DNA from: Aliiroseovarius halocynthiae
Lineage (GTDB): Bacteria > Pseudomonadota > Alphaproteobacteria > Rhodobacterales > Rhodobacteraceae
DNA length: 64,000 nt
NCBI RefSeq assembly: GCF_007004645.1
Contig: NZ_ML660027.1
Span: forward strand, 718 to 64,717
Reading direction: 5' to 3'
Positions 1-64,000 of this stretch are shown piece after piece. How positions within the stretch are numbered: the first letter of the stretch is position 1; the number at the start of each line of letters is the position of its first letter. A program made the position numbers and the translations under genes. The notes below the pieces were generated by a model. The model had not been told where the DNA came from. It was given only the letters and a program-made list of their open reading frames with translations, and made no database searches.

Positions 1-7
1 GCAATGA

Positions 8-454
8 GCTTTCTATCCCGATTTTCGGCCGCGAACATCGCCAAGCTGTTACTACATCGGACCCATCGCTTGCGGAGTTCCTGGGCCATCCGGGATCTTG
101 GTGCTTGATGGCGGAGTGGATTGGAAGAGCCTGTCGCTGTCTTCCAAGGATGCAGAGTTTTTGGAAAGTCGCAAGCTCAGTAACATGGATGTGGCCCGGA
201 CCTTCAGTGTCCCGCCAACGGCCATCGAACAGGCCATGAATGCCGCTTTACTCACCGCCGAAGGACGCAAGAGGCACTTTGTAGAACATGACCTCGCAGG
301 CTTGTTGCGTGGTGATCTGAAGGCCCGCTATGAGGCTTACCGCATCGGTCGCGAATGGGGATGGCTCAGCCCCAACGAAATTCGAGGCTGGGAGAATCTG
401 CGCGAGATTGAGAATGGTGACGAATACCTATCACCGCTCAATATGACCCAGCTA
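8..454 (+). pseudogene. HK97-type phage portal protein remnant
   Basis: The open frame from base 8 (after an in-frame TGA at 5-7) reads like the C-terminal half of an HK97-family portal protein, the ring at the capsid vertex through which phage DNA passes. Recognisable portal blocks are GVPGPSGILVL, the DVARTFSVPP segment, GLLRGDLKARYEAYRIGR, WGWLSPNEIRGWENL and YLSPLNMTQLG. The family normally has some 20 or more residues between the VPP segment and the FVEHDLAGLLRGD block that are missing here, and the frame drifts into unrelated residues after MTQLG. There is no complete N-terminus inside the window. I read it as a decayed, internally deleted prophage gene; only a TTG at 98 could start an ORF here. 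Confidence 0.75.
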
Positions 455-455
455 G

Positions 456-602
456 GTGAGCGTGATCGGGTTTGTCATTGGGGCGTACACTGTTAACCAT
501 GATACTGGCGAAGTCACTGTCTACCGCGAGGGTCAAATACCGGCAAAATCGAACGGGCCGGATATTGATGAAATGCTGAGGGGCAGCAATGGCAAAGCGT
601 AG
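456..602 (+). CDS. Small ORF upstream of the integrase
   Basis: A 48-codon frame starting at a GTG (456, or GTG 462) and ending at TAG 600-602 has coding-like composition, with segments such as HDTGEVTVYREG and DIDEMLRG. Its end overlaps the probable original integrase ATG at 589, the tight arrangement seen for small phage genes next to integrases. It follows the decayed portal gene directly, so its own 5' part may be a junction product. I do not recognise a family; an accessory protein of the element is possible but not shown. Confidence 0.3.
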   Translation: MSVIGFVIGAYTVNHDTGEVTVYREGQIPAKSNGPDIDEMLRGSNGKA

Positions 603-743
603 AAGCAGGTTCCCGGAGTAACGAAAGCTACCGATCGACACGGCAAGGTTCGCTGGCGTCTGCGTCGCACAATCAAGGGGCGTAGAATTGATTGTAACAT
701 CGATGCAATCTACGGATCAGACGAATTTCGAACACTATACGAA

Positions 744-1682
744 ATGGCGATTGCGTCCCCTCGAGAACGGAAATCAGGAACTGATAAGCGCACCATTGCA
801 TTCTTAATTGAGGATTATCTCGGCAATCGCGCCTTTCGTGATCTGGCCAAGACGACGCAATACGCAAAGCGGAGGCGCTTGGATTGGATACGCGAGGCGA
901 TCGGACCTGCTTACTATGCAGACCTTCTGCCCCGGCACGTAACGGCGCTAATGGACAGGAAGGGTGGTCTGGAGGCCGCCAATCGGCTGCATAAAGACCT
1001 TTCCCAGCTCTACAAATGGGCCAGTAAGAAGCATGGATTTAAAGGTTCTCACCCAACAAACGACGTTGACCGGCATAGGATCGAGACAGACGGATACCAT
1101 ACTTGGACACATGAGCAGGTAGCCCAATTTCGTGACTTCTACGCCACTGGCACAAAGCAACGACTTGCGTTTGAGCTAGTTCTGGGAACTGGTGCGGCAA
1201 GGCAAGATGCAGCTCGTATGGGGCCACTGAACATTCGCGGTGGAGTAATTCGCTATGCGCGAGGAAAGACCGGTGGCAAAGTTGAGTTGCCTTTGGCGAA
1301 ATTGCCTGACCTGACCCGTGAACTGACCGCAATCAGTGAAACCCGCGAAGTGTTTGTTTGCAGGCAAGATGGCACACCGTACACGACTGAGGGCTTTGGG
1401 AATTGGTTTGCCAAAATGGTGCAGGCGGCAGGGTTGCCAACTGAGTGCCGAACGCACGGCTTACGAAAGCATGGAGCTATGCGTTTGGCCGAGGTTGGAG
1501 CAACTGAAGCCCAGATTGCGGCTTTTCTCGGTCACAGATCCCACCATGAGGCGCGGCGCTACATTGCGGCTGCAAATCGCATGACTCTAGCGTCTTCTGC
1601 GCTGAATCTGCTCGAAAATTTGTCCAACCAAAGCAAAGGTTGGGCAAATCAACCCTTCAAATATCTGAAAAGAAAAAGATAA
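744..1682 (+). CDS. Tyrosine recombinase (phage integrase), 5' end frameshifted
   Basis: Site-specific recombinase that would integrate or excise a mobile element by cutting and rejoining DNA through a tyrosine. From the ATG at 744 it has 312 residues, and the full catalytic set is visible: R153, K179, H238-x-x-R241, H264 and Y273. Family members carry about 45 further N-terminal residues, and these are present in the same frame back to base 603 (QVPGVTKATDRHGKVRW and onward) but with no start codon. The ATG at 589 begins in another frame and meets TAA at 619. So one indel near codon 7 separates start from body; the ATG at 744 may be a rescue start. The gene ends 10 bp from the tRNA-Arg 3' end, the expected position for an integrase beside its attachment site. 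Confidence 0.8.
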   Translation: MAIASPRERKSGTDKRTIAFLIEDYLGNRAFRDLAKTTQYAKRRRLDWIREAIGPAYYADLLPRHVTALMDRKGGLEAANRLHKDLSQLYKWASKKHGFKGSHPTNDVDRHRIETDGYHTWTHEQVAQFRDFYATGTKQRLAFELVLGTGAARQDAARMGPLNIRGGVIRYARGKTGGKVELPLAKLPDLTRELTAISETREVFVCRQDGTPYTTEGFGNWFAKMVQAAGLPTECRTHGLRKHGAMRLAEVGATEAQIAAFLGHRSHHEARRYIAAANRMTLASSALNLLENLSNQSKGWANQPFKYLKRKR

Positions 1683-1692
1683 AATGAGAATT

Positions 1693-1769
1693 TGGCGACC
1701 CCGGCAGGATTCGAACCTGCAACCTGCCCCTTAGGAGGGGGCTGCTCTATCCAGTTGAGCCACGGGGCC
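1693..1769 (-). tRNA. tRNA-Arg (anticodon CCU)
   Basis: On the minus strand a 77-nt cloverleaf can be folded: acceptor arm with one G-U pair, D arm, anticodon stem GCCCC/GGGGC around the loop CTCCTAA (anticodon CCT), T arm with GGTTCGAATCC, and an encoded CCA (complement of bases 1693-1695). Its 3' end faces the integrase gene, so the element lies on the 3' side of the tRNA, the standard geometry for tRNA-targeted integration. Confidence 0.95.
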
Positions 1770-1805
1770 GTTGGTGTAGGGAATAGGTAAGCAGGGCTGG
1801 GTTGT

Positions 1806-2846
1806 CTAGCGGCGTTTCAGGGTCTGTCCGGCAGCGATCTTCGGTGACAGTTCGATCCGCTCACCGCCGCCGGTATCGCCGCTTTCTCCGCTGCGATCTG
1901 CGATGATTTGGGCTGCGGCGCGGCCAATTTCCTTGCGGCAGGCGTCCATTGTGGCCAGTTGTCGCGGCAAGCCATCCAGAAGTTCAACGCCGTTAAAGCC
2001 GGCAAGACCGATCTGACCGGGCACGTTGATGCCTTGGTCCAGACAGTACAGAAGCCCGCCCGCGCCGATCATGTCGTTCGAGTAATACATGAAATCCAGC
2101 TCGGGCGTGCGCTCAAGCATGACTTCGGTCATCTCGCGGCCTTTGGCCAAGGCGGATCCGCCCTCATAGAACTCGCGATCAGAAATCTCGATGCCTTCCT
2201 TCGCCAGAACTTCGGTGAAGCCTTCGAACCGTTTGCGGGCGCGGTGGTCCAGAGGCATCTTGGTGCCCAAAAAGCCGATATTCTTGTAACCTGCCTTTAG
2301 AATGGCCTTGGCCATCTTGCGACCGGCGCGGCGGTGGGAAATTCCGACACAAGCATCGATTGCCTCGCCGTCGGTATCCATGATTTCGACGACGGGGATG
2401 CCAGCGGCTTTCAGCATCGATTTGGCGGCGTCGGAATGCTCTAACCCCGCGATAATCACACCGGATGGGCGCCAGGACAGCATCTCGTACAGCACCTTTT
2501 CTTCGCGCTGCGGGTCGTAGTTCGTGACACCGACAACGGGCTGCAAGGGCGTTTCATCCAGTACTTCATTGATGCCCATCATGACCTCGGGGAACACCAT
2601 ATTGGACAAGGACGGGATGATCACAGCCACAAGGTTCACGCGCTGCGACGCAAGGGCGCCAGCGATCTTGTTGGGCACATAGCCAAGAGTCTTCGCAGCT
2701 TCCAGTACGCGGTCGCGTGTTGCCTGACTGACATCCCCGCGATTGCGCAACACCCGGCTGACCGTCATCTCGCTGACACCCGAGGCTTCAGATACGTCAC
2801 GAAGGGTCAGGGGGCGGCGGTTCGGGGGGGTGTTGCTATCTGTCAC
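1806..2846 (-). CDS. LacI-family transcriptional repressor (GntR-like)
   Basis: 346 residues: an N-terminal LacI helix-turn-helix at about 14-40 (LRDVSEASGVSEMTVSRVLR) with the hinge that follows, then a periplasmic-binding-protein-like effector domain to the end (VNLVAVIIPSLSN, GVIIAGLEHS, AGFNGVELLDGL). The sequence resembles repressors of gluconate genes, but no gluconate gene is nearby, so the effector is unknown. It is monocistronic between tRNA-Arg and a phosphatase gene. A half-site typical of LacI operators lies just upstream (about 2878-2894), which would fit autoregulation. Confidence 0.9.
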   Translation of the reverse strand: MTDSNTPPNRRPLTLRDVSEASGVSEMTVSRVLRNRGDVSQATRDRVLEAAKTLGYVPNKIAGALASQRVNLVAVIIPSLSNMVFPEVMMGINEVLDETPLQPVVGVTNYDPQREEKVLYEMLSWRPSGVIIAGLEHSDAAKSMLKAAGIPVVEIMDTDGEAIDACVGISHRRAGRKMAKAILKAGYKNIGFLGTKMPLDHRARKRFEGFTEVLAKEGIEISDREFYEGGSALAKGREMTEVMLERTPELDFMYYSNDMIGAGGLLYCLDQGINVPGQIGLAGFNGVELLDGLPRQLATMDACRKEIGRAAAQIIADRSGESGDTGGGERIELSPKIAAGQTLKRR

Positions 2847-2877
2847 GAAGGCATCCTTGTCATATGAGGTTTGACAT

Positions 2878-2894
2878 ATGTTAGCGATAGATAC
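2878..2894 (-). promoter_or_regulatory. Candidate LacI-family operator half-site
   Basis: ATGTTAGCG at 2878-2886 matches one arm of LacI/GntR-type operators (arms of the ATGTTA.CG kind); the second arm is degenerate. It lies about 30 bp upstream of the repressor start. A possible -35 TTGCCA (minus strand, 2905-2900) stands upstream of it, but the matching -10 is weak. Inference only. Confidence 0.3.
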
Positions 2895-2926
2895 CTTCTT
2901 GGCAATGCCCCAATTTAACAGGGATG

Positions 2927-3718
2927 TTAGGCTAACGGTTCCGCTAACCGTGTAACCAGTGCGTCTTGTACAGGCGGAGTGCCCGCCACCATTCCGCGCA
3001 GCTGGGGGTGTGGGTTGTTAAATCGCGCAGGTCCATTGACCTGATCGCTTACGATGCCGCCGGCCTCTTCCACGATCAACGACCCGGCCGCGACGTCCCA
3101 CTCCCAAGTTGGGCGCAGGGTCATCATGGCGTCGAACCGCCCTTCGCCGACCACCGAAAGTCGATAAGCAAGCGAGCTGCGGAAACTGCGTTTGACGGGT
3201 GGAACGTCTTTGTCCCGCCATAAATCGGGCGCGAAGTTGGGTTTGGCGGCCAGAACCGTCGCATTTTCCAGTGTCGATGTCGTGCTGACCGACAACGGGG
3301 CGTTGTTCAGCGTGGCACCCTGTCCGCGTGTGGCTGCATAAAGTTTGCCACGTTCGGGCAGGTACACCACGGCGGTTTCAACAATCCCGTTTCGTGCGAT
3401 GGCCAGCGAGTGCGCCCATGTGGTCGAGCCTTCGATAAAGCTGCGCGTGCCGTCGATCGGGTCGATAATGAACACTTGTTCGGCCTCAAGGCGCCTGGGG
3501 TCGTCTTCGGTCTCTTCTGACAGCCAGCCATAGTCGAGTCGTGCGCCGGTCAGTTCGTTGCGTAGCATGCGATCCACGGCCAGATCGGCCTCGGTCACGG
3601 GGCCTTGCCCGCCGGGTTTGTCCCAGCGCTCGGCCGATCCGTGGAAAAAGCCCGAGGCGATCTTGCCCGCGGCTTCGGCTGCGTCGATTAGAAGTTTCAG
3701 GTCATCAGTCACCGGCAA
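2927..3718 (-). CDS. Inositol monophosphatase / CysQ-type phosphatase
   Basis: 263-residue Mg2+/Li+-sensitive phosphatase of the IMPase superfamily. The metal-binding motifs are intact: WLSEET (E68, E69), DPIDGT (D86, D89) and WEWDVAAG (D208). Rhodobacteraceae proteins of this type are often called 3'(2'),5'-bisphosphate nucleotidase CysQ, which removes PAP made in sulfate assimilation, but inositol-phosphate activity cannot be excluded from sequence. Its start overlaps the end of pmbA by 14 bp on the same strand, so the two are probably translated from one transcript. Confidence 0.85.
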   Translation of the reverse strand: MPVTDDLKLLIDAAEAAGKIASGFFHGSAERWDKPGGQGPVTEADLAVDRMLRNELTGARLDYGWLSEETEDDPRRLEAEQVFIIDPIDGTRSFIEGSTTWAHSLAIARNGIVETAVVYLPERGKLYAATRGQGATLNNAPLSVSTTSTLENATVLAAKPNFAPDLWRDKDVPPVKRSFRSSLAYRLSVVGEGRFDAMMTLRPTWEWDVAAGSLIVEEAGGIVSDQVNGPARFNNPHPQLRGMVAGTPPVQDALVTRLAEPLA

Positions 3719-5051
3719 GGGTCATCCCTTCGACCAGCAGGCTGGGGATCATGCGGCTGAGATGCGGTTCGGCGTCATTCGCCGGGATGATCCGCTTCAG
3801 CATGTCGCGCAGATTGCCCGCAATGGTGCATTCGTTGACGGGATAGGCAACTTCGCCGTTCTCGATCCAGAAACCCGACGCCCCGCGCGAATAATCGCCC
3901 GTGTTCGGATTGATCGTGGACCCGATCATCGATGTCACCAACAGCCCGGTGCCCATCTGCGCGATCAGATCCTCTTTCGTCGAATTTCCCTTCGTTAGAG
4001 CCACATTCGAGATTGAAGGCGAGGGCGGCGCAGACGTCCCGCGTGATGCGCTGGCGGTGCTTTGCATCCCCAACTGGCGTGCTGTGGCGATGTCCATTGT
4101 CCAGCCGGTCAGCTGTCCGTTGTCGACGATCTTGCGCAGCTGAGTGGGAAGGCCTTCACCATCAAAGGGCCGCGAGCCGGAAATGCGGGCGCGGTGCGGA
4201 TCCTCGATCAGGTCAATCCCGTCGGGCAGAACCTGTTCACCCAAAGCGTCCAGAAGCCAAGATGATCCGCGTGCAATCATCGCGCCGTTCGAGGCGCTCA
4301 GCAGATGCCCGATCAGGGACGCAGAAATCCGTTCGTCATACAGCACCGGATAGGCACCTGTCGGCGGTTTCTTTGCGCCCAGACGTTCGACGGTGCGATT
4401 GCCCGCTTTGGTGCCGATTTCCTGTGCGCTGGGCAAATCGGCCTGAAAGATGCGCATCTCACCGGCATAGTCACGTTCCATCGTCGCGCCCTCGCCGGTG
4501 ATCGCCACGGTCGAGATAGCGCGGTTGGTACGGCCATACCCACCCGAAAACCCGTTCGAGCAGGCCAGATGGAACTGGTGCCGCCCATAGCCCGCTGACG
4601 AGCTGCTGACCTGCGATACGCCCTCGACGGCCAACGCTGCGGCCTCGGCTTCCAGCGCATCGCGTTCCAGCGCTGCGGGGTCCGGTTCGGCACTTGGGTC
4701 AGCCATCTCTAGGGCTTCCAAATCCCAATCACGCGCCAGTTCAGCCGGATCAGCCTGCCCAATATGGGGATCTTCGGGCGCTTCCTTGGCCATCGCTACG
4801 GCACGCTCGGCCATCGCGTTGATCGTCGCCTCGGACACATCCGATGCCGAAACGCAGGCTTGTCGCTGGCCCAGCATCACGCGCAGCCCGATATCCACGC
4901 CCTCGGACCGTTCGGCGTGCTCCAGCTTGCCGTTCAGCACGTCGATGGACACCGACGTTCCATCCACCGCCAATGCATCTGCCGCATCCGCACCGGCCTT
5001 CTGGGCGGCGTCCAAAAGCTGTTGGGTCAGGCTGTCAAGCGATGCGCGCAT
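3705..5051 (-). CDS. pmbA: TldE/PmbA-family metalloprotease subunit
   Basis: 448-residue PmbA (TldE), partner of the TldD protease that in enterobacteria matures microcin B17 and degrades CcdA. The N-terminal domain (ADALAVDGTSVSIDVLNGK), central domain and the C-terminal block with STINPNTGDYSRGASGFWI are typical. PmbA subunits lack the TldD HExxxH zinc motif and none is seen here; no tldD is in the window. I chose the ATG at 5051 because AAAGGA lies 6 bp upstream; the TTG at 5066 would start inside that ribosome-binding site. Followed directly by the overlapping phosphatase gene. Confidence 0.9.
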   Translation of the reverse strand: MRASLDSLTQQLLDAAQKAGADAADALAVDGTSVSIDVLNGKLEHAERSEGVDIGLRVMLGQRQACVSASDVSEATINAMAERAVAMAKEAPEDPHIGQADPAELARDWDLEALEMADPSAEPDPAALERDALEAEAAALAVEGVSQVSSSSAGYGRHQFHLACSNGFSGGYGRTNRAISTVAITGEGATMERDYAGEMRIFQADLPSAQEIGTKAGNRTVERLGAKKPPTGAYPVLYDERISASLIGHLLSASNGAMIARGSSWLLDALGEQVLPDGIDLIEDPHRARISGSRPFDGEGLPTQLRKIVDNGQLTGWTMDIATARQLGMQSTASASRGTSAPPSPSISNVALTKGNSTKEDLIAQMGTGLLVTSMIGSTINPNTGDYSRGASGFWIENGEVAYPVNECTIAGNLRDMLKRIIPANDAEPHLSRMIPSLLVEGMTLAGD

Positions 5052-5167
5052 AGGGCGTCCTTTCAATTACGTGCCTCTCAGGTAACCCTTGCACCTCGCG
5101 CTCGCAAGATGTGTCTCTGGCATCTGTGTGAATGCTGCGCTAGCATCCAAGGAAGGGAGGGCACCAT

Positions 5168-5923
5168 ATGCATGATATGACTGGGAAAACTGTTGTGATC
5201 ACCGGCGCAAGCCGCGGGATCGGAGAAGCCGCCGCGCACATCTTTGCGCAGGCCGGTGCGAATGTGGTTCTGACAGCTCGCAGTGCGTCACAAATCCAAG
5301 CCATCGCCGCAGAAATTGGCGAGCGTGCCTTGGCTGTGACGTGCGACGTGTCGAATTGGAGCCAGGTGAAGGCCGCCATCGATTTGGCCCACGGACGCTT
5401 CGGCACGGTCGATGTGCTGATCAACAATGCGGGCGTGATTGAACCCATCGGTCCGCTTGAAACCTCGGACCCCGAGGGCTGGGGTCACGTCATCGACGTG
5501 AACCTAAAAGGTGTCTATTACGGCGCAAGAGCGGCCTTGCCCTATATGATCGAACAGGGCGGCGGGTCGATCCTGACCATCAGTTCCGGGGCGGCGCACC
5601 GCCCGCTCGAGGGCTGGGCGCATTACTGCACGTCGAAAGCGGGCGTGCATATGTTCAATGAAGCACTGCACCTTGAAACCTCGGGCAAGGGTGTCCGCGC
5701 GATCGGTCTGTCCCCAGGTACCGTCGCCACCCAAATGCAACGCGAGATCAAGGCCTCGGGCGTGAATGCGGTTGCGCAGTTGAACTGGGACGATCACATC
5801 CCCGCCGAATGGCCCGCCCGCGCGCTGTTGTGGATGTGTTCGGAAGATGCCGACGAATATCTGGGGCAAGAGATTTCGCTTCGCGATGTAGACATCAGAA
5901 AGCGGGCGAACGTATTCGGATGA
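5168..5923 (+). CDS. Short-chain dehydrogenase/reductase
   Basis: 251-residue classical SDR. Cofactor motif TGASRGIG at 12-19, NNAG at 86-89, catalytic S139/S140, Y153 and K157 (YCTSK). An Asp (CDV, residue 60) marks the adenine pocket. It should reduce or oxidise an alcohol or ketone with NAD(P)H; the substrate is not evident. A GGGAGG-type ribosome-binding site stands 7 bp before the ATG at 5168. Its TGA overlaps the ATG of the next gene (ATGA), so it is translationally coupled to a crotonase-like protein. Confidence 0.9.
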   Translation: MHDMTGKTVVITGASRGIGEAAAHIFAQAGANVVLTARSASQIQAIAAEIGERALAVTCDVSNWSQVKAAIDLAHGRFGTVDVLINNAGVIEPIGPLETSDPEGWGHVIDVNLKGVYYGARAALPYMIEQGGGSILTISSGAAHRPLEGWAHYCTSKAGVHMFNEALHLETSGKGVRAIGLSPGTVATQMQREIKASGVNAVAQLNWDDHIPAEWPARALLWMCSEDADEYLGQEISLRDVDIRKRANVFG

Positions 5924-6531
5924 TAGATCTGACAAAAGACGATGGCGTCTGGGTGGTGACCATCAACCGCCCGGACAAAGCAAACTCGCTGACCAAAGCG
6001 ATGTTGGAAGAGCTGGCCCAGATCGCGCAGGACGCGGCGGGGGACGCGCGGGTGCTGATCCTGTCCGGTTCGGGCAAGGTGTTTTCGGCCGGGGCTGATT
6101 TGGACGAGGCAAAGGCCGGTTTGGCCACCGATGATGTGTGGGAGCGTCTGTCTGCCGCTATCGCAGCTGCGCCCTGTCTGACCATTGCCGCCCTGAATGG
6201 GACGCTGGCTGGCGGTGCTTTTGGAATGGCGCTGGCCTGCGATCTGCGCATCTCGGTTGCAAGCGCCAAGTTTTTCTATCCGGTGATGAAGCTGGGCTAT
6301 TTGCCTCAGCCGTCTGATCCCGCACGCCTCACTGCGTTGGTTGGTCCTGCACGGGCCAAGATGATCTTGATGGCGGGCCAGAAAATCCGGACGGACGAGG
6401 CGCTGTCCTGGGGTTTGATTGACCGTGTGGTCGAGGTGGATAACCTGATGGATGCCGCCTTGGAACTTGCAGACCATGCGCGTTTGCAAAGCGCTGATCA
6501 TGTGGCGGCAATGAAGCGGATGATCCGCTGA
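5920..6531 (+). CDS. Crotonase (enoyl-CoA hydratase/isomerase) superfamily protein
   Basis: 203 residues, short for the family (about 260) and lacking the usual C-terminal helical region. The CoA/oxyanion-hole segments are present: SAGAD (56-60) and LAGGAFGMAL (97-106). The two glutamates used by true hydratases are absent: the first position (GGxxELAL in the family) reads GGAFGMAL, and the second (PE..LG) reads PVMKLG. It therefore probably catalyses another CoA-thioester reaction or only binds acyl-CoA. Coupled by ATGA overlap to the upstream SDR, suggesting a joint step in acyl-CoA or aromatic-acid metabolism (inference). Confidence 0.85.
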   Translation: MIDLTKDDGVWVVTINRPDKANSLTKAMLEELAQIAQDAAGDARVLILSGSGKVFSAGADLDEAKAGLATDDVWERLSAAIAAAPCLTIAALNGTLAGGAFGMALACDLRISVASAKFFYPVMKLGYLPQPSDPARLTALVGPARAKMILMAGQKIRTDEALSWGLIDRVVEVDNLMDAALELADHARLQSADHVAAMKRMIR

Positions 6532-6558
6532 ACTAGGCTCTAATCCAGCCCGACCTTG

Positions 6559-6675
6559 TCATTTGCCCTCTGGTTTGGGGGCAGGTGGTCGCGGTTCTGC
6601 GTCAGATCCGTGGGAAACGCCCGCCCGCACAGCGCGTAATCCGGCAAGGAAGTCTTGCTCTTCGGGGGTAAACCG
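6559..6675 (-). pseudogene. Start-less coding-like fragment
   Basis: On the minus strand 38 codons read RFTPEEQDFLAGLRAVRAG..., ending PAPKPEGK before TGA, with the codon bias of neighbouring genes. A TAG precedes it (6676-6678) and no start codon is available near its beginning. It looks like the tail of a lost gene left between the crotonase and mscS genes. I do not recognise the parent protein. Confidence 0.3.
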
Positions 6676-6728
6676 CTATCCCTTTCTAAGGGTTTTGTCA
6701 GTGATCGTGTGAAGGCAAGGAAAAGCAG

Positions 6729-8054
6729 ATGGAGAATCGACCTCAGATCGTGGACACCGCGCTGGGCTATCTGAACCAAGGGTGGGAGATCGCCGAAGGT
6801 TGGCTTCTGTCGCCCGCCGCGTGGTCCCAGTTTGGGCTGCTTGTCGCCGCCTATTTGGCCGCACGTTATACCGATAAGAAGCTTGAACCCTTTCTGACCC
6901 GCATCCTGACCCCAAATGGGGATCGCAACCATCCGATTTCCAAGCTGCGTCTGTTCGCGTTGATCTTTCTGCCCCTGACGATGCCGCTTCTGGCCTGGGC
7001 CTTTACTGCGCTTGGTGAACAGGTCACGCGCTCGATCTTTGGGTCGGGCGCAGTTATCGCCTTCGGGAAACGCGTGTTCCTGTTCCTTGCCGTCCGTGCC
7101 TTTGCGCGTGAGATCATCAAAGATCCGTTCCTGAAACTGTTGGGCAAGTACATCCTGATCCCAATGGCCGCGCTGTATACTGTGGGTCTGCTGGATCTTG
7201 TCACCACCAAATTGGATGAAACGGTCGTGCCGCTTGGCAACATGAGCTTCTCGCTGCTGTTCGCCATTCGATTTGCCGTTCTGGGCGGTGTCATTTTCTG
7301 GCTGGGTCGCTGGTCCAACGACCAGACGGCGCAGGCCATTAAGAAGCAGGAAGAGATGCGCCCCGCCACGCGCGAGCTGGCCGTGAAGGCGGCTGAGATT
7401 GGCATTTTCGGTGCAGCCTTCCTGATCCTGATGAATATCATGGGCGTCAATCTGACCTCGTTGGCGGTGCTTGGGGGGGCGATTGGCGTCGGACTGGGCT
7501 TCGGGTTGCAGCAGATCGCCTCGAACTTCATTTCGGGCATTATTCTTCTGCTGGAAGGGCAGGCGACGGTTGGCGATTATGTTGAACTGGACGGGGGCGA
7601 GGCCGGTACGATTGTCAAAATGACTGCCCGTGCCGCCATATTAGAGACGTTTGACGGCAAATGGATCGTCGTCCCAAACGAGCATTTCATTACGACCCGC
7701 GTGGTGAATTTTTCGGACGCGGGCAGCGCCAATCGCTACGAGGCGCCGTTCTCGGTCAGCTATAAGGCTGACATCGAAGCCGTGCCGGGTATCATCGAAG
7801 AAGCTGTCACCAAGCTGGACTTCATCCTGACCGACAGTGAAGAACACATGCCCGATTGCGAACTGCGTGCCTTTGGCGATAGCGGCGTTGATTTCGCGCT
7901 AGAGTTCTGGGTGAACGGCATCGATGATGGTCGAAACAAGTTTACGCCACGTGTCATGATGCAGATTTGGAAAGCACTCAAGGCCAATGACATAGAAATC
8001 CCCTATCCGCACCGCGTTGTCGAGATGCTGAACGACGGGGCCAAGAACTCTTGA
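6729..8054 (+). CDS. MscS-family mechanosensitive ion channel
   Basis: 441-residue inner-membrane channel that opens under membrane tension to release solutes during hypo-osmotic shock. An N-terminal set of transmembrane segments precedes the pore helix and beta domain (LAVLGGAIGVGLGFGLQQ, then FISGIILLLEGQATVGDYVE with the following VPNE loop), the diagnostic MscS block, and a cytoplasmic alpha/beta domain closes the protein. It is longer than E. coli MscS (286) because of extra membrane segments at the N-terminus. Its TGA overlaps the TTG start of the next gene. Confidence 0.92.
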   Translation: MENRPQIVDTALGYLNQGWEIAEGWLLSPAAWSQFGLLVAAYLAARYTDKKLEPFLTRILTPNGDRNHPISKLRLFALIFLPLTMPLLAWAFTALGEQVTRSIFGSGAVIAFGKRVFLFLAVRAFAREIIKDPFLKLLGKYILIPMAALYTVGLLDLVTTKLDETVVPLGNMSFSLLFAIRFAVLGGVIFWLGRWSNDQTAQAIKKQEEMRPATRELAVKAAEIGIFGAAFLILMNIMGVNLTSLAVLGGAIGVGLGFGLQQIASNFISGIILLLEGQATVGDYVELDGGEAGTIVKMTARAAILETFDGKWIVVPNEHFITTRVVNFSDAGSANRYEAPFSVSYKADIEAVPGIIEEAVTKLDFILTDSEEHMPDCELRAFGDSGVDFALEFWVNGIDDGRNKFTPRVMMQIWKALKANDIEIPYPHRVVEMLNDGAKNS

Positions 8055-9226
8055 AGACAGCTCTTGTCATTGGGGCGGGACCTGCGGGTCTGATGGCCGC
8101 CGAAGAACTTGCGCGCGCGGGGCTGTCGGTCATTGTTGCTGACGCCAAGCCCTCTCCGGCGCGCAAGTTCTTGATGGCGGGAAAATCCGGGCTGAACTTG
8201 ACAAAATCAGAGCCTATTTCGGCATTTTTGTCCCATATTTGTGGATCTGACAGCCTGCGTGATATTGTGGCTTCCTTTGGACCCGAGGCGGTTCAGGACT
8301 GGGCGCGAGAATTGGGGCAAGCGGTCTTTACAGGGTCCTCTGGGCGCGTCTTTCCGAAGGTGATGAAAGCCTCGCCACTGCTGCGAAATTGGCTGGCGCG
8401 GTTGGATCAAGCGGGGGTGCAGCTGCGCCGGAACTGGCGCTTGGTCGGAATGGGTGATGGTGCGATGCAGTTTCAAACGCCCGAGGGTCCGCAAACACTG
8501 CATCCCGACGTGACTGTCCTTGCGCTGGGCGGCGCAAGCTGGGCGCGGTTGGGGTCTGACGGAAAATGGGTCTCTATCCTTACTGAAAACGGTGTTTCTT
8601 GTGCTCCGTTCCTGCCCGCCAATATGGGCTTTGTGGTTGCGTGGAGCAGCCATATGGAGCGCCACTTTGGCCACCCCGTGAAATCCGTGCGTGTCACCGC
8701 CGGGGATCAATCGGTACAGGGCGAATTCGTGATTTCATCACGTGGCATCGAAGGATCCGCCATCTATGCGGTCAGTCGCGCGATGCGCGATGGTGCATCC
8801 TTGGTGCTGGATCTTCTGCCGGGCCGAAACCTTGACGACATTACCGCCCGCCTGTCGCGGCACCGTGGTAAGGCGAGCCTGACAAATCACCTGCGGAAAA
8901 CTTTGAAGCTGGATCCTGTGAAGTTAGCCCTGATGCAGGAGTTTTCGCGTCCGTTACCTCAGGACCCTGCTGAACTCGCCGCCCTGATCAAAGCCCTGCC
9001 GATCTCCCATCAAGGACCACGCCCGATGGACGAGGCAATCTCGACCGCGGGTGGCCTGCCGTTCGAGGCGCTGGATGATGGTCTGATGATCAAAGCGCTG
9101 CCGGGCGTGTTCGCTTGCGGTGAAATGCTGGATTGGGAGGCCCCAACAGGCGGTTATCTGATCACCACCTGCCTTGCCACAGGGCGTCATGCGGGCCGTG
9201 CTGCGGCGGCATATGCACTGGCTTAG
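8051..9226 (+). CDS. HI0933-like FAD flavoprotein (TIGR03862-type)
   Basis: 391-residue NAD(P)/FAD-dependent oxidoreductase of the HI0933/YhiN family. FAD-binding GxGxxG is at 8-13 (IGAGPAGLMAAEEL), the family segment KFLMAGKSGLNLTKSE follows, and the C-terminal FACGEMLDWEAPTGGY closes the FAD site. The start must be the TTG at 8051, overlapping the mscS stop, because any internal ATG would remove the dinucleotide fold. Function is uncharacterised; some relatives are annotated BaiN-like. It converges on holA and overlaps it by 4 bp. Confidence 0.88.
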   Translation: MKTALVIGAGPAGLMAAEELARAGLSVIVADAKPSPARKFLMAGKSGLNLTKSEPISAFLSHICGSDSLRDIVASFGPEAVQDWARELGQAVFTGSSGRVFPKVMKASPLLRNWLARLDQAGVQLRRNWRLVGMGDGAMQFQTPEGPQTLHPDVTVLALGGASWARLGSDGKWVSILTENGVSCAPFLPANMGFVVAWSSHMERHFGHPVKSVRVTAGDQSVQGEFVISSRGIEGSAIYAVSRAMRDGASLVLDLLPGRNLDDITARLSRHRGKASLTNHLRKTLKLDPVKLALMQEFSRPLPQDPAELAALIKALPISHQGPRPMDEAISTAGGLPFEALDDGLMIKALPGVFACGEMLDWEAPTGGYLITTCLATGRHAGRAAAAYALA

Positions 9227-10248
9227 CGCCGACCGCCCATCATGGACAGCCGGATCAACGTCCGTTCCATCAGCGCCATCTGCGGGGCCTTCTGGGCGGA
9301 TCTCAGGGTCAGATCCGTGTCGATCAACACCTCCAGCGCCTGTTCCAGCCGCCGAAGCCCCCATTTGCTGGCCTGACGCACCATGCGGTCACGCGATTTG
9401 AAATGCACCGGCGGGCGCAGGCGGTTGATGCCTTGGCCCGGTCCAGCGGGATCCGAACTGGCGCCATGCAGCGCACGGAAATGCCGGGTGGCGCCGATGC
9501 ACAGCCCCACGGCGGCAACGCCCTGCGCCTGCAATTTCGCAAGAATAGGGCCTATTTCGCCTGAACGCCCCTCGGCCACCGCGTGCAGCAGATCGTCCAA
9601 CGCCGCCTCGGTCGAGGCGGGCGCGACCGCCAGCACATCATCGGGTGTGACGGGCGAAGGATCGGACAATTTATACAGCCCCAGCTTCTCCACCGTCTGA
9701 CGGAAATCCCCAGGATCCAGATCGCGCGACAGGCCCAGAAGATCGTCCATCGCTTCGGGTCCGACCTGCCCGACGCCGGCGCGTTTCAGGTCGGCTTCGA
9801 TCTCGTCCCGTGTGGGCGGATCGTCATAGATCCCCACGGCAAAGGCATTTGGGTGCCCTTCAAACAGCTTACGCAGGGCAGAACGAGCGGTCAGCGAGCC
9901 CGCCGTCACCACGACCTGCGCGTCACCTTCCTGCCAGTCTGCTATGGCCGGAGTGATGATTTTGGCCAGCGTATCCGTTGCATCCTCCACGAAGGCCACG
10001 CGCGGGCCGGGGAAGAAGCCTTGCGACTTGATCGCGTCCGACAGCATTGCGGGGTCTTTGCGCAGATCGGCGGCGGGCATGCGGGTCAGGCGCATCTCGT
10101 CTTCGCCAGTTGGGCCGATCAGATTAGCAATCAGTTGCTGACGTTTCAGGGCCACACGCATTGCGTCGGCCCCGAAAATCAGAACGCCCATCCGCTTGGG
10201 GTCGGGCTTTGCGAAATATCCGCTAGCGTCCCGAGGCGCGAGCTTCAT
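9223..10248 (-). CDS. holA: DNA polymerase III delta subunit
   Basis: 341-residue HolA, the clamp-loader subunit that opens the beta sliding clamp. The AAA+-like fold without an ATP site is typical (VLIFGADAMRVALKRQQL near the N-terminus, VAFVEDATD, VVVTAGSLTARSALRKLFE, and a C-terminal helical part ending RTLIRLSMM). It overlaps the lptE stop by 4 bp (ATGA) and is the last gene of the DUF3576-leuS-lptE-holA operon, an order common in this group. Confidence 0.92.
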   Translation of the reverse strand: MKLAPRDASGYFAKPDPKRMGVLIFGADAMRVALKRQQLIANLIGPTGEDEMRLTRMPAADLRKDPAMLSDAIKSQGFFPGPRVAFVEDATDTLAKIITPAIADWQEGDAQVVVTAGSLTARSALRKLFEGHPNAFAVGIYDDPPTRDEIEADLKRAGVGQVGPEAMDDLLGLSRDLDPGDFRQTVEKLGLYKLSDPSPVTPDDVLAVAPASTEAALDDLLHAVAEGRSGEIGPILAKLQAQGVAAVGLCIGATRHFRALHGASSDPAGPGQGINRLRPPVHFKSRDRMVRQASKWGLRRLEQALEVLIDTDLTLRSAQKAPQMALMERTLIRLSMMGGRR

Positions 10249-10742
10249 TCGCTCCAGCCTGAGAAGGTGGCGAGGAAACGCGTGGTGATCTGATCGGCAA
10301 GCAGCACCATCAAACGACGATTCGCGTCACGTTCGACCGCGGCAGTCGACACGGTCGAACCCTCGGTCGAATAGGAGGTGAAGTTGGACACGGTGCCCTT
10401 TTCGATTACCTCGCCCGTTGCGACAGAGGTCACGGTGAACTCTACCGCGCCCAGCACCTGCGTGCGGGTGATTTCTTGCCGAGGTGTAACCCCCACGCCT
10501 TCGGTGCGTGTGGTGATGGTATAGGCCAGCGAATAGGGCGCCGTCAGGTTGCGACCCAGCCGTTCCTCCATCCGCTTCACGAACGCATATCCATTTTCGT
10601 CATTCGGCGCGGCAATTGTGACAGCGCCGCGCAAACCTTCGGCTGATCCCCCTGGGCCATGCACGGGGGTAAATCCGCACCCGGCCAGAGCGAACCCGGC
10701 AATGGCAGAGGTCAGGAAGAGGCGGCGATTAAACGACGACAT
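10245..10742 (-). CDS. lptE: LPS-assembly lipoprotein LptE
   Basis: 165-residue outer-membrane lipoprotein that plugs LptD and helps insert lipopolysaccharide. A lipoprotein signal peptide ends in the lipobox LAGC (Cys22) followed by GFTPVHGP, the LptE signature. It overlaps leuS by 14 bp upstream and holA by 4 bp downstream, a conserved alphaproteobacterial order, which supports the call despite the weak overall conservation of LptE. Confidence 0.88.
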
Positions 10743-13431
10743 TCACAATACGTCCCGGAACAACGATGACTTTCTTAGGGGCCTTACCATCCAGCGCCCT
10801 GACGACAGCATCCTCGGCCAGCGCAAGTTTTTCAACCTCGTCTTTTGCCATGTCCTTGGGCACGCTGATTTCCGCACGGCGCTTGCCGTTGATTTGGATC
10901 GGCAAGGTGACAGTGTCCTCCACCAGCATGGCTTCGTCGGCAATGGGCCACGCGGCCTGTGCGACCAGACCTTCGCCGCCCAGCATTGACCAGATTTCCT
11001 CGGACAGGTGCGGCGTCATGGGGGACATCAGTTGTGCCATCGTGCGCATGGCCAGCTTTTGCGCCTTGCCACCGGCCTTCGATTTCGAGACGGCGTTCTG
11101 ATAGGCGTAAAGCTTTGCAATGGCCGCATTAAAGCCGAAGCTTTCAATGCCCATGGTCACGTCGTGGATGGCTTTGTGCATGGCGCGCAGCAGCTCTTCA
11201 TCATTGCCGTCGGCGTCATCCATATCGGCGATCTTCACGGCTGTTGCGAAGACACGGGACAGGTGCTTGGCGGCAGCTTCGGCGCCCGACGCGGTCCATT
11301 CTACGTCGCGTTCGGGGGGCGAATCGCTCAGCACGAACCAACGGGCGGTGTCGGCACCGAAGGCGTCGATGATGTTTACCGGGTCGACGACATTGCATTT
11401 CGATTTCGACATCTTGGCTGAAGGATAAACACGCAATCGTTTGGGTTCATCAGACGGATCTAGTTCATCTTGCGCACGCCACCATCTAATGAGTGATGAC
11501 GTGTCATTGGGGTCGAGACCTTCCTCTTCGACGTCTTTCTTTGAAAATGCCATTGGCTTTCCGGAATCCTCAAAGCGGACGACGTCTTCCGGGTAATAAT
11601 ACACAGGACGCGCATGCCAGACCAGTTTGGCAGGGGTGCCATCTGCTGTTTCAGCATCTTCGCCAGCCTCGATCTTTTCAGAGCCTACGTACATTTCGTG
11701 CGTCACCATGCCCTGCGTGAACAGCGCATTAAACGGCTCGCGTGCTTTTTCCGGCAAGTGGCCGCAGATATTCATCGCGCGCGCGAAGAAGCGCGAATAG
11801 AGCAGGTGCAGGATCGCGTGCTCAATGCCGCCGATATACTGGTCGACATTCATCCAATAGGACGCCTCTTCCAAATCGGTCGGCGTGGCCGCGTGCGGTG
11901 AGGTGAAGCGCGCATAATACCAGGACGAATCGACAAACGTGTCCATCGTGTCGGTTTCACGCTTGGCGGGCTTGCCGCAGGATGGGCAAGCGCAATCGCG
12001 CCATGTCGGGTGACGGTCCAGCGGGTTGCCCGGTACGTCAAACGACACATCCTCGGGCAGTTTGACCGGCAGATTTTCCTTTTTCTCGGGAACCACGCCG
12101 CACTCGTCGCAATGGACAACAGGGATTGGGCAACCCCAATAACGCTGGCGGCTTAGACCCCAATCGCGCAGGCGGAATTGTTCCACGCCTTTGCCCCATC
12201 CGGCTTGCTCTGCGAATTTCACCGTGGCCTCGATGGCTTCTTCACCCGTTGCCTCGTCCAGACCGGCGAAGTGGTCGACCCATTTCACCTTCTCGGTTTT
12301 CGGCGGCACGAAGGCTTCGTTTTCGACCGGCTTGGGATCGTCCAACGACAGGAACGTGTCTTTCACTGGCAGGTCATACTTACGGCAGAAGTCCAAATCG
12401 CGCTGGTCGTGGGCCGGACAGGCGAAAATCGCGCCGGTGCCGTAATCCATCAGAATGAAGTTGGCGATCCAGACCGGCAACTCCCAATCTGGGTTCAGCG
12501 GGTGCTTCACGCGGATGCCGGTGTCATAACCCAGCTTCTCGGCGGTCTCGATGGCTTCGGCAGTGGTGCCGCCTTTGCGCATTTCGACAAGCTGCGCTGC
12601 AATTTCCGGGTTTTCGGCCTCAAGCGCCTTCGAAATCGGGTGGTCGGGCGAGATGCCGACGAAGCTGGCACCCATCAGGGTGTCGGGGCGCGTCGTATAG
12701 ACCTCGATCCCGTCGCTGCCATCCACACGCTCAAAGCTGAATTGCAGACCTTGGCTGCGGCCAATCCAGTTGGCCTGCATGGTGCGCACTTTCTCGGGCC
12801 AGTTGTCCAAACCGTCCAGCGCATCCAGCAGTTCACCCGAATAATCCGAGATCTTGAAGAACCATTGCGTCAGGTCGCGACGTTCCACCGGCGCACCGGA
12901 TCGCCAGCCGCAGCCGTCGATGACCTGCTCGTTGGCCAGAACCGTCATGTCGACCGGATCCCAGTTCACCGTGGCGTTCTTGCGGTAAACCAGCCCTTTT
13001 TCCATGAAGTCGATGAACATCGCCTGCTGCTGGCCGTAATATTCCGGGTCACAGGTGGCGAATTCGCGGCTCCAATCAATCGAAAGACCCAGCGGCTTCA
13101 TCTGACCTTTCATGGTCTTGATGTTGTCATAGGTCCACGTGCCGGGGTGGCCGCCCTGCGCCATCGCCGCGTTTTCGGCGGGCATACCGAAAGCATCCCA
13201 GCCCATCGGGTGCAGAACCGAGAACCCACACGAGGATTTATAGCGCGAGATCACATCGCCCATCGTATAGTTGCGCACGTGCCCCATATGAATGCGGCCC
13301 GACGGATAGGGGAACATCTCAAGCACATAGTATTTGGGCTTCGTTTCATCGCGCGTGGCGGTGAAAATTCCAGCCTCGTCCCAGGCTTGTTGCCATTTCG
13401 GTTCGATATCGGCGGCGGTGTAACGCGACAT
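10729..13431 (-). CDS. leuS: Leucyl-tRNA synthetase
   Basis: 900-residue class I aminoacyl-tRNA synthetase that charges tRNA-Leu. HIGH-type motif [15 protein letters not shown] near residue 44, CP1 editing domain with [14 protein letters not shown], and the KMSKS loop (AKMSKSKCN) near residue 671. E. coli LeuRS has KMSKS near 620 of 860, so about 50 residues are extra just before the loop (roughly residues 615-667, bases 11430-11600), an acidic, lower-GC stretch. Start chosen at ATG 13431 ([14 protein letters not shown]) with AAGGACC upstream; the longer frame to 13521 has no family support. Confidence 0.97.
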
Positions 13432-13504
13432 AGGTCTGGTCCTTGATGTGAAAACGCCGGGCGAGTGGCCCGGCGCATGTCTTATAAGTCTGGTCGTTCC
13501 GGGT

Positions 13505-14035
13505 CTAGAGCTTGCCGTCACGAATACGTAGCTGGCGGGCGCGGGTCAGAATCGCGTCCTCGACTTTGCGCACAGCCTCGGCGCTGGCGGGGCGACCACC
13601 GCTTGTATAAAGCGCAACCGACAGCGAACGGGCGTCCAATGCGGGGTCACGCACATATATAGTGGCCTTATAGGCAGCGCCGCCGCCGGGCGGACGGCCA
13701 TATCCGGTCACGATGATACCCGAGAACGGGTCAGCGGCCTGAACCGGCAGGAAGCTCAGCACATCCAGCGATGCATTCCAGATATAACGGTTTACTTCGA
13801 CCGTGGTGTTGGGATCGTCGACGTTTTTGAACAGATCCCAGATGGTTTCACGCTTTTCCTCAGGAGGAGGCGTGTCGCGCGTGCCCTGTGCTTGCTGTTG
13901 CTTGCTTCCCGAGCCGCCTCCGAAAACGTTGCCCGATCCGGCGGACCCAACCGATCCTCGGCTGCCGCCGCAAGCTGAAAGGCCAATCACAGCAATCACT
14001 GAAAGGCCAAAAGCAGTAGTCTTAAGGATGCTCAT
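13505..14035 (-). CDS. DUF3576 lipoprotein
   Basis: 176-residue predicted lipoprotein of the DUF3576 family. The signal peptide ends in LSAC (lipobox) and is followed by a Gly/Ser/Gln-rich linker of about 35 residues, then the conserved domain ([47 protein letters not shown]). The role is unknown; its fixed position before leuS-lptE-holA suggests envelope biogenesis (inference). Start chosen at ATG 14035 because the signal peptide begins there; the frame extends to 14188 without support. A TTGCCC / TATACT promoter-like pair lies upstream on the minus strand near 14070-14100. Confidence 0.88.
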
Positions 14036-14330
14036 GAAACAGCCCCATATGCTAAAAATTCCTCTTGTTAGTATATAAGCACCTGCGGGCGGGCAAGCGT
14101 TTTCCCCAACGCCAAAAATACGCCCATATATAGAAGAATCGCTTGATAAATCGGGTTTTCGCCAGATGGGCGAAAGAAACTGTGGCATAGAAGCACCAAT
14201 GCAGCCCGCAATCGGTTTTCAGCGTTCCTGTCAGCTTGCAATGCGGGCCGGAAAGGTGGAATTACCCAAGCATACTCAATTCGGATTCCCCTGAATTGAG
14301 GCTAACTCTTGAAATATGAGGGAAAACGAA
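14036..14330. other. Divergent intergenic region DUF3576/porin
   Basis: 295 bp without a gene, AT-richer than its surroundings. It must hold promoters for both flanking genes. Visible structure: an inverted repeat TTCGCC/GGCGAA at 14158-14174, and a perfect 8-bp inverted repeat CTCAATTC/GAATTGAG at 14275-14300 just upstream of the porin ribosome-binding site, which could be an operator or a leader hairpin of the porin mRNA. Confidence 0.5.
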
Positions 14331-15212
14331 ATGAAAAAGATTCTCTTCGCTTCGACCGCTCTGGTCGCAACCGCAGGCGTAGCAGCAGCAGCAGATGTTG
14401 ACTTCTCCGGCGCAGCCAAAATGGGCTTCAAATACGATAAATCCGCTGCTGACCAATGGTCCACCGTAGCTGAAACCACCCTGTCGGTTGCCATGACTGG
14501 TGAAACCGACGGCGGCCTGTCGTTCGGCGCTAAATTCGACATCACCGCTGGCAGCAGCTTTGATGGCAGCAAGAACACTGAAAATCAAGAAATCATCGAC
14601 AAGACCATCGTCTATGTCGAAGGTGGCTTCGGTAAGTTCTCGGTTGGTGAAGTTGACAACGCTGCTCAAACCGTAACTGGCCTGTCGGATATCGGTTTGA
14701 CCGGTCTGGGCACCGATAACGTCGCAGAAACTCTGCGCGGCGCTTCGAAAGCCAACATGCTGTATGAAGGTACCTTTGGTGACTTCAAAGCTGCTCTGTC
14801 GTACAACATGGTTGCAGGCGGCAACAATGACTGGGCAGTTGGTGGTAAGTACACCATGGGCGACTACTCGGCCGGTCTGGGCTACAGCAAAGCCGCTGGT
14901 GTAAATGCTGTTCACGTTCAGTTGGGTGCAAATGTTGGCGATATCGCGCTGGCTGGCCTGTATTCGAGCACAACCGGTTCCGGTGCTAAGATCCATGACT
15001 ACGGTGTCACTGCCGCTTACACCATGGGCGCAGTTACCGTAACTGCGGCTTATTCGGACACCAATAAAGCCCTCGCAGCCGGTGAGCTCGCAACCGAAGC
15101 CTACGGTCTGGGTGTTGCCTATGATCTGGGTGGCGGTGCTTCGCTGCAAGCCGGCGTTGGCGAGATCAAAGGTGTTACCAAAGCCGATCTGGGTATCAAA
15201 ATGTCCTTCTAA
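14331..15212 (+). CDS. Outer-membrane porin
   Basis: 293-residue beta-barrel porin of the Rhodobacter type. A signal peptide (MKKILFASTALVATAGVAAA) is followed by alternating amphipathic strands and ends in a C-terminal Phe (KMSF), the outer-membrane assembly signal. Start chosen at ATG 14331 (MKKILF), preceded by GAGGGAAAACGAA. Base composition and codon choice (many GCT, GGT, GTT, AAC codons) differ from neighbours and suit a highly expressed gene. Flanked by its own terminator, so monocistronic. Confidence 0.93.
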   Translation: MKKILFASTALVATAGVAAAADVDFSGAAKMGFKYDKSAADQWSTVAETTLSVAMTGETDGGLSFGAKFDITAGSSFDGSKNTENQEIIDKTIVYVEGGFGKFSVGEVDNAAQTVTGLSDIGLTGLGTDNVAETLRGASKANMLYEGTFGDFKAALSYNMVAGGNNDWAVGGKYTMGDYSAGLGYSKAAGVNAVHVQLGANVGDIALAGLYSSTTGSGAKIHDYGVTAAYTMGAVTVTAAYSDTNKALAAGELATEAYGLGVAYDLGGGASLQAGVGEIKGVTKADLGIKMSF

Positions 15213-15236
15213 TCCTAACGGATTATTCGGAATGGG

Positions 15237-15268
15237 AAGAGCGGGCCTTGCGCCCGCTCTTTTCTTTT
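15237..15268 (+). terminator. Rho-independent terminator of the porin gene
   Basis: Perfect 10-bp stem AAGAGCGGGC / GCCCGCTCTT with a 5-nt loop (CTTGC), followed by TTCTTTT, starting 24 bp after the porin stop codon. Confidence 0.92.
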
Positions 15269-15304
15269 GGGACATCTGGTGCGGAGATATGCACAGGATA
15301 ACCC

Positions 15305-15958
15305 ATGCCACTTTCAGACATTCAAGACCGTATCGCCAAAGAAGAGGCGCGCATGGATCGCGCCCCCGGATCGGCGCAGTTGATCGCTGTATCCAAGGTG
15401 CAGCCGCTAGAACGTGTTGTGGCCGTGCTGCAAGAAGGGCACCGTGTTTTTGGTGAAAACAAGGTGCAAGAGGCTGCGGGAAAGTGGCCTGATCTGAAAG
15501 CGCAGTTTGATGGTGTTGAGCTGCACCTGATTGGCCCGCTGCAAACCAACAAAACCCGGCAGGCTATGGGGCTTTTTGATGTGATCCACTCGGTCGATCG
15601 CCCAAAACTGGCACGCACGATTGCGCGTATTGCCGAGGAGGAAGGACACTGTCCCCGCCTGTTTATTCAGGTGAACACGGGCGAAGAGGACCAGAAAGCG
15701 GGCGTGCTTTCTGACGAGTTGGACGACCTTGTCGCTCTATGTCGCGCGCTGAATCTGCCAGTCGAGGGATTGATGTGCATTCCGCCCTCAGGCGAAGAAC
15801 CCAGCCTTCATTTTGCGCTGCTTGCGAAGCTTGCAAAGCAGCACGGATTCGATGGTCTCTCGATGGGAATGAGCGGTGATTTCGAGCGCGCGATTGCACA
15901 GGGCGCGACCTATGTGCGTGTGGGCTCGGCGATTTTTGGCGAACGAGACTACGGCTGA
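15305..15958 (+). CDS. yggS: YggS-family pyridoxal-phosphate homeostasis protein
   Basis: 217-residue PLP-binding protein of the YggS/PLPBP family, fold type III without known catalytic activity, which buffers free PLP. The PLP-lysine is K31 in LIAVSKVQP; other family blocks are GENKVQEA, HLIGPLQTNK, IHSVDRPKLA, QVNTGEEDQKAG, GLMCIPP and the phosphate-binding LSMGMSGDFERAI. Monocistronic after the porin terminator and convergent with the L,D-transpeptidase gene. Confidence 0.94.
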   Translation: MPLSDIQDRIAKEEARMDRAPGSAQLIAVSKVQPLERVVAVLQEGHRVFGENKVQEAAGKWPDLKAQFDGVELHLIGPLQTNKTRQAMGLFDVIHSVDRPKLARTIARIAEEEGHCPRLFIQVNTGEEDQKAGVLSDELDDLVALCRALNLPVEGLMCIPPSGEEPSLHFALLAKLAKQHGFDGLSMGMSGDFERAIAQGATYVRVGSAIFGERDYG

Positions 15959-15961
15959 TCG

Positions 15962-16471
15962 CTATTTAACGATGATCCGGCTGTGCGGGGTCCAGCGTTC
16001 CAGAAACCAGCGCAGGTCATTTGGGGCAAACGCCAAGCAGCCAGCCGTTGGGTGGCGCGGTTTGCGCCATTGATGCACGAAAATTGCCGACCCTTCGCCG
16101 GCTGTTGTGTTTGGATAGTTCCAGTCGCTGAACAGCACGATGTCGTATAGCGGCGCAGTCATGCGCATCTTTTCGTGGCTGTAGACATAATTCTGCGCGC
16201 GTGTGCCATGATTATAGGCTGGATCATCGGGGTCATCGGACCAGATATCCATCGGACCGATGGCGTTCAGATTCAGTGAGCTTGCAGGAAAACACAGACG
16301 ATCTGCGCGATAGGCCCCGCCCACAAGGTGCCAAATGCCACGCGGGGTCGCCCCGTCGCCCTCGCGCTTGTCATCCGTCATGCCGCCCCGGCCAATAGCC
16401 ACGGGGAACCGTCGCCCCATGAAACGTGCACCCCAGCGAGTGACGACCATATCGTGGCGGCGCGGGATCAC
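15962..16471 (-). CDS. L,D-transpeptidase (YkuD-domain) protein
   Basis: 169 residues. The active-site motif of YkuD L,D-transpeptidases is clear: H133 (AIFVHQW) and H140-P-T-A-G-C145 with catalytic Cys145. These enzymes make 3-3 crosslinks in peptidoglycan or attach proteins to it. There is no signal peptide, which is odd for a periplasmic enzyme, though such short forms are common in this group. A GTG start at 16471 overlaps the ribA stop (GTGA); ATG 16450 is the alternative. Confidence 0.85.
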   Translation of the reverse strand: MIPRRHDMVVTRWGARFMGRRFPVAIGRGGMTDDKREGDGATPRGIWHLVGGAYRADRLCFPASSLNLNAIGPMDIWSDDPDDPAYNHGTRAQNYVYSHEKMRMTAPLYDIVLFSDWNYPNTTAGEGSAIFVHQWRKPRHPTAGCLAFAPNDLRWFLERWTPHSRIIVK

Positions 16472-17547
16472 AGCAGGTGCCCGGATTTCGCGGCTTTCGT
16501 TGCCAGATAGGCCGCGTTATGCGCGCCTTCCCCGACTTTCAGCGGCACGCGTTCGGCCACTTTGACGCCGTTATCTTCCATCATGGCCACTTTGCGCGGG
16601 TTGTTGGTCATCAGTTTGACCTGAGAAAACCCCATGGATTTTAGAATTTCCGACCCGATGCGGAAGTCGCGTTCATCATCTTCAAAGCCAAGGCGATGAT
16701 TGGCCTCGACCGTGTCAAACCCTTGATCTTGCAGTGAATAAGCGCGCATCTTGTTGGCCAACCCAATTCCGCGACCCTCTTGGTTCAGATACAGCAGTAC
16801 GCCCGCACCATTCGCGCCCATCGCAGCCAGCGCCGCGTTCAGCTGCGGACCGCAATCGCATTTCAGGCTGCCCAATACGTCGCCTGTAAAACAGGCGGAA
16901 TGCAGTCGCGCCAGAACGGGTTTGTCGCGCGCGGGACGGCCGATCTCGACGGCATAGTGCTCTTCCCCGCCGTCTTCGGGGCGGAAAATATGCAGTCGAC
17001 CGGCCTCGGACACCTGCATAGGAAGGCGTGCATGGACCACCGGCGCCAAATGCAAATCGCGGAGCGTTTCTGGGTTCAAATGCACCTGCGTCAGGCCATG
17101 CGTCAGGGCCAAGGCATCGGCGTCTTGCGTTTCAACCACCAAAGCCGAGGGCAAAAGCTGGGCAGTTTTGCACAGTGCAATCGCATGTGCCTCAAGCGCG
17201 TCATCCCCGCCACGACAGGTGCGGAAAGGGCCTTTCATCGGGTGTGACAGGTCATCTGCGGGGTCAGCGACTGACGCGATCCAGCGTGTATCTGCATCTG
17301 AAGGCAGCTCGATCCGCGCCACCCGGTCGGAATAAGCCCGCGCTTTCAGCGTCTCGGCGCGGCGCGGCGTGATCGCCAACACGGCATCCCCAAGATCGCG
17401 CAAGCTGCCCAAACGCCCGCCAGACAAGGTCTCGGCGGCGGCGGCGATGACATCCCGCCCGTCCAGCCGCAGCACGACCGGCACCCCCATCCGCAGATCG
17501 GCACGGGCGCGGGCAAGCAGTTCGGTCTGATTTGGGGCAAGTGTCAT
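16468..17547 (-). CDS. ribA: GTP cyclohydrolase II
   Basis: 359-residue RibA, first committed enzyme of riboflavin synthesis (GTP to a diaminopyrimidinone ribosyl phosphate). The catalytic domain occupies about residues 170-359: zinc ligands C219, C230 and C232 in SACFTGDVLGSLKCDCG, then NQEGRGIGLANK and LMTNNPRK. The first ~165 residues are an additional domain without the acidic motif of DHBP synthase (RibB), probably a degenerate relative, as in other Rhodobacteraceae RibA proteins. Divergent from cenR. Confidence 0.93.
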   Translation of the reverse strand: MTLAPNQTELLARARADLRMGVPVVLRLDGRDVIAAAAETLSGGRLGSLRDLGDAVLAITPRRAETLKARAYSDRVARIELPSDADTRWIASVADPADDLSHPMKGPFRTCRGGDDALEAHAIALCKTAQLLPSALVVETQDADALALTHGLTQVHLNPETLRDLHLAPVVHARLPMQVSEAGRLHIFRPEDGGEEHYAVEIGRPARDKPVLARLHSACFTGDVLGSLKCDCGPQLNAALAAMGANGAGVLLYLNQEGRGIGLANKMRAYSLQDQGFDTVEANHRLGFEDDERDFRIGSEILKSMGFSQVKLMTNNPRKVAMMEDNGVKVAERVPLKVGEGAHNAAYLATKAAKSGHLL

Positions 17548-17698
17548 CGTGATCCTCTCGTGCCCTAAATAGGACGGATTGACATGATATGAAACATTTG
17601 CCGGTCAAATGACACGAGGCCGTGAGACTTTTGTTGCATATCTTGTCATTTCCGTGCGCACCCACAAATCTGAATGCAACACGACAAAGGAGGGCGCC

Positions 17699-18385
17699 AT
17701 GTCCACGTTGAAGAAGATTTTGCTGGTTGATGATGACGAGGATCTGCGCGACGCGTTAGCCGAACAGCTTTTGATGACCGAGGATTTCGACGTTTTCGAA
17801 GCTGGTAACGGGGCCGAGGCGATCGTTAAGTCCAAAGAGGCGCTCTATGATCTTGTGATCCTGGACGTGGGCCTGCCTGACACGGACGGGCGCGAACTGT
17901 GCCGCGTGATGCGCAAACAGGGGGTGAAATGCCCGATTTTGATGCTGACGGGGCATGACACCGACGCGGATACCATTCTGGGTCTGGACGCGGGCGCCAA
18001 TGATTATGTGTCGAAGCCCTTTAAGTTCCCAGTGCTTCTGGCCCGCATCCGCGCCCAGCTGCGCCAGCACGAACAATCCGAAGACGCCGTATTCCAGCTT
18101 GGGCCGTATACGTTCAAGCCGTCCGTGAAGATGCTGGTGACCGAAGATGATCGCAAAGTCCGCCTGACCGAGAAAGAGACGAACATACTGAAGTTCCTTT
18201 ACCGCTCGAATGATGGCGTCGTGGCGCGTGATGTGCTGCTGCACGAGGTCTGGGGCTATAACGCCGGCGTCACCACCCACACGCTGGAAACCCACATCTA
18301 TCGCCTGCGCCAAAAGATCGAGCCAGATCCCTCGAACGCTCGGCTGTTGGTGACAGAAAGCGGTGGCTATCGTCTGAACGCCTAA
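17699..18385 (+). CDS. cenR: OmpR-family response regulator, CenR-like
   Basis: 228 residues. Receiver domain with phospho-acceptor D56 (VILDVGLP), acidic D11-D13, T84 and K106; winged-helix DNA-binding domain from about 128 (RLTEKETNILKFLYR, LLHEVWGYN, TLETHIYRLRQKIEPD). The block GHDTDADTILGLDAGANDYVSKPFKFPVLLARIRAQ and the C-terminus closely resemble CenR, an essential cell-envelope regulator of Caulobacter and Rhodobacter. No kinase gene is adjacent, as expected for CenR. Start chosen at ATG 17699 behind AAGGAGGGCGCC. Confidence 0.88.
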   Translation: MSTLKKILLVDDDEDLRDALAEQLLMTEDFDVFEAGNGAEAIVKSKEALYDLVILDVGLPDTDGRELCRVMRKQGVKCPILMLTGHDTDADTILGLDAGANDYVSKPFKFPVLLARIRAQLRQHEQSEDAVFQLGPYTFKPSVKMLVTEDDRKVRLTEKETNILKFLYRSNDGVVARDVLLHEVWGYNAGVTTHTLETHIYRLRQKIEPDPSNARLLVTESGGYRLNA

Positions 18386-18553
18386 AGATCCCTCGTGTCC
18401 AGGGGGTGCGTTTCTGCGGACAACTAGATTAAGCGATCAATTGCGCATTCGAGCGAAGCGAGAGACAGCGTTATTGATCACATCTGATCCGCAAAACGTA
18501 CAAGGGCACATTCCTCCCTGTAAGACTGGCCGGGCCCGCGGGGCCCGGTTTTT
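18386..18553 (+). ncRNA. Possible structured RNA / long 3' UTR behind cenR
   Basis: Between cenR and an MFS gene, 168 bp contain GATCAAT (18435-18441) pairing with ATTGATC (18473-18479) around a G+A-rich loop, and end in a very stable terminator at 18530-18553. The terminator lies about 145 bp after the cenR stop, farther than usual. This could be a small RNA or a structured 3' UTR; no promoter of its own is evident. Confidence 0.3.
18530..18553 (+). terminator. Rho-independent terminator
   Basis: Perfect 8-bp stem CCGGGCCC / GGGCCCGG with a 3-nt loop (GCG), followed by TTTTT. Confidence 0.93.
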
Positions 18554-18670
18554 GTGCGGACGAATTGGTCAACAGCTTTGGGGAATCGTCACAAAACGCT
18601 TACAAAATTTGGTTGAAGTCACAGGCCGGTACGGGGAAGCTCCCGAGCCATCCCTCGGAGAGTTTTGACC

Positions 18671-19861
18671 ATGTTTGAGCACCGCTTCCCATTCTTACTC
18701 CTGTTGTTCGCTGGCACGCTTTGTAGCTCGATGATCGTACCCTTCATGGGTTTCTTCTTGGTTGAAAGCCTTGGTCATAAGCCCTGGATTCTTAGCTGCT
18801 ATTCTTTGATGGCCGTAAGCCTAACGGTCTTGGTGAATCGGCAGTTCGCAAAGCAAATTGACAGTGGCAGTCGCGCCTTTCCCTTGGTCGGGGTCGCCGC
18901 GTTTGGGTACATGATTGCCGTGGCAGCATTGTCTCTTTCACCGACACTCTGGGTGGCGCTTTCCTTCGGGGTCGCGGGCTTTGGCGTAGGATCATCTGCA
19001 ACCTCGACGATGTTCAGTCTTGGTGGCGAGGTGGCGCGGAAGCTTAATATAGAACGCAGCAGTTTCAATGCCCACATGCGTGCCACCACCTCGACTGCGT
19101 GGATGATCGGCCCCGCGCTGACCTTTCTGATCGCCGAGCACCTTGGTACAGGGGTGGTGTTTAACACCGCATTGTTAATTTCGGTGTTGTGGGTTGTCCT
19201 GTGGTGGAGGGTATTGCCCAGAAGCATCTCGGCTGAGGTGCAACAGCTCACTGACGATACAGGCACTGCAAGCAACATGAACATAGACCTGTGGCTGGCC
19301 GCTGCCTTTGTGTTCTGTCTGTCGCTGGCCCATGCGATCACGTTCTCATCGCTGCCTCTGTTTTACGTGCAGGAGGTTGGCTTGCCTGGCTTTGCACCGG
19401 GATTGGCGTTCAGCGTTAAAACATTTGTCGAAGTTATCGCGATATTTTCAACCCCGATGATCATCAAGAAGTTTGGTATGTGGCCCGCGCTTTTGGTGAC
19501 TACATTGCTGGCGGCAACCACGATCCAAGTATTGGCTATGGTGCAATCCATGCCCGAGATGCTGATCGGGGCTGCATTGGAAGGGCTGTACTATGGGCTA
19601 TATGCGAGCCTGGGCATTAGCTATCTGCAGTCGTTCGCTGAAGACCGTCCGGCACGGGCGACGGCAATATATTGGAACACATTGATGGTCAGCGGCTTGC
19701 TTGGAGGGCCACTGGTGGGTTTCACTGCCCAAATATATGATTTCCAAACGGCAATCCGAGCGGCGTCTGGCATAGCGGTCCTTGCCATAATGGTGCTGGT
19801 GGTCGGTCGACGGAAACGTGGGCCGCATGTCCGTGAAACCGCTGGGCGCCGAGATGTTTGA
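18671..19861 (+). CDS. MFS transporter (sugar-efflux-like)
   Basis: 396-residue major-facilitator permease with about 12 hydrophobic segments. It resembles SetA-type sugar efflux transporters in overall pattern; the central loop (SAEVQQLTDDTGTASNMN) divides the two halves. Substrate unknown. ATG 18671 is preferred, with GGAGAG 8 bp upstream; a TTG at 18665 is possible. Cut off from cenR by the terminator, followed by genes on the other strand. Confidence 0.8.
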   Translation: MFEHRFPFLLLLFAGTLCSSMIVPFMGFFLVESLGHKPWILSCYSLMAVSLTVLVNRQFAKQIDSGSRAFPLVGVAAFGYMIAVAALSLSPTLWVALSFGVAGFGVGSSATSTMFSLGGEVARKLNIERSSFNAHMRATTSTAWMIGPALTFLIAEHLGTGVVFNTALLISVLWVVLWWRVLPRSISAEVQQLTDDTGTASNMNIDLWLAAAFVFCLSLAHAITFSSLPLFYVQEVGLPGFAPGLAFSVKTFVEVIAIFSTPMIIKKFGMWPALLVTTLLAATTIQVLAMVQSMPEMLIGAALEGLYYGLYASLGISYLQSFAEDRPARATAIYWNTLMVSGLLGGPLVGFTAQIYDFQTAIRAASGIAVLAIMVLVVGRRKRGPHVRETAGRRDV

Positions 19862-19941
19862 CCGAGGCGTGCAAGATAATGGCTGATTTGGTGTTTGGTC
19901 ATTGTTCGACCTGCCTGTTTGAAACGGAATGAGTCGCCATC

Positions 19942-20433
19942 CTATAACGCCGCGCAATCTGTCATATACTGCGCGTTTCCAATCCCGATTTGCCCCCAAA
20001 CAGGCATGGTTTCCGCGTTCAGATCGTACTGCGTATCCGGATCCCACAGTGTGACAATCTGCTTCGGGAATAGGTGTTCGTGCGGGTCGACATCGGTGGC
20101 GGTTTCACCCTCGTGCGTTTCGAACAGCTTGAAAACCTCATCGGCGTGCTTCTTGAACAGATCGACCCCTTGAAACGTTAGTTCGAGATCTCGATGTGGT
20201 GCCACACCGATAAAGGACGCTGTTCCGTCGGGTTGAAACTCGGCCATGACCGAGTTCTCAAGGAAGTAAAGACCGCCATGTGCGCTCGAAGTGACGTCAA
20301 ATCCGCATGACTTCATCGCTGCGGTAATCGCGGGCCTCGTCATACCCAACAGAATGGGGCCTATGCCGTGATGCGGTATCAGTTCGAGCTTCAACAAAGT
20401 TGGCTTTCGAATGAGGCGGGACAGAAATTTCAT
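19942..20433 (-). CDS. Hypothetical protein
   Basis: 163 residues, soluble, no signal peptide. The segment GIGPILLGMTRPAITAAMKSCG recalls the opening of several small beta-rich families with an IGPxxLGMTxxEV start that include immunity-like proteins, but I cannot name a family. Acidic C-terminal half (ETHEGETATDVDPHEHLF). The only possible ribosome-binding site is weak. It stands with the next gene in a stretch of lower GC than its surroundings. Confidence 0.6.
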   Translation of the reverse strand: MKFLSRLIRKPTLLKLELIPHHGIGPILLGMTRPAITAAMKSCGFDVTSSAHGGLYFLENSVMAEFQPDGTASFIGVAPHRDLELTFQGVDLFKKHADEVFKLFETHEGETATDVDPHEHLFPKQIVTLWDPDTQYDLNAETMPVWGQIGIGNAQYMTDCAAL

Positions 20434-20552
20434 ATCAGGTGTTAACCACTTTACTGTCGGGGTTTTGTTTGGAGCAAAGCTAGCGAATGAAAAAGCGAAT
20501 GCACAGAGGGTGTCGGTAGCCTGCGAGGCTTTTGTGCCAAACGATGGTCATT

Positions 20553-21257
20553 CTATTCCTGTGGTGCGAATGGGACCTCGCCTTGTTTGACCAATGCATC
20601 CCGCAACTCTTCGCCGAACCTATGGGCAAATGCCTCGCGTTCGGATGAAGGCCGCGCGAAGTAAAGCTGTCTGGCTAGGCCATAGTCATAGGCAAGTGCA
20701 GTTTTTTCATCGTCGACCTTCTGATGGTAGTCAGCAAGGTGCCCAAGTTCGTGCAGGATCGTACGGAATAAGATGGTGCCACGAATGCTGTCTTCCGAAA
20801 GCGTCGCTTCGAAACATCGCTTGGTTTCTGTAAAGACATGGCCATCGCGGACCAGACGGCTGAACTCATCCCGACCCGCAAGTGACATGCGTTTGGACCA
20901 TTTCAGTTTGGCACTAAGCTCTTGCGCTTCCACAATGATGGCGCTGCCCTTATGGTCGCCGAACTCGGCGTGGTATACATACCGCCCCCAGACTGGCTGT
21001 TGTTGCTGCTGGTTCCGTGTGGGTTGCCGGAAGGCGATGATGTCGGGCAGACAAGGCACGTGGTCGACCGCAAGTGACAGCATTTTATGTATGTCGGCTG
21101 GCGAACACCCGTACGAAAATCCCTCATGCGGGGTTTCGTACATAATTGTCAACTGATGTTCCCCGATGGTGACCTGTTCAATCGCGGGGTCCGCAAGCCG
21201 TTCATAGTAGATGGATGCATTTCCATGTTTGTCATGCCAGCTTTCCGGGATCCGCAT
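20553..21257 (-). CDS. Putative zinc metallopeptidase (HELGH)
   Basis: 234 residues from ATG 21257. Near the C-terminus TILHELGHLADYHQK gives the zincin motif HExxH with a following Asp, and a possible third ligand in SEREAFAHRFGEEL. The first ~150 residues have no recognised domain, and there is no clear signal peptide from this start. A GTG at 21389 would add 44 residues with a hydrophobic stretch (LLLRYPLSIIGVYVL) that could act as a membrane anchor, so the start is open. Substrate unknown; lower GC than neighbours suggests acquisition. Confidence 0.6.
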   Translation of the reverse strand: MRIPESWHDKHGNASIYYERLADPAIEQVTIGEHQLTIMYETPHEGFSYGCSPADIHKMLSLAVDHVPCLPDIIAFRQPTRNQQQQQPVWGRYVYHAEFGDHKGSAIIVEAQELSAKLKWSKRMSLAGRDEFSRLVRDGHVFTETKRCFEATLSEDSIRGTILFRTILHELGHLADYHQKVDDEKTALAYDYGLARQLYFARPSSEREAFAHRFGEELRDALVKQGEVPFAPQE

Positions 21258-21407
21258 GTCGTTTGATTGCGAATAGCCGGAATGTTTGGTTCCGATGTTC
21301 CGATTACGTCGTTCCGGTCGCCATACACTTCTCAAGACATAAACTCCAATAATGCTTAAGGGATAGCGGAGGAGAAGCTGGGCGTTCACAACCAGAAGAT
21401 GTGGAGC

Positions 21408-21872
21408 TTATCCCTCCGGTCTCACAGCCTCGTCCCCCATTAGATACCGCGGACCTGCTCCTTTATCCGCCGCCACATCGTCTGGATTGTACAGCGCGCA
21501 GCGGTCCAGCGACAGGCAGCCGCAGCCGATGCAGCCGTCTAGTTTGTCGCGCAGGCGGGTTAGGGCGTCGATCTGTTCATCAAGTTCCGCACGGAAGTCT
21601 TGCGAGATCTCGGTCCAGTCCTTGGCGGTAGGTGTGCGGCTTTGCGGGAGCCGCCCCAATACCTCGCGGATGCGGTCCAGCGTGAAGCCGAACTTCTGCG
21701 CGATCATGACAAAGCTTAACCGGCGGATGTCGGATCGTAAAAACCGCCTTTGCCCGCCCGCATTTCGTTCCGGCGCGACCAGTCCTTGGGTCTCGTAATA
21801 CCGGATTGCTGACACGGCCAGCCCGGTGCGGTCTGCCAAGGTGCCAATCGAAATCTCGTTCCTGCGCTCCAT
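21408..21872 (-). CDS. soxR: Redox-sensitive transcriptional activator SoxR
   Basis: 154-residue MerR-family regulator. Winged helix at 8-50 (GTLADRTGLAVSAIRYYE), dimerisation helix, and the [2Fe-2S] cluster ligands C114-x2-C117-x-C119-x5-C125 in CIGCGCLSLDRC. The cluster senses redox-cycling compounds or superoxide and the protein untwists a promoter with a long spacer. Start chosen at ATG 21872; the extra frame to 22001 runs through the operator. Divergent from the VOC gene it most likely controls. Confidence 0.95.
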   Translation of the reverse strand: MERRNEISIGTLADRTGLAVSAIRYYETQGLVAPERNAGGQRRFLRSDIRRLSFVMIAQKFGFTLDRIREVLGRLPQSRTPTAKDWTEISQDFRAELDEQIDALTRLRDKLDGCIGCGCLSLDRCALYNPDDVAADKGAGPRYLMGDEAVRPEG

Positions 21873-21895
21873 GTGATATCTCCGAAAGAAAAATC

Positions 21896-21926
21896 TTGAG
21901 CTAAAGTTAACTTTAGGAATTATCAC
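21896..21926 (+). promoter_or_regulatory. SoxR-type promoter with palindromic SoxR box
   Basis: A perfect 16-bp palindrome CTAAAGTTAACTTTAG (21901-21916) sits between TTGAGC (21896-21901) and TATCAC (21921-21926), giving the 19-bp spacer typical of MerR/SoxR-controlled promoters. The core AGTTAACT and the flank GGAATTAT match the E. coli soxS site closely. It lies between soxR and the VOC gene and reads toward the latter. Confidence 0.85.
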
Positions 21927-21957
21927 CCGAGTCGCAACGAAGATCAAGGAGGCCAAA

Positions 21958-22335
21958 ATGGCAATTCTAGAACATGTGAATGTAACCGTAAGCGACCCCA
22001 AGGCGACGGCCGCATGGTTGGGCGCGGTGTTCGACTGGAAGATCCGCTGGGAAGGCGATGCGATGTCAGGCGGCTATACCGCCCATGTAGGGGATGAGGG
22101 CAGTTATGTGGCTCTATACACGCCCAATATGGATATCAAAGACCCCCTGCATTCCTATACAACCCGCGCCGGGTTGAACCATGTTGGTGTTGTTGTCGAT
22201 GACATTGACGCCGTTGAAGCGCGCGCGAAAGCTGCCGGGTTCAAGCCGCATAATCACGGGGACTATGAACCGGGCAAACGCTTCTATTTTGACGACCATG
22301 ATGGCGTGGAATGGGAAGTCGTGTCTTATGCCTGA
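21958..22335 (+). CDS. VOC-family (glyoxalase-like) protein
   Basis: 125 residues made of two beta-alpha-beta-beta-beta modules of the vicinal oxygen chelate fold (LEHVNVTVSD..., LNHVGVVVDD...). Candidate metal ligands are His6, His76 and the Glu in VEWEVVSYA. Such proteins include glyoxalases, dioxygenases and antibiotic-binding proteins; which applies cannot be read from sequence. The SoxR promoter directly upstream indicates induction by redox-cycling agents. Confidence 0.88.
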   Translation: MAILEHVNVTVSDPKATAAWLGAVFDWKIRWEGDAMSGGYTAHVGDEGSYVALYTPNMDIKDPLHSYTTRAGLNHVGVVVDDIDAVEARAKAAGFKPHNHGDYEPGKRFYFDDHDGVEWEVVSYA

Positions 22336-22422
22336 TGAAATGGGGCGGGATGAAACTCGCCCCTGTTCACTATATGTTTCTCGGTGTAGGGTCGCAGCAA
22401 GCGTGCGAAACCGGAGGATATC

Positions 22423-23211
22423 ATGAGCTTCACCCTTGCCACTTGGAACATCAACTCGGTTCGCCTGCGTGAACCGATTGTGCTGAAGCTTCTGGAAGAG
22501 GAAGCACCCGATGTACTGTGCCTGCAGGAATGCAAAAGCCCGGTCGACAAGATTCCGATGGAAGGCTTCAAGGCGCTGGGATACACCCACATGGTTGCGC
22601 GGGGGCAGAAGGGCTATAACGGCGTTGCGATCCTATCGCGCATCCCGATGGTCGAGACCGAAAGCTTCGATTTCGCCGATTTGGGTCACGCGCGTCATAT
22701 CGCCGGACAGCTTGAGAACGGCGTGACGGTGCATAACTTCTATGTTCCTGCGGGCGGCGACGTGGCCGACCGTGAGGTGAACGAGAAGTTCGGCCAGAAG
22801 CTTGATTACCTTGCCGGCATGCGCGACCATTTCAGCAAAGCCAAGCCGCAGAAGTCGATCCTTGTTGGGGATCTTAACATCGCCCCGCGCGAGGATGATG
22901 TTTGGTCTCATAAACAGCTATTGAAAGTCGTCAGCCACACACCAATCGAGGTCGAGGCACTGGGCGATGTTCAGGATGCCGCTGGTTGGGTCGACATTAC
23001 CCGGCAGGATATTCCCGAAGGACAGCTTTACAGTTGGTGGTCTTATCGCGCCAAGGACTGGAACGCCGCCGACAAAGGACGTCGTCTGGATCACGTCTGG
23101 GCCACGTCCGATATTTCAAATGCGGGCCATGGCTCGCGCGTGATGCGCGATGCGCGTGGATGGGAAAAGCCGTCCGATCACGCGCCGGTTTTCGCAAGCT
23201 TTGATCTGTAG
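22423..23211 (+). CDS. xth: Exodeoxyribonuclease III
   Basis: 262-residue AP endonuclease / 3' exonuclease of the Xth family, for base-excision repair. Motifs: TWNINSVRLR, LCLQECK (metal Glu), GYNGVAILSR, GDLNIAPREDDVW (catalytic Asp and Asn), RLDHVWAT and the final SDHAPV (Asp-His pair). GGAGGATATC precedes the ATG. Lies after the SoxR-controlled gene on the same strand, a sensible but unproven link to oxidative DNA damage. Confidence 0.95.
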   Translation: MSFTLATWNINSVRLREPIVLKLLEEEAPDVLCLQECKSPVDKIPMEGFKALGYTHMVARGQKGYNGVAILSRIPMVETESFDFADLGHARHIAGQLENGVTVHNFYVPAGGDVADREVNEKFGQKLDYLAGMRDHFSKAKPQKSILVGDLNIAPREDDVWSHKQLLKVVSHTPIEVEALGDVQDAAGWVDITRQDIPEGQLYSWWSYRAKDWNAADKGRRLDHVWATSDISNAGHGSRVMRDARGWEKPSDHAPVFASFDL

Positions 23212-23212
23212 C

Positions 23213-23270
23213 AGGGGCTTTGCCCCTCTGCGCGATGCGCATTCACCCCAGGATATTTTGGACAAGAAAA
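23213..23270 (+). repeat. Intergenic hairpin element of Rhodobacteraceae type
   Basis: AGGGGC/GCCCCT hairpin (23213-23227, loop TTT) directly after the xth stop, then a second small GC dyad and CCCCAGGATATTTTGG. This layout is familiar from intergenic repeats in Rhodobacteraceae genomes (recalled, not searched). Probably serves as the 3' end of xth mRNA. Confidence 0.45.
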
Positions 23271-23341
23271 AGCAGTGGTCTTGCAAGGGCGGCGGGGTTG
23301 CTCCATTTAAGATGCAACACAGAGATTAAGGACGTGCTGAC

Positions 23342-24244
23342 ATGGAAATCGAACTTGGACAGACTGATGGTGCTGCAGAGCTGATTAAAGACGTCTCGGA
23401 GGCAACCTTCATGCAGGACGTGATCGAGGCCTCGCAAGAAGTGCCTGTGATCGTCGACTTCTGGGCGCCGTGGTGCGGCCCGTGCAAGACACTTGGCCCA
23501 GCTTTGGAAGCCGCAGTAACCGAAGCAGGCGGCAAAGTTCGCATGGCCAAGGTGAACGTGGATGAAAACCAGATGATCGCAGGCCAGATGCGCGTGCAAT
23601 CCATCCCAACCGTCTATGCGTTCTTTCAGGGCCAGCCTGTCGATGGTTTCCAGGGCGCTGTTCCGCCCAGTGAAATCAACGCTTTCGTAGCCCGTGTTGC
23701 AGAGCTTGGCGGCGACGGTGGTCTGGCGGATGCGATTGCCGCTGCTGACGAGATGCTGGAAGCGGGCGAGGTGCAGGATGCTGCCCAAACCTATGCTGCG
23801 ATCCTTGAAGAAGACCCGAACTCGGTCGCAGCCTATGCTGGTCTGGCCCGCACGCATCTGGCCGTTGATAACGCGGATGATGCAGAAGCGACCCTGAATG
23901 GCGCCCCGGCCGAGATCTCGGATGCGCCCGAAATCGAAGCCGTACGTGCCCAAATCGAGCTTGCACGTCAGGCTGAAAGTGCCGGACCATTGGCCGAACT
24001 GCGCGCCGCAGTTGACGCCAACCCCGACGACCACCAGTCGCGTTTCGATCTTGCCGTTGCGATGAATGCAGACGGAGATGTGCAGGGCGCTGTGGACGAA
24101 CTGTTAGAGCTTTTCCGCAGGGATAGAGACTGGAATGATGCAGCGGCAAAGCAGCAGTTGTTCACTCTTTTTGACGCTTTGGACGCCAAGGATCCGATCG
24201 CTTTGACGGGCCGTCGCAAGCTGTCGTCGATGATCTTTGTGTGA
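23342..24244 (+). CDS. Thioredoxin-TPR protein (CnoX/YbbN type)
   Basis: 300 residues. Thioredoxin domain at about 15-115 with the active site W44-C45-G-P-C48 and cis-Pro in SIPTVYAFF, followed by tetratricopeptide-like helices to the end (ADEMLEAGEVQDAAQTYAAIL, AAVDANPDDHQSRFDLAVAM). This is the architecture of CnoX, a redox-linked chaperone that protects proteins from bleach-type stress and hands them to GroEL. Unlike E. coli CnoX (SXXC), the CxxC pair here is complete, as in Caulobacter-type members, so it may also reduce disulfides. Confidence 0.9.
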   Translation: MEIELGQTDGAAELIKDVSEATFMQDVIEASQEVPVIVDFWAPWCGPCKTLGPALEAAVTEAGGKVRMAKVNVDENQMIAGQMRVQSIPTVYAFFQGQPVDGFQGAVPPSEINAFVARVAELGGDGGLADAIAAADEMLEAGEVQDAAQTYAAILEEDPNSVAAYAGLARTHLAVDNADDAEATLNGAPAEISDAPEIEAVRAQIELARQAESAGPLAELRAAVDANPDDHQSRFDLAVAMNADGDVQGAVDELLELFRRDRDWNDAAAKQQLFTLFDALDAKDPIALTGRRKLSSMIFV

Positions 24245-24271
24245 ATGGGTAAGTCGCGCTAGACTGGTGTC

Positions 24272-24916
24272 ATGATCTCATCAGCTGACCTTCCAGATAC
24301 CCTTCCGATCTTCCCACTGCCGGGCGCGCTACTTTTGCCGCGTGGCCGGCTTCCGCTTCATGTGTTCGAGCCGCGCTATCTTGCGATGGTCGATGACGTG
24401 CTGAAAACGCCCGAGCGGCTGATTGGGATGATCCAACCCATTGGTGAGGAGTGCGGCGAGGAAACGCGGCTGCACAGCATCGGCTGTGCGGGTCGGATCA
24501 CATCCTTCACCGAAACCGAAGACGGGCGCTATATGGTCACGCTGACCGGGGTGTCGCGGTTTCGTCTGGGGCAAGTGGAAAGTGGGTTCATGCCCTATCT
24601 GAAAGCGCAGATGGGGTGGGAGAGTTTCGACCGTGACCTTGGCAAACCGGAGCATGACACAGGCCTGAACCGCGAGGCATTTCTGGCGCTACTCACGCGC
24701 TATTTCAACCTTCAGGAGTTGCAGACCGATTGGGAAAGCCTTGAGGCGGCCGAAGACGAGTTGATGATCAACGCCTTGTCCATGCTGTGCCCCTTTGCTC
24801 CAGAAGACAAACAGGCCTTGCTAGAGGCCCCGTCACTGCCCACGAGACGCGAAACCCTTGTAACTCTTATGGAATTTGCGCTGCGCACAGGCGCGGGCGA
24901 GGAGAAAGTTCAATGA
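24272..24916 (+). CDS. LON substrate-binding-domain protein
   Basis: 214 residues consisting of the Lon N-terminal (PUA-like) domain without the ATPase or protease ([27 protein letters not shown] is the family signature). Bacterial stand-alone members have no established function; peptide or protein binding is inferred from Lon. Overlaps the Trm112-like gene by ATGA, so the two are co-translated, behind the thioredoxin-TPR gene. Confidence 0.9.
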
Positions 24917-25104
24917 CCACCCCATCCGAGACCAAGTTTGATCGTCGCATGATCGAGGCTTTGGTGTGCCCGGTTACGCAGACGCAGCTGACCTATGACG
25001 CGGACAAGCAAGAGCTGCTATCAAAGGCGGCCAATCTGGCCTTTCCAATCCGGGACGGCATTCCTGTGATGCTGGTGGATGAAGCGCGCAAGATTGAAGA
25101 CTGA
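24913..25104 (+). CDS. Trm112-family small protein
   Basis: 63 residues of the Trm112/UPF0434 family ([37 protein letters not shown]). Eukaryotic Trm112 activates methyltransferases; bacterial members have a partial zinc ribbon, here with only one Cys, so zinc binding is unlikely. Start at ATG 24913 overlapping the stop of the Lon-N-domain gene. Confidence 0.88.
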
Positions 25105-25119
25105 CGTCAGGTTTGCGCG

Positions 25120-25806
25120 TTACTCCATCCACGTCGCATAGTCACTGACCAGTAGATGGGTTGGGGCTTCGTCTTCCTCGATCTCGGCGAAACGACCAAT
25201 CGGTTCGCGGAAGACATTGTCGGTTTCGTCGTCATTGACGGTCGAGACTTCGCCAATCAGGACATCCCCGCCGTCGCCCCAGAAAGCGTGCCAGTCGCCC
25301 GGCAACAGGGTGACGCTTTCGCCAGGTTGTAGGCGCAATTTCTCGCCGGGGGCAAAGCTGCGTGAAACGCCATCGCATTGCACAACGCCGCCGCGATCAG
25401 GCGCGAAGTTCCCATCGTCATCCGAGCCGAACAGCTCGACCGCCAGCGTTGCGCCGCCCCGGTTGATGATGTCCTCGGCCTTGATCACATGGGTATGCAT
25501 CGGGCTAAGCTGATCTTGCCGTGAAATCAGCAGCTTCTCGGCATAGCACATGCCCGTCCCGCGTTGCAGATCATCCAGACGCCCGTTGCGCAGGGTGAAC
25601 AGAAACAGGCCCATGTCGTCAAACCGCCCATCACCATAGTCAGTGATGTCCCAGCCGCAGCGCGCATCAATCAGGTGGCGTGCATCGTCTTTACGGGCAC
25701 GGAATTCGTCAGGCGTCCAATAGGCAAAAGGCGGCAAGGTGAAGCCGTGCTGACGGATCAGGTCGTCGGCCTGAGCCATGATGGTGTTGATGCGCGAACG
25801 TTTCAT
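25120..25806 (-). CDS. D-lyxose/D-mannose isomerase-like cupin
   Basis: 228 residues of the D-lyxose ketol-isomerase (DUF1498) family, a cupin that interconverts aldose and ketose with Mn2+. Metal-ligand candidates are in SPMHTHVIKAEDI (two His and Glu) and VTLLPGDWHAFWG (His). MKRSRINTIMAQADDLI is the typical N-terminus. No sugar transporter or kinase is adjacent; it stands alone between the Trm112-like gene and tRNA-Gly. Confidence 0.85.
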   Translation of the reverse strand: MKRSRINTIMAQADDLIRQHGFTLPPFAYWTPDEFRARKDDARHLIDARCGWDITDYGDGRFDDMGLFLFTLRNGRLDDLQRGTGMCYAEKLLISRQDQLSPMHTHVIKAEDIINRGGATLAVELFGSDDDGNFAPDRGGVVQCDGVSRSFAPGEKLRLQPGESVTLLPGDWHAFWGDGGDVLIGEVSTVNDDETDNVFREPIGRFAEIEEDEAPTHLLVSDYATWME

Positions 25807-25898
25807 GGGCTACCCCTTCATGTTTGCGCTAACCATAAGGATCACGAAAGGAAATGCCAGCCCCGTCAGGGTGTAAGTAATGCGATGTCTGGAAGGTT

Positions 25899-25972
25899 TG
25901 GAGCGGGCGGCGGGAATCGAACCCGCGTCATTAGCTTGGAAGGCTAAGGTCTTACCACTACACAACGCCCGC
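25899..25972 (-). tRNA. tRNA-Gly (anticodon UCC)
   Basis: 74-nt cloverleaf on the minus strand: acceptor GCGGGCG/CGCCCGC, D arm with AGTGGTAAGACC, anticodon stem TTAGC/GCTAA with loop CTTCCAA (anticodon TCC), T arm GGTTCGATTCC, encoded CCA. Confidence 0.95.
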
Positions 25973-26076
25973 GCCGTGTGGTCCCGACATATGGGATCGG
26001 TTTCTGAGCGTCAAGTGTCGATCATAAATTGCAGGGCGCTTTGTTGCGCGCAGTCCTGATCCACCGGCTAGACATG

Positions 26077-26103
26077 AAAAAGGAGGCAATATCGTGCCTC
26101 CTT
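26077..26103 (-). terminator. Rho-independent terminator of nrdHIEF
   Basis: 9-bp stem AAGGAGGCA / TGCCTCCTT with a 6-nt loop; read on the minus strand it ends in TTTT. Located 19 bp after the nrdF stop codon. Confidence 0.9.
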
Positions 26104-26121
26104 CTGCGGTGTGTCGCTGGA

Positions 26122-29212
<3,091 letters not shown>

Positions 29213-29231
<19 letters not shown>

Positions 29232-29638
29232 AGTGTTTTCCCCAGTTTAGTCAGGCCCTCGCGGATGCGGGCGATGTCAGTGTCGGTGCCGGCCAGCTCG
29301 AATGAACAAAGTAGCGGTACCTTGCATTTATCGGCGATGATGCGACCCGACATGGCGTAGGTCGCACCGAAGTTTCTGTTGCCCGTTCCGATCACACCCA
29401 CCAGTTTTTCGCGGCGGGCAGGGTCGTTTAGAAAACGGATGACCTGTTTTGGTACTGCACCACGCCCTTCGCCATCGGCATAGGTCGGACAGATCAGTAC
29501 AAACGGGTCCCCCTGATCGGGCAAAGGCGCGTCGGCGTCAATCGGAATCCTTGCGGCAGGCCACCCCAACCGCGTTACAAACCGTTCGGTATTCCCCGAT
29601 TTAGACGAGTAATAAATCAGCGCCAGTTCTGCGCCCAC
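29213..29638 (-). CDS. nrdI: NrdI flavodoxin-like protein
   Basis: 141-residue NrdI, the FMN protein that supplies superoxide to build the Mn(III)2-tyrosyl radical of NrdF. The FMN phosphate loop is [13 protein letters not shown], and [19 protein letters not shown] is the NrdI-specific loop. GTG start at 29638. Its presence supports manganese loading of NrdF, useful in iron-poor sea water (inference). Overlaps nrdE and sits 3 bp behind nrdH. Confidence 0.93.
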
Positions 29639-29641
29639 AGC

Positions 29642-29863
29642 TTAAGCCAGTTGGGCGATCATGTCGGGACGGAAACCCGACCAATGGTCAGCACCGGCCA
29701 CAACGACGGGTGCTTGGCGATACCCCAGATCCGTCACACGGGCCATTGCCGCGTCATCTTGCGTCAGGTCGACCACGTTATAATCCACACCTTTTGCATC
29801 CAGGGCACGGGTGGTCGCGGTACATTGTACGCAAGCGGGTTTGGAATATACGATGATGCTCAT
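29642..29863 (-). CDS. nrdH: NrdH glutaredoxin-like electron donor
   Basis: 73-residue NrdH-redoxin: active site C11-V-Q-C14 in YSKPACVQCTAT and the C-terminal APVVVAGADHWSGFRPD that marks NrdH rather than glutaredoxin. Reduced by thioredoxin reductase, it re-reduces NrdE. Start at ATG 29863; the upstream frame runs into the riboswitch leader. First gene of nrdHIEF. Confidence 0.93.
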   Translation of the reverse strand: MSIIVYSKPACVQCTATTRALDAKGVDYNVVDLTQDDAAMARVTDLGYRQAPVVVAGADHWSGFRPDMIAQLA

Positions 29864-29954
29864 CAGTCCTCGGTCCTTGTTGTCAGGGTCGCGGACGCAG
29901 CGCTGGGAAATTCCCGCAAATCTGCCTCCAAACCCTCCGTTCGTGGTAACTTTA

Positions 29955-30118
29955 CACGCTTGCGGCAGGTCTCCTGACTTTGCGGCCATTGCTTGGCTGG
30001 CCTTCCCGGAGTGTAATCCCCCCAGTGGCGTAATCAGCCGTGCTTACCGCTTACAGTTGCGGGGGCAGTGCTGGAATTCCACCAACTTCCCTCTTAGCTT
30101 TCAACAGGAATCGAAAGA
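29955..30118 (-). promoter_or_regulatory. Cobalamin (B12) riboswitch upstream of nrdHIEF
   Basis: On the minus strand the B12-element landmarks appear in order: TGCCCCCGCAACTGTAAGCG, a GCCACTGG block, CCGGGAAGGCCAGCC, and the 3' AGTCAGGAGACCTGCC. It lies in the leader of nrdH, about 100 nt before its start. Binding of adenosylcobalamin should lower nrdHIEF expression, as known for other B12-independent reductases in organisms that also have class II NrdJ. A sequence of the same class precedes the ABC operon at 33720-33880. Confidence 0.95.
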
Positions 30119-30128
30119 ACCGAAGCAA

Positions 30129-30169
30129 CAGCATATTGGGGTTTTGGGGGTCAAACTGTCAATATATAG
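30129..30169 (-). promoter_or_regulatory. Paired NrdR-box-like sites before nrdHIEF
   Basis: Minus strand: CTATATATTG (30169-30160) matches the NrdR-box core CWATATATWG at 10 of 10 positions; CAATATGCTG (30138-30129) matches 8 of 10. Their centres are 31 bp apart, three helical turns, the spacing seen for NrdR pairs that repress reductase operons. They lie just upstream of the riboswitch, where the promoter must be. Outer box bases are poorly matched. Confidence 0.55.
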
Positions 30170-30218
30170 ATATCGCTTGACAGGGATTTCTTTTGGACAA
30201 CTGGTGCTTCGCGAAGGG

Positions 30219-30983
30219 TTATACCGGCCCTTGCAGGGTCAAAGCGGCGCCGTGAAATTGGCCATCCACTTGATAGTATTGCATCAATATTTCGCGCGTC
30301 AGCACATGTTGCGGAGCGCCGCGACCCACGATCTGACCTTGCGACATCAGATAGACGGTGTTGCAATAGCGCATCGCCAAGGACAGGTCATGAAGTGTCA
30401 TCAAAACGGTGCGTCCGCGGCGTTTCACCTCGTCCAATAGGACCAATTGATAGTGAAGGTCCAGATGGTTTGTGGGCTCGTCCAAGATATAGATTTCGGG
30501 GTCGCAGGCCAGAAGCTGTGCAAAATAGCAGCGTTGCAGTTCTCCGCCCGATAAATTGCTGGCGGGTTGTGTGGCTTTGTCGGTCAGCCCGGCCAAGGCA
30601 AGGGCATCGTCACGGCGGTCGATCAGCTCGGATTTATCAAGTTCCAGAATGGACAGACCGATCTCGACAATATCTTGTGGTGTCAGCCCAGCCAGCAGGC
30701 CCGAACTTTGCACTAAGGCCCCTACGCGCTTAGCCCATTCATAGGGGCTGTAATCGGTGATCGCGCGGTCAAAGGCGTGGATGGTGCCAGTGCTGGCGGT
30801 TGCGGCGTGATATAGCGTGCGCAGAAGCGTGGTTTTCCCGGCGCCGTTCGGGCCGAGCAGCCCGTGGATCTGGCCCGTTGGCACGCTGAGGGACGCGCCC
30901 TGCACATAGGGCGTCTTCCCGATATTGACCGACAGGTCTTGGATCCGAAGGGCGATTTCAGTTTCGACGGCTTCATGAAGCAC
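30219..30983 (-). CDS. btuD: BtuD-type ABC transporter ATPase
   Basis: 254-residue ATPase of the siderophore/B12 importer class. Walker A GPNGAGKT (44-51), signature LSGGE (144-148), Walker B ILDEPT (166-171), and switch His in LHDLSLAMRYC. It drives import together with the permease it overlaps by 11 bp. Substrate assigned as cobalamin because the operon begins with a B12 riboswitch; the protein alone would fit heme or ferric siderophores equally. Confidence 0.82.
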   Translation of the reverse strand: MLHEAVETEIALRIQDLSVNIGKTPYVQGASLSVPTGQIHGLLGPNGAGKTTLLRTLYHAATASTGTIHAFDRAITDYSPYEWAKRVGALVQSSGLLAGLTPQDIVEIGLSILELDKSELIDRRDDALALAGLTDKATQPASNLSGGELQRCYFAQLLACDPEIYILDEPTNHLDLHYQLVLLDEVKRRGRTVLMTLHDLSLAMRYCNTVYLMSQGQIVGRGAPQHVLTREILMQYYQVDGQFHGAALTLQGPV

Positions 30984-31980
30984 GGCGCAGACCTCGTAAA
31001 ATCATGATGAAGGGCGGCGCGGCGAACAGCGCCAGCAGTACCCCCAATGGCAGTTCTTCGGGGGCCAGTAAAGTGCGGCACAGAAGATCGACGGCAATCA
31101 GGACCAAAGCGCCCAGCACAAGTGTAAGGGGCAGCAAGACCCGATGGCGCGCGCCGGTCAAAAGACGGGCCATGTGCGGGATGATCAGGCCGATAAAGCC
31201 GACGATTCCGGCAACTGACACGGCCAGACCGGTCAGTGTGACGGTGGCCAGAAAGATCCACATGCGCAGCCGTCCTGTATGTACGCCAAGGGCTTGCGCA
31301 CGCTCTTCCCCCAGCAGGGTCGCGTCCAGAGCGTTGGCGTTCAGCAGGGCCCAGCCCGCGATCAGAAGCAACGCGAGTGTAATCAGCGGCAGTTCGTGCC
31401 ACTCGGTATTGGCGGCGGTTCCCATCAGCCAGCCAAGCGCGCTGCGCACGGCTTGGGGATCGCCCAGATACAGGAAAAATGCGGTCAGGGATTGAAACAT
31501 CAGCGACACCGCGACGCCCGCCAGAATGACGACCAACGGGTCCAGGGGTTCGCCGCGCCGACTGGATAGGCCCAGCGTCATGACAAAAGCCAGCGCCGCG
31601 CCCATAAAAGCAATTGCAGGCACACCGAAACTGTCAGTGATCCAGCTGGGCAGCCAGATGATGGCACCCACCGCTGCGGCGGACGCGCCCGAGGACAGAC
31701 CCATCAGGTAAGGGTCCGCCATCGGGTTGCGCAGGGCCGTTTGCATCAACGCCCCCGCCAAGGCCAACCCGGCCCCGATCACCCCAACCGCCAGCACACG
31801 CGGAATCCGCCATTGCCAGATGATCAAAGACAGCCCGCGCGGGACATCATCTTCGCGCATTAGAATGGCGGCGCGGTCAGCCCAGCTGATTTCAGCCGTG
31901 CCCCATAGGACACCGGCTAAAGCCACCAGAACCAACGCCAGAAGCGCTGCGGGGAAAAGGATCGGGAACCGGATTGCCAT
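30973..31980 (-). CDS. btuC: BtuC/FecCD-type ABC permease
   Basis: 335-residue inner-membrane permease with about ten helices. Family blocks: WRIPRVLAVGVIGAGLALAGALMQTALRNPMADPYLMG near the N-terminus and the ATPase-contact loop GIVGFIGLIIPHMARLL. Directly follows the binding-protein gene with no gap and overlaps the ATPase gene. Cobalamin as substrate is inferred from riboswitch control. Confidence 0.84.
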   Translation of the reverse strand: MAIRFPILFPAALLALVLVALAGVLWGTAEISWADRAAILMREDDVPRGLSLIIWQWRIPRVLAVGVIGAGLALAGALMQTALRNPMADPYLMGLSSGASAAAVGAIIWLPSWITDSFGVPAIAFMGAALAFVMTLGLSSRRGEPLDPLVVILAGVAVSLMFQSLTAFFLYLGDPQAVRSALGWLMGTAANTEWHELPLITLALLLIAGWALLNANALDATLLGEERAQALGVHTGRLRMWIFLATVTLTGLAVSVAGIVGFIGLIIPHMARLLTGARHRVLLPLTLVLGALVLIAVDLLCRTLLAPEELPLGVLLALFAAPPFIMILRGLRRAS

Positions 31981-32913
31981 TTACTTCATCGCGGCCAGTT
32001 GAGCGTTCACGGTCTCGACGCCGTCAGCGAAGCGCATTCCCAGCAGGGTTTCCGAGAATGGCACGATGACGAACTTGCCCTCTTTCACTGCGGTCAGTTC
32101 GGACAGAACCGGGTCTTGCTCCATATATTCGCGCTTCTCGGCGGCGGTGGACCAATCGGCTTCGATCAGCACGATGACCTGGGGATCAGTGGCGACGACC
32201 TTTTCCCAGGCCAGATCAACCCACGTGCCTTCGACATCAGCGCTGATGCTGTTCAGGCCGGCGGTTTTGGCGACCAAAGCGGGGCCACCACAGCAACCGA
32301 TCGAATAGGGCGTGTCGGTGCCGCTGTCATAGATGAACGCCGAGCGACCAGCGCCCGCCGGGTTGTTGCCGACGGCGTCGATACGGGCCTTGGTTTCGGC
32401 GATCAAAGTGTCAGCGCGGTCTTCCACGTGGAAGATGTCGCCGATGACCTCGATGTCTTTCAGGATCGGCTCGATGGTCAGCGGAACGTTTTTCGGGTGG
32501 TAGGTCTTGCAGGATGCATCGACCAAATAGGTGCCGACACCCAGATCATGCCATTTCTGTGCTGCGCCCATATTGTCTTCCGAGAAGGCCGAGCCGAAAC
32601 CTGCGAACAGGAAGTCGGGCTCTTCAGCCAAAACCACTTCGGCAGCGGGATATTTTTCGGCCAGAACGGGGACGCTGTCATAGGCGTCTTTCCACTGTGT
32701 GGGGATCGCGTCGTCCAGATAGGCCGTGCCCACCATCGATCCTTCCAGACCCAGCGCCAGCATCACTTCGGTGGCTTGCTGGTTCAGGGTGATCGCGCGT
32801 GTCGGTACCGTGTCATAGCTGTGATCCGTGCCGCAGTTGGAAACGGTAACGGCATCGGCCATGGCCGCGGATGTGCTGAGCGCCAGCGGGATGAGTGCTT
32901 TAAGCAGGTTCAT
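31981..32913 (-). CDS. btuF: BtuF-type periplasmic binding protein
   Basis: 310-residue periplasmic binding protein of the helical-backbone class (BtuF/FepB). Signal peptide MNLLKALIPLALSTSAAMA, then TRAITLNQQATEVMLALGLEGSMVGTAY, the domain that recognises ligands at the lobe interface, and DFLFAGFGSAF. Six Cys residues, including an unusual GCCGGP, are more than normal for the family. Starts within the last codons of the ferredoxin-like gene (14-bp overlap). Confidence 0.82.
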   Translation of the reverse strand: MNLLKALIPLALSTSAAMADAVTVSNCGTDHSYDTVPTRAITLNQQATEVMLALGLEGSMVGTAYLDDAIPTQWKDAYDSVPVLAEKYPAAEVVLAEEPDFLFAGFGSAFSEDNMGAAQKWHDLGVGTYLVDASCKTYHPKNVPLTIEPILKDIEVIGDIFHVEDRADTLIAETKARIDAVGNNPAGAGRSAFIYDSGTDTPYSIGCCGGPALVAKTAGLNSISADVEGTWVDLAWEKVVATDPQVIVLIEADWSTAAEKREYMEQDPVLSELTAVKEGKFVIVPFSETLLGMRFADGVETVNAQLAAMK

Positions 32914-33619
32914 GGTGGTCCTCTGTTTGATGAATAAGAAGGTGTTTGGGGATGGTGTTCGCGCGCAGGGCCTGCGCGACGAATGTGCGAATGTCGTTCA
33001 GATCGGCCACGCGATACCAGTTGCCATGCGGATAGTGGACGATCACGGGGCCTGCATTGCAGGGAAACAGGCAGCCAGTGGTGGTCACCAGACAGTGTGA
33101 GCGTACCCGCGCGCGGCCGAGTTCGGCCTTCATTGCCTCGACAAGTGACGGGGCGTCTTTCAGGTGGCAACGTGGCCCGGTGCAGACCAGAAGATGGTGA
33201 CGAAAGGCGGGCGGTGTATCCCAGCCTTTGCCACGCTCTCCGTTCGTTTGGGGGCGAATGCGTGTCAGGGCAACGCGCGCACGGGCGGCAGAATGTACTA
33301 CGCGGGTGTCCGCTTGGAGTGCGGCTGCCATAAACAGGTTGGGTGCGCTTGGGCCCTGTCGATCCAGCCAGCTTCCGGCGGCACTGGGCAGCCATTTTTG
33401 AAGGCTTTGGGAAAAGGGCAGGCCGATGGGGCGCAGTTCAATGCGTGTGGCACCCTGCGCGGTCAACGCGTCCAATGCGTGCCACATCCCGTCGCCTGAC
33501 GCCTCTAGTCGCACGGCGTCAGCAGTGCAGGGCGCTGCACGGATCAACGTCTCAGCCAGATCACGAAACTTGGCCTGGCTGACATAGCTGGCTGAAATCA
33601 GATAAAGATACGCGTCCAT
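32900..33619 (-). CDS. CbiX-like N-domain fused to a thioredoxin-like [2Fe-2S] ferredoxin
   Basis: 239 residues, first gene of the B12-riboswitch operon. Residues 142-239 carry a [2Fe-2S] thioredoxin-like ferredoxin pattern: C146-TGPR-C151 and C183-LFP-C187, with an extra C176. Residues 1-90 resemble half a CbiX/sirohydrochlorin chelatase (DALTAQGATRIELRPIGLPF) but the usual chelatase LIGHGSR is replaced by LISASYV, so the metal-insertion His is missing. A role in handling or reducing imported corrinoid cobalt would suit the location (inference). No function is established to my knowledge. Confidence 0.7.
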   Translation of the reverse strand: MDAYLYLISASYVSQAKFRDLAETLIRAAPCTADAVRLEASGDGMWHALDALTAQGATRIELRPIGLPFSQSLQKWLPSAAGSWLDRQGPSAPNLFMAAALQADTRVVHSAARARVALTRIRPQTNGERGKGWDTPPAFRHHLLVCTGPRCHLKDAPSLVEAMKAELGRARVRSHCLVTTTGCLFPCNAGPVIVHYPHGNWYRVADLNDIRTFVAQALRANTIPKHLLIHQTEDHHEPA

Positions 33620-33719
33620 CGCTGCCTCTTTGATGGAGGCAGGCAGGCACGGCGGGACATCCCACGGAAATCTGTCATCTTATCCTCCACGGGCCCTCCG
33701 CCCGGTTGGTTACACGTCA

Positions 33720-33880
33720 AAGATGGCAGGTCTCCTGACTTCGCGGGTCTTGGCTTGGCTGACCTTCCCGGGGAATTCCCAGTGGTATATTCAGCCTTGC
33801 TCTCCGCTTACAGTTGCGGGGGCAGTCACGGAATTGGCGCCTATTGGCTCTTCCTCACCGTGTTCCCTTTTCATTCCGCA
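33720..33880 (-). promoter_or_regulatory. Cobalamin riboswitch upstream of the btu-like operon
   Basis: Minus-strand B12-element landmarks: TGCCCCCGCAACTGTAAGCG, ACCACTGGG, CCGGGAAGGTCAGCC and AGTCAGGAGACCTGCC. It ends about 100 nt before the CbiX/ferredoxin gene. Adenosylcobalamin should repress the uptake operon. It shares these blocks with the element at 29955-30118, but their peripheral stems differ, so they are not a recent duplication. Confidence 0.95.
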
Positions 33881-33974
33881 CGGCCTTTGGCGCAACGGAA
33901 ACCATCGCGGACAAGTAACCGTTCGTTTGCTGAACTGTCAATCACCTTCGTGTGGCCTGTGCTACGCCAAAGAT

Positions 33975-34003
33975 AAAGGGCGCCCCGAGGGCCGCCCTTT
34001 TTT
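33975..34003. terminator. Terminator hairpin beyond the RND pump gene
   Basis: Stem AAAGGGCG / CGCCCTTT with a 10-nt loop, 26 bp after the RND gene stop. The U-tract is better in the plus direction (seven T) than in the minus direction (TTT then ATCTTT), so it may work both ways. Confidence 0.7.
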
Positions 34004-34025
34004 CTGCGCCTGCAAGTTGGGCTGT

Positions 34026-37000
34026 TCAAGTTGCAAGACTGGCTTCGCGGTTTTCGTCGCGCTTGAAGAACACGTAATAGAACACCGGCGCGGCAACCAA
34101 GGTCAGGATTGATGCAAATGCCAACCCGCCCATGATCGTGACCGACATCGACACGAAGAACGCGTCGCCAAGCAGTGGTGCCATGCCAAGGATGGTTGTC
34201 ACAGCCGCCAAGACCACGGGGCGGACCCTTGAGGCTGAAGCCTCGATGATCGCGGGGCGCAAGGCTTTGCCTTCGGCGCGGACAAGGTCGATTTCCTCGA
34301 CCAGAACGATGCCGTTTTTGATCAGCATTCCTGACAGGCTGAGTAGACCCAGAAGTGCCGTGAAGCTAAAGGGCAGGCCGGTGCCCAGAAGCCCAACAAC
34401 AACGCCGTTCACCGACATCGGCACCAAAAGCCAGATGATGATCGGCTGGCGGATCGCGTTGAACAGCAGGATCGAGATCATGACCATAATCAGTGCGCTC
34501 AGCGGCAATTGCGCACCAAGGCTGGCCTGCGCTTCGCGGGCGTTTTCAAATTCGCCCCCCCATTCCAGTTTGTAGCCGTCGGGCAGCGGCATCGCCTCGA
34601 CCGCGGCGCGGATTTCGGAATGCGCCTGTGCGGGGGTCACATCCGGCACCACATCCGCCCCGACCGAGATCGTGGGAACGCGGTTGCGGCGGTGCACAAG
34701 GGTGTTTTCTGCACGCACCTTGAACCCGTCCGTCACCTGTTCGATCGGCAGGTGGCTTTGGGCTACAGGGGAATAGACCAGTTGATCATAAATATTGAAC
34801 GGCTCGTCTTGTGGTTTACGCATGATGATCGGGATTTGGCGATCCCGCTCGCGATAGATCCCTGCACGTTGACCGTCAGTGGCAAACTGAAGGGTGGACG
34901 CGATGTCCTCGCGGTTTACGCCGGCGGTCTGTGCGCGTTCGGTGGCATAGACGGGTTCGATCACCAGTTCTTGCTCGCGCCAGTCGGTGCGCAGGTTCAG
35001 CAGACTGTCCGAGTTTTCGCGCATGATCTGCGTGGCTTGCGTGGCAAGTTCGCGCAGGACCTTGGGGTCATTGCCCGAAAAACGCGCCTGGATGGGATCC
35101 CCGCCGCCGGGTCCGAAGACCAGACGCTGCACGCGGAATTCGGCGTGAGGGAAGGTCTCATTACCGAAATGCTCAAGCCGTGCGTGCAGGTCCGGGATGT
35201 CGTCCAGAACTTCGGTTCGGATGATCAGGTGACCATAGCTTTGGTTATCCTTGCCACCGTCATAGGTCAGCATGAAACGCGAGGCTCCGCGCCCGGCGTA
35301 GGACGCGATCGACACGACTTTTTCCTGCTCAAGCAGCCACGCTTCCATCTGGGCCAGATCATCCGACACCTGATGGATCGAACTGCCCTGAGGAAGCTTG
35401 TAATAGACAAAGAATAATGGCGTGTTCGAATTCGGGAAGAACTGCTGTTTCACTTGACCAAAGCCCGCAAAACACACCACCGTAATGGCCACGAGTGCGG
35501 CAATCACAAGCCAGCGGGCCGACAGCGCAAGATCCAGCGTGCGCTTGTACAGACGGAAGAACGGACCGTTATAGGCATCTTCGGCGTTCTGGGTATCGTG
35601 CTTGAACAGATAGTGACCCAACAGCGGGGTCACCGTCAGCGCCAGCACCCATGACAGCATCAGCGAAATGCCGATGACGGCGAAGAGCGAGAACAGGAAT
35701 TCGCCGGTGGAATCGGGTGACAGGCCAATGCCAGCAAAGGCCATGATGCCGATCACAGTTGCCCCCAAAAGTGGGATCTGCGTTTTCTTGGCGGCATCAT
35801 CAGCCGCCTGACGCGAGTTGCGCCCACGCAGCATCGAGATCTGCATCCCTTCGGCCACAACAATGGCGTTGTCCACCAGCATCCCCATCGCGATGATCAG
35901 AGCGCCCAGCGAAATGCGCTCCATCTCGATCGAGAAGAGCCACATGAACAGGATTGTGCCCACCACGGTCAGCAGCAGGGTCGTGCCGATCACGACGGCA
36001 GCGCGCCACCCCATGAAAGCGCCCAGAACAACGATTACGATCCCCACCGACATGGCAAGGTTCACAAGGAAATCGTTCGCGCTTTGCTCGACCACCAAGT
36101 GCTGTTGATAGATGGGGTGCAGATCGATCCCATGTGGGATGTCTTCGCCAAGCTGGGCAAGGCGGGCGTCGACGCGGTGGCCGACTTCAACAATGTCTTC
36201 GCTTTCAAGACCCGCAATGGCGATGGTAAAGGCCTCTTCCCCATTGAAACGGATAATCTGGGTTGGATTTGCTATGCGCTCGCGGGTGACCGATGCAATA
36301 TCTGCGATGTTCACCAGAACGCCATTCACGCCCACATTCAGCGACGCGATATCCGAGATCGTCTCGGACCCTTCCGGCGCACGGAACATGGTGCGGCCCG
36401 CGTCGCTGTCCAGCCCACCAGCCGCCGCGACCGAGTTCGAGGTCGAAACCGCACCGGCAATCGCGTTGGGTGGGATGCCCTGATTTACGGCCAGCGTCAT
36501 GTTGGGCTCGATATAGATCACTTCGTCGGGCAGGCCGGCCAGATCGACATCGGCCACACCATCCACGACCAGAAGCTCGCGGCGCAGGAAGGTGGCCAGC
36601 TCATGCCGCTCGGCGTCGGTAAAGCCGGGGCTGGTGACTGCGTAATACAGGCCGAATACATCCCCGAAACTGTCATTCACAAACGGGGCCATTGCGCCAG
36701 ACGGCAAGCTGCGCGACGTGTCGCGGATCTTGGCACGCAAGCGCGTCCAGATGTCGGGCAGTGTTTCGGCCGGATAGGTCGACTTGATCTCGATATCAAT
36801 TCGGCTTTCACCGGGGCGGTTGGTCGATGTGATCTTGTCGACCTCTTCCATCTTCTGAAGCGCGCTTTCCAGGGGTTCGGACACTTCGGTCGCAACCTGT
36901 TCGGCACTTGCGCCGGGGTATTGTGTGACCACAACGGCCTGTTTGATGGTAAAGGCGGGGTCTTCCAGACGGCCCAGATTAAAGAAGCCATAAGTGCCGC

Positions 37001-37073
37001 CAAACAGCATGGTTAGGATGATCAGCCATGTATAAAGTGGCTTCTCGATCGAGGCGCGGGCGATATTCAGCAT
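34026..37073 (-). CDS. RND efflux pump, inner-membrane permease
   Basis: 1015-residue proton-driven RND transporter of the AcrB/MexB superfamily, nearer the CusA/MdtB-like branch with short loops. Twelve membrane helices in two repeats; typical blocks are QYPGASAEQVATEVSEPLE, VVVLGAFMGWRAAVVIG, GALIIAMGMLVDNAIVVAEGM (Asp in helix 4) and LLSLSGMLIKNGIVLVEEID. Works with the membrane fusion protein encoded 9 bp upstream; an outer-membrane TolC partner is not in the window. Substrate unknown. Confidence 0.93.
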   Translation of the reverse strand: MLNIARASIEKPLYTWLIILTMLFGGTYGFFNLGRLEDPAFTIKQAVVVTQYPGASAEQVATEVSEPLESALQKMEEVDKITSTNRPGESRIDIEIKSTYPAETLPDIWTRLRAKIRDTSRSLPSGAMAPFVNDSFGDVFGLYYAVTSPGFTDAERHELATFLRRELLVVDGVADVDLAGLPDEVIYIEPNMTLAVNQGIPPNAIAGAVSTSNSVAAAGGLDSDAGRTMFRAPEGSETISDIASLNVGVNGVLVNIADIASVTRERIANPTQIIRFNGEEAFTIAIAGLESEDIVEVGHRVDARLAQLGEDIPHGIDLHPIYQQHLVVEQSANDFLVNLAMSVGIVIVVLGAFMGWRAAVVIGTTLLLTVVGTILFMWLFSIEMERISLGALIIAMGMLVDNAIVVAEGMQISMLRGRNSRQAADDAAKKTQIPLLGATVIGIMAFAGIGLSPDSTGEFLFSLFAVIGISLMLSWVLALTVTPLLGHYLFKHDTQNAEDAYNGPFFRLYKRTLDLALSARWLVIAALVAITVVCFAGFGQVKQQFFPNSNTPLFFVYYKLPQGSSIHQVSDDLAQMEAWLLEQEKVVSIASYAGRGASRFMLTYDGGKDNQSYGHLIIRTEVLDDIPDLHARLEHFGNETFPHAEFRVQRLVFGPGGGDPIQARFSGNDPKVLRELATQATQIMRENSDSLLNLRTDWREQELVIEPVYATERAQTAGVNREDIASTLQFATDGQRAGIYRERDRQIPIIMRKPQDEPFNIYDQLVYSPVAQSHLPIEQVTDGFKVRAENTLVHRRNRVPTISVGADVVPDVTPAQAHSEIRAAVEAMPLPDGYKLEWGGEFENAREAQASLGAQLPLSALIMVMISILLFNAIRQPIIIWLLVPMSVNGVVVGLLGTGLPFSFTALLGLLSLSGMLIKNGIVLVEEIDLVRAEGKALRPAIIEASASRVRPVVLAAVTTILGMAPLLGDAFFVSMSVTIMGGLAFASILTLVAAPVFYYVFFKRDENREASLAT

Positions 37074-37081
37074 GGTGGACC

Positions 37082-38155
37082 TCAGTTCGCAAAGCCGTTG
37101 AAGACGCGCACAGCTTCGCCATCCTCAACCGAGGATGCGCCAGCGGCGACGATCACGTCCCCATCGGACAGGCCCGAGGTCACGATGAAGCTGCCGTCCG
37201 GCGCAGTGGAAACCTGCACGGGCGTTGCGGCAATGGTGCCTGTGCCATCCACGCCGTCAACAAAACGCATGACCTGCGTGTTGCCCTGCGGATCCATCGC
37301 GATGGCCGTCGCGGGCAGTTTGATTTCCGAGGCGTCCGTGGTCGCGCTGATGCGCACATCTACGGACGATCCCGGCAAAACGCGCAAAGTATCCACCGGC
37401 GCCATCCCCAACGTCAGACGATAGGTTTGGCCGGCAGCAGCGGCTTCGGCGTTATACTCGCGGATCTCCAGCGGATAGATTTCCGGGTGCCCTGCGAAAT
37501 GGGCGTTGATTTCGATACTTTCTTCTTCACCGGCGGTTTGGAACAGAATCTCGGGGACGTCGATTTCGATGCGAATTTCGCTCATGTCATGCAGGCGGGC
37601 GATGGGGGTGCCAGCGCCGATAGTGTTGAAGTTGCCGACGTTGCGGGCCGCCACCAAGGCATCAAATGGGGCGTAAAGCGTGGCGTTGTTGAAATTCTTC
37701 TGGGCTTGGCGGAAGGCAATGTCCGCCAGATTGGCCTGCGTTTCAGCATCGTCGATCGTCACCTGACTGACAGTATTGCCACGCAGTTTCGTCAGACGTT
37801 CCAGCGTCCGATCTGCCTGATCCTTCTGCACAGTCGCCTGTTCCAGTGCCAAAGACAGGGGTTCCTGATCCAGCTGTGCGATCAGGCTGCCTTCGGGCAG
37901 GATCTCGCCTTCGATGATTGGGAATTCGACGATCTGTCCACCAACCTGAAAGGCTAGGTCAATGGACTGACGGGCAACAACCTTGCCATAGAAGGTGCGC
38001 GAAAACGCTTGTTGGTTTTCCGAGATGGTCATCAGTTTGACGGGTTTCAGCCCGTCAGCTTGGGCAGTGCTGTCTTGGGCGATGGCTGCGCCAAAGGTCA
38101 ATGCGGTTGCCAATGTGGCGGCAACGATGGGTTTGGTAAGACGGGTCATATGCAT
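37082..38155 (-). CDS. RND membrane fusion protein
   Basis: 357-residue periplasmic adaptor. Signal peptide ending AAIAQ, lipoyl half-motifs (VARQSIDLAFQVGGQIVEF and TLYAPFDALVAARNVGNFNTIGAG), an alpha-hairpin between them (about residues 95-150), and beta-barrel and membrane-proximal domains. It bridges the RND permease and a TolC-type channel. Start is one of GTG 38158, ATG 38155 or ATG 38149; all follow the marR stop immediately, so the genes are coupled. Confidence 0.92.
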   Translation of the reverse strand: MHMTRLTKPIVAATLATALTFGAAIAQDSTAQADGLKPVKLMTISENQQAFSRTFYGKVVARQSIDLAFQVGGQIVEFPIIEGEILPEGSLIAQLDQEPLSLALEQATVQKDQADRTLERLTKLRGNTVSQVTIDDAETQANLADIAFRQAQKNFNNATLYAPFDALVAARNVGNFNTIGAGTPIARLHDMSEIRIEIDVPEILFQTAGEEESIEINAHFAGHPEIYPLEIREYNAEAAAAGQTYRLTLGMAPVDTLRVLPGSSVDVRISATTDASEIKLPATAIAMDPQGNTQVMRFVDGVDGTGTIAATPVQVSTAPDGSFIVTSGLSDGDVIVAAGASSVEDGEAVRVFNGFAN

Positions 38156-38158
38156 CAC

Positions 38159-38617
38159 TTAACCGTTATTCAGTTCTTGGATTTTCATGTGTATTTTCAA
38201 CGAGACCTTGGCGAAGGCTTTAACTTCGTCTTCCGAAAGTCCCAATGTCTCATGCAAAAGGGTGTCTGCAAGGCCAACAATCTCGCGTCGTTGTTCGTGA
38301 CCTTTTTCGGTCAGGCACAGCAGCCACGCACGGCGGTCTTTCGGGTCGCGGACGCGTTCGATCAGGCCGCGCTCTTCCATCTGATCCGCAACGGTCGTCA
38401 TGGTCGAGGGTAGCGCGCTGATGTCGCGGGCCAGTGTGCCGATCCTTTTCGGACGGTCCAGCTTAACCAGCACCTTGCGTTCAACACCGGGGCCATCGCA
38501 GTCGACACCCTGCTGACGCATGTTGGTGTCGATATAGGTGTACAGTGAAAAGACACCCATCAGAGCATGCAGTTCCGGCTCCACGTCATCCGTATTGAGA
38601 TCAGAATGAGCATTCAT
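38159..38617 (-). CDS. MarR-family transcriptional regulator
   Basis: 152-residue winged-helix regulator (IGTLARDISALPSTMTTVADQMEERGLIERVRDPKDRRAWLLCLTEKG is the MarR wing and recognition helix). Heads the marR-MFP-RND operon, so it most likely represses the pump until a ligand binds. Start chosen at ATG 38617, with AAAAAGGA upstream. A short dyad TTCA-N5-TGAA (38655-38667) lies in its probable promoter. Confidence 0.9.
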   Translation of the reverse strand: MNAHSDLNTDDVEPELHALMGVFSLYTYIDTNMRQQGVDCDGPGVERKVLVKLDRPKRIGTLARDISALPSTMTTVADQMEERGLIERVRDPKDRRAWLLCLTEKGHEQRREIVGLADTLLHETLGLSEDEVKAFAKVSLKIHMKIQELNNG

Positions 38618-38982
38618 GGCGTAGATTCCTTTTTGTGTGAGTAAGCGCATATAGTTCAGAAAGTGAAATGTCCAGATGTTAAAGTAAGCAAGAGAGGATG
38701 GGATTCGGACGTAACGTCAAGCAGCCATGGGGCAAGAAAAGAATACCAATCGGCGCTTAAGTGCGGTTCAATTCAACTGTGGGATTAAAATCTTGGTGTC
38801 AGTTATGTTTGGCTGACAACGGGATACGTGGTAATTGGTAAAAAAACTTTACCAGTTAAGCAGATTCCAATTGAAATCCGTTAAAACCTGAGTAGTAATT
38901 GGCGTGGCAGCGCAGGCGGGCCAGTGCTTTTCCTGTGCGTCTCAGAAGAAAAAATTGAGAACTCGGAGGAGGAGATTCCAAT
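38618..38982. other. Divergent intergenic region marR / TRAP operon
   Basis: 365 bp with no gene, AT-rich. It should hold both divergent promoters. Visible: the dyad TTCAGAAAGTGAA (38655-38667) on the marR side; a longer operator-like inverted repeat at 38833-38857; and AGGAGGAG before the dctP start at 38983. Confidence 0.6.
38833..38857. promoter_or_regulatory. Operator-like inverted repeat before the TRAP operon
   Basis: TGGTAAA and TTTACCA are perfect arms around 5 bp; extended arms AATTGGTAAA / TTTACCAGTT pair at 9 of 10 positions. TGGT...ACCA arms are usual for GntR/FadR-type operators. It is about 125 bp before dctP; which regulator binds is not known. Confidence 0.5.
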
Positions 38983-40071
38983 ATGGAACGCCGTAAGTTT
39001 CTAAAGGGTGCAGCGCTGGGCGCTGGTGCAACCGCTCTTGCAACGCCCGCACTTGCCCAAGGTGGCAAGACCCTGACCATCGTATCGACCTGGCCGCGGG
39101 ACTTCCCGGGTCTGGGCATTTCGGCCCAGCGCCTGGCCGCTCGCATCGGTCAACTGTCCGACGGCGCCCTGAATGTTGAGTACTTTGCCTCCGGCGAACG
39201 TGTTGGTGCCTTTGACGTCTTCGACGAAGTCGCATCCGGCAACGCACAGGCCTATATCGGTGCCGAGTACTACTTCACCGGTAAGCACCCTGCATTTGCC
39301 TATTTCACGTCGGTACCGTTCGGTATGTCGACACCCGAGTGGAACGCATGGATCAAATTTGGTGGCGGTCAGGAACTGTGGGACGAAGTCTCGGGCGAAT
39401 TCGGCCTGAAAGCTCTTGCGGCTGGGTCGACCGGTACGCAGGCTGGCGGCTGGTTTAACAAAGAAATCGAAAGCGCAGATGACCTGAAGGGTCTGAAGAT
39501 GCGTATTCCCGGTCTGGGTGGCCAGGTTCTGTCGAAGCTTGGTGCGTCGACGGTTTCGGTGCCCGGTTCGCAGATCTATGAAAACCTAGTGTCGGGCGCC
39601 ATTGACGCGACCGAGTGGGTTGGTCCGTACAACGACTATTTCATGAAGTTCTACGAAGCGGCCAAGTACTACTACACCGCTGGTATGCACGAGCCGGGTG
39701 GAGGTCTGTCCTTCAGCATGAACCGCGCATTCTATGACGGTCTTTCCGACTGGGAGCGTGCTGTAATCGAAGCGGCATGTAACGAAGAGCACGCTGCATC
39801 GCACGAAGAAAACATTGCGAAGAACGGCGAATATCTGGCCAAGCTGGTTGACGAGCAAGGCGTTCAGGTTCGCGCGTTTAACGACGATGTTTGGGACAGC
39901 TTCGGCGAAGCTGCCGAGGAAGTGTTTGAAGAAACCCGCGACCATTCGGAATTGGCTGCACGGGTCAATGATGACTTCCAAGGCAAACTCCGCGAGATGG
40001 GTACCATGATGGCTCAGTTCGAAGTGGGCTATATCAACCAGCGTAACCGCGTTCTGGGTCTGGGCGAGTAA
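38983..40071 (+). CDS. dctP: TRAP transporter binding protein (TakP-like)
   Basis: 362-residue periplasmic binding protein of a TRAP transporter. Twin-arginine signal peptide (RRKFLK, cleavage after ATPALA). The segment SGAIDATEWVGPYNDYFMKFYEAAKYYY resembles TakP of Rhodobacter sphaeroides, which binds 2-oxo acids with a cation, so an alpha-keto acid or similar monocarboxylate is likely (inference). SD GGAGGAGG 11 bp upstream. Separated from dctQ by a terminator, allowing excess binding protein. Confidence 0.93.
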   Translation: MERRKFLKGAALGAGATALATPALAQGGKTLTIVSTWPRDFPGLGISAQRLAARIGQLSDGALNVEYFASGERVGAFDVFDEVASGNAQAYIGAEYYFTGKHPAFAYFTSVPFGMSTPEWNAWIKFGGGQELWDEVSGEFGLKALAAGSTGTQAGGWFNKEIESADDLKGLKMRIPGLGGQVLSKLGASTVSVPGSQIYENLVSGAIDATEWVGPYNDYFMKFYEAAKYYYTAGMHEPGGGLSFSMNRAFYDGLSDWERAVIEAACNEEHAASHEENIAKNGEYLAKLVDEQGVQVRAFNDDVWDSFGEAAEEVFEETRDHSELAARVNDDFQGKLREMGTMMAQFEVGYINQRNRVLGLGE

Positions 40072-40096
40072 GCCGCAGATCGCTGAAAAACAATCT

Positions 40097-40127
40097 GAGC
40101 GGGGCCGAAATGGTCCCGCTCTTTTTT
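40097..40127 (+). terminator. Intraoperonic terminator between dctP and dctQ
   Basis: Stem GAGCGGGGCC / GGTCCCGCTC (one G-T pair) with loop GAAAT, followed by TTTTTT. It probably reduces read-through into dctQM and raises the ratio of binding protein to permease. Confidence 0.9.
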
Positions 40128-40186
40128 AAGGCACCATGGGCGACCACTGCCCGGACGCCTTATACCAACCGACTTCGGGGGAGCTG

Positions 40187-41179
40187 ATGGCAACCGATTT
40201 TTCCGACATTTCACGCGAAGGCAGCCCGGCAATCACCGCACGGCTGTTTGCATGGGGCATGCTTGGCTTCCTGTTTGCGTTTCTGGTAAACAACGTACTG
40301 GTCGTAGGCTTCGGCATGCCGGGCGCAAAACCGATATTCCAAGGCGGTGCGACGGGGGGCAGCTGGGCTAATCTGGCAGTCTATATCGTCAGCGTTGCCC
40401 TTGCAGCCTTCTATGTCCTCAGCACGAAAGCCACGGCGCTGCGCTGGGATGCGATGAAGATCCACAAGTTCAACGTTTATCTGATTCGCGCCATGTTTTG
40501 GGCTGTTCTGCTGGTTGGCATCGCCGACTGTGCCATCGCCTTCATGCGGGTCGAAGGCATTCTGGCGGGCATGTTCGGCGAAGACACCGCCAAACTGTTC
40601 AGCAAATCGCGTTGGGTTGGTCCCTATATCCATATTCCGCTGATCGCGTCGGGTTTTGTGGTCGCGCTGTTTACCCGCACGCTGGGCTTTACATGGCTTG
40701 CCCTGATGATTGTTGCGGCTGAGCTGCTGATCGTGATCTCGCGCTTTGTGTTCAGCTATGAGCAGGCACTTATGGGTGACCTCGTGCGCTACTGGTACGC
40801 GGCCCTGTTCCTGTTTGCCTCGGCCTTTACCCTGTTCGAAGAAGGCCACGTCCGTGTGGATGTGCTTTATGCCGGATTTGGCCGCACCACACGTGGCTTT
40901 GTGAACGCTTTCGGATCGATCGTACTGGGAATGAGCACCGTCTGGGTGATCCTCGCAGTTGGGTTCAATGGCAAGACCTCGATCATCAACAGCCCTATCA
41001 TCAACCTCGAAATCTCGCAGGCTGGTGGCGTGGGCATGTTCATCAAATACCAGATGGCCGCCTTCTTGGGTGTGTTTGCCATCACCATGCTGATCCAGTT
41101 CGTCAGCTATTTCCTTGAGGCCGTCGCCGACAAACGTGACGAGCCCGGACACCGTGAAGTCGCCCCGGCGGCTCATTAA
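40187..41179 (+). CDS. dctQ: TRAP transporter small permease DctQ (extended)
   Basis: 330-residue membrane protein, about twice the usual length (160-200) of DctQ. The C-terminal half holds the DctQ-like four-helix domain (TLFEEGHVRVDVLYAGF is the hallmark) and the N-terminal half adds extra helices, as in the TakQ type. Start chosen at ATG 40187 with GGGGGAGCTG directly upstream rather than the ATG at 40136. Needed with DctM for sodium-driven uptake. Confidence 0.88.
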   Translation: MATDFSDISREGSPAITARLFAWGMLGFLFAFLVNNVLVVGFGMPGAKPIFQGGATGGSWANLAVYIVSVALAAFYVLSTKATALRWDAMKIHKFNVYLIRAMFWAVLLVGIADCAIAFMRVEGILAGMFGEDTAKLFSKSRWVGPYIHIPLIASGFVVALFTRTLGFTWLALMIVAAELLIVISRFVFSYEQALMGDLVRYWYAALFLFASAFTLFEEGHVRVDVLYAGFGRTTRGFVNAFGSIVLGMSTVWVILAVGFNGKTSIINSPIINLEISQAGGVGMFIKYQMAAFLGVFAITMLIQFVSYFLEAVADKRDEPGHREVAPAAH

Positions 41180-41190
41180 GGACACGACAG

Positions 41191-43845
41191 ATGGAATTCT
41201 ACTTCCTAGCCCTTCTTATCCTGATCATGGCCGCTGCCCTTGGGTCCGGCTATCCCGTGGCCTTTGCGCTTCCGGGTGCAGCCATCATCACCATCGGCCT
41301 TGCCGCCGGTGCCGGTTACATCTTTGCAGGCTCGACTGATGCCTATTTCCATTCGGGCGGGCCAAACCAATGGCTGTCCGCGGGGGTGACGAACCTTAGG
41401 GGCGTCTATTGGGAGGTCGAGAGGGATACCCTGATCGCCATCCCATTGTTCATCTTCATGGGCATCATGCTGCAACGCTCGAAAATCGCCGAGGACCTTC
41501 TGGTCACGATGGCACAACTGTTTGGCCCGGTGCCGGGTGGTCTGGGCATCTCGGTTGTCTTCGTGGGTGCGCTGCTGGCGGCCACCACCGGGATCGTTGG
41601 TGCGACTGTTGTGGCGATGGGCTTGATTTCGCTGCCAGCAATGCTGCGCAACAACTATTCGCCATCGCTGGCGACCGGTACGATTGCGGCCTCGGGCACG
41701 CTGGGACAGATCATTCCGCCCTCGATCGTGCTAATCATTCTGGCCGACCAGCTGGCATCCGCGACCGACCAAGCGTCGACTGCGCGTAAGGCGCTGCACA
41801 AAGAAGCCACGGGCGAGCTGTCCATGCCGTCGGTTTTCGACGTAGGATCAACCTCCGCCGGCGAGATGTTTCTGGGTGCGTTCATTCCGGGACTGCTGCT
41901 GGTGGGCCTGTACATGCTGTACATCCTTGTCTACGCGATCCTGAAGCCGAAACAGGCGCCTGCTGTGCCCTATGACGGCAAGTATGACGGCGCTTTCTTG
42001 AAGAATATGCTGATCACTCTGGTGCCGCCTCTGGCGCTGATCTTCCTTGTTCTAGGGTCGATCATCGCCGGTGTCGCCACCGTGAACCAAGCCGGCGCCA
42101 TTGGTGCTGCTGGCGCGATGATCATGGCGGGATATCGACTGCCCGAGGCCAACAAGTCGCTCTATTATCCGGCGCTTCTGGCGATTGCATCGCTGGCCGT
42201 GCTTGCCATTGCCTTGATCAATTTCGACATGAACGTGAAAGCGATCGAGGATGGCTCGGACCGGTTGGGCATCATCCTTGGTGCGGTTGGGTCGATCATG
42301 CTTTTGGTTGCACTGATCTGGTCCTGCTGGCGTGTTCTGAAGATTGAAAACACCTTGGCGGGCGTCATGCTGGAAACAGCAAAGACGACGTCGCTGGTGT
42401 TCATCATCCTTCTGGGTGCCGCCATGCTGACCGCCGCCTTCCGCGCGTTCGGGGGCGAGGATCTGGTGAAAGAATTCCTGCTGGGTCTGCCCGGCGGGTT
42501 CTGGACACAATTCTTCATCGTCATGCTGGTGATCTTTGTTCTGGGTTTCTTTCTGGACTTCATCGAGATCGCGGTTGTGGTTGTGCCTATCGTGGCCCCG
42601 ATCCTGCTGGCCGATCCCGAAGCGAACATCACCGCCGTTTGGCTGGGTGTGATGATTGGTCTGAACATTCAGACCAGCTTCCTGACACCTCCGTTCGGGT
42701 TTGCGTTGTTCTATCTGCGTGGCGTGGCCCCTGCGATCGTGAAAACGGTGCAGATGTATAAGGGCGTGATTGCCTTCATCTCGCTTCAGATTGCGGCGCT
42801 GGTGATCGTAGGTCTGTATCCGCCATTGGTGAACTATCTGCCCAACCGCGTCAGCTTCCTGTCGGAAAGCAGCCCGCCGCCGCGCAACCCAAAACTGCAG
42901 CTGTGCGTCGAAGACTACGTGGGCCAGAAACTTGCCGAAAGTTCGGCCACCCGCGATGCGATCGCAGCAGCGCGCGGTTTGGATCTGTCGGTACTGCCGA
43001 AGGATTTGGCAGATGACCTGACCGACGGTTTCGACACCGCGGATGCGGCTTTGACCGAGCTGGATACGGCGTTTGCATCTGCGGACAGCGTGCAGGCGGC
43101 ATCGGGCGAGTATCGACCGCAACTGCGGTTGGTGCGCGGCATAGAAAAGCAGATCCGCAACATCCAGCACGAGGTTGCCGAGCTTGAAAAGCAGGCCAGC
43201 CGGATGCGTGATGAAAGTCAGGCCGCCGACAAGGCCAAGCTGGACACGAAGGTTGCTGCTTTGAAAGCCGAGATCGAGCATCTGCGTGCTGGAATCCCGG
43301 AAAGCTGGGAAGGCGTGCACAAAGAGTTCCAAACGCTCACCAAAGCTGAAAACAGCGCGCGGTCCAAGTATCGCCGTGCTGCGGATGGTGCGTGGGAGGC
43401 TCCGATGTCGGTTTTAGCTGTGCTGGACGCCAACGACGCGTTTGTGGCGCTTGAGCAGGATCTGCGCGACATGAAAGTGACGATCATGTCGACGCCAGAG
43501 AAAGAAGCGCAAGAGCTGGTGAACGAGCTGTCGAAAGTCTTTGGCAAGGTCGAGGGTGCAGATGACGTGAAGAAGGCGCTAAGCAAAGCCCGTAAGGCGT
43601 TGAAATCTAAGACACCAGATCGGGACAAAGCCTTGGCTGCTTACGATGATGCGGTCGCTGCTTATGAAGGTCAGCTTGCATGGCGGGCCGAGGCAGATGC
43701 CAAGCTGCGCGATGGCTTGAATGCCTATATGGATGGCATAAAGGATACTTTGGGTATCCGCCAGCAGCCGCGCTTTACGCGGGATCAGGCGCTCGAAATG
43801 GCATCGTGCACCGCCTATCACCGGGATATCTCTCTTAACTTCTGA
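41191..43845 (+). CDS. dctM: TRAP transporter large permease DctM with long C-terminal extension
   Basis: 884 residues. The membrane part (about 1-560) is the DctM transport domain (IPLFIFMGIMLQRSKIAEDLL, GTIAASGTLGQIIPPSIVLIILADQ, FLDFIEIAVVVVPIVAPIL, TSFLTPPFGFALFYLRG), enlarged by loops near residues 190-220 and 310-390, as in the TakM type. From about 560 to 884 a soluble, highly charged, mainly helical tail follows (EKQIRNIQHEVAELEKQ, KVAALKAEIEHLRAG), with heptad-like stretches suggesting coiled coil. Ordinary DctM has 420-450 residues. The tail's function is unknown. Followed by a terminator. Confidence 0.9.
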   Translation: MEFYFLALLILIMAAALGSGYPVAFALPGAAIITIGLAAGAGYIFAGSTDAYFHSGGPNQWLSAGVTNLRGVYWEVERDTLIAIPLFIFMGIMLQRSKIAEDLLVTMAQLFGPVPGGLGISVVFVGALLAATTGIVGATVVAMGLISLPAMLRNNYSPSLATGTIAASGTLGQIIPPSIVLIILADQLASATDQASTARKALHKEATGELSMPSVFDVGSTSAGEMFLGAFIPGLLLVGLYMLYILVYAILKPKQAPAVPYDGKYDGAFLKNMLITLVPPLALIFLVLGSIIAGVATVNQAGAIGAAGAMIMAGYRLPEANKSLYYPALLAIASLAVLAIALINFDMNVKAIEDGSDRLGIILGAVGSIMLLVALIWSCWRVLKIENTLAGVMLETAKTTSLVFIILLGAAMLTAAFRAFGGEDLVKEFLLGLPGGFWTQFFIVMLVIFVLGFFLDFIEIAVVVVPIVAPILLADPEANITAVWLGVMIGLNIQTSFLTPPFGFALFYLRGVAPAIVKTVQMYKGVIAFISLQIAALVIVGLYPPLVNYLPNRVSFLSESSPPPRNPKLQLCVEDYVGQKLAESSATRDAIAAARGLDLSVLPKDLADDLTDGFDTADAALTELDTAFASADSVQAASGEYRPQLRLVRGIEKQIRNIQHEVAELEKQASRMRDESQAADKAKLDTKVAALKAEIEHLRAGIPESWEGVHKEFQTLTKAENSARSKYRRAADGAWEAPMSVLAVLDANDAFVALEQDLRDMKVTIMSTPEKEAQELVNELSKVFGKVEGADDVKKALSKARKALKSKTPDRDKALAAYDDAVAAYEGQLAWRAEADAKLRDGLNAYMDGIKDTLGIRQQPRFTRDQALEMASCTAYHRDISLNF

Positions 43846-43874
43846 TCTGATAGATAGGCACATATAAATATTTG

Positions 43875-43906
43875 AAAGGGCTGGATTTTATCCGGCCCTT
43901 TTCTTT
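43875..43906 (+). terminator. Rho-independent terminator of the TRAP operon
   Basis: 11-bp stem AAAGGGCTGGA / TCCGGCCCTTT (one G-T pair), loop TTTTA, then TTCTTT; 30 bp after dctM. Confidence 0.92.
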
Positions 43907-43946
43907 GCACTTGCTGCGAACACAGGCAGCGGATTTTGCAGATAAA

Positions 43947-43976
43947 ATGTCGCAAAGGGGCGTGTCATGTCGCAAA
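43947..43976 (+). repeat. Tandem direct repeat ATGTCGCAAA, 20-bp period
   Basis: Two identical copies of ATGTCGCAAA, at 43947-43956 and 43967-43976, start exactly 20 bp apart (two helical turns), about 120-145 bp before the peptide-type binding-protein gene. This arrangement suits cooperative binding of a regulator. Inference from pattern only. Confidence 0.5.
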
Positions 43977-44093
43977 CTTGTGACCGAGAGTCGGTATCCG
44001 CCCTTGCGATGGGTCGGGTTCTGCGCAACTCTATTGGCTGAACTAATAATACGGCGGTCCATCGTCACACGCCGACCACTTAGGGAGCCTTCA

Positions 44094-45683
44094 ATGAAAA
44101 ATGAACTCGAATATCTGTCCAAACGTGTTGCTGATCGCAAGCTGTCACGCCGCGACTTCATGGGTCGTGCAAGTGCGCTAGGCGTTTCGGCTGCCGCTGC
44201 AAGCACCATGTTGTCTTCTGCGGCTCTGGCGGCCGGGCCCAAAAAGGGCGGCACCATGAAGCTGGGTATGATGGGTGGCGAAAGCACCAATACGTTGGAT
44301 CCGGCACCCGCCGCGACGCAGGTTCCGGGTATGAATTTGCGCCTTTACGGTGACCAAATGGTTGACGTGGCCGCCGATGGTAGCGTCGAAATGCGTTTGG
44401 CTGAAAGCGTAGAAAGCACTCCTGATGCGAAGACATGGCACTTCAAAGTCCGTCAGGGCGTTGAATTCCACAATGGCAAGACCGTGACGTCGGAAGACTT
44501 CCTGCGCACCGTAGAGCGTCACGCCAACGAAGATTCGAAATCGGGTGCGCTGGGTGTGCTTCAGGGCATCAAAGATATGCGCGCCGAAGGTGACACCTTC
44601 ACCGTCGAAATGGAAAACCCCACCGCTGACCTTCCGTACCTGATGGCAGACTGGCACCTTGTTGTTCAGCCTGATGGTGGATTTGATAACCCGAATGCAG
44701 GCATCGGCACCGGCCCTTACACCATTGAGGTGGACGAGCCGGGTGTGCGCCACGCATTCAAGAAGAACCCGAACTATTGGGATGACACCCGTGGCCACGT
44801 GGATGAGGTTGAGCTGCTGGTCATCAACGACAACACCGCCCGTATGTCGGCCCTGCAATCGGGTCAGGTTCACATGGTGAACGGTGTTGATCCCAAGGTT
44901 GCCAGCCTTTTGAACCGCGCCCCGAACCTTGAAGTTCGCAACGTCGCCGGTCGCGCACACTATGTCTTTGTCATGCATGGTAATACTGCACCTTTTGACA
45001 ACAAAGACCTGCGTTTGGCACTGAAATACGCCATTAATCGCGAAGAGCTGGTTGAAAAAGTTCTGCGTGGCTTTGGTTCGGTCGGGAACGATATGCCGAT
45101 CAACGCAGCCTATCCGTTCTTCGACGATTCGTTCGAACAGCGTATGTATGATCCCGAGAAAGCCGCCGAGCATTATAAGGCATCGGGCCATGATGGCTCG
45201 CCCATCGTACTGCACGTGTCGGATGCTGCATTTGCCGGTGCTGTGGACGCAGCTCAGCTGTTCCAACAGTCCGCCGCTGCTGCAGGTATTCCGCTGGAAA
45301 TCAAACGCGAGCCGTCGGATGGTTACTGGTCGGAAGTCTGGAACGCCAAGCCGTTCTGTGCGTCCTATTGGTCCGGCCGTCCGGTTCAGGACCAGATGTA
45401 CACCACCGCGTACCATTCGCAGGCCGACTGGAACGACACCCGTTTCAACAACGCCGAGTTCGACGATCTGTTGATCAAGGCGCGTGGCGAACTGGACCCA
45501 GCGAAGCGCAAAGAGATGTATTCGCGCATGGGTCACTTGGTTCGTGACGAAAGCGGCCTGATCGCTCCGATGTTCAACGACTTCGTTGATGGCGTATCGA
45601 AGCAAGTCGTGGGTTATGAAGACGATCCGAACGGGTTCCTGATGTATTCGTGGGCTCCGATCAAATGCTGGCTGGACGCGTAA
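44094..45683 (+). CDS. Peptide/nickel-type ABC binding protein
   Basis: 529-residue SBP_bac_5 (DppA/OppA) binding protein. The N-terminus has a twin-arginine signal (SRRDFMGRASALGVSAAAAS), preceded by about 18 residues. Family blocks: AESVESTPDAKTWHFKVRQG, FHNGKTVTSEDF, GTGPYTIE and the LALKYAINRE segment. Ligands of this family include peptides, nickel, opines and polyamines; this one is not determined. Start chosen at ATG 44094 after AGGGAGCC; the frame extends upstream to 43872 through the terminator without support. First gene of the ABC operon. Confidence 0.92.
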   Translation: MKNELEYLSKRVADRKLSRRDFMGRASALGVSAAAASTMLSSAALAAGPKKGGTMKLGMMGGESTNTLDPAPAATQVPGMNLRLYGDQMVDVAADGSVEMRLAESVESTPDAKTWHFKVRQGVEFHNGKTVTSEDFLRTVERHANEDSKSGALGVLQGIKDMRAEGDTFTVEMENPTADLPYLMADWHLVVQPDGGFDNPNAGIGTGPYTIEVDEPGVRHAFKKNPNYWDDTRGHVDEVELLVINDNTARMSALQSGQVHMVNGVDPKVASLLNRAPNLEVRNVAGRAHYVFVMHGNTAPFDNKDLRLALKYAINREELVEKVLRGFGSVGNDMPINAAYPFFDDSFEQRMYDPEKAAEHYKASGHDGSPIVLHVSDAAFAGAVDAAQLFQQSAAAAGIPLEIKREPSDGYWSEVWNAKPFCASYWSGRPVQDQMYTTAYHSQADWNDTRFNNAEFDDLLIKARGELDPAKRKEMYSRMGHLVRDESGLIAPMFNDFVDGVSKQVVGYEDDPNGFLMYSWAPIKCWLDA

Positions 45684-45693
45684 GGTCCGCTCC

Positions 45694-46650
45694 ATGCATC
45701 CCATTTTAAAACTGGTTGCTCAGCGCTTGGCGCTGAGCATCCTTCTGCTCCTCGCAGCTTCGGTACTGATCTTCGTCGGTACGACCATCTTGCCGGGCGA
45801 CGTCGCCCAAAGCATCCTTGGTCAAGCTGCTACTCCTGAATCCCTCGCCAACTTGCGCAAAGAGCTCGGCATGGATCAGCCCGCCACCACGCGCTATTTC
45901 AACTGGTTGTTTGGTGCGCTTCAGGGTGATCTTGGCACGGCGCTGACCAATGGGCGCGATATTGTCGAAAGCCTTGGCGGGCGATTGAAAAACACGCTGT
46001 TTTTGGCCTTCTGGGCCGCCGTCGTTGCCGTCCCACTGGCCATTTTCCTTGGCCTTTTGGCAGTACGCTATCGCGAGCGTTGGCCTGATAAGCTGATTTC
46101 GGCAGTAACGCTGGCATCGATTTCGATCCCCGAATTCCTGATTGGTTATCTGCTGATGTATTTTGTTGGTGTGAAACTGGGCTGGGCGCCCACCGTTTCT
46201 ACGATCTATGACAGCATGTCGCTGGGCGAAAAACTTAGCGCAATTGCGCTGCCCGTGACGGTACTGACCATGGTTGTGCTGGCACATATGATGCGCATGA
46301 CACGTGCCGCCATTCTGAACGTGATGCAGTCGGCCTATATCGAAACGGCTGAACTGAAGGGCCTGACAAGCTTTCAGGTCATCGCGCGCCACGCTTTTCC
46401 GAACGCCATCGCGCCGGTGGTGAACGTGGTTATGCTGAACCTTGCTTACCTTGTCGTGGGCGTCGTGGTTGTCGAGGTGGTCTTCGTGTACCCCGGCATG
46501 GGCCAGTATCTGGTTGACCATGTGGCCAAACGTGACGTGCCCGTTGTGCAGGCCTGCGGTCTGATCTTCGCGGCAGTCTATATCGGGTTGAACATGGTGG
46601 CTGACATCGTGTCGATCCTGGCTAACCCAAGGCTGAGGCATCCGAAATGA
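45694..46650 (+). CDS. DppB-type ABC permease
   Basis: 318-residue inner-membrane permease with six helices: N-terminal helix and periplasmic loop (LPGDVAQSILGQAATPESLANLRKELGMDQP), then the transport domain with the ATPase-contact EAA loop (YIETAELKGLTSFQVIARHAFPNAIAP). It pairs with the DppC-type permease, whose ATG overlaps its stop. The gene begins 10 bp after the binding-protein stop. Confidence 0.93.
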   Translation: MHPILKLVAQRLALSILLLLAASVLIFVGTTILPGDVAQSILGQAATPESLANLRKELGMDQPATTRYFNWLFGALQGDLGTALTNGRDIVESLGGRLKNTLFLAFWAAVVAVPLAIFLGLLAVRYRERWPDKLISAVTLASISIPEFLIGYLLMYFVGVKLGWAPTVSTIYDSMSLGEKLSAIALPVTVLTMVVLAHMMRMTRAAILNVMQSAYIETAELKGLTSFQVIARHAFPNAIAPVVNVVMLNLAYLVVGVVVVEVVFVYPGMGQYLVDHVAKRDVPVVQACGLIFAAVYIGLNMVADIVSILANPRLRHPK

Positions 46651-47462
46651 TGAGAATACCCCCCGCGGCCTTGATTGGCCTGTTTTTCACAGGGCTTTAT
46701 TTCTTCATGGCGATCTTCGCCCCGTTGATTGCGCCCTATCCGATGACTGAAATCGTTGGTGACGTCTGGGAGCCCTCATCCGCCGAGCACTGGCTGGGCA
46801 CCGACAATATCGGTCGTGATCTGCTTTCTCGCATGATCTATGGCGGACGGACGACGATTTTTATCGCCACGGCTGCCACGATCCTCAGCTTCACACTTGG
46901 CTCGATCCTTGGCTTTACAGCTGCGGTGGTCGGTGGCTGGGTTGATCAATTGATGAGCCGTTTCGTCGACCTGATCATGTCCATCCCGACCCTGATCTTC
47001 GCTTTGGTTGTGCTGTCGGTCATGCCGGTGACACTGTTCATGCTGATCCTGGTCATGGGTCTTCTGGATTCGACCCGCGTCTATCGCTTGGCCCGTGCGG
47101 TCGCTGTGGACATCAATGTCATGGACTTTGTCGAAGCCGCGAAGCTGCGTGGCGAAGGCCGTCGCTGGATCATCTTCCGTGAAATCCTGCCCAATGCGCT
47201 GTCTCCTCTGGTGGCCGAAATGGGTCTGCGGTTCATCTTTGCGGTGCTCTTCGTGTCGACGCTTTCGTTCCTTGGTCTTGGCGTACAACCGCCAAACGCT
47301 GACTGGGGCGGCATCGTGAAGGAAAACAAAGACGGTATCGTTTATGGCATCTCGGCTGCCCTTGTGCCCGCCGTTGCTATCGCGACGCTGGCGATCTCCG
47401 TGAATCTTGTTGCCGACTGGGTGCTGAACCGCACCACCAGCCTGAAAGGGGGCCGCGGATGA
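46647..47462 (+). CDS. DppC-type ABC permease
   Basis: 271-residue permease. GTDNIGRDLLSRMIYGGRTT is the DppC hallmark, and the EAA loop is FVEAAKLRGEGRRWIIFREILPNALSPL. It forms a heterodimer with the upstream permease. Overlaps the previous gene (ATGATGA) and the following ATPase gene (ATGA), so all three are coupled. Confidence 0.93.
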   Translation: MMRIPPAALIGLFFTGLYFFMAIFAPLIAPYPMTEIVGDVWEPSSAEHWLGTDNIGRDLLSRMIYGGRTTIFIATAATILSFTLGSILGFTAAVVGGWVDQLMSRFVDLIMSIPTLIFALVVLSVMPVTLFMLILVMGLLDSTRVYRLARAVAVDINVMDFVEAAKLRGEGRRWIIFREILPNALSPLVAEMGLRFIFAVLFVSTLSFLGLGVQPPNADWGGIVKENKDGIVYGISAALVPAVAIATLAISVNLVADWVLNRTTSLKGGRG

Positions 47463-49096
47463 GCGAGAAATTTCTGAAGGTCGAAGATCTGAAAATCGGC
47501 GCGCGGATCTATCCGCCCGGCGAGAAGCCTCGGAATATCGACATCGTACACGGTGTGTCCTTCGAGCTTGAGAAGGGCAAGGTGTTGGGGCTGATCGGTG
47601 AATCCGGCGCTGGCAAATCCACCATCGGTCTGGCCTCGATGGCCTATGGCCGTGGCGGGGTCGAGATCACCGGCGGCAAGGTTTGGGTCAATGGTCGCGA
47701 GATCCTAGGCACCAACCTGAAAGATCTGCGCAAGCTTCGCGGGACTGAAGTGACCTATGTCAGCCAGTCGGCTGCGGCCAGTTTCAACCCCGCGAAGAAG
47801 ATCTTGGAGCAGGTGATCGAAGCCTCGCTGCATCAGGGCAAATTCTCGAAGAAAGAGGCCGAAGCCCGCGCGGTCGAGCTGTTTACCAAGCTGGGTTTGC
47901 CGGATCCCGAGAACATTGGCGATCGCTATCCGCACCAGGTGTCGGGTGGTCAGTTGCAGCGCTGCATGACGGCCTTGGCCCTGTGCCCCGAGCCTGATTT
48001 GGTCGTGTTCGATGAACCCACCACAGCGCTGGACGTCACCACGCAGATCGACGTGTTGATGGCGATCAAAGAAGCTATTCGGGATACCGGCGTGGCCGCG
48101 CTTTATATCACGCATGACCTTGCGGTGGTTGCCCAAGTCTCGGACGAGATCATGGTACTGCGCATGGGTGACATGGTTGAACATGGCACCACGGATCAGA
48201 TCATCAACCATCCCGTTGAGGAATATACCCGCGATCTGGTGTCGGTTCGTTCGACGCAGCATGATGGCAAGCCGCCCACGGATAATCCCGTTTTGACCGT
48301 GGAAAACGTCACCGCCCGCTATAAGGGCACGAATTTTGACGTTTTGCACAATGTCACGATGGAGCTTCACCCCGGCCAAACTTTAGCGGTTGTGGGCGAA
48401 TCCGGGTCCGGCAAATCAACCACGGCCCGCGTGATCACCGGCCTGTTGCCACCACGCGAAGGCAAGATCCATTTCGACGGGCGTGACCTGTCGTCGGATC
48501 TGGAAGGCCGCTCGCGCGAGGATCTGCGCGAGCTTCAGATGATCTATCAGATGGCGGATGTGGCCATGAACCCACGCCAGACCGTCGGGACGATCATCGG
48601 CCGCCCGCTTGAGTTCTATTTCGGCATGCGTGGTGCTGAGAAGAAGAAGCGGATTCTGGAACTTCTGGAAGAAATCGAGATGGGTCCAGAGTTCATGGAC
48701 CGCTATCCGGCAGAATTGTCTGGTGGTCAGAAACAGCGTGTCTGTATCGCCCGCGCGCTGGCCGCGAAGCCCAAGGTCATCATCTGTGACGAGGTCACCT
48801 CGGCGCTGGATCCGCTGGTTGCGGATGGCATTCTGAAACTTTTGGAGAATCTTCAGAAGATCGAAAACGTGGCCTATCTGTTCATCACCCATGACCTTGC
48901 GACGGTGAAGGCCATCGCGGATTCAATTGCTGTGATGTATCAGGGTCGCGTGGTGCGCTATGGCCCGAAAGCTGACGTGCTGGCGCCTCCGTTTGATGAT
49001 TATACTGACCTGCTGCTGAGTTCTGTTCCCGAGATGCGTCTTGGGTGGTTGGAAGAGGTCGTGCAGAACCGAAAAATGGAAAGCGCTGGCAACTAA
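47459..49096 (+). CDS. Fused DppD-DppF-type ABC ATPase
   Basis: 545 residues with two complete ATPase halves. Half 1: Walker A GESGAGKS (47-54), signature VSGGQ near 161, Walker B VVFDEPT. Half 2: Walker A GESGSGKS near 315, signature LSGGQ near 420, Walker B VIICDEVT, where Pro is replaced by Val as in DppF/OppF. Normally these are two genes; the fusion fixes a 1:1 ratio. Each half ends in the oligopeptide-transporter C-terminal segment. Confidence 0.94.
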   Translation: MSEKFLKVEDLKIGARIYPPGEKPRNIDIVHGVSFELEKGKVLGLIGESGAGKSTIGLASMAYGRGGVEITGGKVWVNGREILGTNLKDLRKLRGTEVTYVSQSAAASFNPAKKILEQVIEASLHQGKFSKKEAEARAVELFTKLGLPDPENIGDRYPHQVSGGQLQRCMTALALCPEPDLVVFDEPTTALDVTTQIDVLMAIKEAIRDTGVAALYITHDLAVVAQVSDEIMVLRMGDMVEHGTTDQIINHPVEEYTRDLVSVRSTQHDGKPPTDNPVLTVENVTARYKGTNFDVLHNVTMELHPGQTLAVVGESGSGKSTTARVITGLLPPREGKIHFDGRDLSSDLEGRSREDLRELQMIYQMADVAMNPRQTVGTIIGRPLEFYFGMRGAEKKKRILELLEEIEMGPEFMDRYPAELSGGQKQRVCIARALAAKPKVIICDEVTSALDPLVADGILKLLENLQKIENVAYLFITHDLATVKAIADSIAVMYQGRVVRYGPKADVLAPPFDDYTDLLLSSVPEMRLGWLEEVVQNRKMESAGN

Positions 49097-49115
49097 TCGC
49101 TGGATTTCGAAAGCA

Positions 49116-49150
49116 CCGGGGGCGTTGCGAATACGCCCCCGGTTTTCTTT
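49116..49150 (+). terminator. Rho-independent terminator of the peptide ABC operon
   Basis: Perfect 10-bp stem CCGGGGGCGT / ACGCCCCCGG with a 7-nt loop, then TTTTCTTTT, 19 bp after the ATPase gene. Confidence 0.94.
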
Positions 49151-49254
49151 TCCCGGTACAAAACCGACCCATTCTGACGCGGCTGTTACATAAATCCGTG
49201 ACCGCCCTCGCCTAGTCTGGGGAAAACTACCGCGCAAACTGGAAGGGCGCTGAC

Positions 49255-50091
49255 ATGGACAGAAAACTCCTGCTTCTCATCATCGACGGGGTGCCGCACC
49301 GCAACTGGCGTCGGTTGTTTGGCAATCTGGAAGGCTGGGTGCAGTCCGGCGATGCTAAGCTTCTGAAGATGCGGGCAGTGCTGCCGTCGACCTCGGCCAG
49401 CTGTTATGCTTCGATCCATACCGGTGTTACGCCGCAGGAACATGGCTGCACAGGCAACCACGATGTGTTCCGCCTGTCGCATGACGACATTTTCAGCCAA
49501 GTCCGCAAGGCTGGTGGCGTCACAGGTGCGGTGACCCATTCCTTCTGGTCTGAATTCTTCAATCGTGCGCCCTTCGACGTCGTGCGGGATGTGGAATATG
49601 ACGAGCTTGAAAGCACGTCGATCAATCACGGCCGGTTCCACACCATGACCGGCTATGGGATGATCAACCAATGCACACCGGCGGATGTCGATCTGTTCGG
49701 CACGTTGACCATGCTGTGTGAACGCAAGGGGATCGACTATGGCATCCTGCACACCTGCACGCTGGACAGCATGGGGCACCGCTTTGGGCATGACTGCCAA
49801 GAAATGGATCACACGTGCTTCATGATGGATGAACAGATGGCCCCCTTCATCAAGCGCTGGCGGGATCAGGGGTATGATTTGATCGTCACGGCCGATCACG
49901 GCCAGACAGATCGCGGCCATCACGGCGGGCACGAAGACCTGCAACAAGATGTCGCGCTTTACTATTTCGGGGATGCAGAGGTGGTCGATGACAGCGATGT
50001 TCTGTGCCAGACTCAGCTTGCGCCCACAGTTCTGTCCCTGTTGGGTGCGCCGATTGCAGATACGATGAAAGGCAAGGTGTTCCTGAAATGA
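49255..50091 (+). CDS. Alkaline-phosphatase-superfamily phosphodiesterase/hydrolase
   Basis: 278-residue member of the nucleotide pyrophosphatase/phosphonoacetate-hydrolase branch. Two-metal site: D10 (LIIDGVPH), nucleophile region LPSTSASCYASIHTGVTPQEHG, DSMGHRFGHD (Asp, His) and ADHGQTDRGHHGG (Asp-His, His). No signal peptide, so cytoplasmic. It has its own leader after the ABC terminator and overlaps the FAH-family gene (ATGA). Possibly cleaves a phosphorylated compound taken up by the ABC system (inference). Confidence 0.82.
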   Translation: MDRKLLLLIIDGVPHRNWRRLFGNLEGWVQSGDAKLLKMRAVLPSTSASCYASIHTGVTPQEHGCTGNHDVFRLSHDDIFSQVRKAGGVTGAVTHSFWSEFFNRAPFDVVRDVEYDELESTSINHGRFHTMTGYGMINQCTPADVDLFGTLTMLCERKGIDYGILHTCTLDSMGHRFGHDCQEMDHTCFMMDEQMAPFIKRWRDQGYDLIVTADHGQTDRGHHGGHEDLQQDVALYYFGDAEVVDDSDVLCQTQLAPTVLSLLGAPIADTMKGKVFLK

Positions 50092-50780
50092 CTTGGGCCA
50101 TTCCCGCTCCCGCGCAGCCGTATCTTCCGATCGTTGGTTCAGATCAAAGGTTCCCAGTGCGGCGGATCTTCTGTGTCGGACAGAACTATGCCGCCCACGC
50201 CCGCGAGATGGGGGCGAATCCGGATCGGGAGCTGCCTTTCTTCTTTTCGAAACCCGCAGATGCGTTGGTTCAGGATGGGGCAAGTATTCCATTCCCACCG
50301 GGCACGTCAAATCTGCATCACGAGGTCGAACTGGTTGTGGCCATCGGTCAGGGCGGCGCAAACATCGCTGCGTCTGAGGCATTGGAGCACGTCTGGGGCT
50401 ATGCCGTTGGTAACGATCTGACCCGCCGCGATATTCAGGCCACGGCGAAAGCGGCAGGGCGTCCATGGGACATGGCCAAGGGGTTTGACCGTTCTGCCCC
50501 CTGCGGAGCACTTCATCCCGTCAAGGCCGTCGGTCATATCACACAGGGCGCGATTTCGCTCAGCGTGAATGGAGAAACGCGCCAAAGCTCGGATATTTCG
50601 GATCTTATCTGGCCAGTGGCCGATGTGATCGCCTATTTGTCGACGCTGGTAGAGCTTTGCGCCGGAGATTTGATTTTCACCGGCACGCCAGAAAATGTCG
50701 GCCCGCTTCAACCCGGCGATACCTGCGTCGGGCAAATCGAAGGGCTTGGTACAATCACCACACGGTTCGAAGACAGTTAG
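50088..50780 (+). CDS. Fumarylacetoacetate-hydrolase-family protein
   Basis: 230 residues of the FAH family. Metal site and core: RIFCVGQNYAAHAREMG, FFFSKPADAL, LHHEVELVVAIG (Glu ligands), VWGYAVGNDLTRRDIQ and LIFTGTPENVGPL. Members hydrolyse C-C bonds of acylpyruvates or decarboxylate oxaloacetate; fumarylpyruvate-hydrolase-like sequences look similar. Start ATG 50088 overlaps the stop of the phosphohydrolase gene, so the two act in one pathway. Converges on and overlaps the GntR gene by 4 bp. Confidence 0.88.
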   Translation: MTWAIPAPAQPYLPIVGSDQRFPVRRIFCVGQNYAAHAREMGANPDRELPFFFSKPADALVQDGASIPFPPGTSNLHHEVELVVAIGQGGANIAASEALEHVWGYAVGNDLTRRDIQATAKAAGRPWDMAKGFDRSAPCGALHPVKAVGHITQGAISLSVNGETRQSSDISDLIWPVADVIAYLSTLVELCAGDLIFTGTPENVGPLQPGDTCVGQIEGLGTITTRFEDS

Positions 50781-51430
50781 TCCAGAAACGCCAACAACTT
50801 TTCGCGCGCCTTCTCAATATGCCTAAAGGTTAGTTCAGCAGCTCTATTGGCATCGCCAGCCTCGCAAGCCTCTTGGATCTCCTGATGGTCGCTATCAGCA
50901 CGCACGACTCCGTTGTCCATCAAAATGCGGGCGCGTAGATAGCGGTCAATTCGATTGAGCGCATTGTCTATTTCCGCCAGATGATATGTCAGGCCGCTGG
51001 CCGCATAGTGGGTTTCGTGAAATTTTCGGTTCAAATCCCCCCATTCGGAAGGATCTGTCGAGGTTGCCAAGGCCTCATAGTACCCGCGGGCTTTGCGCAA
51101 GACCTGATCATCCATCTTTGGAACAGCCTTTGCAATCACATTGGATTCAAGCAATGCCCGGAAATCAAAGATTTCACGTACCTCGTCTTGCGTCAAAGAC
51201 GACACCACCGCGCCTTTGTATCGCTTCGACGTGACCAATCCGTGCTCTTCCAGTTTCAAGATGGCTTCACGCACCGGAATCCGAGAGGTGTTGAACATCT
51301 TGGCAATCTCGTCTTGACGCAAAGGTGTGCCGTCCTCTAGTTCGCCCTCGACAATGGCTTGTTTCAAAGCATCGAAAATGATTGTTGTCGCTGAAGCTGT
51401 CTTTGACACGTCTACGGATTTTAACTGCAT
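50777..51430 (-). CDS. GntR-family regulator (FadR/VanR type)
   Basis: 217 residues. Winged helix at about 20-75 (GTPLRQDEIAKMFNTSRIPVREAILKLEEHGLV) and an FCD effector domain with metal-binding His positions in FHETHYAASG and FRHIEKAREKLL. Start chosen at ATG 51430 because GGGGGAT lies 7 bp upstream; ATG 51445 and TTG 51457 are possible. Facing the FAH/phosphohydrolase pair and the ABC operon, it is a good candidate to control them. Confidence 0.88.
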   Translation of the reverse strand: MQLKSVDVSKTASATTIIFDALKQAIVEGELEDGTPLRQDEIAKMFNTSRIPVREAILKLEEHGLVTSKRYKGAVVSSLTQDEVREIFDFRALLESNVIAKAVPKMDDQVLRKARGYYEALATSTDPSEWGDLNRKFHETHYAASGLTYHLAEIDNALNRIDRYLRARILMDNGVVRADSDHQEIQEACEAGDANRAAELTFRHIEKAREKLLAFLD

Positions 51431-51525
51431 AAACTGATCCCCCATACAGACTAGCAATCGTTATTCTCGTTCCCGAAGCAATTCGCATCGTCCACTGATA
51501 ACGAAGATGTGTAAAGCCTAAGCCA

Positions 51526-52020
51526 TCATGTGTCCTGACGTACGATGTTGGTAACCAATACATCCTTAACGTTTTTCCCAAGGATGGATTGCGCCACTTC
51601 AAGCAGGGCCGCGCGCAGCGGATCCAAACGGCTGGACTGTGTAAACATGCCGTCAAACCCGCCAGTGTTGGCATGGTTGAACATCACTTGAAGGAATTCG
51701 TCCCGCAGCTTGGGTTCGCGTTTGTAAACGGCTTCCCGCCCGCCAAGGTCCACCTCGACGTTCAACGACAGAACAACCAGCGACGAGACTCTTCCATCTG
51801 CGACGACCGGCACCACGAACTGATTGTTTATCTTTACAAATTCGGTGTCAGTTGGCGCTTCGTCGGCTATTTTCTCTTTGGTATCCCCGTGCTTATCTGG
51901 GTCAACATCACCGCAAGGGTTCATCACGACAGGCTCGGGTTCGGGTTGAAGCATCATGCCAGCGCCAGCGCCGGCGCCCAGGCCTAACAAGGCCAGAATA
52001 ATCGGGATAAGCTTTCCCAT
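51526..52020 (-). CDS. fliL: Flagellar FliL-like protein
   Basis: 164 residues: one N-terminal membrane helix (LIPIILALLGLGAGAGAGMML), an acidic linker and a FliL-like domain (TEFVKINNQFVVPVV, SSLVVLSLNVEVD, VLVTNIVRQDT at the C-terminus). FliL surrounds the stator units and supports motor torque. Last gene of the flgB-to-fliL operon, 11 bp after flgH. Confidence 0.85.
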   Translation of the reverse strand: MGKLIPIILALLGLGAGAGAGMMLQPEPEPVVMNPCGDVDPDKHGDTKEKIADEAPTDTEFVKINNQFVVPVVADGRVSSLVVLSLNVEVDLGGREAVYKREPKLRDEFLQVMFNHANTGGFDGMFTQSSRLDPLRAALLEVAQSILGKNVKDVLVTNIVRQDT

Positions 52021-52031
52021 TGAATTCCCCC

Positions 52032-52760
52032 TTAGAATGGCAGGATGATGTCTGCGACCTGCTGGCCATAGCGTGGCTGCTGAACGTCGCTGATCTGCCC
52101 GCGACCGCCATAGGAAATTCGGGCAGACGCGATCTTGTCATACGGAATCTCATTCTGGCGCGAGATGTCTTCGGGGCGGACGAAGCCTGTGACCAGAAGT
52201 TCGCGCAGTTCGAAATTGACCCGAACCTCTTGCGTGCCTTGGATCTGCAACACACCGTTGGGCAATGTGCCTAGAACGGTGGCGGCCACTCGCAGTTCGA
52301 GTTTTTCGTTCCGTTTGACAGAGCCATTGCCTTTGAACGAGCTTTTCGACGACAAGCCAACGGCGTTTGCAAGGGATGCACCTTCAGGTAAATCTTTGTC
52401 GACTGATTGCGGTATTCCAAACAGGTTGGGAACACCCATATCTTCGGAGGCACCGCGTGCCCGCGACGAGCTATTAGAGAACTCCGCCCGATCATTGATT
52501 TCGATTACCACAGTCAGGATGTCGCCCGACTGTTGGGCACGCCGATCGCCAAGCAGAGATTGGCGCCCGCCGCTCCACAGGGACGAGCGATCTACGGTAC
52601 CCTGCGGCGGGATGTCCTGCGGCAAGGCTGAGGCACTCATTGCCTGATGCTCGGCGCTCATTTCGACGGGGTTTAGCTCCGGAGTTTTGCCAACATTTTC
52701 CATTCGGGAACATGCGGTTACAGCTATGGATAGTATCAGGATGGGCAGTGTCAGACGCAT
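52032..52760 (-). CDS. flgH: Flagellar L-ring protein FlgH
   Basis: 242-residue lipoprotein of the outer-membrane L ring. Lipobox VTAC (Cys17), then SLWSGGRQSLLGDRRAQQSGDILTVVIEIND, the FlgH signature, and C-terminal GFVRPEDISRQNEIPYDKIASARISYGGRG. The flgI gene that often follows is not here. 12 bp after flgA. Confidence 0.95.
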   Translation of the reverse strand: MRLTLPILILSIAVTACSRMENVGKTPELNPVEMSAEHQAMSASALPQDIPPQGTVDRSSLWSGGRQSLLGDRRAQQSGDILTVVIEINDRAEFSNSSSRARGASEDMGVPNLFGIPQSVDKDLPEGASLANAVGLSSKSSFKGNGSVKRNEKLELRVAATVLGTLPNGVLQIQGTQEVRVNFELRELLVTGFVRPEDISRQNEIPYDKIASARISYGGRGQISDVQQPRYGQQVADIILPF

Positions 52761-52772
52761 TGGGTTTCCTTG

Positions 52773-53207
52773 TCAAAATTGGGCGTGAGAGTTCGAGACG
52801 ATGACGTCGCCGTTGGCTGAGACCGAGCCAGTGATTGTGGTGCGTGATGACAGGTTCATTACGCGCACCCGATCCCCAATTGCGCCGGACCCAAGGCTGC
52901 GCCCCTCGGCCAGAATGGTCATGGGGCCTGCCGTATAGACCAGCGTGACGATTTGGTTTCGGTCAATCACCGAAGGTGGACCAATGTCGTTCGGAAGAAC
53001 AGGGCGACCAGTATACAGCACCACGCGGGCCTCTTGCCCAATAACGTCCTCAAGCAACTGAAACCCGCCGGCAAGGTCGGTCGCCACCAGTTTCACGTCT
53101 TGTGCGGTAACAATCATCCCGGGGCGCAGGTTTCGGGCGGTGACGACGGTATCGGCACTTGCGGGCAGCGCGAGACTTATCAAAAGGAGAATCAATAGTT
53201 GCCTCAT
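52773..53207 (-). CDS. flgA: Flagellar P-ring chaperone FlgA
   Basis: 144-residue periplasmic chaperone for P-ring assembly. Signal peptide MRQLLILLLISLALPASA, then an SAF/beta-clip domain (RNLRPGMIVTAQDV, TGRPVLPNDI, VTLVYTAGPMTILAEGRSLG, VRVMNLSSRTTITG). Shorter than E. coli FlgA (219), lacking its N-terminal domain, which is usual for alphaproteobacteria. Its ATG overlaps the flgG stop. Confidence 0.93.
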   Translation of the reverse strand: MRQLLILLLISLALPASADTVVTARNLRPGMIVTAQDVKLVATDLAGGFQLLEDVIGQEARVVLYTGRPVLPNDIGPPSVIDRNQIVTLVYTAGPMTILAEGRSLGSGAIGDRVRVMNLSSRTTITGSVSANGDVIVSNSHAQF

Positions 53208-53992
53208 CAGCGCACCTGTGTGGTTGCCGCAAGCATCTGGTCTGCCGCGGTGATGACTTTCGAGTTCAACTCGTACCCGCGTTGAGCGGCAATAAGTTCG
53301 GTGATTTCGCGCACTGCGTCGACCGAGCTGTTTTCCAGATATCCCTGACGCAAGGTTCCACGCCCATCTTCGCCGGGGGCGCCGACAAATGCCGGACCCG
53401 AGGCGGGTGTTTCACGAAATAAGTTTGATCCAATCGCTTCCAGCCCTTTGTCATTGGTGAAGTTGGCCATCGTAAATGCCCCAAGAAGCTGCGGCTCGAC
53501 GGTGTTTTCGAAATAGGCATAGACCTCGCCGTCTGCATTGACCGAGATATCGCGTGCATCGCTAGGCACGGTGATCTCGGGCGAGACAGGATAGCCGTCC
53601 GAGGTTACGATCAATCCATCGCCGGACAATTTCAGTCCTCCATCGCGGGTATACCCGGATGCGCCCGACGGCAGAGTGACTTCGAAATACCCCAGGCCTT
53701 CAATTGCCAGATCCAGCTTGCCATTTGTTTGCGCAAGCGTCCCTTGTTGCACCATCATCGTGACTGAAGTTGGCCGTACACCCAACCCCAGCTGCACGCC
53801 CGTGGGCAGGACGGTCCCGTCCGAGGCATTAATCGTACCAGCACGGGTGGCTTGTTGATAATGCAGATCCGCGAATTCCGCCCGGCGGGTGTTGTATCCC
53901 GTGGTCGACATGTTCGCCAAGTTGTTCGAGATCGTTTCGACCCGCATCTGCTGGGCCAGCATCCCGGTTGCTGCAATGTTCAAAGCGCGCAT
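53207..53992 (-). CDS. flgG: Flagellar distal rod protein FlgG
   Basis: 261 residues. Typical rod/hook N-terminus (MRALNIAATGMLAQQMRVETISNNLANMSTTGYNTRRAEF), central D1-type domain (LAIEGLGYFEVTLPSG) and the C-terminal helix (EITELIAAQRGYELNSKVI). Builds the distal rod of the flagellar basal body. 12 bp after flgF. Confidence 0.97.
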   Translation of the reverse strand: MRALNIAATGMLAQQMRVETISNNLANMSTTGYNTRRAEFADLHYQQATRAGTINASDGTVLPTGVQLGLGVRPTSVTMMVQQGTLAQTNGKLDLAIEGLGYFEVTLPSGASGYTRDGGLKLSGDGLIVTSDGYPVSPEITVPSDARDISVNADGEVYAYFENTVEPQLLGAFTMANFTNDKGLEAIGSNLFRETPASGPAFVGAPGEDGRGTLRQGYLENSSVDAVREITELIAAQRGYELNSKVITAADQMLAATTQVR

Positions 53993-54004
53993 TTAGGTCT
54001 CCTG

Positions 54005-54724
54005 TTATCCCAAGACGGTTTTCGTGACCGAGCGGATACGCTCGTCTTCTTTTTCCATGAATTTCTGACCCAGCTCATAGCTGCGCTGCACCTCGATCAT
54101 CCGGGCGATTTCCGCGATGGGATCGACGTTTGACCCTTCGACATACCCTTGCAGAATCGAGGCTTCGCTTAGGGCGGGTTCAACGCCTCCGGGGGCTTCG
54201 AACCGAACACCGTCACGATGCTGAAGATCGGTTTGATCGACCGGCGAGAACAGACCGATCAGCGCCAAGGCCCGCCCATCGGCAGACAATGTGCCGTCAG
54301 ATGACAGCGAAACAGATGTCGCATCGGGAGGAATGAAAACGGGCGATCCCCCGCCATCCAACAGTCGATAGCCATCTGGGGTCACAAGTTCGCCTTCTGC
54401 GGAGGGTGTGAAAACCCCAGCGCGGGTTAGAAATTGCCCAGTCGGCCCGTCCAGCAGGAAAAAACCGTCACCTTCGATGGCAAAGTCAAATGTCCCCCCC
54501 GTTTGGGTCAGCGCGCCTTGCTCTAAATTCAGCGCACGTGTGTTGGCGGTGGCCATCGACAGTGATGGATCCTGCCGCTCAAGCGCATGAATGTATTCGG
54601 AAAAAATGACACCTTCGCGCCGGAACCCAGTGGTCGACGAATTGGCAATATTGTTGGCGATGCTCTGCATTTCACGCATCAAGCCGGATTGCCGGGTCAG
54701 GGATGTATAGCCGATATTATCCAT
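54005..54724 (-). CDS. flgF: Flagellar proximal rod protein FlgF
   Basis: 239 residues with the rod-protein layout: YTSLTRQSGLMREMQSIANNIANSSTTGFRREGV at the N-terminus, FAIEGDGFFLL in the middle, IARMIEVQRSYELGQKFM at the end. Start chosen at ATG 54724 with GGGGG just upstream; the TTG at 54739 would place the start before that site. Its start overlaps the fliQ stop region. Confidence 0.95.
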   Translation of the reverse strand: MDNIGYTSLTRQSGLMREMQSIANNIANSSTTGFRREGVIFSEYIHALERQDPSLSMATANTRALNLEQGALTQTGGTFDFAIEGDGFFLLDGPTGQFLTRAGVFTPSAEGELVTPDGYRLLDGGGSPVFIPPDATSVSLSSDGTLSADGRALALIGLFSPVDQTDLQHRDGVRFEAPGGVEPALSEASILQGYVEGSNVDPIAEIARMIEVQRSYELGQKFMEKEDERIRSVTKTVLG

Positions 54725-54725
54725 C

Positions 54726-54995
54726 TTATCCCCCCGCAATCAGTGGAATGACGCGCAATTGGAAAAAGCTGACCAGCGTTTCGGTCATAAAGCCCATGCT
54801 GGCCCAGAACACGACAAGAATGGCGGCCACCTTTGGGACGAAAGTCAGGGTCATTTCCTGGATCGACGTCAGTGCCTGAAACAGGCCCACGATCAGACCC
54901 GCGATCAACGCCACCGACAAGATCGGGATCGAGATCAGAACCGCGTTCCACAGTCCGGCCCGTAATGTGTCATAGAAGATGATTTCATCCATCAT
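54726..54995 (-). CDS. fliQ: Flagellar export protein FliQ
   Basis: 89 residues with two hydrophobic segments (AVLISIPILSVALIAGLIVG and VAAILVVFWASMGFM) around QALTSIQEMTLTFVPK, the FliQ signature. Part of the type III export gate with FliP and FliR, which are not in the window. Start overlaps the fliE stop; ATG 54995 or 54992. Confidence 0.95.
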   Translation of the reverse strand: MMDEIIFYDTLRAGLWNAVLISIPILSVALIAGLIVGLFQALTSIQEMTLTFVPKVAAILVVFWASMGFMTETLVSFFQLRVIPLIAGG

Positions 54996-55285
54996 CAGAC
55001 CGGCATCCTTAGAATTTCTTGATAGGCTTCGACGACTTTGTCACGAACAGTGACGGCGGTTTCGACTGCCAGCTCGGTCTGAGCCAGAGCCTGCACCAAC
55101 GCATGGGGATCAGCATCACCCGACAGGGCGGCCATTGCCGTTTGTTCGCCGTTTTGCAGGGTTTGCGCAAAGTCTTGCGCGACCCCGGCGAAATTGTTCA
55201 CTTTTTGTTCATTATTCGCCTTTGGCTCGGCCGCCTGACGCGAGGCTGCGTATTGTTGCGAGGCAAGGGTCGCGCGAATGTCCAT
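54995..55285 (-). CDS. fliE: Flagellar hook-basal body protein FliE
   Basis: 96 residues. The C-terminal FliE domain is clear (HALVQALAQTELAVETAVTVRDKVVEAYQEILRMPV). FliE connects the MS ring to the rod and is the first rod protein exported. Between flgC and fliQ in the operon. Confidence 0.94.
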   Translation of the reverse strand: MDIRATLASQQYAASRQAAEPKANNEQKVNNFAGVAQDFAQTLQNGEQTAMAALSGDADPHALVQALAQTELAVETAVTVRDKVVEAYQEILRMPV

Positions 55286-55296
55286 AATTATTTCTC

Positions 55297-55689
55297 CTAG
55301 CGTCGCAGCAGGTCCAACAGGCCGCGTGACATCTGACGTGACTGGTCGAACATTTTCAGATTGGCTTCATAACTGCGCTGCGCTTCGCGCGCGTCCGCAA
55401 TCTCGATAATCAAATCGACATTCGAGCCTTCATAATGCCCGGTATCGTCAGCCATGGGATGGGATGGGTCGTAGATGGCGGGCAGGGCAGTTTTATCCAA
55501 CTGCACGCGACCCGTTTCCACCAGACCAGTTGGGCGACCACCATCAATGGCGGCCTGAAAGCTGACCATCTTGCGGCGGTAACCCGGCGTATCCGCATTT
55601 GCGATGTTTTCCGAGACATGTCGCAGGCGTTGAGCCTGGCTTTGCATGCCAGACGCTGCGGCGGCGACGGAATTTCGAAGGTCACTCAT
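55297..55689 (-). CDS. flgC: Flagellar proximal rod protein FlgC
   Basis: 130 residues: RLRHVSENIANADTPGYRRKMVSF near the N-terminus, GSNVDLIIEIADAREAQRSYEANLKMFDQ near the C-terminus, as in FlgC. 6 bp after flgB. Confidence 0.95.
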   Translation of the reverse strand: MSDLRNSVAAAASGMQSQAQRLRHVSENIANADTPGYRRKMVSFQAAIDGGRPTGLVETGRVQLDKTALPAIYDPSHPMADDTGHYEGSNVDLIIEIADAREAQRSYEANLKMFDQSRQMSRGLLDLLRR

Positions 55690-55695
55690 CCAGCG

Positions 55696-56088
55696 TTACC
55701 TCCGCCCCAACGAGCTGCGCATTATGCCCAGTGTTGATTTGTAAACGGCCAGCGCCATGTCATGATCGCGTTTGGCCTCGGCAGCCATCATCATTTCGGT
55801 TTCAAGCGAGACCGAGTTGCCGTTGGGCGATGTCGCGCCGGGGCGGTATACTGTATCTATTTCAGGTTTGGCTGTTGCATCGCCCGGCGCACCGAAATGC
55901 CCAGTTCGTGTTGCACGCATCTGATCGGCCTGATCGGGCCTATAGGTTTCGGAAAACGAGGCAACATCACGGGCGCGATAGCCCGGCGTATCCGCGTTCG
56001 CCACATTCTGTGCGATGACGGACTGTCGTGCCGCGGCATGCAATGCAAGGTGGTTAGCCTTGGCAAATATAGTCAATTTTTCAAACAT
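55696..56088 (-). CDS. flgB: Flagellar proximal rod protein FlgB
   Basis: 130 residues. MFEKLTIFAKANHLALHAAARQSVIAQNVANADTPGYRARDV is the FlgB N-terminus; the C-terminal part (SLETEMMMAAEAKRDHDMALAVYKSTL) matches the family. First gene of the nine-gene flgB-to-fliL operon; its start is ATG 56088, the longer frame to 56535 being antisense to fliI. Divergent from fliI across an 81-bp promoter region. Confidence 0.95.
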   Translation of the reverse strand: MFEKLTIFAKANHLALHAAARQSVIAQNVANADTPGYRARDVASFSETYRPDQADQMRATRTGHFGAPGDATAKPEIDTVYRPGATSPNGNSVSLETEMMMAAEAKRDHDMALAVYKSTLGIMRSSLGRR

Positions 56089-56169
56089 CGGGGCTTCTCC
56101 CTCGATTGGCTTCAACCAAGGCTTAACCCTGATTCCTTTATAAACAGTTTCAGTGAAAATTTTAGGAGA

Positions 56170-57495
56170 ATGCCGGTGCATAATGTTGGATTTGAACAGG
56201 TGTCTGCAGCGGTCGCGTCTACGCAGGTTGTGCAGCCGATTGGGCGCGTGACTGGAATCCAACAAGGCGTTGTTCGCGTCTCGGGTTTGACGAAGGTCGC
56301 AGCGCAAGCGGATCTGGTGCAGATCCGACCACGCATAGCCGATGCGCGCATGGGTGAAGTCTTGGGTCTGACCGGTGAAGCTGTCAGCGTGCTGCCAGAT
56401 GGGGACTGTGCCGGCCTGCAGATCGGAGACGAGGTCGTCTTGCTGGGCGGCACCAGCATTGCGCCAGACGACAGTTGGGTTGGGCGCGTGGTGGATCCAT
56501 TGGGGCACAGCCTTGATGGGGCGCCGATTTTGCAAGGTGTGCGCGCACGCGCATTAAAGAGCGACGTACCAAATCCGACGGCGCGCCGCCCCCTTGGGGA
56601 TCGGCTTGAAACTGGAATGACTGTGTTTAACACCTTCCTTCCGATCGTCAGCGGTCAGCGCATTGGATTATTTGCCGGGTCAGGTGTCGGGAAATCTACG
56701 TTGCTTGCCAAGCTTGCGCGCGGCGTACATGCGGATGTGGTGGTTATCGCCCTGATCGGCGAGCGTGGACGCGAAGTGCGCGAATTTGTTGACCGTGTAT
56801 TGGGAAAAGAGGGCATGAAGCGTGCGGTGGTGGTGGCCGCGACCTCAGACCAGTCACCCATGATGCGCCGCCGATGCGCGTGGACGGCGATGGCCGTGGC
56901 GGAACACTTTCGCGATTTGGGTCGGCAGGTCCTGTTTCTCGCGGACAGCATCACGCGATTTGCTGAAGCTCACCGAGAGATCGCATTGGCTTCAGGCGAG
57001 ACCGGGAATTTACGTGGGTTTCCACCATCGACCACCCAACAGATTACTTCGCTGTGTGAGCGTTCGGGCCCAGGGGTTGGATCAGCTGGCGACATTACGG
57101 CCGTGTTTTCGGTGCTTGTGGCCGGATCCGATATGGAAGAACCAGTGGCGGATATCTTGCGCGGCGTTCTGGATGGGCATGTTGTCTTGGACCGTAAGAT
57201 CGCAGAGCGCGGCCGATTTCCAGCAATAGACATCTTGCGTTCGGTTTCGCGGGCTTTGCCTGATGCGGCCACCAAGGATGAGAACGCACTGTTGTTGCAA
57301 GGGCGCCGGTTGATGGGACTTTATGATCGTTCAGAGATGATGATTCAGGCGGGGCTGTACTCCGCTGGAACTGATGCAGAACTGGATCATGCAGTTGGGG
57401 CTTGGTCGCAGATCGACGAATTTCTTGCCGCGCCTGAAGTTGTGGATACACGCGCCAGCTTCGCGCGGTTACAGGCGTGTTTGGCGCAGGATTAG
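56170..57495 (+). CDS. fliI: Flagellum-specific ATPase FliI
   Basis: 441-residue ATPase of the type III export apparatus, related to F1 beta. Walker A GLFAGSGVGKST (166-177), LFLADSITRFAEAHREIALASGE, and the ATPase alpha/beta signature in PAIDILRSVSR. The ATG at 56170 is only 1 bp from AGGAG (56164-56168); the GTG at 56176, two codons later, is better spaced and may be the real start. Stands alone, facing away from the flgB operon. Confidence 0.96.
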   Translation: MPVHNVGFEQVSAAVASTQVVQPIGRVTGIQQGVVRVSGLTKVAAQADLVQIRPRIADARMGEVLGLTGEAVSVLPDGDCAGLQIGDEVVLLGGTSIAPDDSWVGRVVDPLGHSLDGAPILQGVRARALKSDVPNPTARRPLGDRLETGMTVFNTFLPIVSGQRIGLFAGSGVGKSTLLAKLARGVHADVVVIALIGERGREVREFVDRVLGKEGMKRAVVVAATSDQSPMMRRRCAWTAMAVAEHFRDLGRQVLFLADSITRFAEAHREIALASGETGNLRGFPPSTTQQITSLCERSGPGVGSAGDITAVFSVLVAGSDMEEPVADILRGVLDGHVVLDRKIAERGRFPAIDILRSVSRALPDAATKDENALLLQGRRLMGLYDRSEMMIQAGLYSAGTDAELDHAVGAWSQIDEFLAAPEVVDTRASFARLQACLAQD

Positions 57496-57502
57496 GGCTT
57501 GG

Positions 57503-58297
57503 TCAGATGTTCTGCAGCAAGGTTAGCGCGATGGAGTTCGAACTGTAAGCCGCAGCCCCTTGTGCGATCTGTGATCGTGCAAGGAATAATCGCGTAAGTT
57601 CGTCCAACCGATCAGGATCCTTAAACTGATCGACCGTCTGGTCGCCAAAATACCGTTCGGATTTCTCTTGAAATATGCCCAGCTGCTTATCGATATCAAG
57701 CGTTCCAAAGGAGGTGGGCAGCCCCAACGCGGTTTCAAATACCTGCCGCAAAGGCGGGTTCCCCATGACCGAGAACCACTTCCCAGACTCGCTTGTTGTT
57801 TTGTTGATGATGTTGCTCAGGTCGCGCTCCAAGCTCATTGCCAGACGCATGTCCTGACTTTGGTTTCCGACGGCAATCTCAAACTGGCGTTCTTTGTACG
57901 AATCGATGGTTTTCACACCAAAATCCGAAATTTGAGTGCTTGGAATGCCAAGATCACCAAACCCGAAATCCTTGGCCATCTCGTAATACCGTTTGTCAGA
58001 CAGTTTGTTCGATAAAGCGCTTGGATCAATGGTCCCATCCTCCAGCACTTTCTGGATGAAATAGGTATTGTTAATATCGTCGTTTAACCCGTAAGCGCCC
58101 AATGCGACGGACAGAAGTCGACGATCACTAACAAGTTGTTCTGCGGTATCTATGTTGCCAATCTTCTCTTCAAAGTACTTCACGTCCCGTTGAAGAACAG
58201 CACTACTCTCAAACGCAGTTTGCTGAGTTTCCTTTGTGCGCTGCAGAAAGGACCAGCCGGCCGCGCCGCTGAACGGTATGACCGGCTGAAAGCTCAT
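57503..58297 (-). CDS. DUF1217 flagellar protein
   Basis: 264 residues of the DUF1217 family, found within alphaproteobacterial flagellar clusters. Recognised by FQPVIPFSGAAGWSFLQRTKETQQTAF at the start and SERYFGDQTVDQFKDPDRLDELTRLFLARSQI near the end. Function not established; rod or hook assembly has been suggested from context. ATGA overlap with flbT places it last in flagellin-flaF-flbT-DUF1217. Confidence 0.88.
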   Translation of the reverse strand: MSFQPVIPFSGAAGWSFLQRTKETQQTAFESSAVLQRDVKYFEEKIGNIDTAEQLVSDRRLLSVALGAYGLNDDINNTYFIQKVLEDGTIDPSALSNKLSDKRYYEMAKDFGFGDLGIPSTQISDFGVKTIDSYKERQFEIAVGNQSQDMRLAMSLERDLSNIINKTTSESGKWFSVMGNPPLRQVFETALGLPTSFGTLDIDKQLGIFQEKSERYFGDQTVDQFKDPDRLDELTRLFLARSQIAQGAAAYSSNSIALTLLQNI

Positions 58298-58698
58298 GCG
58301 TAGCGCGCCGACAACAGGCGCTGTTCACGCGGAAGCAGAGATCGGAGCTGCTTCAGCGCATTGTAATACTGATCATCGACCACGGCGCTGCTTGCAGCAT
58401 CCAGTATCGAACGGCTGTCAATGTCGGTAAGGACCTGACTTAACTGCTCAATCCCACGCAGAAGCTGCAAGCGGCCTTCATCTTGTGCGGCGTCACCCGA
58501 CAGGATCAACTGTGCAATATAGCATACGCGCCGTACAGGCGTGTTTGCTTCTTCTGGGTGGATGGCATCTTTCAGTCGCAAAATGTTTGCATTGGGTGTG
58601 ACGATTGACAGGCGCGATCGGCGATCACCGTTTTCGATCACGGCACCGTTGATGAGCACACGTTCTTTCGGGCTGAGCTTCAGAACAAGGCCGCTCAT
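58294..58698 (-). CDS. flbT: Flagellar biosynthesis repressor FlbT
   Basis: 134-residue FlbT (LVLKLSPKERVLINGAVIENGDRRSRLSI is the family start). In Caulobacter FlbT binds the flagellin mRNA leader and promotes its decay until the hook is complete. Its position behind flagellin and flaF fits that role. ATGA overlaps on both sides. Confidence 0.94.
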   Translation of the reverse strand: MSGLVLKLSPKERVLINGAVIENGDRRSRLSIVTPNANILRLKDAIHPEEANTPVRRVCYIAQLILSGDAAQDEGRLQLLRGIEQLSQVLTDIDSRSILDAASSAVVDDQYYNALKQLRSLLPREQRLLSARYA

Positions 58699-59063
58699 GC
58701 TGCTTCTGCCTTCTGTCTCAGGCCGCGCATGACGGCGGTATTGATTTCAACCAGGACTCCGACCTCGTCAGGGTCTTTCAGAACTTTGCGTGAATGCTGG
58801 TTGGTGAATTCATAAAGATAGAAGATGCGGGCACGTAGGCCGGCGGGTAGGCCGTTTTCTGCGGCGGCGACATCGGCGGCCAGCAAAGTCCAGAGCTGGC
58901 GATTTTCGTGGATTGCTTGTGCGAGTTGCCCGAATTCGTTGCGGCCTTTCTCTGCCGAAGACTTCAAGCGATGTGTGATACGAGCGAAAGCTTCGTATTC
59001 GATGCCGCGCGGGGTGCGTACGGTGTTTTGAGTTGCCGCATAAGCCGTTTTGGTCATGTTCAT
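58695..59063 (-). CDS. flaF: Flagellar regulator FlaF
   Basis: 122 residues of the FlaF family (EYEAFARITHRLKSS, NRQLWTLLAADVAAAENGLPAGLRARIFYLYEFTNQHS). FlaF is required for flagellin synthesis and export and acts opposite to FlbT. Start at ATG 59063 or 59057; the upstream TTG 59072 is less likely. 80 bp after the flagellin stop. Confidence 0.93.
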   Translation of the reverse strand: MNMTKTAYAATQNTVRTPRGIEYEAFARITHRLKSSAEKGRNEFGQLAQAIHENRQLWTLLAADVAAAENGLPAGLRARIFYLYEFTNQHSRKVLKDPDEVGVLVEINTAVMRGLRQKAEAA

Positions 59064-59115
59064 AGCGGTCAAAGGATGTCCTTCCGGAAACGATTAAGGT
59101 CAATCAAGGGAGTAC

Positions 59116-59137
59116 GGGGCACCTTTTGGCGCCCCGC
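59116..59137 (-). other. Stem-loop at the 3' end of flagellin mRNA
   Basis: CGGGGCACC / GGCGCCCCG (one A-C mismatch) with loop TTTT, just after the flagellin stop on the minus strand, not followed by a T run. It may stabilise the abundant flagellin mRNA or reduce read-through to flaF. Confidence 0.55.
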
Positions 59138-59146
59138 ATCATGCCC

Positions 59147-60484
59147 TTAGCGGAACAGCGACAGGATGTTCTGCGGCGCCTGGTTTGCGATCGACAGCGC
59201 TTGGGTGCCAAGCTGCTGCTGAACCTGCAGGGCTTGCAGACGTGCCGAGGTCGCTTCCATATCGGCGTCGACCAGCGCGCCAATGCCCGAGGTCAGCGAA
59301 TCTGACAGAGACGAGATGAAGTTCGACTGCGTCTCGATCCGACCCTGAGCCGAGCCAAAGGCTGCAGCGGCATCAATCGACTGGTCGATCAATCCCTCGA
59401 TTGCGGTCAGAGCGCCTGTTGCACCAGCGTCGTTGGTCACGTCGATGGTCTGCAGGCTACCCAGGCCACCAGAGGCCGTTGTGGTGCCCGGTGTTCCGCC
59501 GGTTTGTGCGCGTACGCCCACGTTAATGTTGCCGGCCGCACCGCCCGCTCCATTCGTGATGGTGAACTGGTTGGTGTTGCCGCCTGTTCCCTGAGCAATC
59601 GAGTAGCCTTCAGCCGACCCGGTTGCCGCCGCGAAGAACGAGCTGATCTGTGACACCAGTTGCTGCGCAACATCAGCAGTACCGTCATTGGCACCAGCGA
59701 CATATTCAAAGGTTCGCTGGCCCAACGATGTGCCGCCACCGGCAACATTGACATTCACATCATCCAGAATGACCTGATAGCTATCGCCTTCGCTGACCGA
59801 GCCAATGGTGAAGGTCAGGTTGCCGCCATCTGCAATCGTTGCGACCGGCGACGTCGGATCAAAAGCTGTGTCGTCAATCTGGGTGTTGTTCGCACCCGCT
59901 TGAATCAGCGCGTTACCTGCTGCCTGCGACGCTGGGTCCGTTGTCCCGAACGCGGCCGAGGTCACCGGAGTGGTCACGGACAGGTTCTGACGTCCGACTT
60001 CGATATGGCGCGCGGTCACGTTGCCCGACGAATCACGATCCAGCGACGCGAGAACGTCCATTGTGTCAGTGCTTGAGCCGTCGATCAGGTTCAGACCATT
60101 GAACTGGGCTGCATTCACAACCGAGCCGATCTGATCGCGCAGCGCGGCAATGTCGGTCTGCAGTTTCGAACGGTCCACGTTCTCTTCCTGAGCAGCAACG
60201 ATCTTACCCTTCATCTGTGTCAGCAGATCGGTCACCGTTTCCGAGGCTTTTTGCGCAACAGCGACGGTCGATTCGCCCAGCGAAAGGCTTTCCGAAATGC
60301 CCTTGAAGCCCTTCACATCAGATTCCATGACTTTCGAGATGGCCCAGACAGCGGCGTTGTCTTTGGCCGAGCTAATCGCTTTACCGGTCGAGATTTCCGA
60401 CTGGGTAGAGGCAAGGTTCGAGTTGATAGATTTCAGCGTTTGCAGGGCCACCATGGCGCTGTTGTTTGTCAAAATGCTGGACAT
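59147..60484 (-). CDS. Flagellin
   Basis: 445 residues. Conserved N-terminal D0/D1 helices (SSILTNNSAMVALQTLKSINSNLASTQSEISTGKAI) and C-terminal helices (RLQALQVQQQLGTQALSIANQAPQNILSLFR) enclose a variable, Gly/Thr-rich middle of about 190 residues that forms the exposed domains. Longer than the 270-300 residues common in alphaproteobacteria. Start at ATG 60484 with AAGGAAC upstream; the frame extending to 60526 is unsupported. Confidence 0.96.
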   Translation of the reverse strand: MSSILTNNSAMVALQTLKSINSNLASTQSEISTGKAISSAKDNAAVWAISKVMESDVKGFKGISESLSLGESTVAVAQKASETVTDLLTQMKGKIVAAQEENVDRSKLQTDIAALRDQIGSVVNAAQFNGLNLIDGSSTDTMDVLASLDRDSSGNVTARHIEVGRQNLSVTTPVTSAAFGTTDPASQAAGNALIQAGANNTQIDDTAFDPTSPVATIADGGNLTFTIGSVSEGDSYQVILDDVNVNVAGGGTSLGQRTFEYVAGANDGTADVAQQLVSQISSFFAAATGSAEGYSIAQGTGGNTNQFTITNGAGGAAGNINVGVRAQTGGTPGTTTASGGLGSLQTIDVTNDAGATGALTAIEGLIDQSIDAAAAFGSAQGRIETQSNFISSLSDSLTSGIGALVDADMEATSARLQALQVQQQLGTQALSIANQAPQNILSLFR

Positions 60485-60687
60485 CTTTAGTTCCTTCAAT
60501 CTTAGGCGCTTTGCGCCTGTTTTCATGACCCCGATTCATGTGGGGACCTTTGCCTTCTGACATCTGCAGGCCGAAACTGTCGGCTGCGCCACCCGCCTGG
60601 GTGCCTGACGACCCTGCGATGGAAATTCTGAAGGAATGCTGAATCGTTCTGCCCCAGTTACCCACAAGTTGAGTTAAACTGATCTGG

Positions 60688-61023
60688 TCACGCACGCTTC
60701 TCGAAGCTGGAAGGTGTTGGCGCGATGGTTTGTGCAGCGCCCGCACGCGTATATGTTTTGACGCTTCGATCTGGGTTTCGAATAGCATCAATTCTGTTCT
60801 GTGCGGCGCGAATCCCATTTGCCGCAGCGGATAACAGGCGCTGATTGCGCGCAAGAACGGTCTGGATTCTGACAAGCTGGCTTTGGCTTGGAGTATGATG
60901 GCGTAGTTCGGATAGCGCTTGTTCTTTCGCCAGCCCCAGTTTTGGCAGGGCCAAAAGGTCACCATCTAAAATCAAGCGACGCTCATCGTCCAAGAGAGAT
61001 AGCAGGGCATCAACGTGAGACAT
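60688..61023 (-). CDS. FlgN-like flagellar protein
   Basis: 111 residues, largely helical (LLSLLDDERRLILDGDLLALPKLGLAKEQAL, LVRIQTVLARNQRLLSAAANGIRAAQNRI) and positively charged at the end. The pattern and place suit FlgN, the export chaperone of hook-filament junction proteins FlgK and FlgL. Identity is weak, so tentative. Overlaps the rod-binding gene by 14 bp. Confidence 0.65.
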   Translation of the reverse strand: MSHVDALLSLLDDERRLILDGDLLALPKLGLAKEQALSELRHHTPSQSQLVRIQTVLARNQRLLSAAANGIRAAQNRIDAIRNPDRSVKTYTRAGAAQTIAPTPSSFEKRA

Positions 61024-61306
61024 CTGATTGCTCCTTCAATGCTTCAAAAAGTGATTGAGCCAGGCCAATGCCGCCGCTATCGACCATGGTGCGCGCTTGT
61101 TCTTGTCGCAGAAACGAGGCGAACTGATCTTCACCGATTCCCCCTCCGAAACTGTCCGGTGTTTTGCCAATGCCGGCGGATTTTAGCATTTCGGAAAGAA
61201 AGCTTGCCTCAAGTTCTTTCGCCGCATCCCACAAAGCACCATCGCTTTCTTGAGGGGCGGTTTTTTGTGTCGTTAGAGGCGTCGCAAGGCCTGATATCGG
61301 ATCCAT
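61010..61306 (-). CDS. Rod-binding (FlgJ N-domain) protein
   Basis: 98 residues of the rod-binding family, equal to the N-terminal half of E. coli FlgJ (WDAAKELEASFLSEMLKSAG, GGGIGEDQFASFLRQEQARTMVDSGGIGLAQSLFEAL). It caps the growing rod; the muramidase half of FlgJ is absent, as in alphaproteobacteria. Start at ATG 61306; the longer frame lies opposite fliK. Confidence 0.85.
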   Translation of the reverse strand: MDPISGLATPLTTQKTAPQESDGALWDAAKELEASFLSEMLKSAGIGKTPDSFGGGIGEDQFASFLRQEQARTMVDSGGIGLAQSLFEALKEQSDVSR

Positions 61307-61423
61307 CGCCTGACCTTTCAAATTGATCGCGGTTTTTCCAACTATCCCCAACACCAGTAAAGATTTGGTAATTCCCGTCTGCAATTCTGAATTCAACCGA
61401 GGCAGAACTCCCGGACGGACCAG

Positions 61424-62998
61424 ATGCAGATTGCACGACCTCTCCCCCCCCAGATGGGGCAAACGGACCATGATCTTCCCCCCCCTGTGCCAGAGGGGAG
61501 CGGGCGCGCAGGCGTAAGTGAGGCGGCGACGTTTGATGTTGTGTTTCTTGCACAGCAAGCGGTGTTGCCTCCTGAGCATGCTGTGGATGCTCAGGACCCC
61601 GAGACGTTTTCCGACGAGGCGGGTTTTGAAGAGCCTAGCCCCACTCTCGACACCGCGAATCGCGAAGAATTGGAAGCGGCCGATACTCCCTTTGCTCAGG
61701 TGGATGGGGGCCAGCAGGTTCGACGTGTTCCTGAAGTGGATGGTTTGGGCGGCAGTGATGCCGCCATTCGGGCAAAAGCTCAGCAGGATGTGATGCCAGA
61801 GATGCCGGGAGCACGCCTGACCGAAACCACCGCCACGTCAGAGTTGAATAAGCGAAATTATGAAGGACCTGATTCCGGTTTGCCGGCAGGAAGCGTGCCT
61901 GTCTCTCTGCCCGCACAGGGTCTTACAGAGCAGCAAGCGCAAGTGAGTGTCGAGACCGCCATCGGGTTGCTGCCAGAGAATCGCGTAGGACGCATCGAAA
62001 ATCCTGACGCTAAAGGCCATGGCCCTGAAGCGCAGAACGCATTAAACCACGCAACGCGGGCTGACACGGCGACGGCAAAGCATGCCGTTGATCGGATGCC
62101 GAATGCGACGCCAACATCATCAACCCAAATGATCCCGCCCGTGACCGTGCAGGTTGGGGTGATGGGGTTTGCTGGGAAAGAGGTGGGCGCCGATCTGCGA
62201 CTGCTTGAAGAGGGGCCTTCAACACCCCCGAGTATCATGCCCGTCAATCGCCCGGCGATAGCCCAAACCGAAAGCAGTTCGCAGGCCATGGCGAACCCGG
62301 CTGTGCCGGTCGATGTCGCAACGGATAACGATCAAACGCCAAGGGAATATACCAATTCAGGTGGCGAGGCGCGTGTGACGGGTCAGCGTACTGTCGCGCA
62401 ATCCACCACCGGCGACACAGCTCCAAGCCATATGGCGGTTCAAATCGCCCAGACCAATCCCTTTGTCATGGCTATGCAGTCCGAGGTTGATGCTGAACAG
62501 TCGATTGAAGACGATATTGGGTTTCGAAGTGTCGATCATGTCTCGATCCAGTCCAGTGAATCGAAGCAATCACCACCAGCCCGCGGGCCTGAGATTCCGC
62601 GCATGGTTTCAGCCCAGATTTCCGAGATTATTCGACAGCAACCGGACCGGCCTGTGGAACTTACGCTCAGCCCCGAGGAGTTAGGGCGGCTTAGGATGTC
62701 GTTTCAGTCTGATGGTTCCTCGATGCATGTGACGCTAAGTTTCGAACGCCCCGATACGCTGGATCTGATGCGTCGACATATCGATCAGTTGGCGCAGGAT
62801 CTTCGAACATCCGGTCTGTCGGATGTCAGCTTTACTTTTCAACAGCAAACTGCGGACGGCGGCGACGGATCACCCTCGGGTGATGGCAGGCCGGGGTTCG
62901 CGGAAACTGACACGCATAACACCCTTGCCGGACCTGCGGATGACACGCCGATCGTGTTGAACGTCGCGGGTCAAACCGGCGTGGATATTCGAGTATAA
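61424..62998 (+). CDS. fliK: Flagellar hook-length control protein FliK
   Basis: 524 residues: a long low-complexity N-terminal ruler region (about 1-390, rich in Ala, Pro, Thr, Gln) and the FliK C-terminal domain (RPVELTLSPEELGRLRMSFQSDG, VTLSFERPDTLDLMRRHIDQLAQDLRTSGL), which switches export from hook to filament. Two runs of eight C (61444-61451 and 61478-61485) fall within the first 21 codons. No strong ribosome-binding site is seen before ATG 61424, and a start at ATG 61454 or GTG 61487 is possible. Confidence 0.9.
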   Translation: MQIARPLPPQMGQTDHDLPPPVPEGSGRAGVSEAATFDVVFLAQQAVLPPEHAVDAQDPETFSDEAGFEEPSPTLDTANREELEAADTPFAQVDGGQQVRRVPEVDGLGGSDAAIRAKAQQDVMPEMPGARLTETTATSELNKRNYEGPDSGLPAGSVPVSLPAQGLTEQQAQVSVETAIGLLPENRVGRIENPDAKGHGPEAQNALNHATRADTATAKHAVDRMPNATPTSSTQMIPPVTVQVGVMGFAGKEVGADLRLLEEGPSTPPSIMPVNRPAIAQTESSSQAMANPAVPVDVATDNDQTPREYTNSGGEARVTGQRTVAQSTTGDTAPSHMAVQIAQTNPFVMAMQSEVDAEQSIEDDIGFRSVDHVSIQSSESKQSPPARGPEIPRMVSAQISEIIRQQPDRPVELTLSPEELGRLRMSFQSDGSSMHVTLSFERPDTLDLMRRHIDQLAQDLRTSGLSDVSFTFQQQTADGGDGSPSGDGRPGFAETDTHNTLAGPADDTPIVLNVAGQTGVDIRV

Positions 62999-63008
62999 GG
63001 AGCACAGC

Positions 63009-63689
63009 ATGAGTGTAACCCCAACAGCCATGCCATCAGCGTTGACCGCCCCGCCCGCCGACTATGTACAGGCGTCGGGATCGGATGGGCCGAAAATATC
63101 GTCTGATTTCGAAACCTTTCTGGTGATGCTGACGGCTCAGATGGAGAACCAAGACCCATTGAACCCGATTGAATCGACAGATTATGCGGTGCAACTGGCC
63201 ACGTTCTCGGGTGTTGAGCAGCAGGTGCGCACGAATGATCTTTTGAAGAACATGGGTGTTCAGCTGGGCTTGATGGGGATGTCAGATATCGCAGATTGGG
63301 TCGGCAAAGAGGCGCGTGTCGCTGCCCCCGTTCAATTTGATGGTGATCCCATCACGCTGTCGCCGAACCCGGTTGCCGCTGCGGACGAAGTCATTCTTGT
63401 GGTGAAAAACGCGGAAGGCACGATTGTCGACAGCAAGCCGTTGCCAGTTTCGACGGATCCCGTCGAATGGGATGGGTTGGACGGAACCGGACAAAGCTTC
63501 CCACATGGTGTCTATTCGTTCGAGCTGACAAGCCGCAGCAACGGGTTACACCTTTCGACGGATCCCGTAGAAAGCTATGGGCGCATTGTTGAGACGCAAA
63601 ACAATGGTGGGCAGTTGTGGTTGGTGCTGGAAAGCGGTGAACGTGTGACAGCAGATGCCGTTTCTGCCCTGCGTGAGGCCGCGGAATAA
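63009..63689 (+). CDS. flgD: Flagellar hook cap protein FlgD
   Basis: 226 residues. The FlgD N-terminus is diagnostic (DFETFLVMLTAQMENQDPLNPIESTDYAVQLATFSGVEQQVRTNDLL), followed by FlgD tudor/Ig-like domains (WDGLDGTGQSFPHGVYSFEL). It scaffolds hook assembly. AAGGAG stands 7 bp before the ATG, 10 bp after fliK, so the two form an operon. Confidence 0.96.
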   Translation: MSVTPTAMPSALTAPPADYVQASGSDGPKISSDFETFLVMLTAQMENQDPLNPIESTDYAVQLATFSGVEQQVRTNDLLKNMGVQLGLMGMSDIADWVGKEARVAAPVQFDGDPITLSPNPVAAADEVILVVKNAEGTIVDSKPLPVSTDPVEWDGLDGTGQSFPHGVYSFELTSRSNGLHLSTDPVESYGRIVETQNNGGQLWLVLESGERVTADAVSALREAAE

Positions 63690-63725
63690 GTTTTCGCCCC
63701 CTGAACTGCGGGTTATACAAGGCGC

Positions 63726-64000
63726 ATGACGCTGCGCGATACCAACTCTGTAAGTATGCTCCCCGTGCATGACCATGATGCGCTTCAGCGGGCGTTGGCG
63801 CTGATTTGGCAAGAAGATGGGCATGTTCCTGAAGGGGCAATATGGACCCAGCTTTTCGGGGGGCGCAGCAATCCAGTCTGGCGAATCACGTTCGATGACG
63901 CGCGGGCTGATTTGGTCTGCAAACTTTATGATGACGCGGCCGTCACACCTTTATTTGCCAATGATGGCACGCGCGAGGCGCTGGCGCTGAAGCACTTGAC
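63726..64000 (+). CDS. Phosphotransferase (APH/choline-kinase-like), partial
   Basis: Open frame from ATG 63726 to the window end (91 complete codons). It contains LFGGRSNPVWRI (nucleotide-binding glycine loop) and DLVCKLYDD (ATP-anchoring Lys), then TPLFANDGTREALALKHL, the N-lobe pattern of aminoglycoside-phosphotransferase-fold kinases of the choline/ethanolamine kinase kind. The catalytic Asp lies beyond the window. Substrate unknown. Confidence 0.75.
   Translation, partial: MTLRDTNSVSMLPVHDHDALQRALALIWQEDGHVPEGAIWTQLFGGRSNPVWRITFDDARADLVCKLYDDAAVTPLFANDGTREALALKHL

Follow-up and report, generated by a model that had tools for sequence, protein, structure and literature searches.

Does a bacterium that possesses a B12-dependent ribonucleotide reductase hold a class Ib enzyme in reserve for cobalamin shortage, and is this reserve tied to import of the vitamin? 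The question was raised by a window of Aliiroseovarius halocynthiae DNA (the whole stretch analysed, 64,000 nucleotides of contig NZ_ML660027.1), in which an earlier note had placed two B12 riboswitches on the same strand, one before an importer-type operon and the other before nrdHIEF. We consider it very likely that two separately controlled operons answer here to one ligand and that the class Ib reductase serves as a backup to the B12-dependent NrdJ.

Two riboswitches and the importer operon

The covariance-model search that the note had proposed bore out this description. The whole-window Rfam cmscan gave two full-length RF00174 matches (gathering score 31.5 bits), both far above chance and both on the minus strand, where all the features described below also lie. 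Riboswitch A (33708..33921; 133.5 bits, E 2.1e-33, model 1-189) heads the importer operon and riboswitch B (29947..30139; 126.3 bits, E 2.4e-31, model 1-189) heads nrdHIEF; both are predicted to bind cobalamin. However, the two are not "in tandem", as the note had it: 3.6 kb and four genes lie between them and each sits in its own leader, which rules out a tandem riboswitch in the strict sense of two aptamers in one leader. A -35-like TTGACA hexamer stands 5' of each (33936..33941 for A, 30157..30162 for B), and the operons probably have separate promoters. The hexamer was also found 5' of the orthologues of riboswitch A in loci L042 and L061 and was absent from the 70 nt examined before that of L053; in the nrd leaders TTGAC is conserved, starting 21-30 nt 5' of the aptamer in 60/60. 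A consensus sigma-70 scan called no promoter at riboswitch A or B, and the stretch from each riboswitch to the gene behind it had no listed intrinsic terminator. Both leaders carry a P13/L13-like hairpin, CGGGC-GGAGG-GCCCG (33690..33704) for A and CGAAC-GGAGG-GTTTG (29929..29943) for B.

The operon behind riboswitch A had been labelled CbiX/ferredoxin-btuFCD-like. Its first gene (32900..33619) encodes a 239-aa protein with a 2Fe-2S ferredoxin-like C-terminus. The ferredoxin half scored 22.4 bits in Pfam, just below the 24.8 cut-off, and a profile built from four orthologues matched ferredoxin-like domains in PDB (best 2.6e-14), and for the CbiX part of the label, the N-terminal half had no Pfam match at E 1e-3 and no chelatase among its PDB profile matches at E 1. 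Relatives of this gene found in a plasmid search were all below 60% identity. Behind it lie genes for a BtuF/FecB-like periplasmic binding protein (31981..32913; Peripla_BP_2, with no specific equivalog above cut-off), a FecCD-family permease (30973..31980; FecCD 2e-87) and an ABC transporter ATPase (30219..30983; ABC_tran 8e-29). These families and the riboswitch agree with the btuFCD-like part of the label, but no equivalog model passed its cut-off (BtuC 202.4 of 334, BtuD 102.4 of 281, BtuF not listed). "Btu-like" would thus denote family and riboswitch only, and the importer is predicted to work like FecBCD-type systems.

The ferredoxin-like gene is preceded by a 26-codon upstream ORF (33598..33678) with an SD-like GGAGGA, overlapping the start of the gene by 22 nt, and a CTGCCTC/GAGGCAG hairpin (33622..33642) encloses the SD-like GAGG of the gene. 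Start position and end of the ORF were both identical in 4/4 orthologous operons; no codon-position bias pointing to a conserved peptide was seen among these four loci. Two more distant operons differed, L136 having a short ORF at the equivalent place and L137 none.

The cargo of the importer is presumably a corrinoid or cobalt. That it is cobalt or a cobalt complex and not B12, in which case B12 feedback would act on an operon for cobalt supply and "B12 uptake" would be a misnomer, is a serious contender that we hold to be just short of probable. In Roseinatronobacter and Paracoccus aminophilus, cobalamin-riboswitch operons with nickel-type importers (best models Opp5A/NikA, below their cut-offs) begin with relatives of the ferredoxin-like protein (27-32% identity). 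In a published survey, a nickel-type importer behind a B12 riboswitch was taken to hint at cobalt uptake (PMC2667541). The genome also holds a CobJ-family gene above cut-off and, behind a different riboswitch, a CobN-family gene, so that cobalt is probably needed. On the other hand, the binding protein and permease belong to the Peripla_BP_2/FecCD type, and such systems, where characterised, carry chelates or corrinoids. A Rhodococcus relative with a FecBCD-type importer had no riboswitch at the gathering score, and another riboswitch operon of the window's genome (DUF4198, CbiQ) is already cobalt-uptake-like. The CobJ and CobN family genes point to corrin synthesis within the organism; the switch would then respond to the pool as a whole, and the "imported B12" of the earlier note is too narrow a signal.

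The nrd leader and its NrdJ partner

Behind riboswitch B, the four class Ib genes lie side by side on one strand, and all four proteins exceeded their curated NCBIfam cut-offs: nrdH, a glutaredoxin-like electron donor (29642..29863; TIGR02194, 97 bits over the subfamily cut-off of 85.75), nrdI (29213..29638; TIGR00333, 134.6 over 74.65), nrdE, class Ib alpha (27108..29231; TIGR04170, 1230.5 over 750) and nrdF, class Ib beta (26122..27111; TIGR04171, 485.8 over 355). The search for nrdJ, likewise proposed in the note, revealed two class II NrdJ-type reductases above the TIGR02504 cut-off, one of which, of 1235 aa, reached 2248 bits against a cut-off of 1737 for a B12-dependent reductase model. 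The nrdF product was the sole class I small subunit in the genome, and no class Ia small subunit was found. In the family survey, nrdI was present in 22/198 genomes (21 above cut-off) as against 193/198 with NrdJ above cut-off, which marks the class Ib reductase as an accessory enzyme.

To compare the riboswitch with NrdJ, named NrdE loci were used after a class-wide survey, intended to yield nrdI genomes lacking NrdJ, had found nrdI in just 6/385 genomes, the window's included. A regular-expression B12-box search overlooked most riboswitches, and its place was taken by Rfam, which put a riboswitch upstream of nrdHIEF in 16/20 other genera fetched, and by an nhmmer profile. Since 31 Rfam hits went into this profile, its recovery of all 31 says nothing about its performance; the same 29 sources yielded one extra match, a shortened riboswitch in L018 (Rfam 29.2 bits, below cut-off). 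For L048-L127, riboswitch presence or absence is the nhmmer result. The NrdJ state was sought for 50 of the 80 named loci, namely 31 Rhodobacterales loci with an intact riboswitch, 17 without (all such named loci, including the unusable L094) and 2 outside the order. The tree set had 84 rows, 68 with both states known and 66 of these Rhodobacterales; L094 (contig too short) and L036 (the same contig as L052, judging by length) were left out and three identical NrdE copies merged. L020 was scored as riboswitch-present by hand, since an inserted gene pushes its Rfam-confirmed riboswitch past the 1600-nt rule.

Among the 66 rows, 47 had both riboswitch and NrdJ, none had the riboswitch without NrdJ, 11 had NrdJ alone and 8 neither (Fisher 1.3e-5, the rows being related to one another). 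The nrd riboswitch therefore occurred only together with NrdJ (47/47 riboswitch-bearing Rhodobacterales loci of known state), and NrdJ was missing in 8/19 loci without an intact riboswitch. Independent pairs in the tree set never contradicted this direction; supported branches offered only 4 independent contrasts, with a median sign-test p of 0.25 (range 0.125-1). The 11 loci having NrdJ but no intact riboswitch indicate that the switch is dispensable, and three of them (L018, L054 and L082, scored as riboswitch-absent) keep partial matches of 25-31 bits.

The nrd leader itself is most likely a translational OFF switch, given the covarying L13 hairpin and the overlapping sequestor and antisequestor helices around the Shine-Dalgarno sequence. 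Of 60 nrd leaders, 59 had a GGNGG loop closed by a stem of three or more pairs (three riboswitch-bearing loci without a recognised nrdH start are outside this set); pairs 1-3 were canonical in all 59 and covarying, pair 3 being AT in 36, GC in 14, CG in 5 and TA in 4. A sequestor of at least 5 bp with an overlapping antisequestor of at least 6 bp was found in 42/55 leaders, compared with a shuffled mean of 14.7 (max 24; 30 rounds), and the strong form in 21 compared with 0.5 (max 2). In the window, the antisequestor helix GGAGGCAG / CTGCGTCC (29893..29929, one mismatch) belongs to the minimum-energy structure and holds the anti-SD GTCC (29896-29893), a possible partner of the SD-like GAGGAC of nrdH (29866..29871); this sequestor has only 4 bp in the window's genome, which leaves it outside the 42 leaders. 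By folding energy, neither window leader was clearly better than its shuffles (z -0.99 and -1.02).

According to the model that we propose, each of the two mRNAs would start with a cobalamin aptamer. With cobalamin plentiful, riboswitch B would bind it and L5-L13 kissing would hold the P13 hairpin, so that the antisequestor, which draws on the 3' strand of P13, could not form and the anti-SD would pair with the SD. NrdH and the genes behind it would then be poorly translated, and the B12-dependent NrdJ would supply dNTPs. When cobalamin falls, P13 would open, the antisequestor would take up the anti-SD and the freed SD would allow the class Ib reductase to be made as a backup; the neighbouring importer would be de-repressed simultaneously, bringing in cobalt or a corrinoid. 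The model builds on the aptamers and the genes behind them, the presence of NrdJ, the finding of nrd riboswitches solely in NrdJ genomes among the loci examined, the conserved and covarying P13 and the overlapping alternative helices of relatives; ligand binding, the OFF direction, the translational level and the physiological switch are predictions from the nucleotide sequence.

It is improbable, by our estimate, that riboswitch B is instead an ON switch or a relic, with nrdHIEF mainly under NrdR or metal and oxidative stress. Activating corrinoid riboswitches have been described (PMC10653944), and a weak NrdR-like match overlaps the TTGAC element (10/16 in the window, 13/16 at best, to the consensus); at 10/16 we do not claim an NrdR box in the window. 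However, the NrdJ association and the layout of SD and sequestor fit an OFF switch, and covarying P13 pairs would hardly have been retained in a relic. The switching between class Ib and class II reductases by B12 that the note had proposed gains from the riboswitch before nrdHIEF, the NrdJ of the genome and the comparative association; its supply from imported B12 and its inheritance as a unit are the weaker parts of that proposal.

Neighbourhood of the two operons

This inheritance had been argued from the adjacency of the operons. Among 21 genomes of the genus, two had nrdI and two a close BtuF orthologue, the window's genome being the only one with both; four further genomes gave 30-33% BtuF matches. 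The operons occur apart within the genus, G204 having nrdHIEF and no BtuF match and G217 the importer operon and no nrdI, and in other genera they take other orientations, which is at odds with a heritable unit. Two further genera also have the importer operon near nrdHIEF, in divergent arrangement in Ruegeria arenilitoris and in convergent arrangement in Donghicola eburneus. As read from these genomes, this is recurrent clustering, not one fixed module.

The side-by-side placement could reflect chance shuffling of B12-regulated genes that work anywhere, with no function of its own, a reading that we take seriously and still place below an even prospect. The separate occurrences in G204 and G217 and the TTGACA carried by each window leader speak for it. 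Pure chance is nevertheless difficult to reconcile with the recurrence in Ruegeria and Donghicola or with the 17/58 nrd loci that have a second cobalamin riboswitch within 8 kb, compared with 0.6 expected at random. Eight loci had been dropped from this count beforehand as duplicates or unusable, including L060, which itself has such a second riboswitch, and L049 and L070, whose second riboswitch falls near or just beyond the 8-kb limit, were not counted. These observations would count against pure chance but do not speak for adjacency being functionally required.

We tentatively picture loosely mobile "B12-shortage islands" of the Rhodobacterales, in which nrdHIEF, MesX with a MesD-like gene, a glycine-betaine-oxygenase-like pair, split metH and cobalt or corrinoid importers would repeatedly adjoin, each with its own cobalamin riboswitch and some on plasmids. 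The nrd switch would be kept only while the host keeps NrdJ, and the importer riboswitch would act through a leader-ORF relay; the whole picture may well be right without being probable.

Comparison with known systems

B12 shortage is predicted to turn on both a B12-free reductase and a cobalt/B12 importer, and cobalamin loss, through starvation or through nitrous oxide, which reportedly inactivates it, would change the metal chemistry of DNA-precursor synthesis. The principle of a B12 riboswitch on a B12-independent isozyme is already published for other bacteria; the retention and clustering of these switches in related bacteria are the informative part. They allow comparison with the long-standing inference that such a riboswitch is sensible only beside a B12-dependent isozyme, and in the Rhodobacterales loci examined the class Ib riboswitch was never without NrdJ. 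They also indicate clusters of B12-responsive genes suited to testing in a tractable strain.

B12-elements precede the B12-independent NrdDG in delta-proteobacterial genomes with NrdJ (PMC545781), and the NrdJ-bearing Priestia megaterium has cobalamin riboswitches for metE and nrdEF (PMC8390425). As described there, these cases share with the window a cobalamin riboswitch before a B12-independent reductase and NrdJ in the genome. In contrast, the Rhodobacterales nrdHIEF is a class Ib accessory cluster that most genomes lack and that often neighbours other cobalamin-riboswitch operons, and a comparative NrdJ test is added here. For riboswitch A, the parallel is the Mycobacterium tuberculosis ppe2 riboswitch with its essential uORF (PMC11260477): in the published description, as in the window, an SD-led short ORF follows and runs at its end into the beginning of the first gene, whereas in the window, whose layout is known from a comparison of four loci only, the overlap is 22 nt rather than 4 and a hairpin covers the downstream SD.

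Closer relatives vary the same theme. B12-riboswitch genes of Paracoccus denitrificans are treated in PMC5987163, PMC8390676 and PMC12848317. On a plasmid of P. denitrificans HAMBI_2443 we found RF00174 before nrdHIEF, the same order as in the window. Another RF00174 match follows on that strand, 4.2 kb past nrdF, and precedes genes for a TonB-dependent receptor and a Peripla_BP_2 protein; the window's other operon lies instead upstream of nrdHIEF and is of the ferredoxin-like/FecBCD type. MesX/MesD is a B12-independent methionine synthase (PMC7857596). In the relatives L035 and L027, nrdF is followed directly by a cobalamin riboswitch with genes for MesX and a cobalamin-independent synthase, whereas beside the window's nrdHIEF the neighbour is the importer operon and not a MesX-type one.

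The two riboswitches and the B12 economy of the genome

Both strands of the 64-kb window were scanned with Rfam, which gave two complete matches to the cobalamin family RF00174 and none elsewhere: riboswitch A (33921-33708, minus strand, 133.5 bits) and riboswitch B (30139-29947, minus strand, 126.3 bits). This covariance-model search bears out the coordinates proposed in the earlier note, but the riboswitches are not "tandem" in the usual sense, as 3.6 kb and four genes separate the aptamers. In transcription order the block comprises riboswitch A, a ferredoxin-like gene, genes for a periplasmic binding protein, a FecCD permease and an ATPase, and then riboswitch B, nrdH, nrdI, nrdE and nrdF. 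NrdI, NrdE and NrdF reached the curated class Ib cut-offs and NrdH that of its subfamily. The importer belongs to the FecBCD type, and no vitamin-B12-specific equivalog passed against it (BtuC 202.4 of 334 bits, BtuD 102.4 of 281). The C-terminus of the 239-aa protein encoded by the first gene is ferredoxin-like, slightly below the Pfam cut-off, and a PDB profile search matched the protein to residues 1-100 of a hydrogenase subunit (2.6e-14); the CbiX half previously ascribed to it found no Pfam support.

The draft genome (3.39 Mb, 99.99% complete) carries five RF00174 matches. The three outside the window lie ahead of a DUF1636 gene (L041), a CobW gene followed by a CobN gene (L039) and, with CbiQ farther downstream, a DUF4198 gene (L040). 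The nrdJ presupposed earlier is present, with two class II reductases over TIGR02504; one of the two, of 1235 aa, scored 2248 bits against the 1737-bit cut-off of a B12-dependent reductase model. The search for class I small subunits in this genome found nrdF alone, which argues that it has no class Ia enzyme. Moreover, since CobJ is over its cut-off (weaker relatives lie on the same contig), the organism probably makes corrins itself, the pathway being known here from part of its genes. The total cobalamin pool is what the nrd switch would read. Imported B12 is thus too narrow as the input of the switch, and the importer behind riboswitch A may carry a corrinoid or cobalt.

Distribution of the nrd riboswitch and NrdJ

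Within the family, NrdJ was over cut-off in 193 of 198 genomes and nrdI was found in 22 (21 over cut-off), implying that class II is the standing enzyme and class Ib an accessory one. According to Rfam, a riboswitch lies directly 5' of nrdHIEF in 16 of 20 other nrdI loci taken from the family. Among the remaining four, G150 has no NrdJ over cut-off, G149 keeps a degenerate copy (29.2 bits vs 31.5), and G076 and G127 have NrdJ and lack the riboswitch. In G086 nrdI is truncated and neither nrdH nor a riboswitch was found, despite which its nrdE and nrdF (L052/L036) are about 93% identical to those of the window.

Scanning named genomes for NrdE gave 80 loci, 62 of which (L048-L109) belong to Rhodobacterales by title or tree place; riboswitches were called by nhmmer, and NrdJ by whole-genome search in 50 of the 80 genomes. 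In the merged tree both states were known for 66 Rhodobacterales rows: riboswitch and NrdJ occurred together in 47, the riboswitch without NrdJ in none, NrdJ without an intact riboswitch in 11, and neither in 8 (Fisher P = 1.3e-5, on rows related to each other). The tree requires at least 11 riboswitch changes and at least 6 NrdJ changes. The four independent pairs on supported branches never showed the opposite direction (median P 0.25, range 0.125-1) and are too few for significance. NrdJ was absent from Falsigemmobacter (2), Falsirhodobacter (2), G150, Paracoccus isoporae, strain GH2-2 and one 2.0-Mb metagenome bin, where the absence may reflect incompleteness. The 11 exceptions comprise partial matches (L018, L054, L082), a broken operon (L052), and L093, L095, L099 (Paracoccus), L015 (Thalassovita), L022, L089 and L100; the switch can therefore be missing while NrdJ stays. 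The B12-governed choice between class Ib and class II enzymes suggested in the earlier note gains comparative support from the 47 vs 0 riboswitch rows with and without NrdJ, and is likely.

Leaders of the two operons

A hairpin with a GGNGG loop is located at a near-fixed distance 3' of the aptamer in 60 nrd leaders, with a stem of at least 3 pairs in 59 (pair 2: AT 35, GC 20, GT 4; pair 3: AT 36, GC 14, CG 5, TA 4). It matches P13/L13 in place and form; in known cobalamin riboswitches, L5-L13 kissing is described as important for sensing (PMC9600662, in excerpt). In many relatives two alternative helices are possible in the segment after P13: a 9-11-bp antisequestor, and a 6-bp sequestor (GTCCTC:GAGGAC) that covers the nrdH SD; both use one anti-SD, and the antisequestor occupies the 3' side of P13. 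The summed sequestor score was 7.8 standard errors over partner-shuffled leaders, and a sequestor of at least 5 bp was present in 53 of 55 non-duplicate leaders. In 42 of the 55 it overlapped an antisequestor of at least 6 bp (shuffled mean 14.7, maximum 24 in 30 rounds), and the strong form of this overlap occurred in 21 leaders vs 0.5 after shuffling (maximum 2). For the window leader, folding predicts the antisequestor form as the minimum; its energy is not clearly under that of shuffles (z -0.99), and the sequestor has only 4 bp. The nrd leader is most likely a translational OFF switch, for which we infer ligand binding and direction.

TTGAC starts 21-30 nt 5' of the aptamer in 60/60 nrd leaders, and owing to this placement nrdHIEF probably has its own promoter, independent of read-through from the importer operon. 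TATA or TATG precedes it in 33/60; the window site is at 30157-30168 (minus strand), where a generic sigma-70 scan called no promoter. TTGAC may be a -35 element with which a weak NrdR-like site overlaps.

Four orthologous importer operons (window, G217, Ruegeria arenilitoris, Donghicola eburneus) share an SD-like GGAGGA directly 3' of P13, followed by a short ORF. In the window this uORF (33598-33678, minus strand) lies between riboswitch A and the ferredoxin-like gene, and the layout is identical in all four: the start position is common, the ORF always runs exactly 22 nt into the ferredoxin-like gene, and the SD-like sequence of that gene is covered by a hairpin. Its 78 nt have neither a net change in length nor a codon-position bias across the four operons, and its conservation is partly explained by the overlap of its end with the coding start. 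Riboswitch A is proposed to act by a uORF relay of the kind demonstrated for M. tuberculosis ppe2 (PMC11260477, in excerpt). Relatives of the ferredoxin-like protein likewise stand first in cobalamin-riboswitch operons that encode nickel-type importers (L136, 4565-10597, plus strand; L137, 4555-8875, plus strand), and cobalt import may thus have a general partner in this family.

Clustering of B12-responsive genes and known systems

The earlier note regarded the adjacency as one heritable module; clustering proved recurrent, but not as one fixed unit. Among 21 genomes of the genus, two carry nrdI and two a close orthologue of the BtuF-like protein (100% and 88%), and the genome of the window alone has both; a further four have 30-33% BtuF-like matches. 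The importer operon is divergent to nrdHIEF in R. arenilitoris and convergent behind it in D. eburneus. A second cobalamin riboswitch lies within 8 kb of the nrd riboswitch in 17 of 58 non-duplicate loci (mean 14.7 kb examined) vs 0.6 expected by random placement from the riboswitch counts of 17 family genomes, a contrast whose p-value should not be read literally, given the kinship of the loci and the general tendency of B12 genes to cluster.

The partners vary. Directly behind nrdF in L035 (6357-3989, minus strand) and L027 (4735-2510, minus strand; synthase frame short), a cobalamin riboswitch heads MesX and cobalamin-independent methionine synthase genes, and two B12-free isozymes adjoin, each with its own switch. 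In L049 (14889-17482, minus strand) and L023 (9530-12177, minus strand) one heads a Rieske oxygenase/reductase pair near nrdHIEF; the L049 pair is nearest to glycine betaine monooxygenase models but below their cut-offs, and similar pairs were seen by eye in many genera (L059, L060, L062, L065, L070, L081, L101, L020, L026, L035). Riboswitches also appear to head gene rows containing a split B12-dependent MetH (L020, 11883-5327, minus strand; L026, 11753-16274, plus strand, by eye), an unexpected arrangement for an OFF switch. L020 further carries a cobalamin-independent-synthase-like gene between nrdI and nrdE (3205-4449, minus strand), behind the nrd riboswitch. Neighbours include a ZnuA-type metal importer (L051) and FecBCD-type importers. 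We also found 29 plasmid records with nrdE relatives at 80-90% identity; on a P. denitrificans plasmid, riboswitch-nrdHIEF is followed 4.2 kb behind nrdF by a second riboswitch on the same strand, ahead of a TonB-dependent receptor and a periplasmic binding protein. The unit of inheritance is thus loose, and B12-responsive genes gather and regroup.

Among the titles and abstracts of the matches listed from open-licence literature, none concerned a cobalamin riboswitch with nrdHIEF or such clusters in Rhodobacterales. In the excerpted sources, B12 elements before a B12-independent reductase (nrdDG) in NrdJ genomes were described in 2004, citing an earlier study (PMC545781), and in Priestia megaterium metE and nrdEF are under cobalamin riboswitches (PMC8390425). 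For P. denitrificans, passages of citing papers state that nitrous oxide or copper limitation leads to B12-independent pathways via B12-riboswitch genes (PMC5987163, PMC8390676); the proteome at a pH where nitrous oxide rose, as excerpted from PMC8390676, had B12-dependent and -independent pathways unchanged and does not help the model. The distribution of the nrd riboswitch is informative, while its principle is already known for other bacteria.
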